A DNA stretch of 64,000 bases from Arbacia lixula (Eukaryota > Echinodermata > Echinoidea > Arbacioida > Arbaciidae), in NCBI GenBank assembly GCA_963669155.1, contig OZ022591.1, positions 20,178,605-20,242,604 of the forward strand. Reading direction: 5' to 3'. Positions within the stretch are counted from its first letter, which is position 1. Each line of letters begins with the position of its first letter. This document shows positions 1-64,000 of the stretch, piece by piece. Made by a program: the position numbers and the translations under genes. The notes beneath the pieces are model-generated. The model worked only from the letters and a program-made list of their open reading frames with translations, did no database searches and was not told where the DNA came from.

Positions 1-80
1 ATCGAAAGAACGGCAAGTATATATACGCCGCCCCAGGATCCAACTTAACCCAGGGCATTGTGCTGATTGTCCAATGAGCG
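1..80 (-). promoter_or_regulatory. Promoter of an H2A gene lying left of the window
   Basis: Same sequence as the H2A upstream region at 9056-9135. The TATA element at 18-25 reads TATATATA instead of TATAAATA in unit 1, a one-base difference. A CCAAT-type box lies at 71-75. By alignment the H2A start codon should lie about 73 bp left of base 1. Confidence 0.75.
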
Positions 81-675
81 GCCGAATAGCTGAACGGTGC
101 CAGTATGGCCGGCTTTGCTCGCCGGGCGGAACTGGGCGAGGGATCTCTTTTTTTATTGCGAAACTTTTGCATCATGTCGTATGTTTAATCTTGCACTTGT
201 CAACACAAGCACAAAATTCCAAACATAGCTAGGAATTTGACGCATTACACATAAACATAGTCATATGGACACGTATGTGGGTATAAACTTTCATATTATG
301 TACATGTATATATAGAGCTAGTTAATGATATTCATTCAACAAAATTGTCCATGGATATTTTAAAAGATTTATGTATTTATATACAGGACTACTGTGTTTT
401 GTCTGTTCTTAATGGCGACGCATATTACGCCAGTATCAGTATGATATGATAACACATGCCATATAGGACTCTATTTATCATATGGCGAGAAATGAAATAT
501 ATAGAATCGAATTCAATGTTGTTTTTCTTGAATGTCATTATAGATTCATTGGTGGCTTCTACTTGAATATTTACATCGGTATCGGTTTGAATGTCGCTCC
601 TGATTTACCCTTTTGTCGTTGATGCTTGTATTATTGAAATCATACTACATTTTCATTCTTTTGTAAGTTTTTGGT
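81..675. other. H2A-H3 intergenic spacer, unit 1
   Basis: AT-rich spacer with no credible gene. It holds a short segment near 410-450 (TGGCGAC ... TTACGCCAGT ... ATATGATATGA) that recurs in the insertion at 17381 and in the SGNH repeat units near 41588 and 43285. The same spacer recurs at 9136-9730 and, more diverged, at 16414-16840. Confidence 0.7.
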
Positions 676-691
676 GGCTCTGAAAAGAGCC
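676..691 (-). terminator. Histone H3 mRNA 3' stem-loop
   Basis: Minus strand reads GGCTCTTTTCAGAGCC, the canonical 6-bp stem and 4-nt loop of replication-dependent histone mRNAs, bound by SLBP. It lies 45 nt past the H3 stop codon and is followed by a purine-rich AAAGAATGAAAA stretch fitting the U7-pairing downstream element. Confidence 0.95.
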
Positions 692-736
692 GTTGTGTTG
701 GCTGGCTGGTGCGCCGAGCCTCTCGGGGCGTGAACT

Positions 737-1189
<453 letters not shown>

Positions 1190-1220
1190 TCACAAATAAA
1201 CCGCCAGCAAATGCGGTGCG

Positions 1221-1281
1221 TATTTATATCACTCGAGGGGATTGAGGGGGAGGCACCGCACTGTTGTGATTGGACAATTGG
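1221..1281 (-). promoter_or_regulatory. H3 promoter elements, unit 1
   Basis: Minus strand TATAAATA at 1221-1228, about 75-80 bp upstream of the H3 ATG, and two CCAAT boxes at 1269-1273 and 1277-1281. The same set recurs at 10276-10336. Confidence 0.8.
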
Positions 1282-1719
1282 GTGGATCTTTTGTTAGCTA
1301 GCCGCTCTTCCCTGTCCGACCTAGCCGGATCTCAAAGGAGAGATTTGCTATATAGAAATATATCAGACTTTTTCTCTGATATTTTCACACTCAATTATTC
1401 CTGTATGCAAACAAAGTAATGATAACTCATGAACTTGCCCTGGGTATGCCACAGTGGCAAATGAACACAAGCTGAAAATCACAGACAAATGTGTAATATT
1501 TTATATAGGGATTTGTCGATTTTGTGATGAGTTTAATAAGACACGCAATATGAGGCACGGTAGTAGACGCATTAAGAAAACTCTCATATATTGCTAGAAT
1601 AAAACATCGTGTGCTTCATAAGTTTGATATATTTATAGTACCAGAACAGTCATACCCAAAATATATATGCCAGGCTCATTAAGGAATGCCAATGTGTGGG
1701 TATTTTCATTGATATGATT

Positions 1720-1870
1720 TAGATAATAATGATTTAGATAATAATCTAATTAATATGATTTAGATAATAATCTAAATTATTATTAGATCTTAGATTATCA
1801 TTACTTATAATCTGATTATTATTATTATTATTCTTATAATTCGTTCTTATTATTAATGATATTCTTATTG
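1720..1870. repeat. AT-rich GATTTAGATAATAAT repeats, H3-H2B spacer
   Basis: Short direct and inverted repeats of GATTTAGATAATAAT / ATTATTATCTAAATC followed by (ATT)n. The segment can fold on itself and is duplicated at 10775-10925 in unit 2. No coding content. Confidence 0.75.
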
Positions 1871-1891
1871 GATTCTTTCATGAAAATGTGT

Positions 1892-1907
1892 GGCCCTTAA
1901 AAGGGCC
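1892..1907 (-). terminator. Histone H2B mRNA 3' stem-loop
   Basis: Minus strand GGCCCTTTTAAGGGCC, the histone stem-loop in a GGCCC-stem variant, followed by ATGAAAGAATCC, a typical purine-rich downstream element. Confidence 0.93.
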
Positions 1908-1956
1908 GTTGTGCTGGCTGGCTGGTGCGCCGGGCCTATCGGGGGGTTTCGACGGT

Positions 1957-2328
1957 CTATTTGGAAGTAGTGTACTTGGTGACTGCCTTCGTCCCTTCGC
2001 TGACGGCGTGCTTGGCCAGCTCCCCGGGAAGCAACAGGCGCACTGCCGTCTGAACCTCGCGGCTGCTGATGGTCGATTTCTTGTTGTACTGGCTAAGACG
2101 CGATGCTTCAGCTGCAATTCGTTCAAAGATGTCGTTCACGAAGCTATTCATGATAGACATGGCGCGACTGGAGACACCGGTGTCGGGGTGAACTTGCTTG
2201 AGCACTTTGTAGATGTAGATTCCGTAACTTTCCTTCCTTTTTCTATTCCTCTTCTTGCCGCCGCTAGGGCGTGGAGCCTTTACAGCTTTCTTCGATCCCT
2301 TCTTTGCAACTTGTCCGGTTGGAGCCAT
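1957..2328 (-). CDS. H2B: Histone H2B, copy 1
   Basis: Core histone H2B of 123 codons. It has a Lys-rich N tail (KKGSKKAVK), the [20 protein letters not shown] block at the start of the fold, the [16 protein letters not shown] segment, and the usual C-terminus AVTKYTTSK. Start at 2328, where [10 protein letters not shown] matches echinoderm H2B; stop TAG at 1957-1959. It lacks the SPKK-repeat tail of sperm H2B, so it is a somatic or embryonic type. The protein is identical to the unit 2 copy. Confidence 0.98.
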
Positions 2329-2425
2329 GGTGGACGAGTATGACGTTAGGTAACGCGTGAGATTGGAAAAGATGGTTTAGTCAGCAACGATAACGGAGCT
2401 ATTGATCGCACCCACTCTTATTTTC

Positions 2426-2486
2426 TACTTATACTTGGCCAAGAGATTCGTATTCCACCTTATGCAAATTAGGCGACCGCTATTGG
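2426..2486 (-). promoter_or_regulatory. H2B promoter with octamer, unit 1
   Basis: Minus strand TATAAGTA at 2426-2433, octamer ATTTGCAT at 2462-2469, and CCAAT at 2482-2486. An octamer next to TATA is the classical H2B promoter signature (Oct factor site). It recurs at 11481-11541, with the octamer at 11517-11524. Confidence 0.85.
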
Positions 2487-2589
2487 TTAACGGACCTTGC
2501 GGTGCACTGAACCGGGCAGCTGACCTGCTGGGGGCCTTGAGCGAACACGACTGTAACGTCTCTACCGCGAGATGGCAGCGGACGGAGAC

Positions 2590-3811
2590 ATGATTCTAAC
2601 TTTTCAAAATTGCAATGTTAGACTTCATTAATGTGTAAATGAATATTTTGGATTTAAAATCAGCCTCGATATCTTTATCTTCATTGTCATAGACACGAGT
2701 TTTGCCAAGGCCAAATATCACCCTACAATTTCCTATTTATTGTAACTCTCGTATGGAATAGAAATGTATAAGTTTTTGTACTTCTTAAGTTGATTTGATA
2801 TCCAAATCTAAACATCTAACCAACCACATTTGCATTTACAAAGAAAATTTAGGCATACACCAAGAAGTAAGGAGAGCGTGCTCCATCCTGTACATGACGA
2901 AAAACATTTCATGTCAGCCTTATGGCATATGTAATACACATGCTTATGTAAAATACACTCACTATATTGGGCATTCAAAAATGGTAATTCGTTATACCGT
3001 TGCTGAACTCAAAGACAGCCCCTCCCTTTTTCAGATCACCACAAAACCATCGAAACATTGGCAAAACACATAGAGAAGTGTTAGCAAGCTACATATTCAT
3101 AATTTGAAACTGATACGTAGTGTAAAATTTAAATAATGCCCCTAAAACACGTCTGATTAATAGTCTTTACCTCAGGCTATTTAGAAGTTTGTGTTGAAAT
3201 ATCTGTTTTATTGATTAATCTGTTTATTACATTATGAAACGCATTATGAAAAAAAAAAAATGTTCTATAGAAGGAATCATCTCCAAAAAAATTACTCCTA
3301 AAATTAGGATTTCACACATGCATAATAACCACATAGATACTGCAACAAAGACTATTACTTTTTTCGTAGTACGAAAAAAGTCGGTTTGAAATTTAACGGC
3401 TGAAATTTTTACATATACAGAAAACTTCAACATGCTATATTCTTAAAAATTGTCTGAAATCACACTTTCTGCAATTTATGATCGTGATATACGATTTCAA
3501 ATTTTAGGCTTGCAAAAGGTACGGGCAATCTTTAACTACCGTCGCTTCAATTTATTATTCATTCCCGCTCGATGATTCAAAGGGACTATTTCGTAAGAGA
3601 TCGCTTAGCCAAGCGCATCAAGATCGATGTATAATATACAATAGAATACTAGAGAAATTGTACCAAGAAAAAAGTTATGAAGAACTAGGAGAAAGTGATA
3701 TTCTCCCCAACCATTCGTGTAGTTTATGCAAATTTGACTGATCGTTATTTTCCCTTAGCTACCTATGATAGGTTGTTGCGTCTTGCTTTGATTCTTTTTG
3801 ACTTTTTTGGT
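2590..3811. other. H2B-H4 intergenic spacer, unit 1
   Basis: AT-rich spacer without a supported gene; small open frames here show no recognisable domain and are interrupted or altered in unit 2. It contains a poly-A tract near 3248 that differs in length between units. The indel near 3572-3581 accounts for the 10-bp shift between units. Confidence 0.65.
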
Positions 3812-3827
3812 GGCTCTGAAAAGAGCC
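3812..3827 (-). terminator. Histone H4 mRNA 3' stem-loop
   Basis: Minus strand GGCTCTTTTCAGAGCC followed by ACCAAAAAAGTCAAAAAGAA, a downstream purine-rich element. Confidence 0.95.
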
Positions 3828-3858
3828 GTTGGGTTGGAGCCGTTGGCGCCCAGTCAGA

Positions 3859-4329
<471 letters not shown>

Positions 4330-4385
4330 CTAGCGACGTGTAGGTTCTTCGCTTCAAGTAAATGTCGTGTAAATGATAGTGCACC

Positions 4386-4503
4386 ATAAACACGTGCATA
4401 TTTGTTGTAAGTTGCATTTGGATGATGTAAATACCTACACAAAAATAAAGGTATCAATAAACACGTGCATATTTGCTGTCAGCTGTATTTGGATGATGTA
4501 AAT
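4386..4503. repeat. 71-bp direct repeat upstream of H4
   Basis: Two copies (about 4386-4432 and 4457-4503) of a block beginning AATAAACACGTGCATATTTG and ending GGATGATGTAAAT. Each holds an E-box-like CACGTG. The pair is conserved in unit 2 at about 13431-13548. Confidence 0.75.
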
Positions 4504-4845
4504 TATACCTAGAAAATAAGACAGAACTACCAGACGATACCTCTCTCCATTCACTATTCGGCGATAATATAGTGTAGTTTGTCAACTAGTTTGTCGAAAG
4601 GCCTGAAGTTTTTAATTAAAGATACAATTAATGAATGATACCTTACGGTACAAGTTGTTAAGTAGAATAGTCCTAAAATCGTGCATAGTATTACATTGAA
4701 GTCGAGATGTACAGGATTAACCTTTAATGAAATGATAATGTATCATACATTAGATTTATTTATTTAAAAAAAAAATGCTGGTAGCTTTATGTAACATCGT
4801 AAGATGTTCTTTTTTTTCTCTCTGATTCTTTCATGAATGTTTGGT

Positions 4846-4861
4846 GGCTCTGAAAAGAGCC
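4846..4861 (-). terminator. Histone H1 mRNA 3' stem-loop
   Basis: Minus strand GGCTCTTTTCAGAGCC, then ATGAAAGAATCAGAG as downstream element. It lies 34 nt past the H1 stop. Confidence 0.95.
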
Positions 4862-4894
4862 GTTTTGGTATGTTGCTTGCACGAGTCAGTGCAA

Positions 4895-5470
4895 TTACTT
4901 CTTAGCTGCCTTCTTGGTTGTTTTAGCTTTGGGCTTTGCAGTCTTGGGCTTCGGAGCTGTCGTCTTCTTTGCCGTCTTCTTGGGCGTTGCTTTCTTGGCT
5001 GCCGGTGTCTTCTTCTTGGGTGTCTTCTTCTTCTTCTCAGCTGCCTTCTTGACTGGTTTCTTGACCTTCTTTGCTGCTGTCTTGGTTTTCTTGGCAACCG
5101 CTGCTGCCTTCTTCTTCTCCTTCGCAGCCGCCGCTTTTGCCTTGGACTTCTCTCGCAATGCTTTGGCTTTCTCCTTCTCCTTCTTGGCCTTATCCGCTGC
5201 CTCCGCCTTTGCCGCCTTGCTGTTTAACTTGAATGAACCAGCTGCACCCTTCCCGCTGGTCTGCAGTAGCTTGCCACTCACTACCCCGAGTTTCAAGGCC
5301 TTCTTGATGTGGGGAGTCTGGCGGTCGATGTCCAATGTGTAGTTGGCTGCGATGTACTTCTTAATAGCTTGCAAAGACGAGCCCTTTTTGTCTTTGAGAT
5401 TGGTGATGGCAGCAACTACCATATCCGCCGCGCGGGGGTGGGTGGGAGCCTTCTTCTTCTGATCAGCCAT
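4895..5470 (-). CDS. H1: Linker histone H1, copy 1
   Basis: Linker histone of 191 codons. A short N tail leads to a winged-helix globular domain at about residues 10-82 ([33 protein letters not shown]), followed by a Lys/Ala/Pro-rich C-terminal tail with KK-TPKK and AAKK-type repeats. It binds linker DNA at the nucleosome dyad. Start at 5470, stop TAA at 4895-4897. TATATA at 5504-5509 is upstream. It differs from unit 2: Lys26 here is Thr26 there, and unit 2 has two extra residues (EK) in the tail near residue 100. Confidence 0.97.
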
Positions 5471-5503
5471 TGTTAGGGTAAGCGCGAGAACTGAGTTTCA
5501 AGA

Positions 5504-5509
5504 TATATA
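5504..5509 (-). promoter_or_regulatory. H1 TATA element, unit 1
   Basis: TATATA within TATTATATATC, 34-39 bp upstream of the H1 ATG. The spacing to the ATG is short, so the 5' leader would be very brief; the true start site is not shown. The same site is at about 14554-14559 in unit 2. Confidence 0.5.
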
Positions 5510-5689
5510 ATACAAGTCGACCTCAGAAAAACGTCTCTTTAGCTCGCACCTGCGGACTTGAGAGGAAACCGCGGGTGCCGCCGATTGCAATAGGACTTGC
5601 TCATGATAACATGTACACAAATATCTTCTTTGCGTTGCCATATGACCTAATAAAATTTAGGTAATATATTCCCAGAACTGTTGATTCCT

Positions 5690-6641
5690 ATCTATCTATC
5701 TCTTCAACTGCTCATTAACTCTTTGTGTGCCCCCGCGCTACCCTCTCGGTGCCTTGTACGCAATAAGCCCTGTGCCAAGCTTTTTCAATACTTCGCCAGA
5801 TTAGTCTTTGAGCAATGGTTGGTATATTTCAAACTGCTTTAACTACATGTATTGATATGATGGATGGTGTAGCAAGGAAATAATGTGTGTAGAACTTGTA
5901 GGGATTTAAATGCACTTTAAGAAGATTTCTTTGTAGACATTTCCGAGTTTATGCTGGGATTATTCAAATCAATATTAAAATCAACTATTGAAATACATAT
6001 CTCTTTATCAACTTTAATCTTTTCTAACATAGGCAATAAACTCTCTTGGAACCGGTTAATATCGGTGTTGGGTTCTCTGTAAATGACACCTACAACAACT
6101 GTGCAAGTATCAATCTGAACCTTAAGCCATAATGATTCAGCAAAGTTAATATCATACAACAACACCTCCTCCTCGTATGCCAGGGTCCCTACAGTTCACT
6201 TCTAAAGTGTACCCGTCAATCCAAAGAATATCTCGATTAGATGCATTCCAGACTTCAGACAATCCAATGAAGTGAAATTTTGATTCAATGCACTCTTTAT
6301 ACAATAATCTCAAGGCATTGATATTTTTATTTAAAGACCCAATATTTCTATGTGAGATTGCAAAAACTTTTGGGAACTTTGAACATAATCTGCAATCAAA
6401 TTCGTTTGGAGTCAACTCAAAATATCTGTCTATCTCTTCAACTGCTCATTAACTTTCTGTGTGCCCCCGCGCTACGCAATAAGCCTCGTGCCAAGCTTTT
6501 TGCAACACTTCGACAGATTAGTCCTTAGGAAATGGTTGGTATATTTCAAAACTATTGAAATGACGGATGGTGTAGCAAGGATATAATGTGTGCAAGACTT
6601 GTAGGGATTTAAATGTACTTTAAGAGGATTTCTTTGTAGAC
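5690..6641. repeat. Direct repeats (about 220-250 bp) flanking a LINE piece
   Basis: The blocks at about 5690-5937 and 6423-6641 are direct repeats. Both run from TCTCTTCAACTGCTCATTAAC, through GCAATAAGCC and ATGGTTGGTATATTTCAAA, to TTTCTTTGTAGA. They bracket a LINE endonuclease fragment exactly. The two copies differ by several substitutions and a 15-20 bp gap, so they are older than the split between unit 1 and unit 2, where the arrangement recurs (about 14739-14987 and 15473-15709). Confidence 0.8.
5917..6415 (-). pseudogene. LINE endonuclease fragment in H1-H2A spacer, unit 1
   Basis: Two minus-strand frames (6415-6152 and 6165-5917) read as an AP-type LINE endonuclease. The first has a NIGSLNKNINAL start, the IGLSEVWN motif and a GGGV motif; the second has VVVGVIYREPNTD and a degenerate DFNIDL (GDFN in active enzymes). 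A frameshift joins them near 6155-6165. Reverse transcriptase is absent. The clade is not certain (CR1/Jockey-like by motif spacing). It is a dead insertion carried within the histone unit. Confidence 0.8.
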
Positions 6642-7919
6642 CGAGGGTGCAATCAAACGCGTCTGTTTTGGGCTAGATTTTAGTGTAAGGGATATCTGGT
6701 GTGATTTCATTTGTGCAAACAAAATTCGGGGCATACACCCGGCTAGTAATGAGGATAGCGTGTTCCATCCTGTAAATGAATGGAAAACAAATAAGAATAA
6801 ATCTTGGAAACACGATTTTAACCTGCAATCTACGGCTATGGTTTTCGTTATGCCAAATATTTATTTGGAAAATGTCTGGATCTATTCGGCATAATGTTTC
6901 TGCTTGTTGCGTGTATACATTTTTGCGTGCTTATAAACATATATTTAGTCTTTTCATTTAATGGTGAAAAGGCCATGTGTAAGCGGGATCTCAGCTTTTC
7001 TTTAGTATGCAGTTAGTTTGAAAGATACCTATTTTAGCTCATGGCAGATTACTTAATTTAAAAAAGAGCCGGATATGTTGCCAAGCGCGTCTAATTAGTT
7101 TTTTTTTTTTTTATTTAGTAAGTTTCTTTAAAAGTGGTCCATGAGTTACCCCATCTACATGAATAGGTTGTGTTGAGATGTGTTACGGATGTGTGTACGT
7201 GTACCTGAATAAGCCTGTCATAGGATCTAATCTGTCTTAAGAATCTACAGGTGCAATATCAGATCAATTTATTTTAGGTAAAAATAAACTATTGTGGTGG
7301 CATTGAATAGGCACTTTCTTTTATCCAAGAACAGGAAGTAACTTACCAAAAACAATTTCAACCATAGGTAACTACGGAGCGGGTCATCTGAAAACTTGAC
7401 AAAGCATGAAGCAGAATAAGCCGGACACGTATTAATGTCTATAGAAGAGATTATCTAGATGTTTCAATCAGTAAAACCACAATGTAGATGAATATGGTAC
7501 ATGTAGTTGGGTTGTAAACGTTACTCTCAATGTCTCATAATCAACGAAATGTCCATGCACACGATGAATATGTTATAAGCATGATTCTGAATGTCCTGAG
7601 CATCCAGGAATTGAACTTTAATCAACTGGATTATGGTGTAAAAATGGTTTAAAACACCCTTTACATATCTATCAATCCATCTCGGTCGATGGGCTTGCAT
7701 TGTTGTAAATTCATTTTCTCATACATTTCGTTATGTCTCCCTCTCTCTCCTTCTAAATGTATATCATATGTAAATGCAAGTATATATACATATCTGTTTT
7801 TATCCCGTATATATCCACATTTATGTTATAATTATACATGAATATACCAGGTGTACATTTAAAACCTTTGACAAATATTTGTGAAACAAGTTATAACTCG
7901 AATCAATGAAGAGATGCCA
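6642..7919. other. H1-H2A intergenic spacer, unit 1
   Basis: AT-rich spacer, no credible gene. It aligns with unit 2 up to base 7350 (16413); sequence from 7351 to 9320 is missing from unit 2. Confidence 0.65.
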
Positions 7920-8300
7920 TTTGTTTTGCAAGCAGGCTCCGTGACATTTCATTACTTATTATTCTTGTAACCATCATTGGAATATTTAATAGAACAGTTT
8001 CCGACAAAAGTGGATCTAAATGTGTGTGTGTATCAGACCATTAATTCAGAACCCCCTAAATCACCATTCTGTATCACACATTGTGTATGACCCAAAACAT
8101 CTTCTCTGTTAGAAAGATCCTGCATTGTTAATGTTAATTGTTATGACAGCCGCTAGTGGACTTACATTTTGGATACACAATGGCCATTGTTGTTTTCTAA
8201 ATCAAGTATCTGACACACACGCATATTGGGGTACAGAAGTGAAATATTCCAGGGATCATTACAAGATTAATAATAGTAATTATTATAAAAGGCCAGAAAA
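7920..8300. mobile_element. Fold-back MITE-like element downstream of H2A
   Basis: The left arm (about 7920-8050: GCAGGCTCCGTGACATTTCATTA ..., TGTGTGTGTATCAGA, ATTAATTCAGAAC) is an imperfect inverted copy of the right arm (about 8170-8300: ATGGCCATTGTTGTTTTCT, TATCTGACACACACG, GAAATATTCCAGGG). Related copies lie at 26520-28890 (ends) and 54965-55340. No coding capacity. Confidence 0.7.
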
Positions 8301-8562
8301 CCTAATACAAAAGGTTGTCTGCGTGATGTGTCAATTTTGGCTTGATTGGAGTTGCACTTATTTTGTTCAAGTGTGAAAAAGTAGTTTTGAAGATATGCAT
8401 GTAATGATCGATGTGTGTATGATGATATACTTGTGTATACTTTTATATAGCTTTGATACATTCCATAAACCTAATTCTAAAACGTATTAGATTTAACTAC
8501 CACATTAGCAATCTCTCTCTTTCTCTTTGTGGGCAAACGAATTCTTTTTCTGATGAGGTGGT

Positions 8563-8578
8563 GGCCCTGATAAGGGCC
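8563..8578 (-). terminator. Histone H2A mRNA 3' stem-loop
   Basis: Minus strand GGCCCTTATCAGGGCC, a GGCCC-stem histone stem-loop, followed by ACCACCTCATCAGAAAAAGAA. Confidence 0.93.
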
Positions 8579-8608
8579 GTTGTATTAGGTATGTTTGCAA
8601 GATCAAAT

Positions 8609-9226
<618 letters not shown>

Positions 9227-9730
9227 TCATGTCGTATGTTTAATCTTGCACTTGTCAACACGAGCACAAAATTCCAAACATAGCTAGGAATTTGACGCAT
9301 TACACATAAACATAGTCATATGGACACGTATGTGGGTATAAACATTCATATTATGTACATGTATATATAGAGCTAGTTAATGATATTCATTCAACAAAAT
9401 TGTCCATGGATATTTTAAAAGATTTATGTATTTATATACAGGACTACTGTGTTTTGTCTGTTCTTAATGGCGACGCATATTACGCCAGTATCAGTATGAT
9501 ATGATAACACATGCCATATAGGACTCTATTTATCATATGGCGAGAAATGAAATATATAGAATCGAATTCAATGTTGTTTTTCTTGAATGTCATTATAGAT
9601 TCATTGGTGGCTTCTACTTGAATATTTACATCGGTATCGGTTTGAATGTCGCTCCTGATTTACCCTTTTGTCGTTGATGCTTGTATTATTGAAATCATAC
9701 TACATTTTCATTCTTTTGTAAGTTTTTGGT

Positions 9731-9746
9731 GGCTCTGAAAAGAGCC
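9731..9746 (-). terminator. Histone H3 mRNA 3' stem-loop, unit 2
   Basis: Identical to 676-691, offset 9055. Confidence 0.95.
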
Positions 9747-9791
9747 GTTGTGTTGGCTGGCTGGTGCGCCGAGCCTCTCGGGGCGTGAACT

Positions 9792-10244
<453 letters not shown>

Positions 10245-10946
10245 TCACAAATAAACCGCCAGCAAATGCGGTGCGTATTTATATCACTCGAGGGGATTGA
10301 GGGGGAGGCACCGCACTGTTGTGATTGGACAATTGGGTGGATCTTTTGTTAGCTAGCCGCTCTTCCCTGTCCGACCTAGCCGGATCTCAAAGGAGAGATT
10401 TGCTATATAGAAATATATCAGACTTTTTCTCTGATATTTTCACACTCAATTATTCCTGTATGCAAACAAAGTAATGATAACTCATGAACTTGCCCTGGGT
10501 ATGCCACAGTGGCAAATGAACACAAGCTGAAAATCACAGACAAATGTGTAATATTTTATATAGGGATTTGTCGATTTTGTGATGAGTTTAATAAGACACG
10601 CAATATGAGGCACGGTAGTAGACGCATTAAGAAAACTCTCATATATTGCTAGAATAAAACATCGTGTGCTTCATAAGTTTAATATATTTATAGTACCAGA
10701 ACAGTCATACCCAAAATATATATGCCAGGCTCATTAAGGAATGCCAATGTGTGGGTATTTTCATTGATATGATTTAGATAATAATGATTTAGATAATAAT
10801 CTAATTAATATGATTTAGATAATAATCTAAATTATTATTAGATCTTAGATTATCATTACTTATAATCTGATTATTATTATTATTATTCTTATAATTCGTT
10901 CTTATTATTAATAATATTCTTATTGGATTCTTTCATGAAAATGTGT

Positions 10947-10962
10947 GGCCCTTAAAAGGGCC
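10947..10962 (-). terminator. Histone H2B mRNA 3' stem-loop, unit 2
   Basis: Identical to 1892-1907, offset 9055. Confidence 0.93.
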
Positions 10963-11011
10963 GTTGTGCTGGCTGGCTGGTGCGCCGGGCCTATCGGGGG
11001 GTTTCGACGGT

Positions 11012-11383
11012 CTATTTGGAAGTAGTGTACTTGGTGACTGCCTTCGTCCCTTCGCTGACGGCGTGCTTGGCCAGCTCCCCGGGAAGCAACAGGCGCACTG
11101 CCGTCTGAACCTCGCGGCTGCTGATGGTCGATTTCTTGTTGTACTGGCTAAGACGCGATGCTTCAGCTGCAATTCGTTCAAAGATGTCGTTCACGAAGCT
11201 ATTCATGATAGACATGGCGCGACTGGAGACACCGGTGTCGGGGTGAACTTGCTTGAGCACTTTGTAGATGTAGATTCCGTAACTTTCCTTCCTTTTCCTA
11301 TTCCTCTTCTTGCCGCCGCTAGGGCGTGGAGCCTTTACAGCTTTCTTCGATCCCTTCTTTGCAACTTGTCCGGTTGGAGCCAT
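11012..11383 (-). CDS. H2B: Histone H2B, copy 2
   Basis: 123-codon H2B identical in protein to copy 1; one silent change in the basic segment (CCTATTCC versus TCTATTCC near 11299). The octamer promoter (ATTTGCAT at 11517-11524) and TATAAGTA (11481-11488) are intact. Confidence 0.98.
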
Positions 11384-12856
11384 GGTGGACGAGTATGACG
11401 TTGGGTAACGCGTGAGATTGGAAAAGATGGTTTAGTCAGCAACGATAACGGAGCTATTGATCGCACCCACTCTTATTTTCTACTTATACTTGGGCAAGAG
11501 ATTCGTATTCCACCTTATGCAAATTAGGCGACCGCTATTGGTTAACGGACCTTGCGGTGCACTGAACCGGGCAGCTGACCTGCTGGGGGCCTTGAGCGAA
11601 CACGACTGTAACGTCTCTACCGCGAGATGGCAGCGGACGGAGACACGATTCTAACTTTTCAAAATTGCAATGGTAGACTTCATTAATGTGTAAATGAATG
11701 TTTTGGATTTAAAATCAGCCTCGATATCTTTATCTTCATTGTCATAGACACGAGTTTTGCCAAGGCCAAATATCACCCTACAATTTTCTATTTATTGTAA
11801 CTCTCGTATGGAATAGAAATGTATAAGTTTTTGTACTTCTTAAGTTGATTTGATATCCAAATCTAAACATCTAACCAACCACATTTGCATTTACAAAGAA
11901 AATTTAGGCATACACCAAGAAGTAAGGAGAGCGTGCTCCATCCTGTACATGACTAAAAACATTTCATGTCAGCCTTATGGCATATGTAATACACATGCTT
12001 ATGTAAAATACACTCACTATATTGGGCATTCAAAAATGGTAATTCGTTATACCGTTGCTGAACTCAAAGACAGCCCCTCCCTTTTTCAAATCACCACAAA
12101 ACCATCGAAACATTGGCAAAACACATAGAGAAGTGTTAGCAAGCTACATATTCATAATTTGAAACTGATACGTAGTGTAAAATTTAAATAATGCACGTAA
12201 ACAACGTCTGATTAATAGTCTTTACCTCAGGCTATTTAGAAGTTTGTGTTGAAATATCTGTTTTATTGATTAATCTGTTTATTACATTATGAAACGCATT
12301 ATGAAAAAAAAAATGTTCTATAGAAGGAATCATCTCCAAAAAAATTACTCCTAAAATTAGGATTTCACACATGCATAATAACCACATAGATACTGCAACA
12401 AAGACTATTACTTTTTTCGTAGTACGAAAAAAGTCGGTTTGAAATTTAACGGCTGAAATTTTTACATATACAGAAAACTTCAACATGCTATATTCTTAAA
12501 AATGGTCTGGAATCACACTTTCTGCAATTTATGATCGTGATATACGATTTCAAATTTTAGGCTTGCAAAAGGTACGGGCAATCTTTAACTACCGTCGCTT
12601 CAATTTATTATTCATTCCCGCTCGAAGGGACTATTTCGTAAGAGATCGCTTAGCCAAGCGCATCAAGATCGATGTATAATATACAATAGAATACTAGAGA
12701 AATTGTACCAAGAAAAAAGTTATGAAGAACTAGGAGAAAGTGATATTCTCCCCAACCATTCGTGTAGTTTATGCAAATTTGACTGATCGTTATTTTCCCT
12801 TAGCTACCTATGATAGGTTGTTGCGTCTTGCTTTGATTCTTTTTGACTTTTTTGGT

Positions 12857-12872
12857 GGCTCTGAAAAGAGCC
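12857..12872 (-). terminator. Histone H4 mRNA 3' stem-loop, unit 2
   Basis: Identical to 3812-3827, offset 9045. Confidence 0.95.
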
Positions 12873-12903
12873 GTTGGGTTGGAGCCGTTGGCGCCCAGTC
12901 AGA

Positions 12904-13374
<471 letters not shown>

Positions 13375-13889
13375 CTAGCGACGTGTAGGTTCTTCGCTTC
13401 AAGTAAATGTCGTGTAAATGATAGTGCACCATAAACACGTGCATATTTGTTGTAAGTTGCATTTGGATGATGTAAATACCTACACAAAAATAAAGGTATC
13501 AATAAACACGTGCATATTTGCTGTCAGCTGTATTTGGATGATGTAAATTATACCTAGAAAATAAGACAGAACTACCAGACGATACCTCTCTCCATTCACT
13601 ATTCGGCGATAATATAGTGTAGTTTGTCAACTAGTTTGTCGAAAGGCCTGAAGTTTTTAATTAAAGATACAATTAATGAATGATACCTTACGGTACAAGT
13701 TGTTAAGTAGAATAGTCCTAAAATCGTGCATAGTATTACATTGAAGTCGAGATGTACAGGATTAACCTTGAATGAAATGATAATGTATCATACATAGGAT
13801 TTATTTAATCCAAAAAAAATGCTGGTAGCTTTATGTAACATCGTAAGATGTTCTTTTTTTTCTCTCTGATTCTTTCATGAATGTTTGGT

Positions 13890-13905
13890 GGCTCTGAAAA
13901 GAGCC
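13890..13905 (-). terminator. Histone H1 mRNA 3' stem-loop, unit 2
   Basis: Identical to 4846-4861, offset 9044. Confidence 0.95.
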
Positions 13906-13938
13906 GTTTTGGTATGTTGCTTGCACGAGTCAGTGCAA

Positions 13939-14520
13939 TTACTTCTTAGCTGCCTTCTTGGTTGTTTTAGCTTTGGGCTTTGCAGTCTTGGGCTTCGGAG
14001 CTGTCGTCTTCTTTGCCGTCTTCTTGGGCGTTGCTTTCTTGGCTGCCGGTGTCTTCTTCTTGGGTGTCTTCTTCTTCTTCTCAGCTGCCTTCTTGACTGG
14101 TTTCTTGACCTTCTTTGCTGCTGTCTTGGTTTTCTTGGCAACCGCTGCTGCCTTCTTCTTCTCCTTCGCAGCCGCCGCTTTTGCCTTGGACTTCTCTCGC
14201 AATGCTTTGGCTTTCTCCTTCTCCTTTTCCTTCTTGGCCTTATCCGCTGCCTCCGCCTTTGCCGCCTTGCTGTTTAACTTGAATGAACCAGCTGCACCCT
14301 TCCCGCTGGTCTGCAGTAGCTTGCCACTCACTACCCCGAGTTTCAAGGCCTTCTTGATGTGGGGAGTCTGGCGGTCGATGTCCAATGTGTAGTTGGCTGC
14401 GATGTACTTCTTAATAGCTTGCAAAGACGAGCCCTTTTTGTCTGTGAGATTGGTGATGGCAGCAACTACCATATCCGCCGCGCGGGGGTGGGTGGGAGCC
14501 TTCTTCTTCTGATCAGCCAT
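13939..14520 (-). CDS. H1: Linker histone H1, copy 2
   Basis: 193-codon H1. Same globular domain as copy 1 except Thr at residue 26 (NLTDKKGSS versus NLKDKKGSS). The extra 6 bp add EK in the KEKEKEKAK stretch of the tail. These are the only protein differences seen between units 1 and 2; the core histones are invariant, as expected from stronger constraint. Confidence 0.97.
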
Positions 14521-14738
14521 TGTTAGGGTAAGCGCGATAACTGAGTTTCAAGATATATAATACAAGTCGACCTCAGAAAAACGTCTCTTTAGCTCGCACC
14601 TGCGGACTTGAGAGGAAACCGCGGGTGCCGCCGATTGCAATAGGACTTGCTCATGATAACATGTACACAAATATCTTCTTTGCGTTGCCATATGACCTAA
14701 TAAAATTTAGGTAATATATTCCAAGAACTGTTGATTCC

Positions 14739-15709
14739 TATCTATCTATCTCTTCAACTGCTCATTAACTCTTTGTGTGCCCCCGCGCTACCCTCTCGGT
14801 GCCTGTACGCAATAAGCCCTGTGCCAAGCTTTTTCAATACTTCGCCAGATTAGTCTTTGAGCAATGGTTGGTATATTTCAAACTGCTTTAACTACATGTA
14901 TTGATATGATGGATGGTGTAGCAAGGAAATAATGTGTGTAGAACTTGTAGGGATTTAAATGCACTTTAAGAAGATTTCTTTGTAGACATTTCCGAGTTTA
15001 TGCTGGGATTATTCAAATCAATATTAAAATCAACTATTGAAATACATATCTCTTTATCAACTTTAATCTTTTCTAACATAGGCAATAAACTCTCTTGGAA
15101 CCGGTTAATATCGGTGTTGGGTTTTCTGTAAATGACACCTACAACAACTGTGCAAGTATCAATCTGAACCTCAAGCCATAATGATTCAGCAAAGTTAATA
15201 TCATACAACAACACCTCCTCCTCGTATGCCAGGGTCCCTACAGTTCACTTCTAAAGTGTACCCGTCAATCCAAAGAATATCTCGATTAGATGCATTCCAG
15301 ACTTCAGACAATCCAATGAAGTGAAATTTTGATTCAATGCACTCTTCATACAATAATCTCAAGGCATCGATATTTTTATTCAAAGACCCAATATTTCAAT
15401 GTGAGATTGCAAAAACTTTTGGGAACTTTGAACATAATCTGCAATCAAATTCGTTTGGAGTCAACTCAAAATATCTGTCTATCTCTTCAACTGCTCATTA
15501 ACTTTCTGTGTGCCCCCGCGCTACGCTCTCGGTGATATGTACGCAATAAGCCTCGTGCCAAGCTTTTTGCAACACTTCGCCAGATTAGTCCTTGAGCAAT
15601 GGTTGGTATATTTCAAAACTATTGAAATGATGGATGGTGTAGCAAGGATATAATGTGTGCAAGACTTGTAGGGATTTAAATGTACTTTAAGAGGATTTCT
15701 TTGTAGACC
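14739..15709 (-). pseudogene. LINE endonuclease fragment with flanking direct repeats, unit 2
   Basis: Second copy of the element at 5690-6641: frames 15383-15201 and 15214-14966 carry the same endonuclease motifs (IGLSEVWN, VVVGVIYRKPNTD, DFNIDL), with the same frameshift and the same direct repeats on each side. A few substitutions (R to K in the YR.PN motif, K to E nearby) separate it from unit 1. Confidence 0.78.
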
Positions 15710-16404
15710 GAGGGTGCAATCAAACGCGTCTGTTTTGGGCTAGATTTTAGTGTAAGGGATATCTGGTGTGATTTCATTTGTGCAAACAAAATTCGGGGCA
15801 TACACCCGGCTAGTAATGAGGATAGCGTGTTCCATCCTGTAAATGAATTGAAAACAAATAAGAATAAATCTTGGAAACACGATTTTAACCTGCAATCTAC
15901 GGCTATGGTTTTCGTTATGCCAAATATTTATTTGGAAAATGTCTGGATCTATTCGGCATAATGTTTCTGCTTGTTGCGTGTATACATTTCTGCGTGCTTA
16001 TAAACATATATTTAGTCTTTTCATTTAATGGTGAAAAGGCCATGTGTAAGCGGGATCTCAGCTTTTCTTTAGTATGCAGTTAGTTTGAAAGATACCTATT
16101 TTAGCTCATGGCAGATTACTTAATTTAAAAAGGAGCCGGATATGTTGCCAAGCGCGTCTAATTAGTTTTTTTTTTATTTAGTAGGTTTCTTTAAAAGTGG
16201 TCCATGAGTTACCTCATCTACATGAATAGGTTGTGTTGAAATGTGTTACGGATGTGTGTACGTGTACCTGAATAAGCCTGTCATAGGATCTAATCTGTCT
16301 TAAGAATCTACAGGTGCAATATCAGATCAATTTATTTTAGGTAAAAATAAACTATTGTGGTGGCATTGAATAGGCACTTTCTTTTATCCAAGAACAGGAA
16401 GTAA

Positions 16405-16422
16405 CTTACCAAATGGACACGT
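16405..16422. other. Deletion junction removing H2A
   Basis: At about 16413/16414, CTTACCAAA (unit 1 bases 7342-7350) joins TGGACACGTATG (unit 1 bases 9321 onward). Shared sequence at the join is at most one A, so the event looks like end joining rather than recombination between long repeats. Confidence 0.85.
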
Positions 16423-16840
16423 ATGTGGGTATAAACATTCAGATTATGTACATGTATATATAGAGCTAGTTAATGATATTCATTCAACTAAATTGTCCAT
16501 GGATATTTTAAACGATTTATGTATTTATATACAGGACTACTGTGTTTTGTTTGTTCTTAATGGCGACGCATATTACGCCAGTATCAGTATATGATAATAC
16601 ATGTCATATAGGACTATATTTATGACATTTGTCATATGGCGAGAAATGAAATATTTAGAATCGAATGCATCGTTCAATGTTGTTTTTCTTGAATGTCATT
16701 ATAGATTCATTGGTTGGTGGCTTCTACTTGAATATTTACATCGGTATCGGTTTGAATGTCGCTCCTGATTTACCCTTTTGTCGTTGATGCTTGTATTATT
16801 GAAATCATACTACATTTTCATTCTTTTGTACGTATTTGGT

Positions 16841-16856
16841 GGCTCTGAAAAGAGCC
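16841..16856 (-). terminator. Histone H3 mRNA 3' stem-loop, unit 3
   Basis: Minus strand GGCTCTTTTCAGAGCC as in the other copies. The sequence just after it differs (ACGT in place of CTTA), but the AAAGAATGAAAA downstream element remains. Confidence 0.94.
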
Positions 16857-16901
16857 GTTGTGTTGGCTGGCTGGTGCGCCGAGCCTCTCGGGGCGTGAAC
16901 T

Positions 16902-17354
<453 letters not shown>

Positions 17355-17362
17355 TCACAAAT

Positions 17363-18080
17363 TTGTTTGTTTTGTTTGGGTTTAATGGCGACGCATTCAA
17401 TCTGAATATTTACGCCAGTAACAATATGATATGAAAATATCTTGTGCAAAGCTATGTTCCATCGTATCTCGTCAATCACGAATGAAGGATTCACGAATTC
17501 ATTTGGATTGAACCGGAGCTCATGAATTACGGATCATGATAGAATTAATTCATTTGGATTAAACCGGAGCTACGGAGCTCATGAATGACGAATCACCTCG
17601 ATCGAATGATTGAATGCTAGTCGGAGCTAGTCAATCATATCGATTGAGCTCATTCGGAGGCAATTCGGAGCTAGTCACGAATCGATGGAGCTATGAATCA
17701 ATTGAATCAATTGATTACGGATCAATTCTTTTGGCTCTGAAAAGAGCCGTTGTGTTGGCTTCAAGAATTCATTTGGATTGAACCGGAGCTACGGAGCTCA
17801 TGAATTACGAATCACGATTCAATTAATTCATTTGGATTAAACCGGAGCTACGGAGCTCATGAATTACGAATCACGATTCAATGAATTCATTTGGATTGAA
17901 CCGGAGCTACAGAGCTCATGAATCACGGAGCTATTCTCTCCTTGCGGAGCGGTTTATCACAAATAAACCGCCACGGAGCTATAACGAATTCATTCGATCG
18001 AATGAACGGAGGGTTTATGCGGAGCTATTCTAACGAATTGAATGAATGAATGATTGCGGAGCTCAATCACAAATCACAAA
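17363..18080. other. Patchwork insertion in the H3 5' leader
   Basis: The segment replaces a continuous leader found in the other two H3 copies. It is built of iterated short pieces: five copies of a roughly 59-bp block (GAATTCATTTGGATT.AACCGGAGCT..., starts near 17498, 17549, 17766, 17826, 17884), many CGGAGCT motifs, extra copies of CACAAATAAACCGCC from the H3 leader, a copy of the TGGCGAC...TTACGCC spacer motif, and a copy of the H3 3' end with stem-loop. No reading frame of interest. Confidence 0.85.
17733..17748 (-). terminator. Orphan histone stem-loop inside H3 leader
   Basis: Minus strand GGCTCTTTTCAGAGCC preceded by AGCCAACACAAC, exactly as in the H3 3' UTR, and followed at once by AAAAGAATTG, which resembles a downstream element. 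It lies between the displaced promoter and the H3 start codon, in the same orientation as transcription. Confidence 0.85.
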
Positions 18081-18113
18081 TAAACCGCCAGCAAATGCCA
18101 TGAATGCGGTGCG

Positions 18114-18174
18114 TATTTATATCACTCGAGGGGATTGAGGGGGAGGCACCGCACTGTTGTGATTGGACAACTGG
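18114..18174 (-). promoter_or_regulatory. Displaced H3 promoter, unit 3
   Basis: TATAAATA at 18114-18121, with the CCAAT-bearing block (ATTGGACAA) retained near 18162. One of the two CCAAT boxes is lost: CAATTGGG of the other copies reads CAACTGGG here. Confidence 0.75.
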
Positions 18175-18559
18175 GTGGATCTTTTGTTAGCTAGCCGCTC
18201 TTCCCTGTCCGACCTAGCCGGATCTCAAAGGAGAGATTTGCTATATAGAAATATATCAGACTTTTTCTCTGATATTTTCACACTCAATTATTCCTGTATG
18301 CAAACAAAGTAATAACAACTCAAGAACTTGCCCTGGGTATGCCACAGTGGCAAATGAACACAAGCTGAAAATCACAGACAAATGTGTAATATTTTATATA
18401 GGGATTTGTCGATTTTGTGATGAGTTTAATAAGACACGCAATATGAGGCACGGTAGTAGACGCATTAAGCTACGTATGGAATTGAATACAAATTGGTTCA
18501 ATAGACTGTGCATACCTTTGATATTTCAGTCTTTATAACGTACTCGAAGAGTTTATGCT

Positions 18560-18736
18560 GATCGAGGGTGGTATTACAAAAGTTATCCTAAGTTTTCTCC
18601 TAAGTTTTCTCCTAAGTCCCTGAGTTAGGAGGTGCCTAAGAGAGCAAGAAATTGGTATTACAGAACATTCTCTTAGGACTCTCTTAATGCAAATTAGGGA
18701 GGGTTTTGACCCCACCCAGTGCGCATTTATTAGCCA
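18560..18736. repeat. Possible Harbinger terminal/subterminal sequence
   Basis: GGGTGGTATTACAAAAGTTATCCTAAG begins at about 18566; a second GGTATTACAGAACATTCTCTTAGGA lies near 18653; between them TTTTCTCCTAAG repeats. I take this as the left end of the transposon whose transposase follows, but no matching inverted end was found on the right. Confidence 0.4.
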
Positions 18737-19241
18737 ATGGAGGAAAGTGTTTCATTTATGAACATGCCATATTTCATGATCGGGGATGACGCCTTTGCTT
18801 TGCGAACCCACATGATGAAGCCCTACTCGAGAAAGAACCTGAATCGTACAGAGCGGATATACAACTATCGCATAAGTAGAGCCCGAAGAGTCGTGGAAAA
18901 TGCCTTCGGAATACTAGCAGCCAGATTCCAGTGTCTTCTAGGAACACTACAGCAACAACCTGATGTTATGCGTAACATCATAGAAACATGTGTCTGTCTC
19001 CACAACCTGATTGGAATACGGCACCCAGCCATGCACCATGGTCAGCTGGATACAGAGGATACCGACCATAACATCATACCAGGAGAATGGAGGAACATGG
19101 CTCCCATGCATGAAGTACCAACTCCAAGAACTCCAAGAGTTCCGCGACACAGCAGAGGCCAAAGCACAGCGTGAAACCCTTAGACTGTACTTCAACAATC
19201 CCCTTGGAGGAGCAGTTCCTTGGCAGGAGAGGATGATTTGA
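18737..19241 (+). pseudogene. PIF/Harbinger (HARBI1-like, DDE_4) transposase, 3' part
   Basis: The C-terminal part of a PIF/Harbinger DDE transposase. Visible are YFMIGDDAFALRTHMMKPY (second catalytic Asp block), NYRISRARRVVENAFGIL (third block with the catalytic Glu), and, in the +1 frame, ETLRLYFNNPLGG with end VPWQERMI. The first frame runs 18737-19174 and the second 19011-19241; the homology changes frame at about 19080-19130, so one frameshift disables it. The N-terminal half, with the first Asp, is absent: only 267 bp separate it from the histone array. AATAAA lies at 19698-19703. Related proteins include the domesticated HARBI1. Confidence 0.85.
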
Positions 19242-19299
19242 GATAACGGAGTATAAACTTTTGTTACCTGAAGTGGACATAGATAAAGATGACACTTAC

Positions 19300-20184
19300 T
19301 ATGATTAACTATTTTGTTGCCAGCATTTGTTAGAATACTGCAATGGATGTTGAGCCTTGAAATTACTAATTGTCATAATTATTAAGCAATGTTCATGATT
19401 TGTCGTCTGAACGGCGACTAATATGTTTGTGTGAAAAAAAAAATCAATCAAAATGCCGTGAGGTTGCATTTGCAAAAAAACCTTATTGATTTTAAAAAAT
19501 CAATCAATAAAAAAAAAACATAAGTTAATGAAAGTGATGTGTTTCTGAGTAACTGAGTAGCCAAAATATTTTGTACTACATTAGAGTTGCATCAAGTATT
19601 ATTATCAGTTATTGTACTTGGATATGATGTGTTTTTGAATTGCCAAAGAAGCTTGTAGCCAAGGCAATGTATCTAAAAAGGGAGTTGCATAGTGTTCAAT
19701 AAAGTGAACAATGTAAATTTTCTGAATTGTTATTTCTTGATTCATTCTACGTTCCAAATCTTCAAATTTGAATTTATTAATGGAGTCGAATACAAGTATT
19801 CATTTCTTAACCAAAGCATTAAGAGAGAGAGAGAGAGAGAGATTGATGGGAAATAATGATTTGTTTCACTCAAGAATGACAAATCATACGCAAGATAATT
19901 CTAAACATTAATATGCAACCTGTGCGTACTTTATTCAACAAAAACAATCTTTACAAACATAGTAAAACACAGGTCAATGATAAAAAACTTATAAATGATA
20001 AAGGGTCTAACTCCTAAAAACTAAATCAATGAAAACAAAGACCGATTTATGTTCGTTTCCTTCTCAGTATTGTTCTCATGTTTAATAAAAAAAAAATCTA
20101 CATCGTCTTCCTGGCTCATTCCTCATTAATGACAAGTCTGATAAACAAAAAAGTCCAAAGCCGGAAAACAAAAACACAATTTCT
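19300..20184. other. AT-rich spacer between convergent transposon genes
   Basis: No coding content recognised. Contains A-rich stretches, (AG)9 at about 19824-19841 and the shared 3' regions of the transposase (+) and the MADF gene (-). Confidence 0.6.
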
Positions 20185-20190
20185 TTTATT
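20185..20190 (-). terminator. Poly(A) signal for the MADF-like gene
   Basis: AATAAA on the minus strand, 42 nt past the stop codon of the three-exon gene. Confidence 0.55.
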
Positions 20191-20231
20191 CGTTTCATTT
20201 TTTTGCCATCCTTACTCTGCATTTGGTGACC

Positions 20232-22210
20232 CTAATCTTCCTGTGAACATTGCTGGGTCTGCTGCTGCTGGGGCGTCTGAGATGAATCATCCAGGCTTGC
20301 CAAGAAGCTTGTCATACTAAAGTCACTTGACTCCCTAGAACTTCTGCCTGCTGAGAGAGAAGGGGCGCTGGCGGAGCGTGGCTGCATGGTGGTGTAGGAG
20401 GGCGTTGAATGGTCGTTCATCCCAGGTATCACGTTCGCCATGTAGGACTGCTTCATGGAGTGCCAAACGCTGGTGGAAACTGGGTTGGTAGGCCAAAGGT
20501 GTGGTGGGGGCTGCCATCCATCTCCGCAGGGGGGTTGACTGACCCCTGAACTTGTACCAGGTCTTGCTATTGGAGGATCCAAGGGAGGTTGCAGTGATGT
20601 GTGTCGATGCTGCATGAACAGAGAGTCTTGGCGTCTGGTGCTGGCTTCATCTTGTATGTCAAGGAAGAAGTCGCTCAGCAGTCTGTTTGCCTTCCTATAC
20701 AAGTCATCAGGGAGTTGCTGCAGCACCGAACCGACGTAGTTAGTGAACTGCTCACGGTCTGGATGCTGTGACTGGGGCCTGTCAAGTGTACGCAACACCT
20801 GGGCAGAAAGGGCCATCAGCTGCTCGCTGTTTTGCTGGTTCTTGATAAGATGATCCAGAACATCCGTCTCCTGCTGTCTCGGGGACTTTTGTGGTGCCTT
20901 ACCCTTGTTGTACCTGCTGCCCCTGGGGAATGGAGTGCTTTCCTTCCTTGCTCCATCTAAAGACTGCTGATTAGTGGTAGCTTCCTCCTGGTTTTCTGGC
21001 TGGGCTGGCTCTACCTGTCTTTCCACCCCTCGCTCCTGGTCCTCTTCTTCTTCCTCCTCCTCCCGAGGTGCTGGTCCTCTGGCCTCAATACGTTCCTGTA
21101 GCTGAAAAGATACAAAGCAAAGAATGTTTTGAGATGAGGAAATGTTATATAGAGATATAAAGATATAAATCAATGTTAATGTAAAATAATTCAAAATAAT
21201 TTTTTGTTAAATTTCATTCCATTTTTCGTGATATGATGTATTTCACAATTTTTTGGGGTTTTTTTTGTTGTTGTCAAGTATACTTACACTAACTGTGTTC
21301 GTCCTTTGCACAACGTACATGTGAGGGGTGAGGAAGTCAAAAAGCTGCAGCAGGCGCTTGTTGGCATCAGTAAGGACCTCAGCTCCAGATCCACTCTTTT
21401 GTGCTTTCTTCTTTAGCCGTCCAAGCTTTGTCCTCAGACTCTCGTACCACTGTTGCAGCTCCAACCCCGTCTTGTCCATGGCCTGTCCTTGCTGATCCCA
21501 CAGACGTGCTCTGGCCTGGGTGTCCCTCCAGAGGTCTCTTGATTTGTTATACAGGCTATCGTTCTCCTTGAGTAATTCAGCTACCTCCACCATTTCTTCT
21601 CCGGAAAGGACGACAGGAGGCCTCGGGGCCTTACGCCTTTTCTTTGCAGGGGGCTGGGCATTTTCTCCATCAGTGTCCCTGCTTTTTTCTTTCTCATCTT
21701 CATCGTCATCTTCATCTGCAGTAGCAGGAGTAGCAGCTGTGGAGGCAGTGGATGTGGAACCTGCAGTAAAGTTTGTGGCGGTGGTGACGGTGGTGATGGT
21801 GGTGCTAGCAGCAGTGCTGCCTGACCTCACGGTGCCTGATAATTTATAATGGAAAAAACAGCTTTACATGACTTAGGCCTACATAAAACTCCATTCCATC
21901 TAAAAAATTCTTCAAATATTTAGATAAGAATTGATTACAAATATTTCAAAATTACAATTCAATTCATTATAAAAACATATTGACTTGCTTTTCTCACTTT
22001 GATATTCCTAACTCAGCTGTACTTACCAATAACACAAGGAGAGTCGTGTGGCTGAGCAGTGATTGGGGCCTGAATAGGCCTATCCTCCGTCTCTGCATCC
22101 TCAGGAGAAGGCACAGAGGATTCTTCTGCCACTTGAGATTGTTGTGGAGTGTCGGGAGGTCTCTTCTTAGCCTTCTGTCCTCGAACATTTCTGTTTTTTC
22201 TTGGAGCCAT
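20232..22210 (-). CDS. MADF/Myb-SANT-like, BESS-like protein (Harbinger partner), 3 exons
   Basis: Three exons with matching phases: 22210-22027, 21835-21288, 21101-20232. Donors are G|GTAAGT and T|GTAAGT, acceptors ATCAG|G and TTTCAG|C; together they give 533 codons and a stop. Exon 1 is basic (MAPRKNR). Exon 2 has an acidic D/E run, a nuclear-signal-like PAKKRRKAP (about 124-132), then a MADF/Myb-SANT-like helical domain at about 143-210 (ELLKENDSLYNK, LWDQQG, LQQWYESLRTKLGRL). Exon 3 is acidic and Pro/Gln-rich with a BESS-like segment at about 360-396 (FTNYVGSVLQQLPDDLY). Autonomous Harbinger elements encode such a DNA-binding partner that brings transposase to the nucleus and the ends. 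Next to a Harbinger transposase this is the likely role; a domesticated host factor is the alternative. Confidence 0.8.
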
Positions 22211-22259
22211 ATTTAAGATCTTGGTGCTGTGTAGTGTCCGAGAAAATATGTGAAGTCAG

Positions 22260-22860
22260 CGTCGGCTGGCCCTCCTTTCATAGTCCGCTGGCCTTCGGAT
22301 GTCGCCGCTTGCTATGCGATATGTGTCGGATGGCAGTTTGGTTAATGAGCGAATACCCTCCGATGTCACAACGGATAGCAATCGGACGGTACTAATTCTC
22401 ACGTTAACCGCCGATGAGAATCGAATTGGTGATGAGCGGCTATCAGGCGCGTCGGGCAGACCGCCGATTGCAATCAGATGAGCGTCAGATGACAGTAAAT
22501 CATCGGACACTCATCAGATTGCCGTCGGACGTCGGCTAGACAAGTCCGATAGTTGCACAACACGATTCTGACACACATCGGACTGACTCGACATTCATCC
22601 GACGCTGACTCGATTTGCGACTGGAAATGGCGTCCGATGGCGAACTAAGCTCTGAGCTTAGTTCCTTCATCGGACGATTTCGCCTCATCGGATTACGCCC
22701 GACACGTCGGACACTGACCTGATAGTCGACAAACACAAATCGGATTCATCGGAGTGCGATACGATACTCTTCGGTGGGTTACCGGAAGAAAAAAACTTTG
22801 CTTCCGATGAGTGACCGATGAGCCCAATTCTCTGTGGAATGGAGGTATAAATAGGTAACA
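22260..22860. promoter_or_regulatory. Dense CATCGGA/TCCGATG motif cluster upstream of the MADF-like gene
   Basis: About twenty occurrences, in both orientations, of a TCGGA-centred motif (TCGGATG, CATCGGAC, GTCCGATG, CGTCGGAC) in about 550 bp, far above chance in DNA this AT-rich. A perfect hairpin, AACTAAGCTC/GAGCTTAGTT, is embedded at about 22645-22667. The position, just beyond the start codon of a transposon DNA-binding protein, fits subterminal binding sites; that role is inferred. Confidence 0.65.
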
Positions 22861-22999
22861 GGTAAATAAACAATACACAGTAGACACATGCAGTACTAGT
22901 ACGACGGTCCGCATCCGATATGGCAGTAGCCTAGCCTGTAATGTACGTAGTACTGCAGCGCACATATCAGCTAGCTACTCGATCGCGCGCTACTGCATA

Positions 23000-23425
23000 G
23001 CAGACGCCGGAAGTCACGTGAATAAGATCGAGATTTTTCTGCTGTGTACGTTCTCATTGCAAAAAATCGAAAAGTTAGAAAAATCGTGCTCTGACTTGCG
23101 AAGTTTCATGCAAAGTTTGGGGCGGCTGTTGGCATGGTTGCTAGGCAACTTTCCCCCTAACTTCTTGATTTTTCAAACTTCTCGATTTCTTAAGTCCAAT
23201 GACAATGGCCCTAATGTCAAAAGGCGCTCCACTTATGATGTCATAATAGCCATGCACTGCGCCGGTCTCCTTTGGATGACCGGTGGACATGCGCAGTACT
23301 TGGCCAAAAAATGAGATTTTTCAGATCGCGGTTTCGGGGGGCAAGTGTAAATGGTGAGACATAAAATCTAGATTTAAAAAATCTAGATATGAGCAAGTGT
23401 GAATGAGGCTAATGTGTCAAGTCAG
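23000..23425. other. Possible right end of the Harbinger region
   Basis: Holds repeated GCAAGTGTAAATG (about 23341) and GCAAGTGTGAATGAGGCTA (about 23394), with the palindrome ATCTAGATTTAAAAAATCTAGAT between them. It may be a transposon end, but no matching left end was found. Confidence 0.35.
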
Positions 23426-24170
23426 GGGACCTAGGGGCCATCCCCCTTCGTGATTGAGCAAAACTACCCTTTCTCTGAATAGTTCATGTAGCGTATCCGT
23501 TGTAAACAATGTACTCAATCATATGTGATATCAGGAATGTATTCTTTTAAACAATCCAGCCCGAGCTGAAGCAAAACATCTCTTTGAATAGTTGTGTGCA
23601 TGTATGTCTGCAATTCATTCGTTATCCCAAAGTTGCAAAAAGTGGGTTTCGCACCTGTCATCATCAAAGACAAATAACTGTGTGTGACATTACTGATTTG
23701 GGAAAGGTACCAAATGAAAGCTGTTTCAAATGTGATATTCATAGAAAATCCAAAAATATGAAGCTATTCATCTACAGAAAGCTTTTAAGCCATACAATGA
23801 GCTCGGATGACATTCAAACAATATATCACTTTCCAAAAAGCGAAATTAGAGTGAAAACAATCACGGTATTCTCGGGGACAAATTTGCCCTACTGTCATCC
23901 GAAACGGCCTTTAGGTCTGACGGAAGAAAAGGGATGCGTTATTGTGCATCAAACATGCCAATCTGCAGCTTCTTTTCCGCCAGAAGCATCATGCATTGTT
24001 AATGAAACTGTGATGGCAGTTGCTAGTGGATTAACAGGTGTGATTCACAATGGTCATTGTGAAGCGTATCCCGGCTGTGACGTACACACAACGCCACTTT
24101 CCCTGAGGCGATTTCGTAGGTCAGGAAGAGAGTCAATTTAGTAAAATTTGACTTTCATTAAACACAAAAC
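23426..24170 (+). other. Unrecognised open frame partly made of repeat DNA
   Basis: A 185-codon frame (23584-24141) with no domain I recognise. From about 23940 its sequence (TTATTGTGCATCAAACATGCC ..., AGCATCATGCATTGTTAATG) is shared with 28476-28590 and, inverted, with 55135-55200. That makes it more likely repeat sequence than a gene. Confidence 0.4.
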
Positions 24171-24589
24171 TGAACACTTTCATGGCATGTTAGCTGCATA
24201 AATTGCTTTAATAACTCATTCAATTATGAAATAAACTCTATTTATTTGATTTTATTTCCTATGAATATCACCTTTAAGGCGTTTCATATCTAATTCTAGT
24301 AACAAGAGTTAACAATTATAATTTCTAAAGTATTGGCATCTGAACATCGAGTACCATCGTGTGCGTAAACAATCATTGCGCGCGTATCTTTAGAAAATGC
24401 CACTTCGTAATTGGAATTTGCGCATGAGCAGATTATTGCTGGTAGAAAATGACCTCCGTTCAATTTCAAGACTCACAGAGTAAAACGGGAATTCAGTTAT
24501 ATAGTCGACCACATTTCAGTTTATTATCATGCAAATGTGGTAGCTCTGAGAAGGTATTGAAAGAACATTCCACCATGTGCATCAGCAGC

Positions 24590-25030
24590 GCCGTCACCAG
24601 CTACGGTGCATTGTAATGCTAACATGTGGCAATGAAGACTCTAAACGTGATATCAAGTTGCAGTATAGAAATCTATATGTCACAATGTTCCGCATCATAT
24701 TCTATTAAAAATTTGTATGAAACGTTACTTTCGGATTTCAGAAAAGTAACATGAAAGACATATCCAAGCTAGTATTTCCATCTCAAATCGTATAAAATTT
24801 CTTATTCGCTTGTCCTTATTAACTACATAACGATCACTTAGTGACAAAATTAAAAGTTCAGCAGCGAAAGCTGAAATGTATGCATGTATAGGAATGCGTA
24901 TGCCCTATTATGAAATCCAGGTGAACGGGACGCGATCGCGTATGCATCATATTGTTGAGAGCAGCTGCTAGTCATGAATATTAAGTGGCGGAATCAAGCC
25001 TTGTTCAAAGTACTTAATCATACTTGATTA
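24590..25030 (+). mobile_element. Copy of a long-TIR element end
   Basis: Shares CTAAACGTGATATCAAGTTGCA, AAAAGTTCAGCAGCGAAAGC, TTGAGAGCAGCTGC and GTGGCGGAATCA with the plus-strand copy at 48420-48850 and with the inverted copy at 46420-46860. Non-coding. Confidence 0.7.
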
Positions 25031-26040
25031 GCCGCAGAGAGGTATTCATAAGGAGAGTGCGTTAAAATGTTTTCGTTTAACTAACTCATAAAGGGTACAC
25101 CTGAAAGTAATCACTACGTGCCTTGCACGAGGACTGTGTGCACTAGAATGTGGTCAGGCATTGTCCTAGTGTCGGGAAGTAACGATAGCAAGGTAGGTGT
25201 GATTGGCTAGGAAATAGACAACTTCGTAATTACGCCATGGTCGGACAATCCACTGAATAAATACTAATAGGCTGCTGACTGGGATTTTTTTCATGAAGCT
25301 GTGTTGGATGATGAATGTAAAGCTATTTTACAGTATGCCCGGACCAACAATAGAAGCAGATGCGCATGGTGTTCTTGTGTCATATTTGCATGATAATGAA
25401 TTGAAATGTGGCCGACTATCTAATGAATTCCCATTTTACTCCGTAGGCTTTGGAAATTACCTGAGGTCATTTTCTACCAGCAATTATCTGCTCATGCGCA
25501 AATTGCAATTACGAAGTAGCTTATTGGTAGAGATGTGATATTGAAGTTAAAATCGCAGGAAAGCGAAACTCAGAAGGGCAGAGCACACTAATGTCGGATC
25601 GGGGAAGGTTGTCCGTGAGGGTCCGGAGCGAGTGTGTACGTCACGAGAGGTGTTAGGGCCGGGAATTCCAGAGGCTATGTCAGGCGACCAAGCTGAGTTA
25701 GCATGTTTAGCATTTTGGAGGAATTTCTCCTCAGGCCGTGATACAGAACGTCGAGGCGGTACCACAGTTAAGACCGGACCAGGAAACAGTAGAACAGAGA
25801 TACACGTAAGTTTTGAAATTGTATTTAATTAGTATAGCATGAGAGATAAAGGAAAAGGGAGAGTCTTGAAATATACAAGTTATTATGCTAGCACTATCTA
25901 AATCGTTTAATTCAAGCTCAATTACTATAACGATGTGTATAAAGGAGTGTACTTGTTATTATATGAGATATAATTAAGGCCAGGTTACGATCAAATGTAG
26001 TTTTAGATACTAGGTGTTAAAAACAACTTTTTACACTTTT
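25031..26040. other. Unassigned DNA
   Basis: No gene, repeat family or RNA recognised with confidence. Short open frames (for example 25293-25538 +) show no known domain. Confidence 0.5.
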
Positions 26041-26108
26041 GATAAATAATTATGAATATAATGCTAAATATGTTCGGATAGATGGCTCATTTCGGATAGA
26101 TGGCTACT

Positions 26109-26464
26109 GATAATCGTTTGTCTCGCAATGTAAGGTAAACGGTATCGAAAAGATCACGACGTTTCGTGTGCCGCTGCAACACTTCGTCAGGTGTGATACA
26201 AAATTGTAGTAAGCAGGGGTTTAAATACCCTAAGGTCAGTGCAGCGCACTAACTGAAAAGTGCTCATAAACGGTCCAATACTATGCTATTAGTATTGGAC
26301 CGTTTATGAGCACTTTTCAGTTAGTGCGCTGCACTGACCTTAGGGTATTTAAACCCCTGCTTACTACAATTTTGTATCACACCTGACGAAGTGTTGCAGT
26401 GGCACACGAAACGTCGTGATCTTTTCGATACCGTTTACCTTACATTGCGAGACAAACGATTATC
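26109..26464. repeat. Near-perfect 356-bp palindrome with hammerhead-like motifs
   Basis: Left arm 26109-26282 and right arm 26291-26464, each 174 bp, are reverse complements with a single mismatch (GTGCCGCTGC versus GTGCCACTGC). The 8-nt centre is 26283-26290. Each arm carries CTGACGA ... CGAAACGTC, reminiscent of a hammerhead ribozyme core. Outside lie two direct copies of TTCGGATAGATGGCT (26073-26105) and AATTATGAATAT on both sides. Confidence 0.9.
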
Positions 26465-26844
26465 AGCCAATTATGAATATGTTGAGCTGAATTTGACACA
26501 TCGTAACGTCACTGGATGTCAATTTGTTTAGAGACCACTTTTGTGACATTTTATTAATTACTTTTTTTGGAATAATCTTGTCTATATTTAACGAGATTTT
26601 GGACAAATTCCGATGTAAACATTTGTGTGTATCAGATAAAGGTCAACCCTCATCAAATCAACCAATTTTCAGACAATTTGTAACCAACCCCCTTCAATTT
26701 TCTTTAAACTCGTACCAAATGTTCCCACAATGAAATGAATTGAAAGATTCTGAAACATTTTGCCCCAAGGTCAAATGTTTGCTAAGATACGGTCCCCGTT
26801 AGCAACCAATGCGTGGTCCAACAACTACGTTTAAATAAAATGTG

Positions 26845-27480
26845 CTTTTTTGAGCACGGATGTGTTAGGAAGGAGTAGAAACTCGAGCAGAATACATTCA
26901 AACATCTGTATGGGTTCTAAAGCGTGCTCATGAATGTCAAAAGAATTCCATTAACAGGACAATGCTTTGATGTTCCATGTGCCAAGCCGACATTTAGCTG
27001 ATGTCAACTGGAAAAGAAATTTCTTTAATTTCCCATTTGTCTGTAGACGTTTTGTTTTTGACAAAAAAAATCGGACATATAAGTTATTTGTATTACTTAC
27101 AAAATTGTCCAATTTCTTCACTTTCCGACAACTTGTGCATTGGGGGGATTCAACCACTCTCAAAATGATATATTTAGCTGCGTATTATTAACGGCGTTTG
27201 TGTGTGTTTGCTGATACCTGTTGTGCTCATGGAATTATCAATGCCATTAACAGAACGGGACAAGCGAAAGGAGATTGTACATTTCTTTTGTTCTCTCTGA
27301 GAAGCCGTTGCCGCACAATCATGTTCATAATTGTTCAAACACCTGAACAGCACCTGTTGAGAACACCATAACTTTTCAGCGGCTTGGCACATGGGTTCAA
27401 AGAAAGAAAGTTGCTTCATATCCTTCCATAACACATCCCTGTTTTGAGTGACTACTGCAGCCAAGTTAGATAAGTTACAT
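26845..27480. repeat. Dispersed repeat, copy A
   Basis: Homologous in the same orientation to 36620-37375: GTGTTAGGAAGGAG, ATTCAAACATCTGTATGG, GCGTGCT.ATGAATGTCAAAAG, CGACATTTAGCTG and, at the right, CATATCCTTCCATAACACATCC. A minus-strand frame (27464-27174) begins near LWKDMKQLSFFEPM; the same words appear in the second copy, but no domain was recognised. Confidence 0.75.
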
Positions 27481-27649
27481 TGCTCATTTCCTATGAATTG
27501 GAAGAACTTTTTAGTTTTAACATGCTCAATGTATTGTCGCGCGGATCTTACAAACCTTTATTGCGCACGGGGTCACTGGAAATGGCGTTAAGCGACAAAG
27601 GTAATGTTTTTGGGTGTATGTTTGGAAGCTGATAACTTTCAAACTCAAT

Positions 27650-28460
27650 TAGGTTAGAACCCCATATTTTGCATATGTAAAGTCTCTTCCTTGTTCTATT
27701 AACCTACCAAAATCCGGACAAAACAACACCATCGTTTTCTTGTACGGCGCCCTCAAACTTGGCTTTTTAAAAAGGTTACCAAGTTCAAGGTCACAAATCG
27801 CCACTTGTCCCGTCGAGTACCACACCAATTTTTGTATATTGATACACATTTAATTATATTTTCATGGGTTACCTAAAAACGTTTGTGACCTAAATGTTCA
27901 AGGGGTGGTTTAAGCATTTAACAATGGTCGTAAACACCCCGAAATCTATTTGAAATGACACATTTCAAATTGTGATAATTCAGAGATAAAAAGCAAAAAT
28001 ACAGTGATATTTTCTTTGATAGACTGTAATTGGTACTATAAGATAGACATCACAAGTAGTTTTGTCTTTCAATAACCTTGAAAATGCGGAAAATCACAAA
28101 AAATCAATCAATTGTCCATATACATGGTAACCATATAAGTGTTAAAGTGTCTTTACATTGACTTTTAGTTGTGTGTCATTCCAGTACTTACTGTGACTTT
28201 AGGCTTGTCACTGCATATCATGTTTCCCTTATATTCTATTTTCAGATACAAGTGATAATCTAATTCACATTTAAATGTTAAGGCCTTGACATTATTCTGA
28301 AAATAGCTGTAAAAGCCTTAAACATGTTAAAATTAACACATGCACAACACCGGTAAGCTTAAGAGAAAATTTCGAAATCAATTTTCTCGCAGACAGAATG
28401 CCTGATCATGCCGATATTTGCAACCATTGTTTGATTTGACATGAATTGACACAAACTTAA
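27650..28460. other. Unassigned AT-rich DNA
   Basis: Nothing recognisable; open frames are short and without domains. Confidence 0.5.
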
Positions 28461-29196
28461 TTCAAAGCATAACAACGGCTATTGTGCATCAAACATGCCA
28501 ACCCACAACTTCCTTCCATCCACTAGCATCATGTATTATTAATGACACCGTGATGCTAGTCGCTAGTGGATCGACAGGTTTGATATTGGTAGTAATATTG
28601 CAATTTATTGTCCAATAAGAAATTTCATTTTCACTCGTTTACCAGTTTACAAAGATGATAAATTGATACAAATGGGAAATGTGACATCAAACAAGTTATA
28701 TATCAACAGAAAGACAAATACAATTATTAGACTGCAATAATAAACTAGAAATTTGTTTTAAAAAAAACAATGGCCAATGCTGTGTTCTAAATTAATCATC
28801 TGATACACACACATTTTGAGGTCCAAATTTGTCAAAATTTCATTAAATATTCCGAGAATTATTACAAGAATATTAATTGGAAAAATGTCACGAAGCCTGC
28901 TTCTGAAAAGTTTGACATCCTTTGACTTTATGATGCGTAAATCGCAGCTTTATTTGACTTGTAATTGTTTTATCTTTGTTTTTTTCATTTTTCAAAAAAT
29001 CTAGTACAATGCTTCAGATCGATAAAATTTTGGGCTTAGAAATTGTTGAGCTAACACTTGTGATGAATTTAATTTGTCTGATAGCTCATGTACATGTATT
29101 TCATTTTGGGCTCGCGTAAGATTTTGTCAAATGTTGTATAGACATTTGAAATGTTAATCGAGTGCCTGTGCTTCTAGTATTCATTCGGCATGAAGG

Positions 29197-29201
<5 letters not shown>

Positions 29202-29233
<32 letters not shown>
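29202..29233. repeat. (CT)n microsatellite
   Basis: Uninterrupted CT dinucleotide run of about 32 bp. Confidence 0.9.
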
Positions 29234-29235
<2 letters not shown>

Positions 29236-29327
29236 GGATTGAGATTATAAAAAATCAAGGCTTACTTTTTTAGGTAAAACTATTTGAGGATGTCTTAACT
29301 TTTTGATAAATGCAGTCGCGTCCTACC

Positions 29328-29480
29328 TGGGCGTATCCTATCCGGGCGTATCCTATCCGGGCGTATCCTATCCGGGCGTATCCTATCCGGGCGTATCCTG
29401 TCCGGGATCATCCTCTCCGGGCTCGTGTTAACCGAGTTCGTCTATCCCGAATCATCCTATCCTGGATCATCCTGCACTCG
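29328..29480. repeat. 15-bp minisatellite GGGCGTATCCTATCC
   Basis: Five near-perfect tandem copies at about 29329-29403, then degenerate copies (GGGATCATCCTCTCC, GAATCATCCTATCC) to about 29480. Because 15 is a multiple of three, the plus-strand frame from 29310 reads AYPIR repeats; I do not regard it as a gene. Confidence 0.85.
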
Positions 29481-30048
29481 GGTGCTCCATCGACGCAAGG
29501 CAGTACTCTACGCAGAAGACTCCAAATTCATCGACGTTCGCGAATACCGATTCATTACACGACATCGATCGATCCGAAACTTCTTTATTAAACCTTGAAC
29601 TACCTCCAAATTGTAAAACTCTCAGACTTCAATTAGTAATAGTTGGAATTACGGAGGTACTATAGCATCTATTGTCACATACGTGATTACCCCTGTTATT
29701 CTGAAAGAATAAGTGGTGTAGTGTGGTATCTTTATTCCCGTCGTCTGCTTATTTATATCCAGATCAATTCCTAATGACACTACGTTCTTTTGTGGATCGA
29801 GTGCAGTGTAAGAGAACATGTTCCAACTGTTTCCGGTGAGAGTTACCCAATTTGCACGTTAAAGAACCTGCTTCTCTTTTCGTAAAGAGCGGGGAAGTTA
29901 TCCAGGGAGAGTAGTTAACATATTGATTTGTCTCTAATTTATAATCCTACTAAAATATGGTAAATTTCATTAGAGAATGATAACTTCTTAGATGAACTGT
30001 TCGACACATATATGACACTTAAGTGTTGGTAGCGTCGTTAATTTCACA

Positions 30049-30072
30049 TCAATCAATCAATCAATCAATCAA
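30049..30072. repeat. (TCAA)n microsatellite
   Basis: About six TCAA copies. Confidence 0.9.
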
Positions 30073-30329
30073 CTGTTTCCAGTTGATTTTTGCGCACTGC
30101 ATCGGCCGTTAAGGTGTTCATCAATCGAGAACAAAAGGTCTGCTAGGCGCGCTTTACCTAAGGGAGGACGATGAATTATAATGTCTCCTTTATGACGGCA
30201 GGCGATAATAGTTTTGATTTTGTTTTCAATGCGGAAAAGGAATCGGCCATTTGTATCTTTATTCCATCTAACTTGCCATTGGGTGAAATTAGATGAATTA
30301 TTTTATTTTTTTATTTTAATCTCGTTGGT

Positions 30330-30990
30330 TAGGTGTTAGAAATGTGCTTCGAAAGACCCAAGTTTGGCTGAGTGGTCAGCTTATTCGTTTCCCTGGATAC
30401 CGCTGTGCTGGAACAAAACTAAAATAATACATCCGATGTAGAGTAAATGTGTGTGTTTCTGTAATATTCCATAAGTTAGGCTTGAGTCGACGTAATTTGA
30501 ACTTTCCAACAGAAGTAGAGAGCTTATAGAATCAGATTATAAGCGCCTGTACTCATGGTACTGGTCTAAGATCCTCCAACTGCGTTAATGCGAGTCTGAT
30601 TGCAACCTGTTCGGCACAACACACACTACAGCTCAGCATCGTGTTTCATGCTGAACTGGACAAAATATACCGCGGTTCAAAACTGCTGCCCCCCCCCCCC
30701 CCCCCCCACCTTCCCTTTCCCTTTACTTGTGCCAATTCCTTTGATCTGTAGTGTGCATAAACTGTTGATATTCGCTTGAATTGCAAAATATGTAATTGGG
30801 GTACATAAAAGGCCGCACTATTATTGCCGTTGGGTGGATCCTTAGACCCGTCTGTGTATATATGAAGGTTATTGGATCAATGTGTATGAATTGCGTCATA
30901 AGACGCGTGCAGTCGCGTTGGAATGGGATCTTGTTTAGAACAAATGTCACGGATGTCGAGATTGGAGATTGACAGATGGCTTAACAAGGG
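30330..30990 (-). pseudogene. LINE RNase H domain remnant
   Basis: The minus strand reads an RNase H fold in pieces: IYTDGSKDPPNGNNSAAFYV near 30870-30790, AEQVAIRLALTQLEDLRPV near 30615-30560, an IISDS block near 30535, and FQHSGIQGNE.ADHSAKLG near 30420-30360. The DGSK, AE, SD and GNE.AD motifs carry the catalytic acidic residues of RNase H. Stops and a poly-C run (about 30689-30706) interrupt it. Such domains end ORF2 of I/Nimb/R1-type LINEs; the reverse transcriptase is not adjacent. Confidence 0.75.
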
Positions 30991-30994
30991 GCGC

Positions 30995-31830
30995 GTTTCT
31001 CGACACGATGACAACTCTAACCAGAGTTCGAAGGTTGCGATCATGCGACACTTTTTTGTCCTATAATCATGATCAAAATCATGATTCAAAACGCATTTCT
31101 GCAGAATCATGATTGCGTTCAGACGAAATTGAATATAAACGTGACTCAAAACGCAAACACGAAACTCGGAAAGGGTGTTTGGAAACATATTTCTGCAAAA
31201 TCACGTTTGAAAAAGGTCGCTTTAACGTAACCGCGTTTTGAATCATGATTCTATGACGCCATTGTGTCGGCCTATTTCCGGTGCTAGTCAAGCAGCCTAC
31301 GTAGAAGTCAGAAAACGCGCACGTAAAAGCTGACCTATATTTCCTGGAGCAAACTAGGCACTGCAATGCGCACGAGATAGGCCCGATTCCGGGTAGAAAC
31401 GTGATTGGAGAGAAGGTCGTCTGAACGCTGATTCTGTCGTTATCCTGATTCATGTTTGTGTTTTCAATCACGTTTTGAATCATGATTCAAAACGTGATTC
31501 TGGCGATGATCGCATGAATGCAACCGAAATCTGCTAGTTAGCACTGAGGTGATTCTCGAAGCTATTACAACTCTAATCTCAGCTCTAATTGCTGGAACCG
31601 CTCAAACCCTGTCGCATATATTCTTGATCCTTGAGAACAACAGTGACTTAGCTGAGTTGCGTAATTAGGGCCGTGAGAATTGAATACATTTGCATTACAC
31701 CGGCTACGATTACATTTATATTGTATTCTGTCAGACTTCGCTAAGCATTAAATCAGCTGTAGTGGGAAAAGTGATTGCTTAACACCACTTTATTGAAGGC
31801 GACATTCATGGAAAAGTTAACAAATGTCCT
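30995..31830. repeat. Dispersed repeat, inverted copy of 48940-49240
   Basis: Bases 30995-31030 and 31530-31830 together match the reverse complement of 48940-49240 and 49920-50070. Shared words include CTCGACACGATG, GCACTGAGGTGATT, TATTACAACTCT, GACAGGG-type ends and AATTAGGGCCGTGA. The homology is interrupted by the element at 31033-31525. Confidence 0.7.
31033..31525. mobile_element. 493-bp TIR element (MITE) with 3-bp target duplication
   Basis: Ends GGTTGCGATCATGCGAC and, inverted, GGTTGCATTCATGCGAT. It is flanked on both sides by GAA (31030-31032 and 31526-31528); the empty site is seen in the related repeat at 49928-50070. Inside, AATCATGATTCAAAACG and CGTTTTGAATCATGATT recur in both orientations. 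No coding capacity. Confidence 0.75.
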
Positions 31831-32009
31831 TTGTTGTATTATTTCAGAAGCAACCTGGTTACATGGCTAATAACATTTATTCTGTGCAGTACGGGACTAT
31901 TGGTTTCTGTGGTATTGTTATGAATATCAGTGAGTAAATGTCAATCGGTATAACTTCACTATTATATATGCTGTTTCATAATTCTGCAATTTTATCAATT
32001 TTATCAATG

Positions 32010-34262
32010 TTACATTCGTCGAGTGCTTTTAATGCTTCCACTGGCAAATCTTCTGGTTGTTTTTCCCCTTTTCATTAAATCTAGGACCCTAAGCACCTCC
32101 TCTTTCATGATATTTTCCCGGCTTGTGCATTGGAACTGTGGCATTGCTCCTCTGTCGTCATCATACAGCTCTGTTGTGAATCCTACCCATCGTCCTGAGA
32201 TTTCCTCTAAATCGAACAAGAGTTTGTCGAACAAGACTTTATCTATTATGCACCCACTTGTCACATTCTGCTTAATCTTGTTGGTGAATTATTTTGCTTT
32301 CTAATACATTTCTCTTGACCTGTGTCGCTTGTCTAGATCCTCAATTTCATTGCAGTTGTCCTTGGATTACCTACTAGTTGCTGAGATTTGCCTATTTATC
32401 CTATCATATTTAGCTTTGTTTATGCTTCTGCTTTTTTCCTTTTTTTCCATCAGAACTAACATTTCATATGTCATCCATTTCTTATTCTAGTTTACTCTTT
32501 GAGGAAGCACTGTCTTAAGTGCTGACTGGATAGTTGTTTTTATTGTGTTCCACTCATGGATTTGGACAACGGTTGGATTTAGTTCTGCTTCCTCAATATT
32601 CAAAATGTTGTATCATTTATTTAAATGTCATATTTCCATTTGTATTTTTCTTCATTAAGTAAGTTAAGTTCTAGCTGTGCTGCTCTTAATGTCCATCTTC
32701 ATCACCATAGGGTTATGATCTGAGTTTATATTTACACATATTTGGTAGGTCTCTGCTTGTTTAACACAATTTCTATATCTTTGGTTAATCATTATGTAAT
32801 CTGATTCCTTACGATGTCACCAGGGCTTTTCCATGTGTATCGCTTTCGTGGTGGCTGCTGGAACCACGTATTTGTTACAGATAGATTACTCTGTTAACAA
32901 GAGTTCATGAGACTTTCCCCTCTTTCATTCTTCTCGCCAAGTCCATAATGTCCAATGTTTCTGCGATTCTCGTTTCCAATCTTCGGGTTCCCCATTACAC
33001 AAATTACTTCATCTTATTTTACATGCTTAATACCATTCTGACTATCTTGATAGAAACTCTCTAAATCATCTTATAGTCCTACGTTGGTACATAAACTTGT
33101 ACTTTATTGATGTTAAACGGTTTAACTTTTAATTTTATCAGTATAACCCTGTCTGAGATAGCCCAAAATCCACATATCACTTTTGCTATTCTGTCCATCA
33201 TTATAATTCCGACACCAGTTCTGTGTTTATCACCTCCAGAGAAAATCATTATATGATCCCTTTTGACAAGTTTACCCTTTCCTGTCCACTTTGTTTCTGC
33301 CATACCCAAAATATCCAGCTCCATTGTTTTGCACTTCCTGTATACAGCTATCTAGTTTTCCTAGCTGGTATAATGTCCTTATAATTCTAGGTGCCTACAT
33401 GTAGACATTTACATCTGTTTTTCAAGGTAATACTATCAGACATTACCCTTTTCTGATGAATTTGAGTTACTATCGTCTTCAGTTGCCATACGCCATTGAC
33501 GCAAATGCCTCTTCCGTGTAGCTAATACCTGGTTCTCTCTGACTATTCCTACGATCCATGGTTGACTATGTCCCGATCCTTCCGCGGTGACTGGCCACAA
33601 GTCCTGTCTTAGAGTGCCGTGGATGTGTCACACATCTTGCTTGTGTTCAACATCATAGCCAAATACATATATTGACTTACAATTACATACAACTTCGTCT
33701 TCATTTCGCTTAAAAAATGCATATCTTCAACGATCAAAACATATACATGTATACAAGTATATTTTTACACTACACACAACACTAGATAAAAAAAAAAAGC
33801 TCTCAAAAGTACATGTACGACTAATACATTACATAAGCAAAGAAAGAAAACTGTGCAGTTAAAGGCAAGGTTCACCCCGACACCAAGCTAGCTTCAATAA
33901 AAGCAAAACCACGAGATAAACACACTACAGAAAGCCCGGCGGAAATCCGTCCAAGAACAACAGAGCTACAAAATTGCAAAGCCTCACGCCACACGCGAGC
34001 AGCCCCCACATGCCACGCGATACAAACTCCACAATAGTGCCGTCCACTCAGAAATCCGAACACCATCCACGCACTCAAAACATCACCAGAAATACCATTC
34101 CACATATGCAGGCACGAAAGAAAAAAAACAACACTCAACTCAAACATCATGAACCACTAACAAATTACAATCTATGGAATCCATACCGCATGACGCATGG
34201 CGAGCCACTAGCACGTGACGTCACAAATCGAAAATTCCGAAACTCCACAACGTTGCGACTCC
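32010..34262 (-). mobile_element. RTE-like LINE fragment, tandem copy 1
   Basis: Minus strand, degenerate. Near 33324-33079 is an AP endonuclease start (LGMAETKWTGKGKL, HRTGVGI, VQVYVPT). From about 33000 to 32750 comes the continuation seen better in copy 2. At 32264-32010 is the linker region before reverse transcriptase (GRWVGF.TELYDDD). The 5' flank (33640-34260) is A-rich and non-coding. The pattern is that of RTE-clade ORFs and the related CFDP2-type endonucleases. Frames are broken throughout. Confidence 0.75.
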
Positions 34263-36295
34263 CATGCACCCACTTGTCACATTCTGCTTATTCTTGTTGG
34301 TGAATTATTTTGCTTTCTTATACATTTCTTTTGACCTGTGTCGCTTGTCTAGATCCTCAATTTCATTGCAGTTTTCCTTGGATCACCTACTAGTTGCTGA
34401 GATTTGCCTATTTATCCTTTCATATTTAGCTTCGTTTATGCTTCTGCTTTTTTCCTTTTTTCCATCAATACTAACATTTCATATGTCATCCATTTCTTAT
34501 TCTAGTTTACTCTTTGAGGAAGCACTGTCTTAAGTGCTGACTGGATACTTGTTTTTATTGTGTTCCACTCATTGTTTTGGACAACGGTTGGATTTAGTTC
34601 TGCTTCTTCAATATTCAAGATGTTGTATCATTTATTTCAATGTCATATTTCCATTTGTGTTCTTCTTCATTAAGTAAGTTAAGTTCTAGCTGTGCTGTGC
34701 AGCTGTGCTGCTTAATGTCCATCTTCATCACCATAGGGTTATGATCTCAGTTTATATTTGCACATATTTGGTAGGTTTCTGCTTGTTTAACACAATTTCT
34801 ATTTCTTTGGTTAATCATTATGTAATCAATCTGATTCCTTACGATGTCACCAGGGCTTTTCCATGTGTATCGCTTTCGTGGTGGCTGCTGGAACCACGTA
34901 TTTGTTAGAAATAGATTACTCTGTTCACAAGTCTTCATGAGACTTTCCCCTCTTTCATTCTTCTCGCCAAGTCCATAATGTCTAATGTTTCTGCGATTCT
35001 CGTTTCCAATCTTCTGGTTCCCCATTACACAAATTACTTCATCTCATTTTACATGCTTAATACCATTCTGACTATCCTGATAGAAACTCTCTAAATCATC
35101 ATCATTATAGTCCTACGTTGGTGCATAAACTTGGACTATATTGATGTTAAACGGTTTAACTTTTAATTTCATCAATATAACCCTGTCTGAGATACCCCAA
35201 AATCCACATATCACTTTTGCTATTCTGTCCATCATTGTAATTCCAACACCAGTTCTGTGTTTATCACCTCCAGAGAAAATCATTGTATGATCCATATTGA
35301 CAAGTTTACCCTTTCCTGTCCACTTTGTTTCTGCCATACCCAAAATATCCAGCTCCATCTTTTTGCATTTCCTGTATACAGTTATCTATTTTTCCTAGCT
35401 TTTATAATGTCCTTATAGTTCTAGAAGCCTACATGTAGATATTTACATCTGTTTGTCAAGGTAACACTATCAGACATTACCCTTTTCTGATGAATTTGAG
35501 TTACTATCGTCTTCAGTTGCCATATACGCCATTGACGCAAATGCCTCTTCCATGTAGCTTATATCTGGTTCTCTTTGACTATTCCTACGATTCATGGTTG
35601 ACTATGTCCCGATCCTTCCACGGTGACTGGCCACAAGTCCTGTCTTAGAGTGCCGTGGATGTGTCACACATCTTGCTTGTGTTCAACATCATAGCCAAAT
35701 ACATATATTGACTTACAATTACATACAATTTCGTCTTCATTTCGCTCAAAAAATGCATATCTACAACGATGAAAACATATATACAAGTATATTTTTACAC
35801 TACACACAACACTAGATAAAAAAGAAACAGCTCTCAATAGTACATGTACGACTAATGCATTACATAAGCAAAGAAAGAAAACTGTACAGTTAAAGGCAAG
35901 GTTCACCCCGACACCAAGCTAGCTTCAATAAAAGCAAAACCATGAGATAAACCACTACAGAAAGCCCGGCGGAAATCCGTCCAAGAACAACAGAGCTCCG
36001 GAATTGCAAAGCCTCACGCCACACGCGAGCAGCCCCCACATGCCACGCGATACAAACTCCACAATAGTGCCGTCCTCTCAGAAATCCGAACACCATCCAC
36101 GCACTCAAAACATCACCAGAAATACTATTCTACATATGCAGGCACGAAAGAAAAAAAAACACAACTCAAACATCATGAACCACTAATAAATTACAATCTA
36201 TGGAATCCATACCGCATGACGCATGGCGAGCCACTAGCACGTGACGTCACAAATCGAAAATTCCGAAACTCCACAACGTTGCCACTCCCACGCGG
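34263..36295 (-). mobile_element. RTE-like LINE fragment, tandem copy 2
   Basis: Head-to-tail duplicate of copy 1, offset about 2016 bp, with some tens of differences. The endonuclease frame 35358-35113 (LGMAETKWTGKGKLV, HRTGVGI, VQVYAPT) and 35025-34747 (YGLGEKNERGESL, NTWFQQPPRKRYTWKSP, RNQIDYIMINQR) are separated by a frame break. These are the DNA-binding and catalytic blocks of LINE endonucleases. The 5' end abuts a 19-bp poly-C tract at about 36296-36317. Confidence 0.78.
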
Positions 36296-36317
36296 ACCCC
36301 CCCCCCCCCCCCCCCCC
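36296..36317. repeat. Poly-C tract at LINE 5' end
   Basis: About twenty consecutive C on the plus strand (G on the LINE sense strand) directly upstream of the tandem LINE copy. Similar runs occur near 30689, 39646, 46307, 55607 and 60752, and a G run near 62817. Confidence 0.85.
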
Positions 36318-36339
36318 ATCAAACCCTCACCTTACTTTC

Positions 36340-36610
36340 TTTATTAGGATTATAATGGAATGTTGCCATGCCTAACTCACATCACCTGAATCCAAAATAC
36401 GGTTAAACATATCAAACAAAAAGTCCTTTACATTTGTGTTGCAAATTTCTATTGACCACTACCATATATCAACTCCTGGTGCTTTATCCTTTGTATTCTG
36501 AATGGCACTAATTTATTCTTCCATTTTCGAAGAATTCATTTATCGTATTACAACTCCTTTCTTTCATTTTCATCTTTTATATTTATTTTCTTTGTTCAGT
36601 CATATTCTGA
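36340..36610 (-). pseudogene. LINE reverse-transcriptase 5' remnant
   Basis: Homologous to the better preserved stretch at 45300-45400 (minus strand ATGGCAACAT, GATTCAGGTGA.GT) just before the RT finger region. It is likely the continuation of the LINE at 37380-39750, separated from it by the dispersed repeat at 36620-37375. Confidence 0.5.
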
Positions 36611-36619
36611 CGAGAGACT

Positions 36620-37375
36620 TTTACCAGGGACGTGTTAGGAAGGAGGGACAACTCGAGCATAATATATTCAAACATCTGTATGGATACTATAAGCGTGCTA
36701 ATGAATGTCAAAAGCATTCCATAATTACTACAATGCTTTGATGTCCCATGCGCGCCACCGACATTTAGCTGCAGTTAACTTGGAAAGCAATATCTTTAAT
36801 TCCCTATTTTGTCTCTCGAAGCTGTGTTTCTTATCACATTATTTTGCAATTTTCAAGAAAGTTAAAGACAACACCACTAAAGATCCTGTACTCGGTTTTC
36901 TTCTAAATAATTGTTGAATGATGCACAAACGGAGATATAAGATAATATTCTTTCTAACACAATTAACAAATTTCTGCACTTTCCGCAGATATCCGCAAAT
37001 GTGGGATTCAATTATCAAATCTATATCTTAAGCTGTTTATTTTCATTAACAGAGTTTGCGTGCATTTGCGTGCAACTGAGATATTTTAGTAAAAAAAAAA
37101 CTTTATTTTTGTTCGCTGATATCTCTTTTCCTCACAATGGTATTGATGCAATCTAGCAGAACTGGACAAGCGAAATTAGACTCTACATTTCTTTTGTTCT
37201 CTCTGAGAAACGGTTGCTACGCCATCCTGTACGTTATTGTCAAAACACCTGAAAAACACATGCTGAGACCACATAATTTTTCGGCGGTGGCACGCATGGG
37301 TTCAAAGAAATAAAGTTGTTTCATATCCTTCCATAACACATCCCCGGTATGATCATTAACATTACCGTCTTCTAT
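36620..37375. repeat. Dispersed repeat, copy B
   Basis: Second copy of the family at 26845-27480 (same words, same orientation), with extra internal sequence. It appears inserted in or next to the LINE ORF2. Confidence 0.7.
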
Positions 37376-37379
37376 ACCA

Positions 37380-38481
37380 TGTAACTTCTTCACCTTCTTT
37401 CAAAGAAAAGTAGACGGGGTAGAGCTATTAATACTACTGCATAACTTTTTTCAACTTGCATCTTTAGCTTCTCGCATTACTTTCTGCGCCAGAGTTTTGT
37501 TGTTATAATCCAATAAGTCTTCTTTTAACATTGTCTTATCTACCTTTCTCTTTGCTTTATTTCTCTCTTTGAGTTTCTCACTCACCTCTCCATTCCACCG
37601 TGGAGCTGGTGGGGCTTTGAAACATATTTTTTTCTTTGGAATTGCTTTATTTGCAGCTTCCATGATGTCTTTAACTAAGTGTTCATATAACTCCTGTACT
37701 TTTCCTTCATCTGTAAAACACATTTTCCATTTAAAATTGATCTATATTTATTCCAGTCTGCCTTTTCATGGGCTAATCTATTTGTTTCCTCATATACACG
37801 TTTCACATTTACACCATTATTAATATGTACACTAGTGTCTACCATATACATAATGGTCGCTTATGAGCGCATCTTCAAGACTTTCCAAGACCTGTTTGGG
37901 CTATTTTCTTACTCACTAGAGTTAAATCCAAATGTGAGTGCGTGCCATTCATGTTATTGTACCTTGTGGGGGTATCGTCATTAAAGCATACCAAATCATT
38001 GTTGTCAATAAAATCTTCCACTATTCTTCCATTGATATTATTCTTCTTACTAGCCCAAAGGGTGTTATGGGAATTAAAACCCCCACAAATAACAATATTC
38101 CCTTCCTTAATCATATCTTGTACAGTTATTCTTGTAAAGTTATTCTTTTGCAAGGATTATCCATTTTTTTACAATATAATTTTTGTTCTCAATAATGATA
38201 TTTACTTTTTGATACTCATCAATAGGAGGTTCCTCCTCCTTGTATGATATAGAAGTATGAATATAAATGGTACATCCTCCTCCTGCCCCACTTAATCTTG
38301 GTTTTAACAAACATGTGTAGTTTGGTATATTATATACTTTATCAGGGTTTAACCATGACTCTTGGAGGCATAATGTGTGATATTCTTTTGCTGAGTCTCT
38401 TAAAAATTTCTCCAGTTCTCCCCCAGTAGTTCTTATTCGCCAAAAGTTCCACTGGGGTATATTAAGATCATCAGTTTTCAT
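37380..38481 (-). pseudogene. LINE ORF2, endonuclease and linker (Jockey/I/Nimb-like)
   Basis: Minus strand in three frames. 38481-38140 opens with QWNFWRIRTTGGEL and TLCLQESWLNP (the catalytic Glu block). 38153-37875 carries IVICGGFNSHNTLW (GDFN degenerated to GGFN) and SHLDLTLVS. 37723-37451 is the linker with AIPKKK, PRWNGEVSEKLKERNKAKRK. Order and spacing are those of a Jockey/I/Nimb LINE ORF2 up to the start of the reverse transcriptase, which is missing. Loss of the Asp and the frameshifts make it inactive. Confidence 0.8.
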
Positions 38482-38639
38482 AGTTTTATTTTGTTTTTTG
38501 TTCTAGCATTTTTAAGGATCTAATAATTTAATTTTCCACCTGTTTGTTTCACCTCGTAGAAAGGAGTGTAACTTCTCAGCATCTGTATCAAAGCCGCAGC
38601 ACTGTTTTGCTGCGTCGACTACTAGTTTGATGCGAATAC

Positions 38640-39744
38640 TTTTTTGTGTGCGCCCTGGCTAGATTGTTGATAATGAATACCAGAAGGGCTAATACTTGCT
38701 GGGGTTCAAATGTGACCTTCGTTGTTTCTACTTCCATTGACTCCTCATTTTCTACGGATGTTACAGGGTTTGAGACAGACTTGTCACTGTTCTCAGAGAG
38801 TGGCTTAGGGAGGCCTTACCAGAATGCATCTGGGTAGTTTTGGGTTTACTTGCGACGGTGGTGTGGTCCTTCCTTACAGCTATGGGGATTTTACTCTTCA
38901 TTCACTTATCACTCCGACCCTTCTCTTTACCTTGTGGTTGTGAGGCGTCCACTATCTCAATGATCGGCTGGGGTTGTTTTTCTTGTGTGGAGTTTTGCAC
39001 TGCTGCTGCATATGCATTTGTGAATTTGACATGTTTCATCGCTTCCGCATAGGCCATTCGATTTGTGCACCTGTACACTTGTATCGCTTGCGCCTCCTTA
39101 AATTTGGGACACCTCACGTATGCCTCACTGTGTGCACCCCCCTCAGTGTGCGCACTTCAGTTGTCCAGCGCTCTAGCAATCACTCCACTCGTTTGGACCA
39201 CTGCATTTCATTTGGGGCAGCGTATTTTTGCCCTGCACGTAGCTAGCTTGGAGTGGCCGAAGCGCTGGCACCCAAGAAAAGGCATCACTGGGGGAGTATA
39301 AATCTTGACCTTTTTTCTTTCGTAGCCCAGATAGACGTGGTCAGGCGCCACCGTCCCCCGAAAAGTTAGGAGGATGGCCATTGTTTTGACCAGCTCGCCC
39401 CTCACTTTCTTTTGGATACGCCTAGCCCCGACCACGCCATCGTCTGCAAGGGCGTCTGTCAGGTCTTCATCGCGGAGGTCCAAGTCGATTCCCGTGATGA
39501 CCCCCTTGCATACCCTGGCTGGTGCATCCAGCGTCGACCTGACATCTATTTTATCAAAATGGGTCGTGTCTCTTAGTAACTTTGTTTGTTTATCGTTATG
39601 TGTCTCGATTTCGAGCCCACGTCCCACTTTCCTCACACACTTGACCCCCCCCCCCCCCCCCGCAATTCTGTCCACCTCTCTGGCAATCAGAAGAGGATTT
39701 AAAGTGGTGAGGGACTTAGACTTATCTACTGGGGTCAGAGTCAC
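38640..39744 (-). pseudogene. LINE ORF1 (gag-like, zinc knuckle)
   Basis: The 39744-39208 frame has an RRM-like/gag-like body (TRGV-type KGVITGIDLDL, DALADDGVVGARRI, VYLGYERKKVKIYTPPVMPF) and then a CCHC-type knuckle, CQRFGHSKLATCRAKIRCPK. The protein continues in another frame at 39117-38902 (MRCPKFKEAQAIQVY, NRMAYAEAMKHVKF). It lies immediately upstream, in the sense direction, of the ORF2 at 38481, the standard order for I/Nimb-type LINEs. A frameshift at the knuckle and a 17-bp poly-C (39646-39662) disturb it. Confidence 0.78.
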
Positions 39745-39749
39745 TATTT

Positions 39750-40620
39750 ATTTGTGGATTGCCCCACCCCCGTCTGCTCACTAGAATAAATCCGTTGGCA
39801 TTTTTTATCACGCACTTGATGAAAAACGGCCTCCTGTTGCATCTCAACAGTGGTCCCTTCTTCAGCCATAATATAAAAGTAATCAAGTGCAAGCAGAAAC
39901 AACAAATCAGAAATGATAAACTAGAGAAGCAATACTACTAAATTACATGATACACTGTAGTGTAGTGTACAATACAGAACAATACGAAACGATGCAATAC
40001 AAACGCTATGCACTGTAGCTATGCACTGTGGCTAGTGCAGTATAATACGTTCCCACCGGCGTGCTAAATTGCAAATTAGCATTCGCTCCAAAGTTTATTC
40101 AACGTGTGCAAGAAGCCATGAAAGCCGAAGCAGCGTTATACAAGACGAGTAATGCAGTGTACAATATAAACACACAATACGCTCTATACGAATGGACGAA
40201 ATACACTATATAATTCGCGAATATAAGACACAAACTTATAGAGGTATATGTTTATATTCGCTAAACACACATTCACTTGTTGTCATAAGAGACACTCCAA
40301 ATACCACACGAAACACAAGAGATAGACAATATATCGATCAGAAAAGACACTGATACGACAAGCAATTTAAGTATTCGAATAATTTAAACACAGTATAACA
40401 TACACAATACAGTACATACACTACAGTTTCTACTCACTATGAACGAGAAGACGAAAATATGGCAAAAAAAATTGCAAACAAATCGTGAAGAGTCGCGCAA
40501 ATGAAGCGAGAATAAAGATTCGTGCGTACGGGCCAAACACGAACAGATGCGCGTATCAAATAGTGAAGTAATTACAACTTACTGAAAGCTTTGAGTTGTG
40601 AATGTTACTATAATTATTAT
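39750..40620. other. A-rich unassigned DNA left of the SGNH units
   Basis: No gene seen. A segment at about 40435-40530 (GAAGACGAAAATA ... CGTGCGTACGG) is shared with 45430-45535, which ends at the same point, where a patchwork sequence begins. Confidence 0.55.
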
Positions 40621-40624
40621 TACT

Positions 40625-41399
40625 TGAGAGCTTTAAGGAGAGCTCCCTTCACAGATTTGAAGCGCTGTTTTGTTCTTAAAATGGACCCCATCTGAGTAGT
40701 ACTCAGCGAAGGGATTGGTCTGTCGTGAGGTTTTGTGGTCCCAAAAAATGCTAGTAGGTGGTAAAAGCATTGGGACCACCCCATTGACTAGCCGCACCCT
40801 CCGATTGTACTCCCAGACGAGGCAGTCATGTTGCCGTGTGTTCTGGCGTTCCAGCAGGGACAGGACCACCACCCTGGTCGACTAGGAGGCTCTATTGACT
40901 TCCTCAACCAGTAGGTTAATTGCTGCGGCAACCACGGTTGGGTCGGAGGTCCTGCCCCCGAGGTCATTTCCCCCTATCTGTATGATGACCGCCTTGGGCC
41001 GAAGGTTACGGATGGCTCTCATAAGTGGTGCCCGCAGCCTCTCTACCGTCGCCCCTGGCATTCCGATGAAATGTACGACGTCCCGCTCCAATCCCATGTT
41101 AAGGCCGTACGTCGACAGTCGGGCTATTAGGCTGTGACCTGCTACTACCACAGTTGGGTCCATTGCAGCAGCAACCACGGTTGGGTCGGTGGTCCGGTCT
41201 CCGAGGTCATTCCCCCCTATTTGAATGATGACCGCCTTGGGCCGAAGGTCACGTACGGCTCTCATCAGTGGTGCCCGCAGCCTCTCGACAGTCGCCCCTG
41301 GCAAGCCGATAAAAGTTCCTGCTCCAGTCCCATATTGAGGCCGTATGACGATAGCCATGCGATGAGGCTGTGGCCTGCAACTACTACGGTTTGGCCCAT
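40625..41399 (-). pseudogene. SGNH-hydrolase-like ORF, unit Z (internally duplicated)
   Basis: Frame 41358-40882 plus 40872-40633. The start is best placed at MGQTVVVAGHSLIAWL (41399), with a frameshift shortly after. About 230 bp are duplicated: the block from the Ser motif through GGNDLG.RT occurs twice, joined at DPTVVAAAMDPTVVVAGHS. A stop replaces Gln between NRAS and STRVVV. The final DGVHF catalytic block is intact (about 40705). Not functional as it stands. Confidence 0.75.
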
Positions 41400-41639
41400 T
41401 ACACTGTAAATTGCAAACAAATGAAGAGAAAATTCTAAGATCTTATTTTAACTCCGAATCTACCCAGTGTCCAATTTATTTATATATTCCAATTCATACA
41501 TTATCTTCAAACCTGTGGATGGACATGGATAATATATTGAGCTCGCACCCACGTGCCCATGTAGTTTATTTTTTTTGTGTGTGTTTAAATGGCGACCCAG
41601 TCAAGATGACTATTTACGCCAATTTCAATATGATATCAC

Positions 41640-42540
41640 AGATTTGAAATGTTATTTTCCTGCGAGAGGAAGGGGGAAAGGGGTTTTCAGCACCCGACTA
41701 GTGCCGCAGCGCTAGTGCTCGGAGGCCACGAAAAACCGCCAGTTCTATAGCTGGGGAAACGTGGGTGCGGGCCAAGGGTGCTAAAACCGGGGTGCACTCC
41801 CTTTTCCATTGCTAAACCCCCAAATTACATGCATTTATGTCTATGTAAATATAACCTTATATATACCAAAATAAACAGATGTGTATATCCTAACATCGTC
41901 AGAATCTGAAACGCACCCGCGTTCAGCCTGACGAGGGTTACTAACGAAGCCACGCAAGTTACATGTTTCCTAGAGCAATATCAACATTTTGAGCACATCC
42001 GCGCTCAGTTCTGAAGAGAATTCATTACAAAGTCACATTTCAACATGTTCACATCTTAATATATTATTATACATACATTTTCATGGATTATTAATCAGAA
42101 TCCCACAGTCAAAACGCACCCGCGCTCAGACTGCGAGAAACTAACAATGAGTCACCTCACGCTCTTATGTGTTTACATCTCAATACATTACAATATATAC
42201 ATTTCCATGACTCGTTAATCAGAATCCCACAGTCAAAACGCACCCGCGCCTAGTCTGCAAGAAACTAACAATCAGTCACCTCACGTGTTTACATCTAATA
42301 TATACATCTTCATCACATCATTAATTAGAATCTATCAGCCAAAACGCACCCGCGCTTAGTCTGACAAGAAACTAATATGTTCACATCTCAATATTATACA
42401 TTATACGAAAAAAGTACATACTATTAGTAGTATTATATCATATTTATATACATATACAATCATTCAATATTCAACAATTATTTATGTAACTATCCGGTGT
42501 AAGAAGCGTATTTCATATTGAACTGAGTATTGTGGTCTTT
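41640..42540. repeat. Tandem repeats of about 120 bp, unit Z
   Basis: From about 41895 to 42400, four to five copies of AAAACGCACCCGCGCT.AGTCTG.....GAAACTAA... spaced by TTCACATCTCAATATATTA and TTTTCATGA.TTATTAATCAGAATC. Preceded by a GC-rich block (41655-41810) repeated at 43363-43515. The last part, 42411-42502, is almost identical to 44058-44150. Confidence 0.82.
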
Positions 42541-42559
42541 GCTAATTACTTGAGAGCGT

Positions 42560-43088
42560 TAAGGATGGCTTCCTTAAGAGATTTAGAATATCTTTTTTTT
42601 TTTAAATGTACCCAATCTGGGTAGTACTCAGCGAATTGATTGGCTAGTCGTGAGGTTTTGTGGTCCCCAAAAATGCTAGTCGGTGGTAAAAGCATTGGGA
42701 CCACCCCATTGACTAGCCGCACCCTCCGATTCTACTCCCAGACGGGGCAATCCTGTCGCCTTGTTTTCTGGCGTTCCAGCAGGGACAGGACCACCACCTT
42801 GGTCGACTGAGAGGCTCTAATCACTTCCTCGACCAGCAGGTTGATTGCGGCGGCAACCACAGTTGGGTCGGTGGTCCTGCCCCCGAGGTCATTCCCCCCT
42901 ATTTGTATGATAATTGCCTTCGGTCGAAGGTCACGTGCAGCTCGCAGCAGTGGTGCCCGCAGCCTCTCTACCGTCGCCCCTGGCATTCCGATGAAATGTA
43001 CGACGTCCCGCTCCAATCCCATGTTAAGGCCGTACGCCGACAGCCGGGCTATTAGGCTGTGGCCTGCAACTACTACGGTTTGGCCCAT
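42560..43088 (-). pseudogene. SGNH-hydrolase-like ORF, unit Y
   Basis: Starts at MGQTVVVAGHSLIARL (43088) and reads well through IIIQIGGNDLGGRT to VWE, where TAG replaces the Tyr of EYNRR (42732). The homology continues past the stop to 42600, but the catalytic DGVH is DWVH here. A decayed copy of the intact ORF in unit X. Confidence 0.8.
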
Positions 43089-43362
43089 TACACTGTAAAT
43101 TGCAGACAAATGAAGAGAAAATTCTAACATCTTATCTTAACTCCGAATCTACCAAGTGTCCAATTTATTCATATATTCAAATTTATACATTATCTTCAAA
43201 CATTTGGATGGACATGGATAATATATTGAGCTCGCACCCGCGTGCCCATTTAATTCATTTTGTGTGTGTGTGTGTGTGTTTAAATGGCGACCCAGTCAAG
43301 ATGACTATTTACGCCAATTTCAAAATAATAGTGAATTTATCACAGATTTAAAATGTTTCTCT

Positions 43363-44055
43363 CTTGCGAGAGGAAAGGGGGGCGAGGGTTTTTCAGCACC
43401 TGCAGTGCCGCAGCCCTAGTGCTCGGAGGCCACGAAAAACCGCCAGTTCTATAGCTGGGGAAACGTGGGTGCGGGCCAAGGGTGCTAAAACCGGGGTGCA
43501 CTCCCTTCTCCATTGCCAAACCCCCAAATTACATGCATGTATGTCTATGTCAATATAACTATGTCAATTATTTATACCAAACTAAACATATGTGCATATC
43601 CTTACATCGTCAGGCTCTAAAAACGCACCTGCGTTCAGCATGACGGGGTTAATAACGAAGCCACGCAAGTTACATGTTTCCCAGAGCAATATCACCATTT
43701 TAAGCGCATCCGCGCTCAGTTCTGAAGAGAATTCATTACATAGTCACATTTCAATATGTTCACATCTCAACATATTACAATATATACACGTTTTATGTAA
43801 CAATGATCATGATCCTACAGTAAAAAACGCAACTGCGCTTAGTCTGCAAGAAACAACACAATTAACTATGAAAACAAATGAGTCACTTCACGTACATGTA
43901 TTAATATGTTCAGATTTTAATATATTACTTTATATATATTTTCATGAATTAATCATAATAATCTATCAGTCATATTCTATCATCTATCAATCAAAACGCA
44001 CCCGCGCTTAGTCTGACATGAAACTAATATGTTCACATCTCAATATTATACATTA
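43363..44055. repeat. GC-rich block and tandem repeats of about 120 bp, unit Y
   Basis: Same GC-rich block as 41655-41810 (AGGCCACGAAAAACCGCCAG, GGTGCGGGCCAAGGGTGC), then about four copies of the repeat containing AAAACGCACCCGCG between about 43610 and 44030. Confidence 0.8.
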
Positions 44056-44122
44056 TACGAAAAAAGTACATACTATTAGTAGTATTATATCATATTTATA
44101 TACATATACAATCATTCAATAT

Positions 44123-44749
44123 TCAACAATTATTTATGTAACTATCCGGTGTAAACAGCGTTCCCACGCACAGATGTGCGTATTTCATATTGCATTGGGT
44201 ATTACTTAAGGGCTTTAAGGATGGCTCCCCTAACAGATTTATAATATTTTTTTTTTGGTTTTTGAAATGTACCCCATCCGGGGAGTACTCAGCGAAGGGA
44301 TTGGCTAGTCGTGAGGTTTTGTGGTCCCAAAAAATGCTAGTAGGTGGTAAAAGCATTGGGACCACCCCATTGACTAGCCGCATCCTCCGATTGTACTCCC
44401 AGACGGGGCAATCCTGTCGCCTTGTTTTCTGGCGTTCCAGCAGGGACAGGACCACCACCCTGGTCGACTGGGAGGCTCTAATCACTTCCTCGACCAGCAG
44501 GTTGATTGCGGCGGCAACCACAGTTGGGTCGGTGGTCCTGCCCCCGAGGTCGTTCCCCCCTATTTGTATAATAATTGCCTTGGGTCGAAGGTCACGTGCA
44601 GCTCGCAGCAGTGGTGCCCGTAGCCTCTCTACCGTCGCCCCTGGCATTCCAATGAAATGTACAGTGTCACGCTCTAATCCCATGTTAAGGGCGTACGCCG
44701 ACAGTCGGGCTATTAGGCTGTGGCCTGCTACTATCACAATTGGGTCCAT
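44123..44749 (-). CDS. SGNH-hydrolase-like protein, unit X (intact frame)
   Basis: Open frame of 208 codons starting MDPIVIVAGHS. It has the SGNH blocks: block I GHS with Ser11 (GHS rather than GDS), a Gly block IGMPGAT at about 33-39, block III GGND with Asn66, and block V DGVH with Asp158 and His161. It is thus a plausible esterase/lipase-fold protein with all catalytic positions. The last 40 residues, after a T-rich stretch, are probably not part of the fold. SGNH domains are known as accessory parts of CR1 LINE ORF1 and some DIRS/Ngaro elements; the tandem, repeat-rich setting suggests a mobile element, but which one is not shown. Confidence 0.65.
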   Translation of the reverse strand: MDPIVIVAGHSLIARLSAYALNMGLERDTVHFIGMPGATVERLRAPLLRAARDLRPKAIIIQIGGNDLGGRTTDPTVVAAAINLLVEEVIRASQSTRVVVLSLLERQKTRRQDCPVWEYNRRMRLVNGVVPMLLPPTSIFWDHKTSRLANPFAEYSPDGVHFKNQKKNIINLLGEPSLKPLSNTQCNMKYAHLCVGTLFTPDSYINNC

Positions 44750-44854
44750 TATACTGAAAATGGCGTAAAAAGAAAATTCTTATTATTATGAAGTTTTATT
44801 TGATGGAAATATAATACATTGAGCTCGCACCCACGTGCTCATTTAATTCATCTC

Positions 44855-45475
44855 CTATGTACATAGGAGGTGTGATAATATGACCTTCATATTTCTTTTC
44901 AAATCTTTTCTTTGTCCATCATACTTCTTACAAGATAGCAAAAAGTGTGCTTCATTGCCAACTGCATTGCATGTTTCACATTTATTATTAGTACGTTTTC
45001 CCATCATAAAGTAAAAGTCTTCTAATAGAGTATGCCCAAGTCTAAGTCTATGGTACAGTACTTCGTCTTTTCTGCATGCTAATTTTATATGCTGTACTCC
45101 CCCTAGCCTTTCATAATGTCTCTTTCTAATCTGTTCCTCTTCTCCCCTCATCAAAACCTGTTTGATCGGGGTGAATTAAATTATTTATTTGCATTTGCCT
45201 TACTAATCGTTCAACGATCATTTTTTCCATGATTTTACACAACATGGATGTCAATGACACAGGCCGGTAGGAGGATGGAAGTCCAGCCTACTTATTTTCT
45301 TTCTTTACTGGGATGATAATTGCATGTTGCCATACTTTACGTAAAACACCTGATTCCCACACACGATTAAATATATATAGTAAATGCACTCTATAGTTTT
45401 GATGCAAATTGTCGATCAATTTATAAATTTATCAAATCATAAACGGGAAGACGAAAATAGAGCAAGAAAATTGCA
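44855..45475 (-). pseudogene. LINE ORF2: RT start joined to C-terminal zinc-finger tail
   Basis: Minus strand. 45360-45175 reads HAIIIPVKKENK, then SSYRPVSLTSMLCKIMEKMI and a VERLVRQMQINN segment (RT motifs 0-1), ending near HPDQTG. This joins directly to 45154-44855 with LYHRLRLGHTLLEDFYFM, CETC.AVGNEAHFLLSCKKYDGQR, the Cys/His tail that ends Jockey/Nimb-type ORF2. The RT palm with its YADD box and any RNase H are deleted. It may belong to the same family as 37380-39744. Confidence 0.75.
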
Positions 45476-45534
45476 GAAAAATCGTCTTAAAGAAACCCGA
45501 AAATGGAGTGAGGATATAGATACGTGTGCGTACG

Positions 45535-45680
45535 GAGCAACAGCAACGGAGCAACAGCAACGGAGCAACTGAGCAACGGAGCAACAGCAACGGAGCAACA
45601 GCAACGGAGCAACGGAGCAACAGCAACGGAGCTATGAATCAGCGCGGAGGGTTTATGATCGGAGCTATTTATCTCATTAA
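45535..45680. other. Second patchwork: GGAGCAACA repeats and CGGAGCTAT motifs
   Basis: Begins right after CGTGCGTACGG-type sequence. Eight or more iterations of GGAGCAAC(AGCAAC) are followed by GGAGCTATGAATCA, CGGAGGGTTTATG and CGGAGCTATT. The last three words also occur in the H3-leader insertion (17693, 18007 and 18021). Confidence 0.75.
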
Positions 45681-45689
45681 ATTCTCATT

Positions 45690-46380
45690 TAATTCATATA
45701 TATATTGTGGTGTGCGTGGCCTTAAGGCTTAGGGTTGTGGACGTGGGCGGCGTACGTTAGTGGTCCGGTGTCTTATCACCGTGTGTTCTGCCGTCGTTGG
45801 CGGCGCTGTGGTCTGTCGGTTCGCTGGTTGCGGACTTGAGTGGCTGATGAAGATCGAAGCTGGAAGTATAGTGGCTTAAGGATGACATCTCGTCTCTGAG
45901 GTGTGAGTAGCTGCTGTTTAATTTCCATTCCGTTGCTTGTGTTGACTCCTTGAGTTTCTGGTAGGTCGTAGTGTAGATGCGGTCTTGGGTCTTCTTGAGT
46001 ACAATGGTGCATGACGTTTCCCTTCATTGTCAGCTTGCAGGATGTGGATAGATGGGTTACTGCGGAGCTCTTTGATGGCAGTTGATTCTTGTTCACTGAT
46101 GTTTGGTTTTAGAGGTTCAGCAGTGAAGGGTGCTTGTGTGACTTGGAGGCGAATGTTGTATGCCGCGGGTCAGCTCAGGAATCTAAGTTTGACGAGAAAG
46201 GTGACGATGAATAGTCAATCTATTCGAAAAGTCGAGTCCCTCCTAAACGGTTCACTTCAGGACTCAATCAGAAAGAAAACAAACAGTGCTATTCAGGACT
46301 ACACCCCCCCCCCCCCCCTATCAGTCCTTACAGTCTCTTTTAGGACTACCACGACTTCCAGAAAGAATTGAATCCCTCCC
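45690..46380. other. Unassigned GC-richer segment
   Basis: A minus-strand frame 46096-45776 (106 codons, basic, no recognised domain) covers part of it. Base composition is richer in GC than the surroundings. It may be the rest of a retroelement unit; not identified. Poly-C at about 46306-46318. Confidence 0.4.
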
Positions 46381-46419
46381 TTTCTCATCAAGGATGTTTT
46401 AGCACATATAAATCCATCC

Positions 46420-48850
46420 CTTTGAACAAGGTTTGATTCCGCCACTTAATATTCATGACTAGCAGCTGCTCTCAACAATATGATGCATACGCGATTGCGT
46501 CACATTTACCTGGAATTTATAACAGGTCATACACATTCCTATACATGCATACATTGTCACTAAGTGCTTGTTATGTAGTTAATAAGGACAAGCGAATACA
46601 AAATTTTATACGTATTGAGATGAAAATACTAGCTTGAGCGCGGCTGGGCACGTTTTTCAATGTTACTTGTCCGAGAGGAAAATATCTGAAAATAACGTTT
46701 CATGCAATTTCTTAATGGAATATGATGTGGAACATTGTTAAATTGAAACTTTTGTACTGCACTTGATATCACGTATAGAGCCTTTTTGCCATATTGTAAC
46801 AACATTCCTCGATTAAATATTTAATCTTTATAGATGCATCGTAGGCATTACATGTCACAACTTCGCAAGTATCTGGGGTGAGGATATTTCCCCAAATACT
46901 TATGCGCATCCGATTTTGTTTATGTACGTCAAATCCAGGTAAAATCATCCAGAGAATCAGCGGATTCGAACATGGAAAATCAAAGAGAAAATCTTTGAAA
47001 AGCATTCTTTTGTGACTAGAAAGAGAGTACAACGAATCTGCATTAATCAAAAGGCTGCTGGCACTCCATGTGCTTAAACATCCTTGGTATTTTATACTCC
47101 ACCGTGGAATCCGATACTTGCAAGCAACGACTAAGATAGTATGATCTCGGAGTATGATACATAGGTTAATACCAAGAATGCATGTCATCGCATGCATTCT
47201 TACGCATTTGTTTTTCTTCTATACGCATTTTCTGTGTGCCTTGATAAACTGCGTCACGTGGGCCTGTTTCTGCATCTCACTAAGAATTCACGCTAGTATG
47301 GGGCGAAATATTGGTCAAAACGTTGATTATTCTATGGCTTGATGTATAACACATTTAAATGAAGATTGTTGTCTTACCGATACATCATTTTCTTCTGTTA
47401 AATCAATTCATCGATTTTCTTTCATGCTTTCCATTGTGGTCATATTCATGTTGAAAGATACCATGTTAATGTTAGTCTAAGCAAGGATGTCTCACCAATG
47501 GATATCCGGCTGCCGTTTGATTAGTGCAGATTCATTGTGCTCTCCTAGTCACAAAAGAACGCTTCACAAAGATTTTCTCTTTGACCTCCCATGTTCAATC
47601 ATGGACCTATCATGGATGGACTGCGCTCGGATAGACTTCCTTTGATCTATGAGGTCCGCCGCCTCATAACAATTCAAGACATTCAGGTGTTTTAAACAAT
47701 TAGCTGTATTTCTAATTAGGTAGTGCCTTCCTCTGAATAATAAAAGACAATCTGTTTTGAGAAGCATGTCAACCGTTCAGCCTTCGCTGGGAGCTCGTAG
47801 CTGATCTATTTACACACACTGTGAATTAGTTTTGGGGTGAGCGAAGGGGAATTTTGAAAAAACTTGTAGAAAGAATTTGGTCCGTAACTTTTCCGGACAC
47901 CTCCGCACACGAAATTGAGATTGTTTCCATGAAAGATTAAACACTCAATAAACAATTTACAAGATATTTTTAAGGAAATATGATTCGGAAATGTGCGATA
48001 TGGAGGCATTTCTCTGGCATGTTTTCTACAGTATTCTCCTTTTATCACAAAAACGAAGCAACAATATAATCTGAAATTCACAGAATCGTATCTTTATAAG
48101 ATGTAATACTACTGCACATGCACTTCAGTTCATGAAGTGGTTCTGAAATCTTCTGCGCATACAGAATATATATTCCTCAAAATGCATCCTACATTTTGTC
48201 ATGCTTGTTTGGCGGCGGATCTCCCTCGATCAAAGAGCCAAACGCGTCAAATATTCCATTGTGATATCAATGCACGCGACTGCTATAGGAATAAATTACA
48301 CTTCGTGCTGACTCCATTTATAACACCTCTCTGGTTCAATTATCTGGATGATTTTTTTCTGGATTTGACGTATAAACAAAACCGGATGCGCAGAAGAATT
48401 TGGGGAAATGTCCTCACCCCATATACTTGCGCAGTTGTGACATGTAATATCTATGATGCATCTATAAAGATTCATTCGAGGAATATTGTTACAATATGGC
48501 AAGAAGGCTCTAAACGTGATATCAAGTTGCAGTACAAAAGTCTCAATTTCACAATGTTCCGAATCATACCTGCTTAAAAGATTGCATGAAACGTTACTTT
48601 CAGATATTTTCCTTTTAGACAAGTATCATGAAAAACGTGCCAAGCCGCGAAGAAGGTAATATTTCCATCTCAAACTGTATAGCAAGCAAAATTAAAAGTT
48701 CAGCAGCGAAAGCTGAAATGTATGCATGTATAGCGGTGTGTATGACCTATTTTAAAATCCAGGTGAGCATGACGCAATCGCGTATATATCATATTGTTGA
48801 GAGCAGCTGCCAGTTATGACTTAAGTGGCGGAATCATACCTTGTTCAAAG
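46420..48850. mobile_element. Element of about 2.4 kb with long inverted ends
   Basis: 46420-47000 is the reverse complement of about 48340-48850 with moderate divergence (CTTAATATTCATGACTAGCAGCTGCTC, TTGATATCACG, CATCCGATTTTGTTTATGTACGTC). The middle, 47560-48330, recurs inverted at 53390-54120. Frames inside (48137-48577 +, 48081-47806 -) show no known domain and overlap the inverted ends, so I treat the element as non-autonomous. Confidence 0.7.
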
Positions 48851-48939
48851 CGATGTGTACTTAAACATCCTTGGTCTTAGCAAACATGTCATTCTTATGT
48901 TTATGTTTGAATATTTGGAACAGTGATATTGAGCATGCA

Positions 48940-49240
48940 AATTCATTTCCCTGCCATAGCTGAATTAATGCTTAGCGAATTTTGACATATGCAACAGAAA
49001 TTTTCTCGTAGCACGCAGAATGCAAATTTATTCACTTTTCACGGCCCTAATTACGCAACTCGGCCTTCCATAAACCACTATTCTCAATCACCGCCCGATC
49101 GAGAGAAATAGATGCGACAGGGTCCGAGCAGTTCCAGCATTTCGAGATGAGGTTAGAGTTGTAATAGCTTCGAGAATCACCTTGTCAGCGCCAACTGTAT
49201 TTAGAGCTCGGGTTAGAATTGTCATCACGTCGAGAAACGC
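48940..49240. repeat. Dispersed repeat copy
   Basis: Matches the reverse complement of 30995-31030 plus 31530-31830, and in its right half 49920-50070 (ATGCGACAGGG, AGTTCCAG, GTTGTAATAGCT, GTCGAGAAACG). Confidence 0.7.
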
Positions 49241-49249
49241 TCATATGAA

Positions 49250-49915
49250 CATGTTGTCAAGACAATTGGCTCTAAAACTCACTCCAGTGAGAGCTTCAGC
49301 GGTCCGATATTGTCTATCGGGCTAGTGTCGGGCATTCCCAATAATAGTCCCCGTTGTGATCACCGCTGCTTGCTCTACCCGTATTGTTTACAACCAGTTG
49401 TCTTCACAATCATGCTCAAATGACGTCACACTTCGGTGCTCTATACCAATGGCCAACTCTGCACTTTCTTTCTCTCTCTACCAACTCACGCCAAATTTGC
49501 TCTACACGGTGTGAGGAAAAATTCCTTACAATAACGGAGATGGACTCATAACTGTTAAAATTCTCGAAAGGATCTAATCTACTCACCAGTCATGGAACTG
49601 ATCAGATGTCGGTGATTCCAGAATCAAAACTTCAATAGGATCCCACAAATTAAAATTCGGAGAAAGCTCAAACTTGCAATGAATGAATGTAACCGCGTGC
49701 TGAGTGTATGTAGTCTGTTGAGGGATCCAACGATTCGTGACTGTTTTTGCATTAGAATGCTAGAGACATCTCATGTAGAAGTCACGCTAGTTTTGATGAT
49801 GCTAAACCTTGTCTCAAAGAGAGAGCTAAGTTCGATATCAGTGGCATCTCGTGTATCGATAGCGGACCGCACTTTTCAGACAAACTCCGCAATAACTAAT
49901 AACACATCAGGTTGA
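49250..49915. other. Unassigned DNA between two direct repeats
   Basis: No recognised gene or family; flanked by the repeat copies at 49090-49240 and 49920-50070, so it could be the inside of an element whose ends those are. Confidence 0.45.
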
Positions 49916-49919
49916 AATA

Positions 49920-50070
49920 GTGACAATAGATGCGACAGGGCGTGAGCAGTTCCAGTATTTAGAGCTGAGGTCAGAGTTGTAATAGCTCCGGGAATCACCT
50001 CAGTGCCAATGAGATTTACAACTCGGTTAGACTTGCCATTGTGTCGAGAAACGCGCCCTAGAACTGTAGC
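49920..50070. repeat. Dispersed repeat copy (empty site for the 493-bp MITE)
   Basis: Continuous across the point where 31033-31525 is inserted in the related copy. Confidence 0.68.
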
Positions 50071-50079
50071 GATAGGAAG

Positions 50080-51580
50080 GTGTCACTTCGAAAGGGAAGT
50101 CCAACTTGATAAGCTGTTGAAAAACATGCATAACGAAACGGCGTGGAATGTTTGGCACCTGCGCACATGAAATACACTACAGAAACAAGAAACGCATGCA
50201 CGCCTCAAAGAATGTGAGAACACTAAAACGCTGAAATGCACTTTAGTTCATTCTGATATAAAAATGCGAAGCCCCATACCCATACCCTTTGTTTACAGTT
50301 TTTTTTAAATATCTTTTTGATATCTTTTTGTAATATGCTGGACCGGAGGGCACGTTAATTAGTGGTGATATTCTCATAGACTTCTTGATGACTGCATCAA
50401 TTTCAAAGCTGCAATTCCATGTATACAACATACAAATTAGGTTTCACATATTCGTTAAAATCATTCCTCCACTTCAGGCCGTAGGGGAAATAGCATGAAG
50501 GATCTGGATTCTTCACATAAATGTCGCCAAATATTTTGTATTAAATGTAATTGTATTGGAACTACGAGATAAAATGTTGTTTTTGCTGTAGAAAAGCATC
50601 GATGAAATGTGAACATTCTATCAAACACTGTAATGACTTACGAACTTGTATTATTGAATTTCTGAATCTTATCTTCATGGCATTATCAATGGAAGTACCC
50701 TACCACAAATTATACAGAATCAATCGATACATATGTGTAATGAAATATATGTATTATGTTCTGAAATTGGCTTTTGAAATTCTCAGAAAACTGTTTGCAT
50801 CATTAAATTTGTAAATTAGAATTGAATACTGAATTTGGAAAAAAAAAATGTTTCGTGATGTTTTATTGTGTATAGTATACATCATTTTTCTGCATGATTT
50901 AAATGGATTATGGGTTCGTGAGCAGGTCATGTGTGGTAGTGTTTGTGTGCGTGTACGTGTGTCACATGCATGAATTTATATTTTTGCGCCTTTTGTCCGG
51001 CGTGTGCAAGTGAATGTGTGAGTGTGTGTTTTTTTTTTTTGTTGTTGTGTATGTATGCGTGCGTATACTAAGTGCATAATTGGGTAAATGTATGTGTGCG
51101 CATATATCACAAAATGAGTGTTAGTGTTTGAGTAGGTTTACGTGTGTCACATGCATGGGTTTGTATTTATTTTTGCGCCGTGCGTGTGTGTGTGTGCATA
51201 GTTCTCAAACATTTGCATGGGCTACTGTATACGACACCTGTGTCCCATTTTAGATCAACTTGGAAAACCTCGTAACTCAAATTCCCGCCATCCTAATTAT
51301 TTTACGTGCATTTCGACCATTTCATATTTATTTGATAAGCAAACATAGTCTTTACTTAACATACCATAGCCTACGCACATAACTTTTTTTTTAAAAAGAA
51401 TGTTTTTTCGCTTTCCTGAACATTTTGTTGTTTTTTTAACACTGTTTAACCATGTTAACAGCCCATCGACGATATGTAACTCACAATTCGGAGTAAGGAC
51501 GAAACACATTATCTCGCACGCCCTTCTTACACTTGCTCGATACAGAAAACACTGCATTAGACTTTAAATGCTTACTAAAT
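50080..51580. other. AT-rich DNA with TG-rich simple sequence
   Basis: No gene recognised. Two loosely similar TG-rich blocks (about 50925-51005 and 51115-51205), both containing ACGTGTGTCACATGCATG and TTTTTGCGCC, suggest an old local duplication. Confidence 0.5.
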
Positions 51581-51588
51581 CAGAAAAA

Positions 51589-52112
51589 TCAGTTCCCACT
51601 AATCTATGTAAATTTATCCACTGAAAACGAATTTCACATTTGTTTGCCGCAATAAGGACTAATTTTGACGCAAATGTGAAAAAAAACCGCACACCTCCAG
51701 TGATGTCAGAAAAGTCAAAATGCCATAAATGCCAGTGGTGTGTACGGAAGTCAACAGAAGACCATTTTCGTAATGTATTCACAACTTTCCCCCTAACTGC
51801 GTAGTAATGCGTTATTGCATTCACTTGTATCTTATTCAGATTCAATGGATGGAATGCACTTTGAATCTATTAGTTGTTGCTACTCGGAATAACCTCTGAC
51901 AAGCTTTGGGGTTACCATTGGTAACGTATTGTTTGAACGGCGTGAATAAAATATTTTATTCACGCCGTTGGCATTTATGGCATTTTGACTTTTCTGACGT
52001 CACTGGAGGTGTGCGTTTTTTCAAATTTTCGTCAAAATGAGACTTTATTGCGGCAAACGGATGTGGAATTCATTTTCAGTGAATAATTTTACATAGATTA
52101 GTGGGAACTTAT
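51589..52112. mobile_element. Inverted-repeat element, arms about 150 bp
   Basis: Left arm 51589-51740 and right arm 51966-52112 are reverse complements with few mismatches (GTTCCCACTAATCTATGTAAA; ACACCTCCAGTGATGTCAGA; CATAAATGCCA). The inner part, 51785-51950, recurs at 55620-55775. Confidence 0.75.
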
Positions 52113-52660
52113 TTTTCAAATTTAGTAACCCTTCAAGGACATACAATTGGTATTTCCCCAGATTTTTCAAAAGCCTTTGACACTGTATATCACTACATTC
52201 TTTTCGATAAACTGTCCTATTATGGAATCCGTGGAAAGGCTTTAGATATTTTCAAATATTATCTTTCGAATAGGAAATATTTCGTCTCTCTCAACGGTAC
52301 AATCTCAAATACTATTCTGTGCGGCGTATCACAAGGTTTCCCTCTCGACTCTGCTTTTTAGTACTTCCATAAAAGACGTTCACAAATCCTTCTAACGTTC
52401 TCTCCTTTATCTTCTTTGCTGACGGCACAAGCCTTTGTTACTCGCAATCCTTCCCCGACAATCGACACCGTCAGGTACGAACTTTATCTTGTAACCAATT
52501 GGATCAAGGCGAACATGACCAATGCTTTTTAGTCATTCGATCACATAATTCTCAAGAAAACAGTGTTTGGCAATGAAATCTTATCAAAAGAAACCTCAAC
52601 TAAATGTTTAGGTTTAACAATAGAGTGATCTAACATGGAAACTCACATTAACAGCATACA
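52110..52660 (+). pseudogene. LINE reverse-transcriptase fragment
   Basis: Plus strand: DFSKAFDTVYHYILFDKLSYYGIRG, YLSNRKYFVSLNG, GVSQGFPLDSAF (GVPQGS block degraded) and, in a shifted frame at about 52415, FFADG where the catalytic box should read F/YADD. Then NWIKANMTNAF and KETSTKCLGLTIE. The palm is therefore catalytically dead as well as frameshifted. Confidence 0.8.
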
Positions 52661-52879
52661 CCCATTTCCAGAAACGTCGGCGTAATCAATCAAATCAATA
52701 ATTTCCATACAACATAATAATGTTATTGTCACGTGAGTGACTTTTTTTTTCTTTTTTACTCTGCAACTCTGACACAGAAAGAATCAACAATTGAAACGAT
52801 ATACAAGTTAAGTTCAAGTTTAATCTTCAAATTTTTGCAGTTTGTTTACTGCACAAAATCAATGCAATATGAGTGTATG

Positions 52880-53036
52880 ATATATATATATATATCATAA
52901 TGTGAAATTATACATATACAACAGCTTTGACAACTCTTTTATTTAACTATTTTGTGAAAGAAATATATATATATATAAATATATATAATATATATAATAT
53001 ATGTGTGTGTGTGTGTGTGTGCGTGTGTGTGTGTGT
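52880..53036. repeat. (TA)n and (TG)n microsatellites
   Basis: (TA)n at about 52880-52896 and 52965-52999, then (GT)n at about 53001-53036. Confidence 0.9.
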
Positions 53037-53379
53037 AGAAACAAATTACAGATAAGTAGCTCAGTTATCTTGGGTGACTTGAAGGGTGATCCCTCAAGCG
53101 TAGCACGGTCGTCATCGATGTCTGCAATCCGCGTCGTCGTCGTCGTCATTCACCTGGTCCCTTGACTCGTCTCTTGAAAGCACCTTGACTTGGTCACTCA
53201 GCTAGACTCTACCATACCGGCGGTCCTCCCAGCTCCTCGGCCTTCATGAACAGTCCTTGCTCCCCCTGCAGACTCCTGTCTTGACCAGCGATGCCCGACT
53301 CAATCCCATGGCGACTTGCAAAACCCCTAACTGAACGACTGCTGCCTAAACGGAGATACATGTATATACTGGTTGCCTG

Positions 53380-54122
53380 ACTCAGAGAGGTGTAAGGAAT
53401 GGAGTCAGCACGAAGTGTAATTTATTCCTACAGCAGTCGCGTGCATTGATATCACAATGGAATATTTGACGCGTTTGGCTCTTTGATCGAGGGAGATCCG
53501 CCGCCAAACAAGCATGACAAAATGTAGGATGCATTTTGAGGAATATATATTCTGTATGCACAGAAGATTTCAGAACCACTTCATGAACTGAAGTGCATGT
53601 GCAGTAGTATTACATCTTATAAAGATACGATTCTGTGAATTTCAGATTATATTATTGCTTCGTTTTTGTGATAAAAGGAGAATACTGTAGAAAACATGCC
53701 AGAGAAATGCCTCCATATCGCACATTTCCGAATCATATTTCCTTAAAAATATCTTGTAAATCGTTTATTGAGTGTTTAATCTTTCATGGAAACAATCTCA
53801 ATTTCGTGTGCGGAGGTGTCCGGAAAAGTTACCGACCAAATTCTTTCTACAATTTTTTTCAAAATTTCCATTCGCTCACCTCAAAACTAATTCACAGTTT
53901 GTGTGAATAGATCAGCTACGAGCTCCCAGCGAAGGCTGAACGGTTGACATGCTTCTCAAAACAGATTGTTTTTTATTATTCAGAGGAAGGCACTACCTGA
54001 TTAGAAATACAGCTAATTGTTTAAAACACCTGAATGTCCTGAATTGTTCTGAGGCGGCGGACCTCATAGATCAAAGGAAGTCTATCCGAGCGCAGTCCAT
54101 CCATGATAGGTCCATGCCTGAC
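53380..54122. mobile_element. Inverted copy of the middle of the 46420-48850 element
   Basis: Reverse complement of about 47575-48330 with only a few differences. It lacks the long inverted ends and sits between two LINE pieces. Confidence 0.78.
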
Positions 54123-54179
54123 TAAAGTGTTTCTCTGGCTTACATGACCTTTTAACAGTCATCTTCTTACTGTTCTTAA

Positions 54180-54700
54180 ACTCAGAGTACTTCTAGGACT
54201 ATAAATGTTACAAATCCTTCTTATACTAAAATAAATTCAGTCTCTTTTAAGAAGACAGGAAATTTAAATTTCTCTTCTGACAATTATATTCTCACATGGG
54301 GCCGTTTCAGTAAAACACACATGAATAAGCTTTGCTTGATACAAGAAAGGCTTCGTGAACAATTTTTCATAAATCATATCCTGCCCACACAGATAATTAT
54401 TTCTTGATAACAAACTATTCAATGTGTTTGGTTTATACTTGTTTAACTTAGGTCAGCGTTTCAATGTGAGCAAAACAGCTTAACCCTATTTCCACTTTAA
54501 CTTTTTCTAAAAAAATGAACTTTTTCACTCATATCCAAGACTATCAGTACCAGGACACTACTCGCCAATAGACTGTATACATTTCACGGACCAAAATACT
54601 GGAGCTCCTTAAACCTTCACATAAGACAAACTGCTACCCTAAACACAACAAAAAGGAAACAAAAAGAAACACGTAATTCAACAATACAAAATATCGTATG
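54180..54700 (+). pseudogene. LINE ORF2 C-terminal remnant
   Basis: Plus-strand reading includes HMNKLCLIQERL and LFTFHGPKYWSSLNLHIRQT, words typical of the C-terminal region of Jockey/CR1-like ORF2 (GPK.WNSLP). Probably the 3' part of the copy starting at 52110, split by 53380-54122. Confidence 0.6.
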
Positions 54701-54964
54701 AAGTCTTGTAACATCTTATAAATCTCGTTAAATCATAAAACTTATTCAAATCAATCAATCCTCCTGCGTTCTTAGATAAACACAAATACAAATACATCAC
54801 AATCATTTTATGAATGCAGTGTTCATCTCGAAATGTACTATTTCACTAAGTTCCTCTTTTGTTCTATTCACAGTATCTTGCAATCAACACTTAGCAGTAA
54901 TTGGTCTACAGTTTTAAATACATTTTGAAACATTAACACATCAAACAGTCAAGGGATTTCAAAT

Positions 54965-55340
54965 ATTTTAGAGATAGGTTTTGTGACATTTCATTGATTA
55001 CTTTCTTGTAATAATCCTTTGAATATTTAATGAGACTTTCAATTCTGGACAAATTCGGACTCCACAACTTGTGTGTATGAGAATTAATTCAGAACACAAC
55101 AGTGACCATTGCGTATTATACCTGTTAATTCGTTAGAAACTACAATCACAGTGTCATTAATAATGCATGATGCTTCTGGCATGTGATGCATAATGACCAT
55201 TGTTGTGTTCTGAATCAATTATCTCATACACACACATTTTCAGATCCAAATTTATCCAAAAGTGAAAATATCATTAAATATTCCAAGGATTATTACACAA
55301 AAACTAATCAATGAAATGTCACAAAACATGGCTCTATGAC
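54965..55340. mobile_element. Fold-back MITE, best-preserved copy
   Basis: Left arm about 54969-55115 (TTTTGTGACATTTCATTGATTAC ... TTAATTCAGAACACAACAGTGACCATTG) and right arm about 55190-55335 (AATGACCATTGTTGTGTTCTGAAT ... CAATGAAATGTCACAAAA) are imperfect reverse complements around a centre of about 75 bp. Confidence 0.82.
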
Positions 55341-55619
55341 CTTATGATGTGTCAATTTCATCTTGACGTAAGTTGAAACTGACTTTCAATCATTTTTCAA
55401 AAGTATTAAAAGTTGTTTTAACAACTCGTGCTAATGAATGCCCTGTACAAAATAATGATCGAGAGAGGGGAGATTAACACTGTCATGTCACTTCACTTTA
55501 AGGAGAGTACAATGCTGAGAAAGTACCTACAGAGGAACTAAGTAACCTGTGTGTGTAGGTGTTATGACACCTCTTCGATGTACATGCATTATGCCAATAC
55601 ACCGCACCCCCCCCCCCCC

Positions 55620-55775
55620 CCCAACTGCGTAGCAACGCGCTATTGCATTCACCTGTATCTAGTCATTTAGATTCAATGGATAGAATACACTTTGAATCTA
55701 TTAGTCACTACTCGGACAAACCTCGGACAAGCTTTGGGACTCCCATCGGTAACGTATTGTTTGAACGACGTGAAA
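55620..55775. repeat. Copy of the 51785-51950 segment
   Basis: AACTGCGTAG.AA.GCG.TATTGCATTCAC, ATTCAATGGAT.GAAT.CACTTTGAATCTATTAGT and GGTAACGTATTGTTTGAACG are shared. Preceded by a poly-C run (55607-55622). Confidence 0.75.
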
Positions 55776-55779
55776 AAAA

Positions 55780-56680
55780 AACTTGCAAACATAACAAATT
55801 GTCCATTGTAACAAACACTAATGGCCAAAGGGCCGAAAAAACACTTGTTATGGTGGTATGCATACAATTTAAACTGACAAACTGAATATAGTTGTTTATT
55901 GTTCTATAATTGTCTAGGTCAAAAGAAGCTCTCCCAAATTCCAGACCACCAGCCCAGATTTGAAGTATTGCCAGATGTTGAAGCATCGTACAAATATAAA
56001 GCTGATTAGAGCCATTCACAAATGGCCCTAACGTCAATAAATACAGTATTGAAAAGAGCTTTTCTAATAACCTATACCCAAAACAAAATAACATGATCGC
56101 AATAAGTTGATCATTAATATTTTGGGAGAAGCCCAGCTGTTCACAGTTAAAAATAGGAGCATGTCATCACTAGAGCATCAATATGCAATATTCCAATGTA
56201 TAAAGTCACAAAAGGTCAACTGGGAGGTCTATAAGAGGATAGCATAGCAATTATACCAAAGAATTGCGCCATTGCTTGACACATTTTCTACCCGAAGACC
56301 GCAAATTTTAGTCCAACCCACCCAGTCTAGATTATAATGTATACATTGAATGTCATGGATGTAATAGGTATGTTATACAATTTACGCGGTGGGATATCAT
56401 GGTTATACCTGAATACACAGGCAACTGCTTGCCCACAGATTAGGCAGTATGGAGCAGCGTGCTCATCTTTTTAAATCAGATTGTATTCAAATGGCATGGA
56501 GTTGGTATCTCGGCATTCGAGCAAACAAGGCGGATTGTTCTGGTGTTTTATATTTCTTTATGTTATGAACTGTATTCAAATGGAATTACGGTTTTATCGC
56601 TGCCTTCGAGCAGAATTAAACAGCAAGCAATATCAATCATGAGTCCACAGAGCTTTCTTTCCAAAATACATCTAAAACAC
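55780..56680. other. Unassigned AT-rich DNA
   Basis: Nothing recognised; long open frames here lack domains. Confidence 0.5.
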
Positions 56681-56689
56681 ATGGGGCCA

Positions 56690-56795
56690 TATTCATGAAA
56701 CCTTTCTAAGCCTAGTTAGTTACTAGAATGCATGCAGCTGAATGCACTTCAGCAACCATCTAGGCTTAGTAAGGTTTCATGAGTATAGTCACTGG
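56690..56795. mobile_element. Short inverted-repeat element
   Basis: Arms CATATTCATGAAACCTTTCTAAGCCTAG and CTAGGCTTAGTAAGGTTTCATGA are inverted around about 45 bp. MITE-like, no coding content. Confidence 0.6.
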
Positions 56796-56869
56796 AAACT
56801 AAATGGCATGTATTAATTGCTGCTGCTACGGACCCACTTGAGCAATCTCTTATGGTCTAAATAACAACT

Positions 56870-56875
56870 TTTATT
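56870..56875 (-). terminator. Candidate poly(A) signal for the kinase gene
   Basis: AATAAA on the minus strand, about 375 nt past the stop codon at 57251. No closer canonical signal was noticed. Confidence 0.4.
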
Positions 56876-57250
56876 CCGTTAATATGTACCCAAATCGAAT
56901 GTACAAATGTCCACTCGCGCACGCACACACACACACGCACACACACATTCATGTAACATCCTCTACCACACCCACTGAGGTGGAGGATAGCCTTGGCATT
57001 TTCCTGCCGCTCAATATAAGTTAAGTAGTCTTGCTGTGGCTCACCGGAGCGGGAGTCATACTGCAGGTGGCCCATCCTCCGTCATGTCCGTGCTGATGGC
57101 ATCGCGCAAATCGGTCCATTCGTTGCATTCAGTTTCGTAGCGCGCTTTTTTCATGAATTCGGGCTAGAATGTGGTTCGAACCTAGTTTAAGGTGTCCCTT
57201 TAACGAGCGACTGATGTCTACAAACGGCGCAGTCCTTGCGGAACTGTAGT

Positions 57251-60039
57251 TTATGCTCGGAAATCAATCCTTGCTTGTTGCTGGGCTTGTTGCTGGGCTT
57301 GACGTTTTTGCTGCTGCAGCTGTTGAAACTTGCCCAGAAGTGACTCTGCAGAGGGCCTGTTCAGCGGCTTGCGGTCGAAGCATGGCTCCAGGATCTGCCT
57401 CACCTCCCGGCTTGCTTTCTTGAGGATGGGTGGTACGGTGGCGGGTTGCAGCAGCTGGCGCATCAAGGCCATGAACTCAGCACCCTCCCATAGCCGCTTC
57501 TCCACGAATAGCTCCAGAAAGGTGCAGGCCATGGACCAGATGTCGTTGCCCGGCCCGGCCCAGGCGTTGCCATCCCTTTGGGCCATCTCGGGGGGCATGT
57601 GGGTGATGGTGCCCCGTGGGCCCCGCACTGAGGTAGAGAGAGACATGCTGCTGCGGGTCTTGATGTGGGCTAGGCCCAGGTCGCACAGGTAAGCCCGCTT
57701 CGACGACTTCTCGATCTGAGGGACAGGGGTAAGGGCGAGGAGGATAGGAGGAGAGGAGAGATCAGGGAGAGCGGTGAGGGAAAGAATTGGAGGGTATAAG
57801 GGAAGCTATAAGTAAAGAACATCGTGCATAGTGATATTGCTCGAGCGATATTAGACAGAAACAAACTGATAGTGTTATTGAGCCGCACTCACGGTATCAG
57901 GAAATAAGATAAAGCATGGAGCTATTAACCTATAGCTCTATGGACCCAAAAATAGATTTAAAAAAAAAGTTAATTTCCATCATGACCATGACAAAGAAGC
58001 AAGCTTCCACTTCCGATATCTTGTGATGGGTATATTTTTGTCAAAAATACTTGTTGATAATTATTATCAACGTAAACTTGGAAGCGAGTATACCTACCAT
58101 AACATTTGATGGCTTGATGTCGAGATGAAGAATCTTAGAAGCATGGAGATACGTCAGAGCCGATAGGAGGCCCACTGTAATGTCTAGCTTCAGCTCCGAT
58201 GTCAGTACAATGCTCTGTATATTGTTGACAAGGGGATTTTCATGCAAAAGAAAATAGAGTTGAGAGAGGGGGAGTAGAACGCAGGGTGGGCACAGAACAG
58301 AGGTGCTTCATGAAGAGAGAGATGGAGTAAGGTTGCAGATAGAGATGGAGGGGTGTATTATAGGAAGATAAAAGGAGAAGGAGAGAGCGAGAGAGAGAAG
58401 GAATGAGGATAGAGTTAATGCAGATAAAGATGGAGGGATTGTGTATAGTAGTGTATATAGCATGAAAGTAGGAAAAGGAAATATTGAGAGAGAGGGAGAG
58501 GGACAGAGAGCGAGAGAGAGATGGAACAAGAGAGTCGGTAGGATTTGACAGGTTGTGCCATGTTTATTTTCGATTAAGCTGTTACCAATAACATAACCTC
58601 ATACAAGTTGTAGCGACTTTGGCGCTGTCTGCTCACTCTAAGAGGTACCGCATCGTATTCCAAGTCACTCTCGCCTTCATGCACACATGCATCAAACATG
58701 TCGATCACCAACACGAAGAATCCGCCATTTTCCTAACTCTCCATTCCAATACCACGAGGGCGCAATTTATCAATCTTCCCACTTTGAAAACTCTGTCAGA
58801 GATCGCCATGCAGAATGCTAAAACAGGACGAAGACGGTCCAACAATTAAATATGCTCCGAAAGTAATCAACGTCAAAGAAAATCAGCAGGTTGTACACAA
58901 CCCAAATATCCTTTAAAGGAATTGGAAGCTATGCTGGATGAAAACACTCCTCCCAGCATGTAATCAGCCATCCCTTTCAGTGTTAATCCGTCAAACCTTG
59001 ATTCATTTCAGTCTTTCACACATTCATTGAGTGTTCTCATTAATTTACACTGTAAACAATGCACAGTTATGTTAATTTATGCTCAGTATAGGGTTTATAC
59101 ATTCAGTTTCTGCATGTGATATAAATGTCCATTATCATGATTACTGTCATGATCATTACTTTACCCTTTTCTTGAAGATGACATCGTAGAGGTCCATTCC
59201 GTCGATGAACTCCATCACGATGAGCGCTCGCCCGACCTCGTGGCCCACGGCCATTAACGACACGATGTTGGGATGTCGGGCTCTCCTGGGACAGGGATGT
59301 TTTAATAGGAAAGACATATTGTTACAGTATCGCTTTTCTTTCCTAAAATCATTGCTGCTTTGTACCCACATTGCTGCTGCTTTGTACCCACCTGTCCATT
59401 TGATAAAATTTAGATTTTTATTTCTCTTCTTCTGCTTCTTCTGATCCTTCACCCTCCACCCTCATAGATTCAAAGATTCTTATAAATTTCCTTAATTTTC
59501 TCTGTCATTACTTTTTTCTCTCTTCTTCCTTCTTCTTCGACTTCTTATCATTCTGTCGTCTTGTCCAGCCCTCTCTTTTTTGTGTAGACCCATTGAATAC
59601 TTTCTCGAGAAAGTATTCAATTTGAGGAGTCTACTAAAAAAAGAGAGGGAGGGGTGAGATGGATATGGATGGGAAAGTGAAAGTGGAATAACCGATGGGA
59701 GATGGGGGCTCTTTAATTTCATTGATATGAAAAGTGTGAGCCGTTGTACGGAGAAATTTTTGCCCAGAACTAGTTGTTACAATTTAAATAATTCACAAAC
59801 GTGGGTGTTGTTTTTTGCCTCCCTCCCTCCCTAAAGAAGGATGAGGGCTTACTTGTGAATGAAAACCTCCTTCTCCACCTCGTCCTGTTTGCTGCCTGCA
59901 GTGGAGATGATCTTCACTGCTACCATAGTGCCGCGCCACACCGCCTTCTTCACCTCCCCGAACCCGCCTCGCCCTACAGTCTCCCGGAGGGTCAGCTCCG
60001 ACGGGTCGATGCGGTGGACTCCCTCAAAATCATCCCCAC
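57251..60039 (-). CDS. TKL-like protein kinase domain exons (3' part of ankyrin-kinase gene)
   Basis: Exons 60039-59853, 59285-59165, 58214-58098 and 57715-57251 join in phase. The kinase has the P-loop GRGGFGEV, VAVK (ATP-binding Lys), a helix-C Glu in DEVEKEV, hinge VMEFIDGMDL, catalytic loop HLDIKPSN, CDLGLA in place of DFG, a GTITHMPPE activation-segment end, and D-x-W (NDIWSMACTFLEL). The GRGGFGEV...WRGT.VAVK pattern points to the TKL group. HLD for HRD and DLG for DFG are non-canonical but keep the essential Asp, so it may be active. A Gln-rich tail (QQQKRQAQQQAQQQ) ends the protein. Donors and acceptors are canonical except a weak acceptor (CTCAAG|GT) before 60039. Confidence 0.88.
58255..58530. 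repeat. Purine-rich GAGAGA intronic stretch
   Basis: Almost all purine on the plus strand with GAGAGAG and GGAGG runs; lies in the intron upstream of the HLD exon. A similar shorter stretch is at 57720-57790. Confidence 0.75.
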
Positions 60040-60059
60040 CTTGAGATGCCAATGATATT

Positions 60060-60960
60060 ATGACATTGTCATTCCCGGGTTGGTATCACAATCAGGAGGC
60101 ACTCATCATCGATACATACAATAGACATTAATAGTACTATCTTTGTCGTTTTCGTTTTAGAGCAGTATCAAGGTTATTATCATTGTTATGTTTATTCTGA
60201 TTATGATTAAAATAGACAATTTATCTACATTTGTTTATAGATAGTCTATATTTCTTTTGATTTTTTTCCTCTTTGTTTCAAAATGGTCGGCTTTAACGGA
60301 GAGCAAAGAGTGAAAAATACTCTTCTTCATATGGAAATCCCAAGCTATTAAGAAGAGAAACCCTCATTCAAAATCACATGCCCTGTACAGATTTCATGTC
60401 ACCATCATGATTTTGCTGACTGAATGATAACGACACAGTCCACTTATTTGATCAGGATGTCCTAGATTTTGCTGACATAAGTTAATGTAGTAAGGCCAAG
60501 ATGCTCCGGCCCTGGCTCCCACAACTTATATTATTTTTGCGAACAAACTTTTAAAATGATCATAAAACAACCATTAAAAAACAAATTAGATGGGATTTAT
60601 CGCTTTAACTTTTCTGTTTGTCATTACGCTAGTATTTCACCATTATACATCATACATTTAATATACCCAATACCTTATACTTTATATTTTTATTGGCAAT
60701 TCATAAGTAGATATCATCTCATGGCGTTCCCCCCCTACCTCCTCCTTCCACCCCCCCCCCCCCCACACACACACACACATACACACACCGCTTTTGTTCG
60801 GATGTAAACCGGAACTGCTGATAAACGCTAACTTTTTTCTGTACTAAACTCTTTCAGCGCCATCGATGCCATTTCCCAACCAGTGGGCCTATTCACACTA
60901 CATACAGCAGCAGTTTGGCACACAGCGGCTAAATGGTTATGATCATGTGGATGGTGTCAC
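60060..60960. other. Intron of the ankyrin-kinase gene
   Basis: No exon recognised. Holds a poly-C run followed by (CA)n at about 60752-60786. Confidence 0.6.
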
Positions 60961-60964
60961 TTAC

Positions 60965-61101
60965 CAGATTCTGTTCTGCCTCTTGTTCTCGTTGCTGCTT
61001 TCACTTCTACCGGTTCCTTAAAGGCCGCCTCCTTTCTTGGTTCCTTAAAGGCCGCCTCCTTTCTTGGTTCTTCGTCTTGCTCAACCATGTCATCTGATGT
61101 T
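60965..61101 (-). CDS. Linker exon of the ankyrin-kinase gene
   Basis: Acceptor TTTGCAG|A at 61101 and donor CTG|GTAAGT at 60965; 137 nt that enter in phase 2 and leave in phase 1, fitting both neighbours exactly. It codes for an acidic, then basic linker (TSDDMVEQDEEP) with a perfect 27-bp tandem duplication encoding EPRKEAAFK twice, ahead of the kinase domain. Confidence 0.82.
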
Positions 61102-62052
61102 CTGCAAACGAGAAAGAAATGTATGGGATTGTGCGAAAGGCTAACAGACATATACACAGCCACGCTCATCATTTCAACTGAAAAGAGAATGAAGCCCTAT
61201 TGACAAGTTGATTCACATAAAAGCTGAAGATCAGAGACATACAGATTTGCAACGGGTAAGAAAAATCAGACAGGTTTGAGAAAATTGTGATTTTTTTGAA
61301 GATCTTTATTACAAGATCTGAATTATGTATGAACGATGTTTACATCCCTGCTGAGATGAAACATACTCCATGGATCAGCAATGACTCACTTCACATGATT
61401 GATCTAGAGCAAGATTGTATAGGCAGATATTTGTAAACATAAATAACTTCCTTGTGACAACTATTTCAAGTCCATTTCTTGATTGTTTTGATAGTTGGAT
61501 CCATTTTAACATACATCTATTACCAGGGTTGTCTCTCTCTTTGATTCGTGTTCCGTAGAGCTTTAAGGCCTTTGTACCTTACAATTCGTCTGATCAATTT
61601 TTCATTACTTCTCTACTTCATTTACATCATTTTTTTGTATATTCAACTATTGTTTAGATGTGTATAATCTTCATTTCTTTCTTTCCTCCTATCTATCATT
61701 CGTCCCATATATTCATATTCGAATTCATTACTTTCATATATTCTTTTTGTATTATATGTCCATTTATCTCACTAGCCATCTGCTTACAACATACATCTGA
61801 ACTCATCTCGCTTTTCACGTTCCCATTTCTTTCTTCCATTCATCATTATTTCATTCTCATTTTATATCGATCTTCATCGTCTAACTTCTGCTATTTTTTT
61901 CTTTCATCCCTCCCCCACCCCCCTTCTTGATATCGTTCCTCAATTTGATCCTTTCTTATAAACATAACACTCCTGCATAGAATTTGAGCGTGTTGAGTGT
62001 ACTGCTGGACAAAATTGACGCAACATTTGACAATACAGTCATCCGTGCTTAC

Positions 62053-63507
62053 GGAGCAATGCCAGCCAGTTTCATCAGTGATCTTCTGAGGGCGGATTCT
62101 TTCTGCAACATATCTAGAGGAGTTTTGCCTGCATTGTTCTTAATTGTGACGTCACTGCCATGTTGTATAAGGTAAGCCAGTAGAGCATTCCTGGGAGAGG
62201 TTATTTGTGGGTCGTTGAGTTCATTGCAGAGCTACACGGAGAGAGGGAGAGAAAGAGAGAAAGACATAAACGTGTAATTAAATGGAATAATCTGCATCAG
62301 TCTTAAACTGAAGACAACAAAATATGCTTTCAGGAAACGGATTTCGATTTCATTGCTTCAGAAAGAGTAATTTATTCAGAACCTCATGTATCTGCAAAGT
62401 TCATTTTGATACTTTATGTGCTATTTTGTGTCCTTATTAGCAACGCCTATACATGATTTTAGAAGTACAACTATACTAAAATATCAATGATCAATTCTGT
62501 TTTATATTGTTAAGTATTTACATTGTTTTACAAATACTCACATTGTTGTTGGTGGTAATAAAAAACATCATATGACATATCGTATCAGAGAAATGGGGGA
62601 GTAGATCGGAAAATACAGAAACAGAGAGAAATGAAGACAGAGGCAGACAGTGAGAATGATAGACACAAATGAGAGGAGAAAAACAAGAAAGAGAGAATTG
62701 GTAGACTGACAAGAGTTAAACTTGCTACGGGCAACAGGTGCAAAGACGACTGGACATGTGCAAAATTCTTATTGGCTGACTGACAAGGGGTGCGTTTATG
62801 CTCATTTTTTTTTTTGGGGGGGGGGGCAGGATCAGCGTTTTGATATGCGTTTAGTTCAAAACGCAGTTTGGTTCACGCTCATTTTGATATAAACCCCGTT
62901 CAAAACATCATTTCAAAACGCACAAAAAGGTGCGTTTACGATTGCCAATTCTGACTTAAACGCATTGCACATGTGTACGCGTTTAAATGACGTTATCTCA
63001 ACAGTAACAATACCCCCGTAAAGGGCGTTTTAGATGAGCGGTTTCAATCAGCATCTCAAAACGCTGATTCTGCCTTCGCATAAACGCACCCAAAGGATCA
63101 CATGAGAAACTTCCCACCTTAAACAGGTGCAAGGACGATTGCATAATTTGATTTTGATTCTTGATTTTATCAATTTTTATTCATGTCCTCCTTTTTGTTT
63201 TGTGTTTCTTTGTTTTTTTGTTTGTTTATTTGTTTTATTTTGGGCCATGTCTAACCGACGGGAAGCAAACGTTCAAATCACGCTTTACCTTTTGAAGATT
63301 AGGCGTATCCTTGACAAAGAGTGTTCCGCTCTTCCGCCGCCCTATGGCGAGATGGAGCACCGTATCTCCGTCCTTGTCCCCAGTGTTGACCTGTGCGCCA
63401 TGGTCGACCAGGATCTCGACGATCTCGGAGTAGCCTTGCCAGCAGGCCAGATGCAGGGGGGTAGCTTTGCCGTTGCGGTCAGCAACATGGAGTAGTTTGC
63501 CAGGGCT
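62053..63507 (-). CDS. Ankyrin-repeat exons (5' part seen) of the ankyrin-kinase gene
   Basis: Exon 63507-63289 (acceptor ATCAG|AGC, donor AAAAG|GTAAAG) encodes ankyrin repeats: [30 protein letters not shown], then [11 protein letters not shown]. Exon 62231-62053 (acceptor GTGTAG|CTC, donor CTCC|GTAAGC) continues [20 protein letters not shown] and KTPLDM. The TPLHLA and TVLHLA signatures are diagnostic. The repeat with a long insertion before the second half resembles Mindbomb-type ankyrins, which is only a resemblance. Phases 0-0 and 0-2 match the next exon. More repeats probably lie in exons beyond 64000. Confidence 0.85.
62788..63091. mobile_element. 304-bp TIR element in ankyrin-kinase intron
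   Basis: Left end GGGTGCGTTTATGCTCA; the right end, inverted, reads GGGTGCGTTTATGCGAAGG. Inside, TTCAAAACGC and GCGTTT repeat in both orientations, in the style of the 493-bp element at 31033-31525. Target duplication not clear. A G run (62817-62826) lies within. Confidence 0.68.
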
Positions 63508-63519
63508 CTGATGATCAGC

Positions 63520-64000
63520 CAGCAGACATAAGGGGGTTGAGGGTGGGGGAGAAATGGGGCAAGTATCAAAGGTAGATTGCCACACAAACAGTGTGCTTCT
63601 TTCGTTTTATCTTATTGGTCGCCAAAGTTCTCAGGCCGCCAAGGCAAGCGTAGTATCGCTTTACGTATATTTATATTTAATTCCTAGGTAGTCGACCACC
63701 TTCACTCATTCAGCGAACCTTACCAGTGTGGACGTACCCTCAGCCGAGGTTCCATGTTTCCTTTTAGCCTGTATAGGTCCGTTATATGCGTCATGAGGTA
63801 GCTTCATAATGGATGATCTTTGCAATGATTGTAACTACCATAGCGACAGCCAATCAGCTCTGAGCTCTGAGCATTGGCGTTGTTGCCATACGACTTGACA
63901 GGCGTTGATCACATGCGAGTTGACAGGTGTAAAGCACTATGCAAAATGTTCCACACAAGATGTGAATGAGGACTATTGCATGCCTTTTCATTGTTCAGCA
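63520..64000. other. Upstream intron or flank of the ankyrin-kinase gene
   Basis: No further exon found on the minus strand to the end of the window. Confidence 0.45.

Follow-up and report, generated by a model that had tools for sequence, protein, structure and literature searches.

Stringent LINE/SINE pairs of the UnaL2 and ZfL2 type combine a 3' hairpin, short tail repeats and target-site duplications (TSDs) with a non-autonomous passenger (PMC4176376). Site-specific non-LTR retrotransposons such as R2, SLACS/NeSL, Utopia and Keno occupy a precise position in multicopy or tandemly arranged gene families; SLACS/NeSL target spliced-leader genes, Utopia and Keno target U2 genes, and the sections of the article drawn on here name rRNA, spliced-leader, tRNA and U2 genes, transposons, microsatellites and telomeres as targets, with no mention of histone genes (PMC4640811). 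In 5' transduction by SVA and L1 elements, transcription from an upstream promoter brings host sequence to the 5' end (PMC12593883, PMC13174262), and U6/L1-type chimeras join an element to a different RNA (PMC13174262). Histone RNA can also serve as a template for retroposition, as the retrocopies found by RetroSeeker illustrate (PMC11727581). In the portions of these articles on which we draw, LINE-dependent tails, target-specific elements, 5' transduction and chimeras are each known singly. Within the partial coverage of our literature search, we found no report of a retroposon that occupies core-histone cap sites, accretes 5' sequence serially and carries a captured histone stem-loop.

In this report, we analyze an insertion in the leader of a histone H3 gene of the sea urchin Arbacia lixula, located in a stretch of 64,000 nucleotides (contig OZ022591.1 of assembly GCA_963669155.1, positions 20,178,605 to 20,242,604), hereafter the window. 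We consider a non-autonomous, SINE-like retroposon to be the likely identity of this insertion, namely an element that inserts in sense at core histone transcription start sites and undergoes serial 5' transduction.

With elements of the UnaL2/ZfL2 type the insertion shares a 3' hairpin, tail repeats, TSDs and non-autonomy, as far as these are described in the material cited. However, it shows no Pol III head, its body consists largely of histone mRNA 5' ends, it lands at histone start sites, and the 18 loci searched yielded no partner LINE. In spliced-leader genes, SLACS lies close to the start. Like R2, SLACS/NeSL, Utopia and Keno, as portrayed in the sections considered, the element has a multicopy home and a recurrent position (8/8 readable junctions at +9..+12). 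Its hosts, in contrast, are four different protein-coding sequences, and cap-site position, not sequence, appears to be common to them; moreover, it encodes no endonuclease or reverse transcriptase, there being no ATG-initiated ORF of 90 amino acids within 17363-18071. Whereas the SVA and L1 transductions described in the cited sections are separate, single additions found in part of the insertions, here the additions are repeated, are about 10 nt each and come from core histone cap sites. RetroSeeker retrocopies are histone genes copied elsewhere, but this element is a different entity inside histone leaders.

An insertion in the leader of a terminal H3 gene

All histone genes in the window lie on the minus strand in the sense order H1, H4, H2B, H3, H2A, which we take to be that of sea urchin early histone repeats; together with the H2B sequence, this order points to an echinoderm. 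They form a unit clipped by the window start (H1 at 5470 to H3 at 737, minus), a complete unit (H1 at 14520 to H2A at 8609, minus) and a lone H3 gene (copy 3, 16902-17312, minus) that is terminal in the array. H3 copies 1 and 2 have leaders of about 50 nt. The TATA box starts at -81 in both of these copies and at -809 in copy 3, which bears out an earlier first-pass annotation that had placed it about 80 and about 800 bp from the ATG. That annotation had also proposed that DNA was inserted into the leader, and a 709-bp insertion (17363-18071) indeed separates the TATA box of copy 3 from its ATG. Sense ATTTGTGATT flanks the insertion at both ends (17353-17362 and 18072-18081) and occurs singly in empty H3 leaders. 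The features follow in sense order; "stamp" denotes a short copy of a histone mRNA 5' end.

18114..18121, minus strand: TATA box of the host H3 gene, displaced to -809
18072..18081, minus strand: left TSD, sense ATTTGTGATT, equal to the opening bases of H3 mRNA (empty sites in H3 copies 1 and 2)
17927..18071, minus strand: 5' extension, mainly chained histone mRNA 5' ends (7-mers from leader positions -2..+16 account for 131 of 145 nt)
17761..17926, minus strand: older stamp-derived core 5' of the stem-loop, with 59-bp repeats (stamp 7-mers account for 74 of 165 nt, against at most 58 in controls)
17732..17760, minus strand: 29-nt piece identical to the H3 3' UTR (all three H3 3' UTRs in the window)
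17733..17748, minus strand: histone stem-loop GGCTCTTTTCAGAGCC, exact 16-nt match
17723..17732, minus strand: AAAAGAATTG, with U7-target-like AAAGAA 1 nt past the stem (native 12-15 nt)
17434..17722, minus strand: older core on the 3' side of the stem-loop, likewise rich in stamps (which account for 109 of 298 nt, against at most 61 in controls)
17386..17417, minus strand: 3' terminal hairpin, TGGCG..CGCCA
17363..17385, minus strand: 3' end with CAAA-type tail
17353..17362, minus strand: right TSD
16902..17312, minus strand: host H3, full ORF, A89V (Met = 1)
16841..16856, minus strand: 3' stem-loop of the H3 gene itself
10203..10283, minus strand: leader of H3 copy 2, for empty-site comparison
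1148..1228, minus strand: leader of H3 copy 1, for empty-site comparison

The stamps of the 5' extension, when read by eye, run in the order H3, H2B, H2A, H3, H2B, H4, H2A, H3, H2B, H3, H4, H2B, H2B. The core at 17434..17722 is common to copies on contigs C8, C1 and C22 that have no stem-loop. A tandem repeat of period 59 occupies 17760-17927, and we considered a 59-bp satellite as the identity of the insertion; the repeat accounts for only part of the element. None of the 80-amino-acid ORFs called spans an element copy. At the gathering cut-off, Rfam gives only histone stem-loops in the window, and no Pol III head (tRNA, 5S or 7SL). This result and a body that derives largely from histone leaders speak against a Pol III head.

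The sense, H3-type stem-loop at 17733-17748 that the first-pass annotation recognized is confirmed as exact. Eleven matches to its 16 nt (up to three mismatches) are present in the window, against 0.28 expected and a maximum of 2 in shuffled sequence. Rfam lists nine native histone stem-loops at the gathering cut-off, and 17733-17748 is not among them. The native H2A stem-loop at 8563-8578 is likewise absent from the Rfam list, so this non-listing is not decisive.

The window H3 gene also carries, at 18090-18108, a short extra CATTCATGG-like duplication that lengthens the distance from TATA box to cap site by about 10 nt.

Related insertions in histone arrays

With the window insertion as the query against its own genome (607 Mb), we detected relatives on contigs C19, C37 and C123. 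Partial relatives turned up on C22, C1, C8 and a small number of further contigs. The pattern of stem-loop plus AAAAGAATTG is present at eight places without mismatch (one each on C16, C37 and C123, and five on C19), all of them in histone arrays; a further match, with three mismatches, is on C3. A ninth array copy (C19:241k) is truncated and starts inside the 3' arm of the stem-loop. All four core histone genes serve as hosts, namely H3 (3: the window copy, C19:121k and C19:27k), H2B (4: C19:108k, C19:241k, C37:8k and C123:12k), H2A (1: C19:75k) and H4 (1: C19:26k), and the element is in sense orientation in 9/9 array copies.

All eight readable left junctions fall at +9..+12 of the presumed host transcript, with cap sites derived from the distance to the TATA box: +1 was set 30 nt (H4: 31 nt) past the first TATA base, and the window copy was placed by homology to an empty leader. 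The left side of C19:27k has recombined, and just its right side is kept, at the H3 cap site. C19:75k has lost its final 3' bases; the other seven stem-loop-bearing copies retain the 3' tail. No histone gene is found within 1.5 kb of the dispersed copies on C8, C1 and C22, so targeting is not absolute. We also considered these dispersed copies as histone orphons, a reading that was rejected when tblastn gave no histone in loci L016, L018 and L020.

Several loci show additional arrangements. In locus L008 (C19:25-28k), an element in an H4 leader stands head to tail with a second one that precedes H3, perhaps as a result of ectopic exchange between element copies that deleted the intervening H4 and H2B genes. 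The stem-loop-less copies in L016 (C22, 1845-1960) and L018 (C1, 1845-1955) extend into a common 3' piece, GCCTGACGAAGAC..GTCGAAACGTC, that resembles a hammerhead-ribozyme motif. In the C22 copy, a stretch of H2B leader sits between the tail and this piece, and it looks as if downstream host sequence had been transported too. The members at loci L026, L027 and L024 share the tail, but their repeated body is another one (GGAAACAGGAATTGCCT), interspersed with histone-like stamps; they perhaps represent an older branch that gathered other start sites. Finally, the same 16-nt histone stem-loop, followed by an A run, is found at G000:C3:19943538-19943563 (minus strand) and is possibly a retroposed histone RNA 3' end.

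Retroposon features and recent activity

Three marks of retroposition are seen: TSDs with known empty sites, a variable tail and a paired 3' hairpin. TSDs are 7-13 bp long in the seven copies that have kept both sides; they start at -4 to +3 and span positions within -4..+12. Those read are CATTCGTTATT, AATAGCTCCGTT, CAATAGCTCCGTA, TAGCTCCGCA, AGCTCYG, CATCATTCACCTC and ATTTGTGATT. Homologous recombination via stamps is disfavored as a route of insertion, since the tail abuts the TSD in all seven of these two-sided copies.

At the 3' end, the hairpin is followed by CAAA-type repeats whose number varies among copies; for example, the tails of C19:121k and C19:108k differ although their bodies are identical. 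The hairpin motif is present at 20 places genome-wide (up to three mismatches), eight of them in histone arrays. Across 15 distinct tails, standard pairs fill 96.3% of 135 pair cells; covariation is weak, amounting to one compensatory pair in three related rows. No reverse-transcriptase-like motif was detected in frames of at least 90 codons at the 18 dispersed or tail loci, which are the scope of that search.

Element activity looks recent, given that C19:121k, C19:108k and C19:75k do not differ at any position over 530-579 nt, although their hosts are H3, H2B and H2A, respectively. The 5' end of C19:121k is unlike those of the other two, and gene conversion could be responsible for part of the identity. 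The window copy diverges from other copies by 1.7-6.0%.

Copies C37:8k and C123:12k, both in H2B, have identical elements except for one TSD base, which is A/A in one pair of duplications and T/T in the other. Each TSD base matches its own allele, and L056 holds the A allele without an insertion. Upstream, the flanks show 19 differences in 1031 sites, none of them in the 185 nt that precede the TATA box; downstream, the copies are alike to about 370 nt past the tail, except for the TSD base and one tail base. The A/A and T/T duplications, together with the differing flanks, favor two separate insertions at the same nucleotide, and a conversion tract in which both TSDs were altered is a conceivable alternative.

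Histone mRNA starts chained in the 5' extensions

For five copies, we compared the 5' extensions without their duplications (420 nt in total) with positions -2..+14 of eight native leaders (H2A, H2B, H3 and H4 from C16-type and C19-type arrays), and used 1000 sets of stretches taken elsewhere in the same units as controls. Exact 7-mers cover 285 of the 420 nt (control mean 11.3, maximum 107), with 135 bases left unassigned, and 10-mers cover 169 nt (control maximum 10). All four core histone genes contribute. When the 16-nt reference stretch was slid along the leaders, coverage peaked at the start site (285 at -4, 280 at 0) and was at most 71 at -12 and upstream and 43 at +8 and downstream. 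Coverage also depends on orientation (sense 299, antisense 37, reversed 36), and shuffled extensions gave at most 63. For the window copy, the 5' extension plus 19 adjoining host bases is covered at 144 of 164 nt (mean 7.1 and maximum 44 in 1000 controls).

Matches are concentrated at start sites, without being confined to them. When positions -100..+120 were searched, 26 of 41 maximal matches of at least 8 nt lay wholly within -3..+17, and 15 of 41 lay outside. The C19:27k extension matches H4 at -26..-17 better than any start site, and L005 includes a 15-nt H3 stretch from -18..-4; the stretch -20..0 likewise exceeds the control with 10-mers (15 nt, reached in 0/1000). Elsewhere in the element, stamp coverage is absent from the 29-nt stem-loop piece and amounts to 14 nt in the 71-nt tail part, and the stem-loop-less C8 copy also bears histone stamps. 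The term "patchwork" used in the first-pass annotation is therefore apt as a description, but most of the patches are histone mRNA 5' ends and not random filler.

Two related copies illustrate the order of stamps. The H4-hosted copy in L008 reads TCATTCACCTC joined to CGCAATAGCTCCG. In the H2B-hosted L005, TCATTCACCTCCGCAATAGCTCCG is internal, as serial accretion predicts, and the H4 start ATTCACCTC is joined to the same next bases as in L008, with further stamps (H3 and H2B) upstream of it. Because L005 has about 20 extra nt, L008-1 and L005 are siblings and not parent and child. As in 5' transduction, the stamps are host sequence that begins at an upstream start; the process that placed them is presumed.

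The stem-loop and its spacing

The first-pass annotation had pointed to a motif that could pair with U7. AAAAGAATTG is present at 17723-17732, but it begins directly at the stem. In all element copies read, AAAGAA begins 1 nt after the stem. The window has ten native stem-loops, among them those of H1, H2A, H2B, H3 and H4, and in each of these the motif spacing is 13-15 nt; for native AARGRA at the fetched loci it is 12-15 nt (one stem-loop at a locus end was left unscored). The Rfam U7 model gave no match, and the controls for this model were likewise silent. All eight stem-loop-bearing copies (8/8) continue beyond the stem-loop, so their template RNAs were not cut there. Given the 1-nt spacing and these read-through copies, it is unlikely that the stem-loop is a working 3'-processing signal; rare or abortive cutting may nevertheless take place.

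The stem-loop was probably acquired once, because the eight non-truncated array copies carry it with the same neighbors and the dispersed copies, which match only the 3' part, lack it. The junction directly after the stem fits a switch to an H3 mRNA 3' end. U6/L1-type chimeras, as presented in the sections of PMC13174262 considered here, offer a likely route for such joining; the partner in this instance would be a histone mRNA 3' end. Histone targeting appears to predate the stem-loop, given the stamps 3' of it and in the stem-loop-less C8 copy.

Effects on host genes

Native leaders are 50-75 nt long with zero upstream ATGs. Leaders with a stem-loop-bearing element measure 695-893 nt and have 16-18 upstream ATGs (five measurable leaders; the window H3 leader has 16), and the leader with the truncated element has 524 nt and 11 upstream ATGs. 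The window H3 gene behind the element is probably disabled for protein production. To this extent we agree with the first-pass annotation, which had proposed that the gene is switched off; the long leader with its many upstream ATGs would, however, explain this more simply.

H3 genes behind an element are altered in 3/3 cases and in 5/30 without one (Fisher one-sided p = 0.010), and H2B genes in 2/4 and 2/30 (p = 0.059), in counts that sample part of the histone genes of this genome and include a window copy terminal in its array, where homogenization may be weaker. The H3 changes are A89V in the full-length window gene, T4I and K5* in C19:121k, and T81I in C19:27k. The H2B genes behind elements are partly intact, which tempers the case for silencing, and one of the H2B changes, V96M, is also present in an uninserted gene. 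These counts suggest, short of proof, relaxed constraint on H3 hosts. Broken H3 copies that are uninserted were also encountered (L007 227-637, L049 and L059), with Y42*, a frameshift and truncation.

Proposed mechanism and alternatives

In the mechanism we propose, the element would have no promoter of its own. It would be transcribed from the host histone promoter, starting at the host cap, and its RNA would read across the left TSD and on into the element before being copied whole into the next site. The reverse transcriptase of an unseen LINE would use the 3' hairpin and tail, with priming from a template-strand nick near +1 and a second cut about 10 nt downstream. Each new copy would then bear the first ~10 nt of its previous host as a fresh 5' stamp, and repeated jumps among histone genes would build a chain with the newest stamp at its 5' end. 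The stem-loop would have been gained once, probably through a switch of the reverse transcriptase to the H3 mRNA 3' end, and would have been a passenger since. Histone arrays would thereby provide both promoter and target.

Since what the target stretches have in common is their position, not their sequence, we suggest that the nick is placed by the initiation complex. A more specific version, which we put forward tentatively and would rate somewhat short of even, makes Pol II initiation itself the target: the template strand would be nicked at the cap site of core histone genes that are active, the TSD would correspond to the initiation bubble, the 5' end would act as a ticker tape, and the stem-loop might tie the element RNA to the machinery of histone processing. 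That one family reaches the start sites of protein-coding histone genes whose sequences are unrelated suggests targeting by transcription initiation. Serial accretion would also make the history of the element legible, since stamp order would equal host order; the 5' end would be a time-ordered record of occupied histone genes that reports germ-line start sites. The identical copies in three host genes suggest that the element could be caught moving.

Stamps are about as long as abortive transcripts, and the chain might instead have formed in one or a few events in which a reverse transcriptase kept hopping to short capped histone RNAs, whether abortive or paused. Non-LTR reverse transcriptases do switch templates, and double switches are reported in the sections considered (PMC2104539, PMC13174262). 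We nonetheless regard repeated hopping as improbable: stamp length is close to TSD length, which is what serial accretion would produce; L005 and the copy hosted by H4 have an H4 stamp in common, followed by identical bases; and the older stamps 3' of the stem-loop indicate build-up in several steps. An assembly error, or filler DNA left by faulty end joining, would explain the patchy look of the sequence and is favored by nothing else. It can be rejected almost entirely, given a recurrent family of related insertions in other histone leaders, with their own TSDs, on four contigs, and with an identical core in different hosts.

For the stem-loop, the first-pass annotation had predicted that leader RNA is cut before the coding region, which would switch H3 off and release a non-polyadenylated stem-loop RNA of about 350-400 nt. 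An exact stem-loop with H3 5' context and the changed or stopped H3 genes behind all three elements are what such cutting would lead one to expect. Against these stand the motif at 1 nt instead of 12-15 nt, the eight copies whose templates passed the stem-loop uncut, upstream ATGs that are enough for silencing, the changes in H2B hosts, and the array-end position of the window copy. We accordingly doubt premature 3' processing strongly. It is also rather unlikely, if less far-fetched, that the stem-loop serves the element by being bound by SLBP, which would stabilize or export its RNA, or retain it at the histone locus, and so aid target finding. Consistent with such a use, the stem-loop is in eight of nine array copies, the ninth being truncated inside it, and is absent from the C8, C1 and C22 copies, and the sole stem change seen retains a G-U pair. 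However, conservation has no power as proof of function here, because copies differ by 0-6%; over 16 nt, roughly one change would be expected, which is the number observed, and nothing points to constraint stronger than in the remaining element. The stamps 3' of the stem-loop and in the C8 copy also make histone targeting older than the stem-loop. The single-capture, passenger reading of the stem-loop is the one that we retain within the retroposon model.

Other sequences in and near the window array

Just past the array end lie a DDE_Tnp_4 transposase fragment (18737-19174, plus strand) and an ORF with a MADF domain (21243-21593, minus strand), a pairing that we presume to be that of PIF/Harbinger transposons. 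Remnants of the retroposon 3' end are located downstream of the three H3 genes (395-452, 9450-9507 and 16543-16571, minus strand). Further remnants (41565-41636 and 43259-43341, minus strand) adjoin repeated ORFs at 40.9-44.7 kb that, by eye, are SGNH-hydrolase-like.
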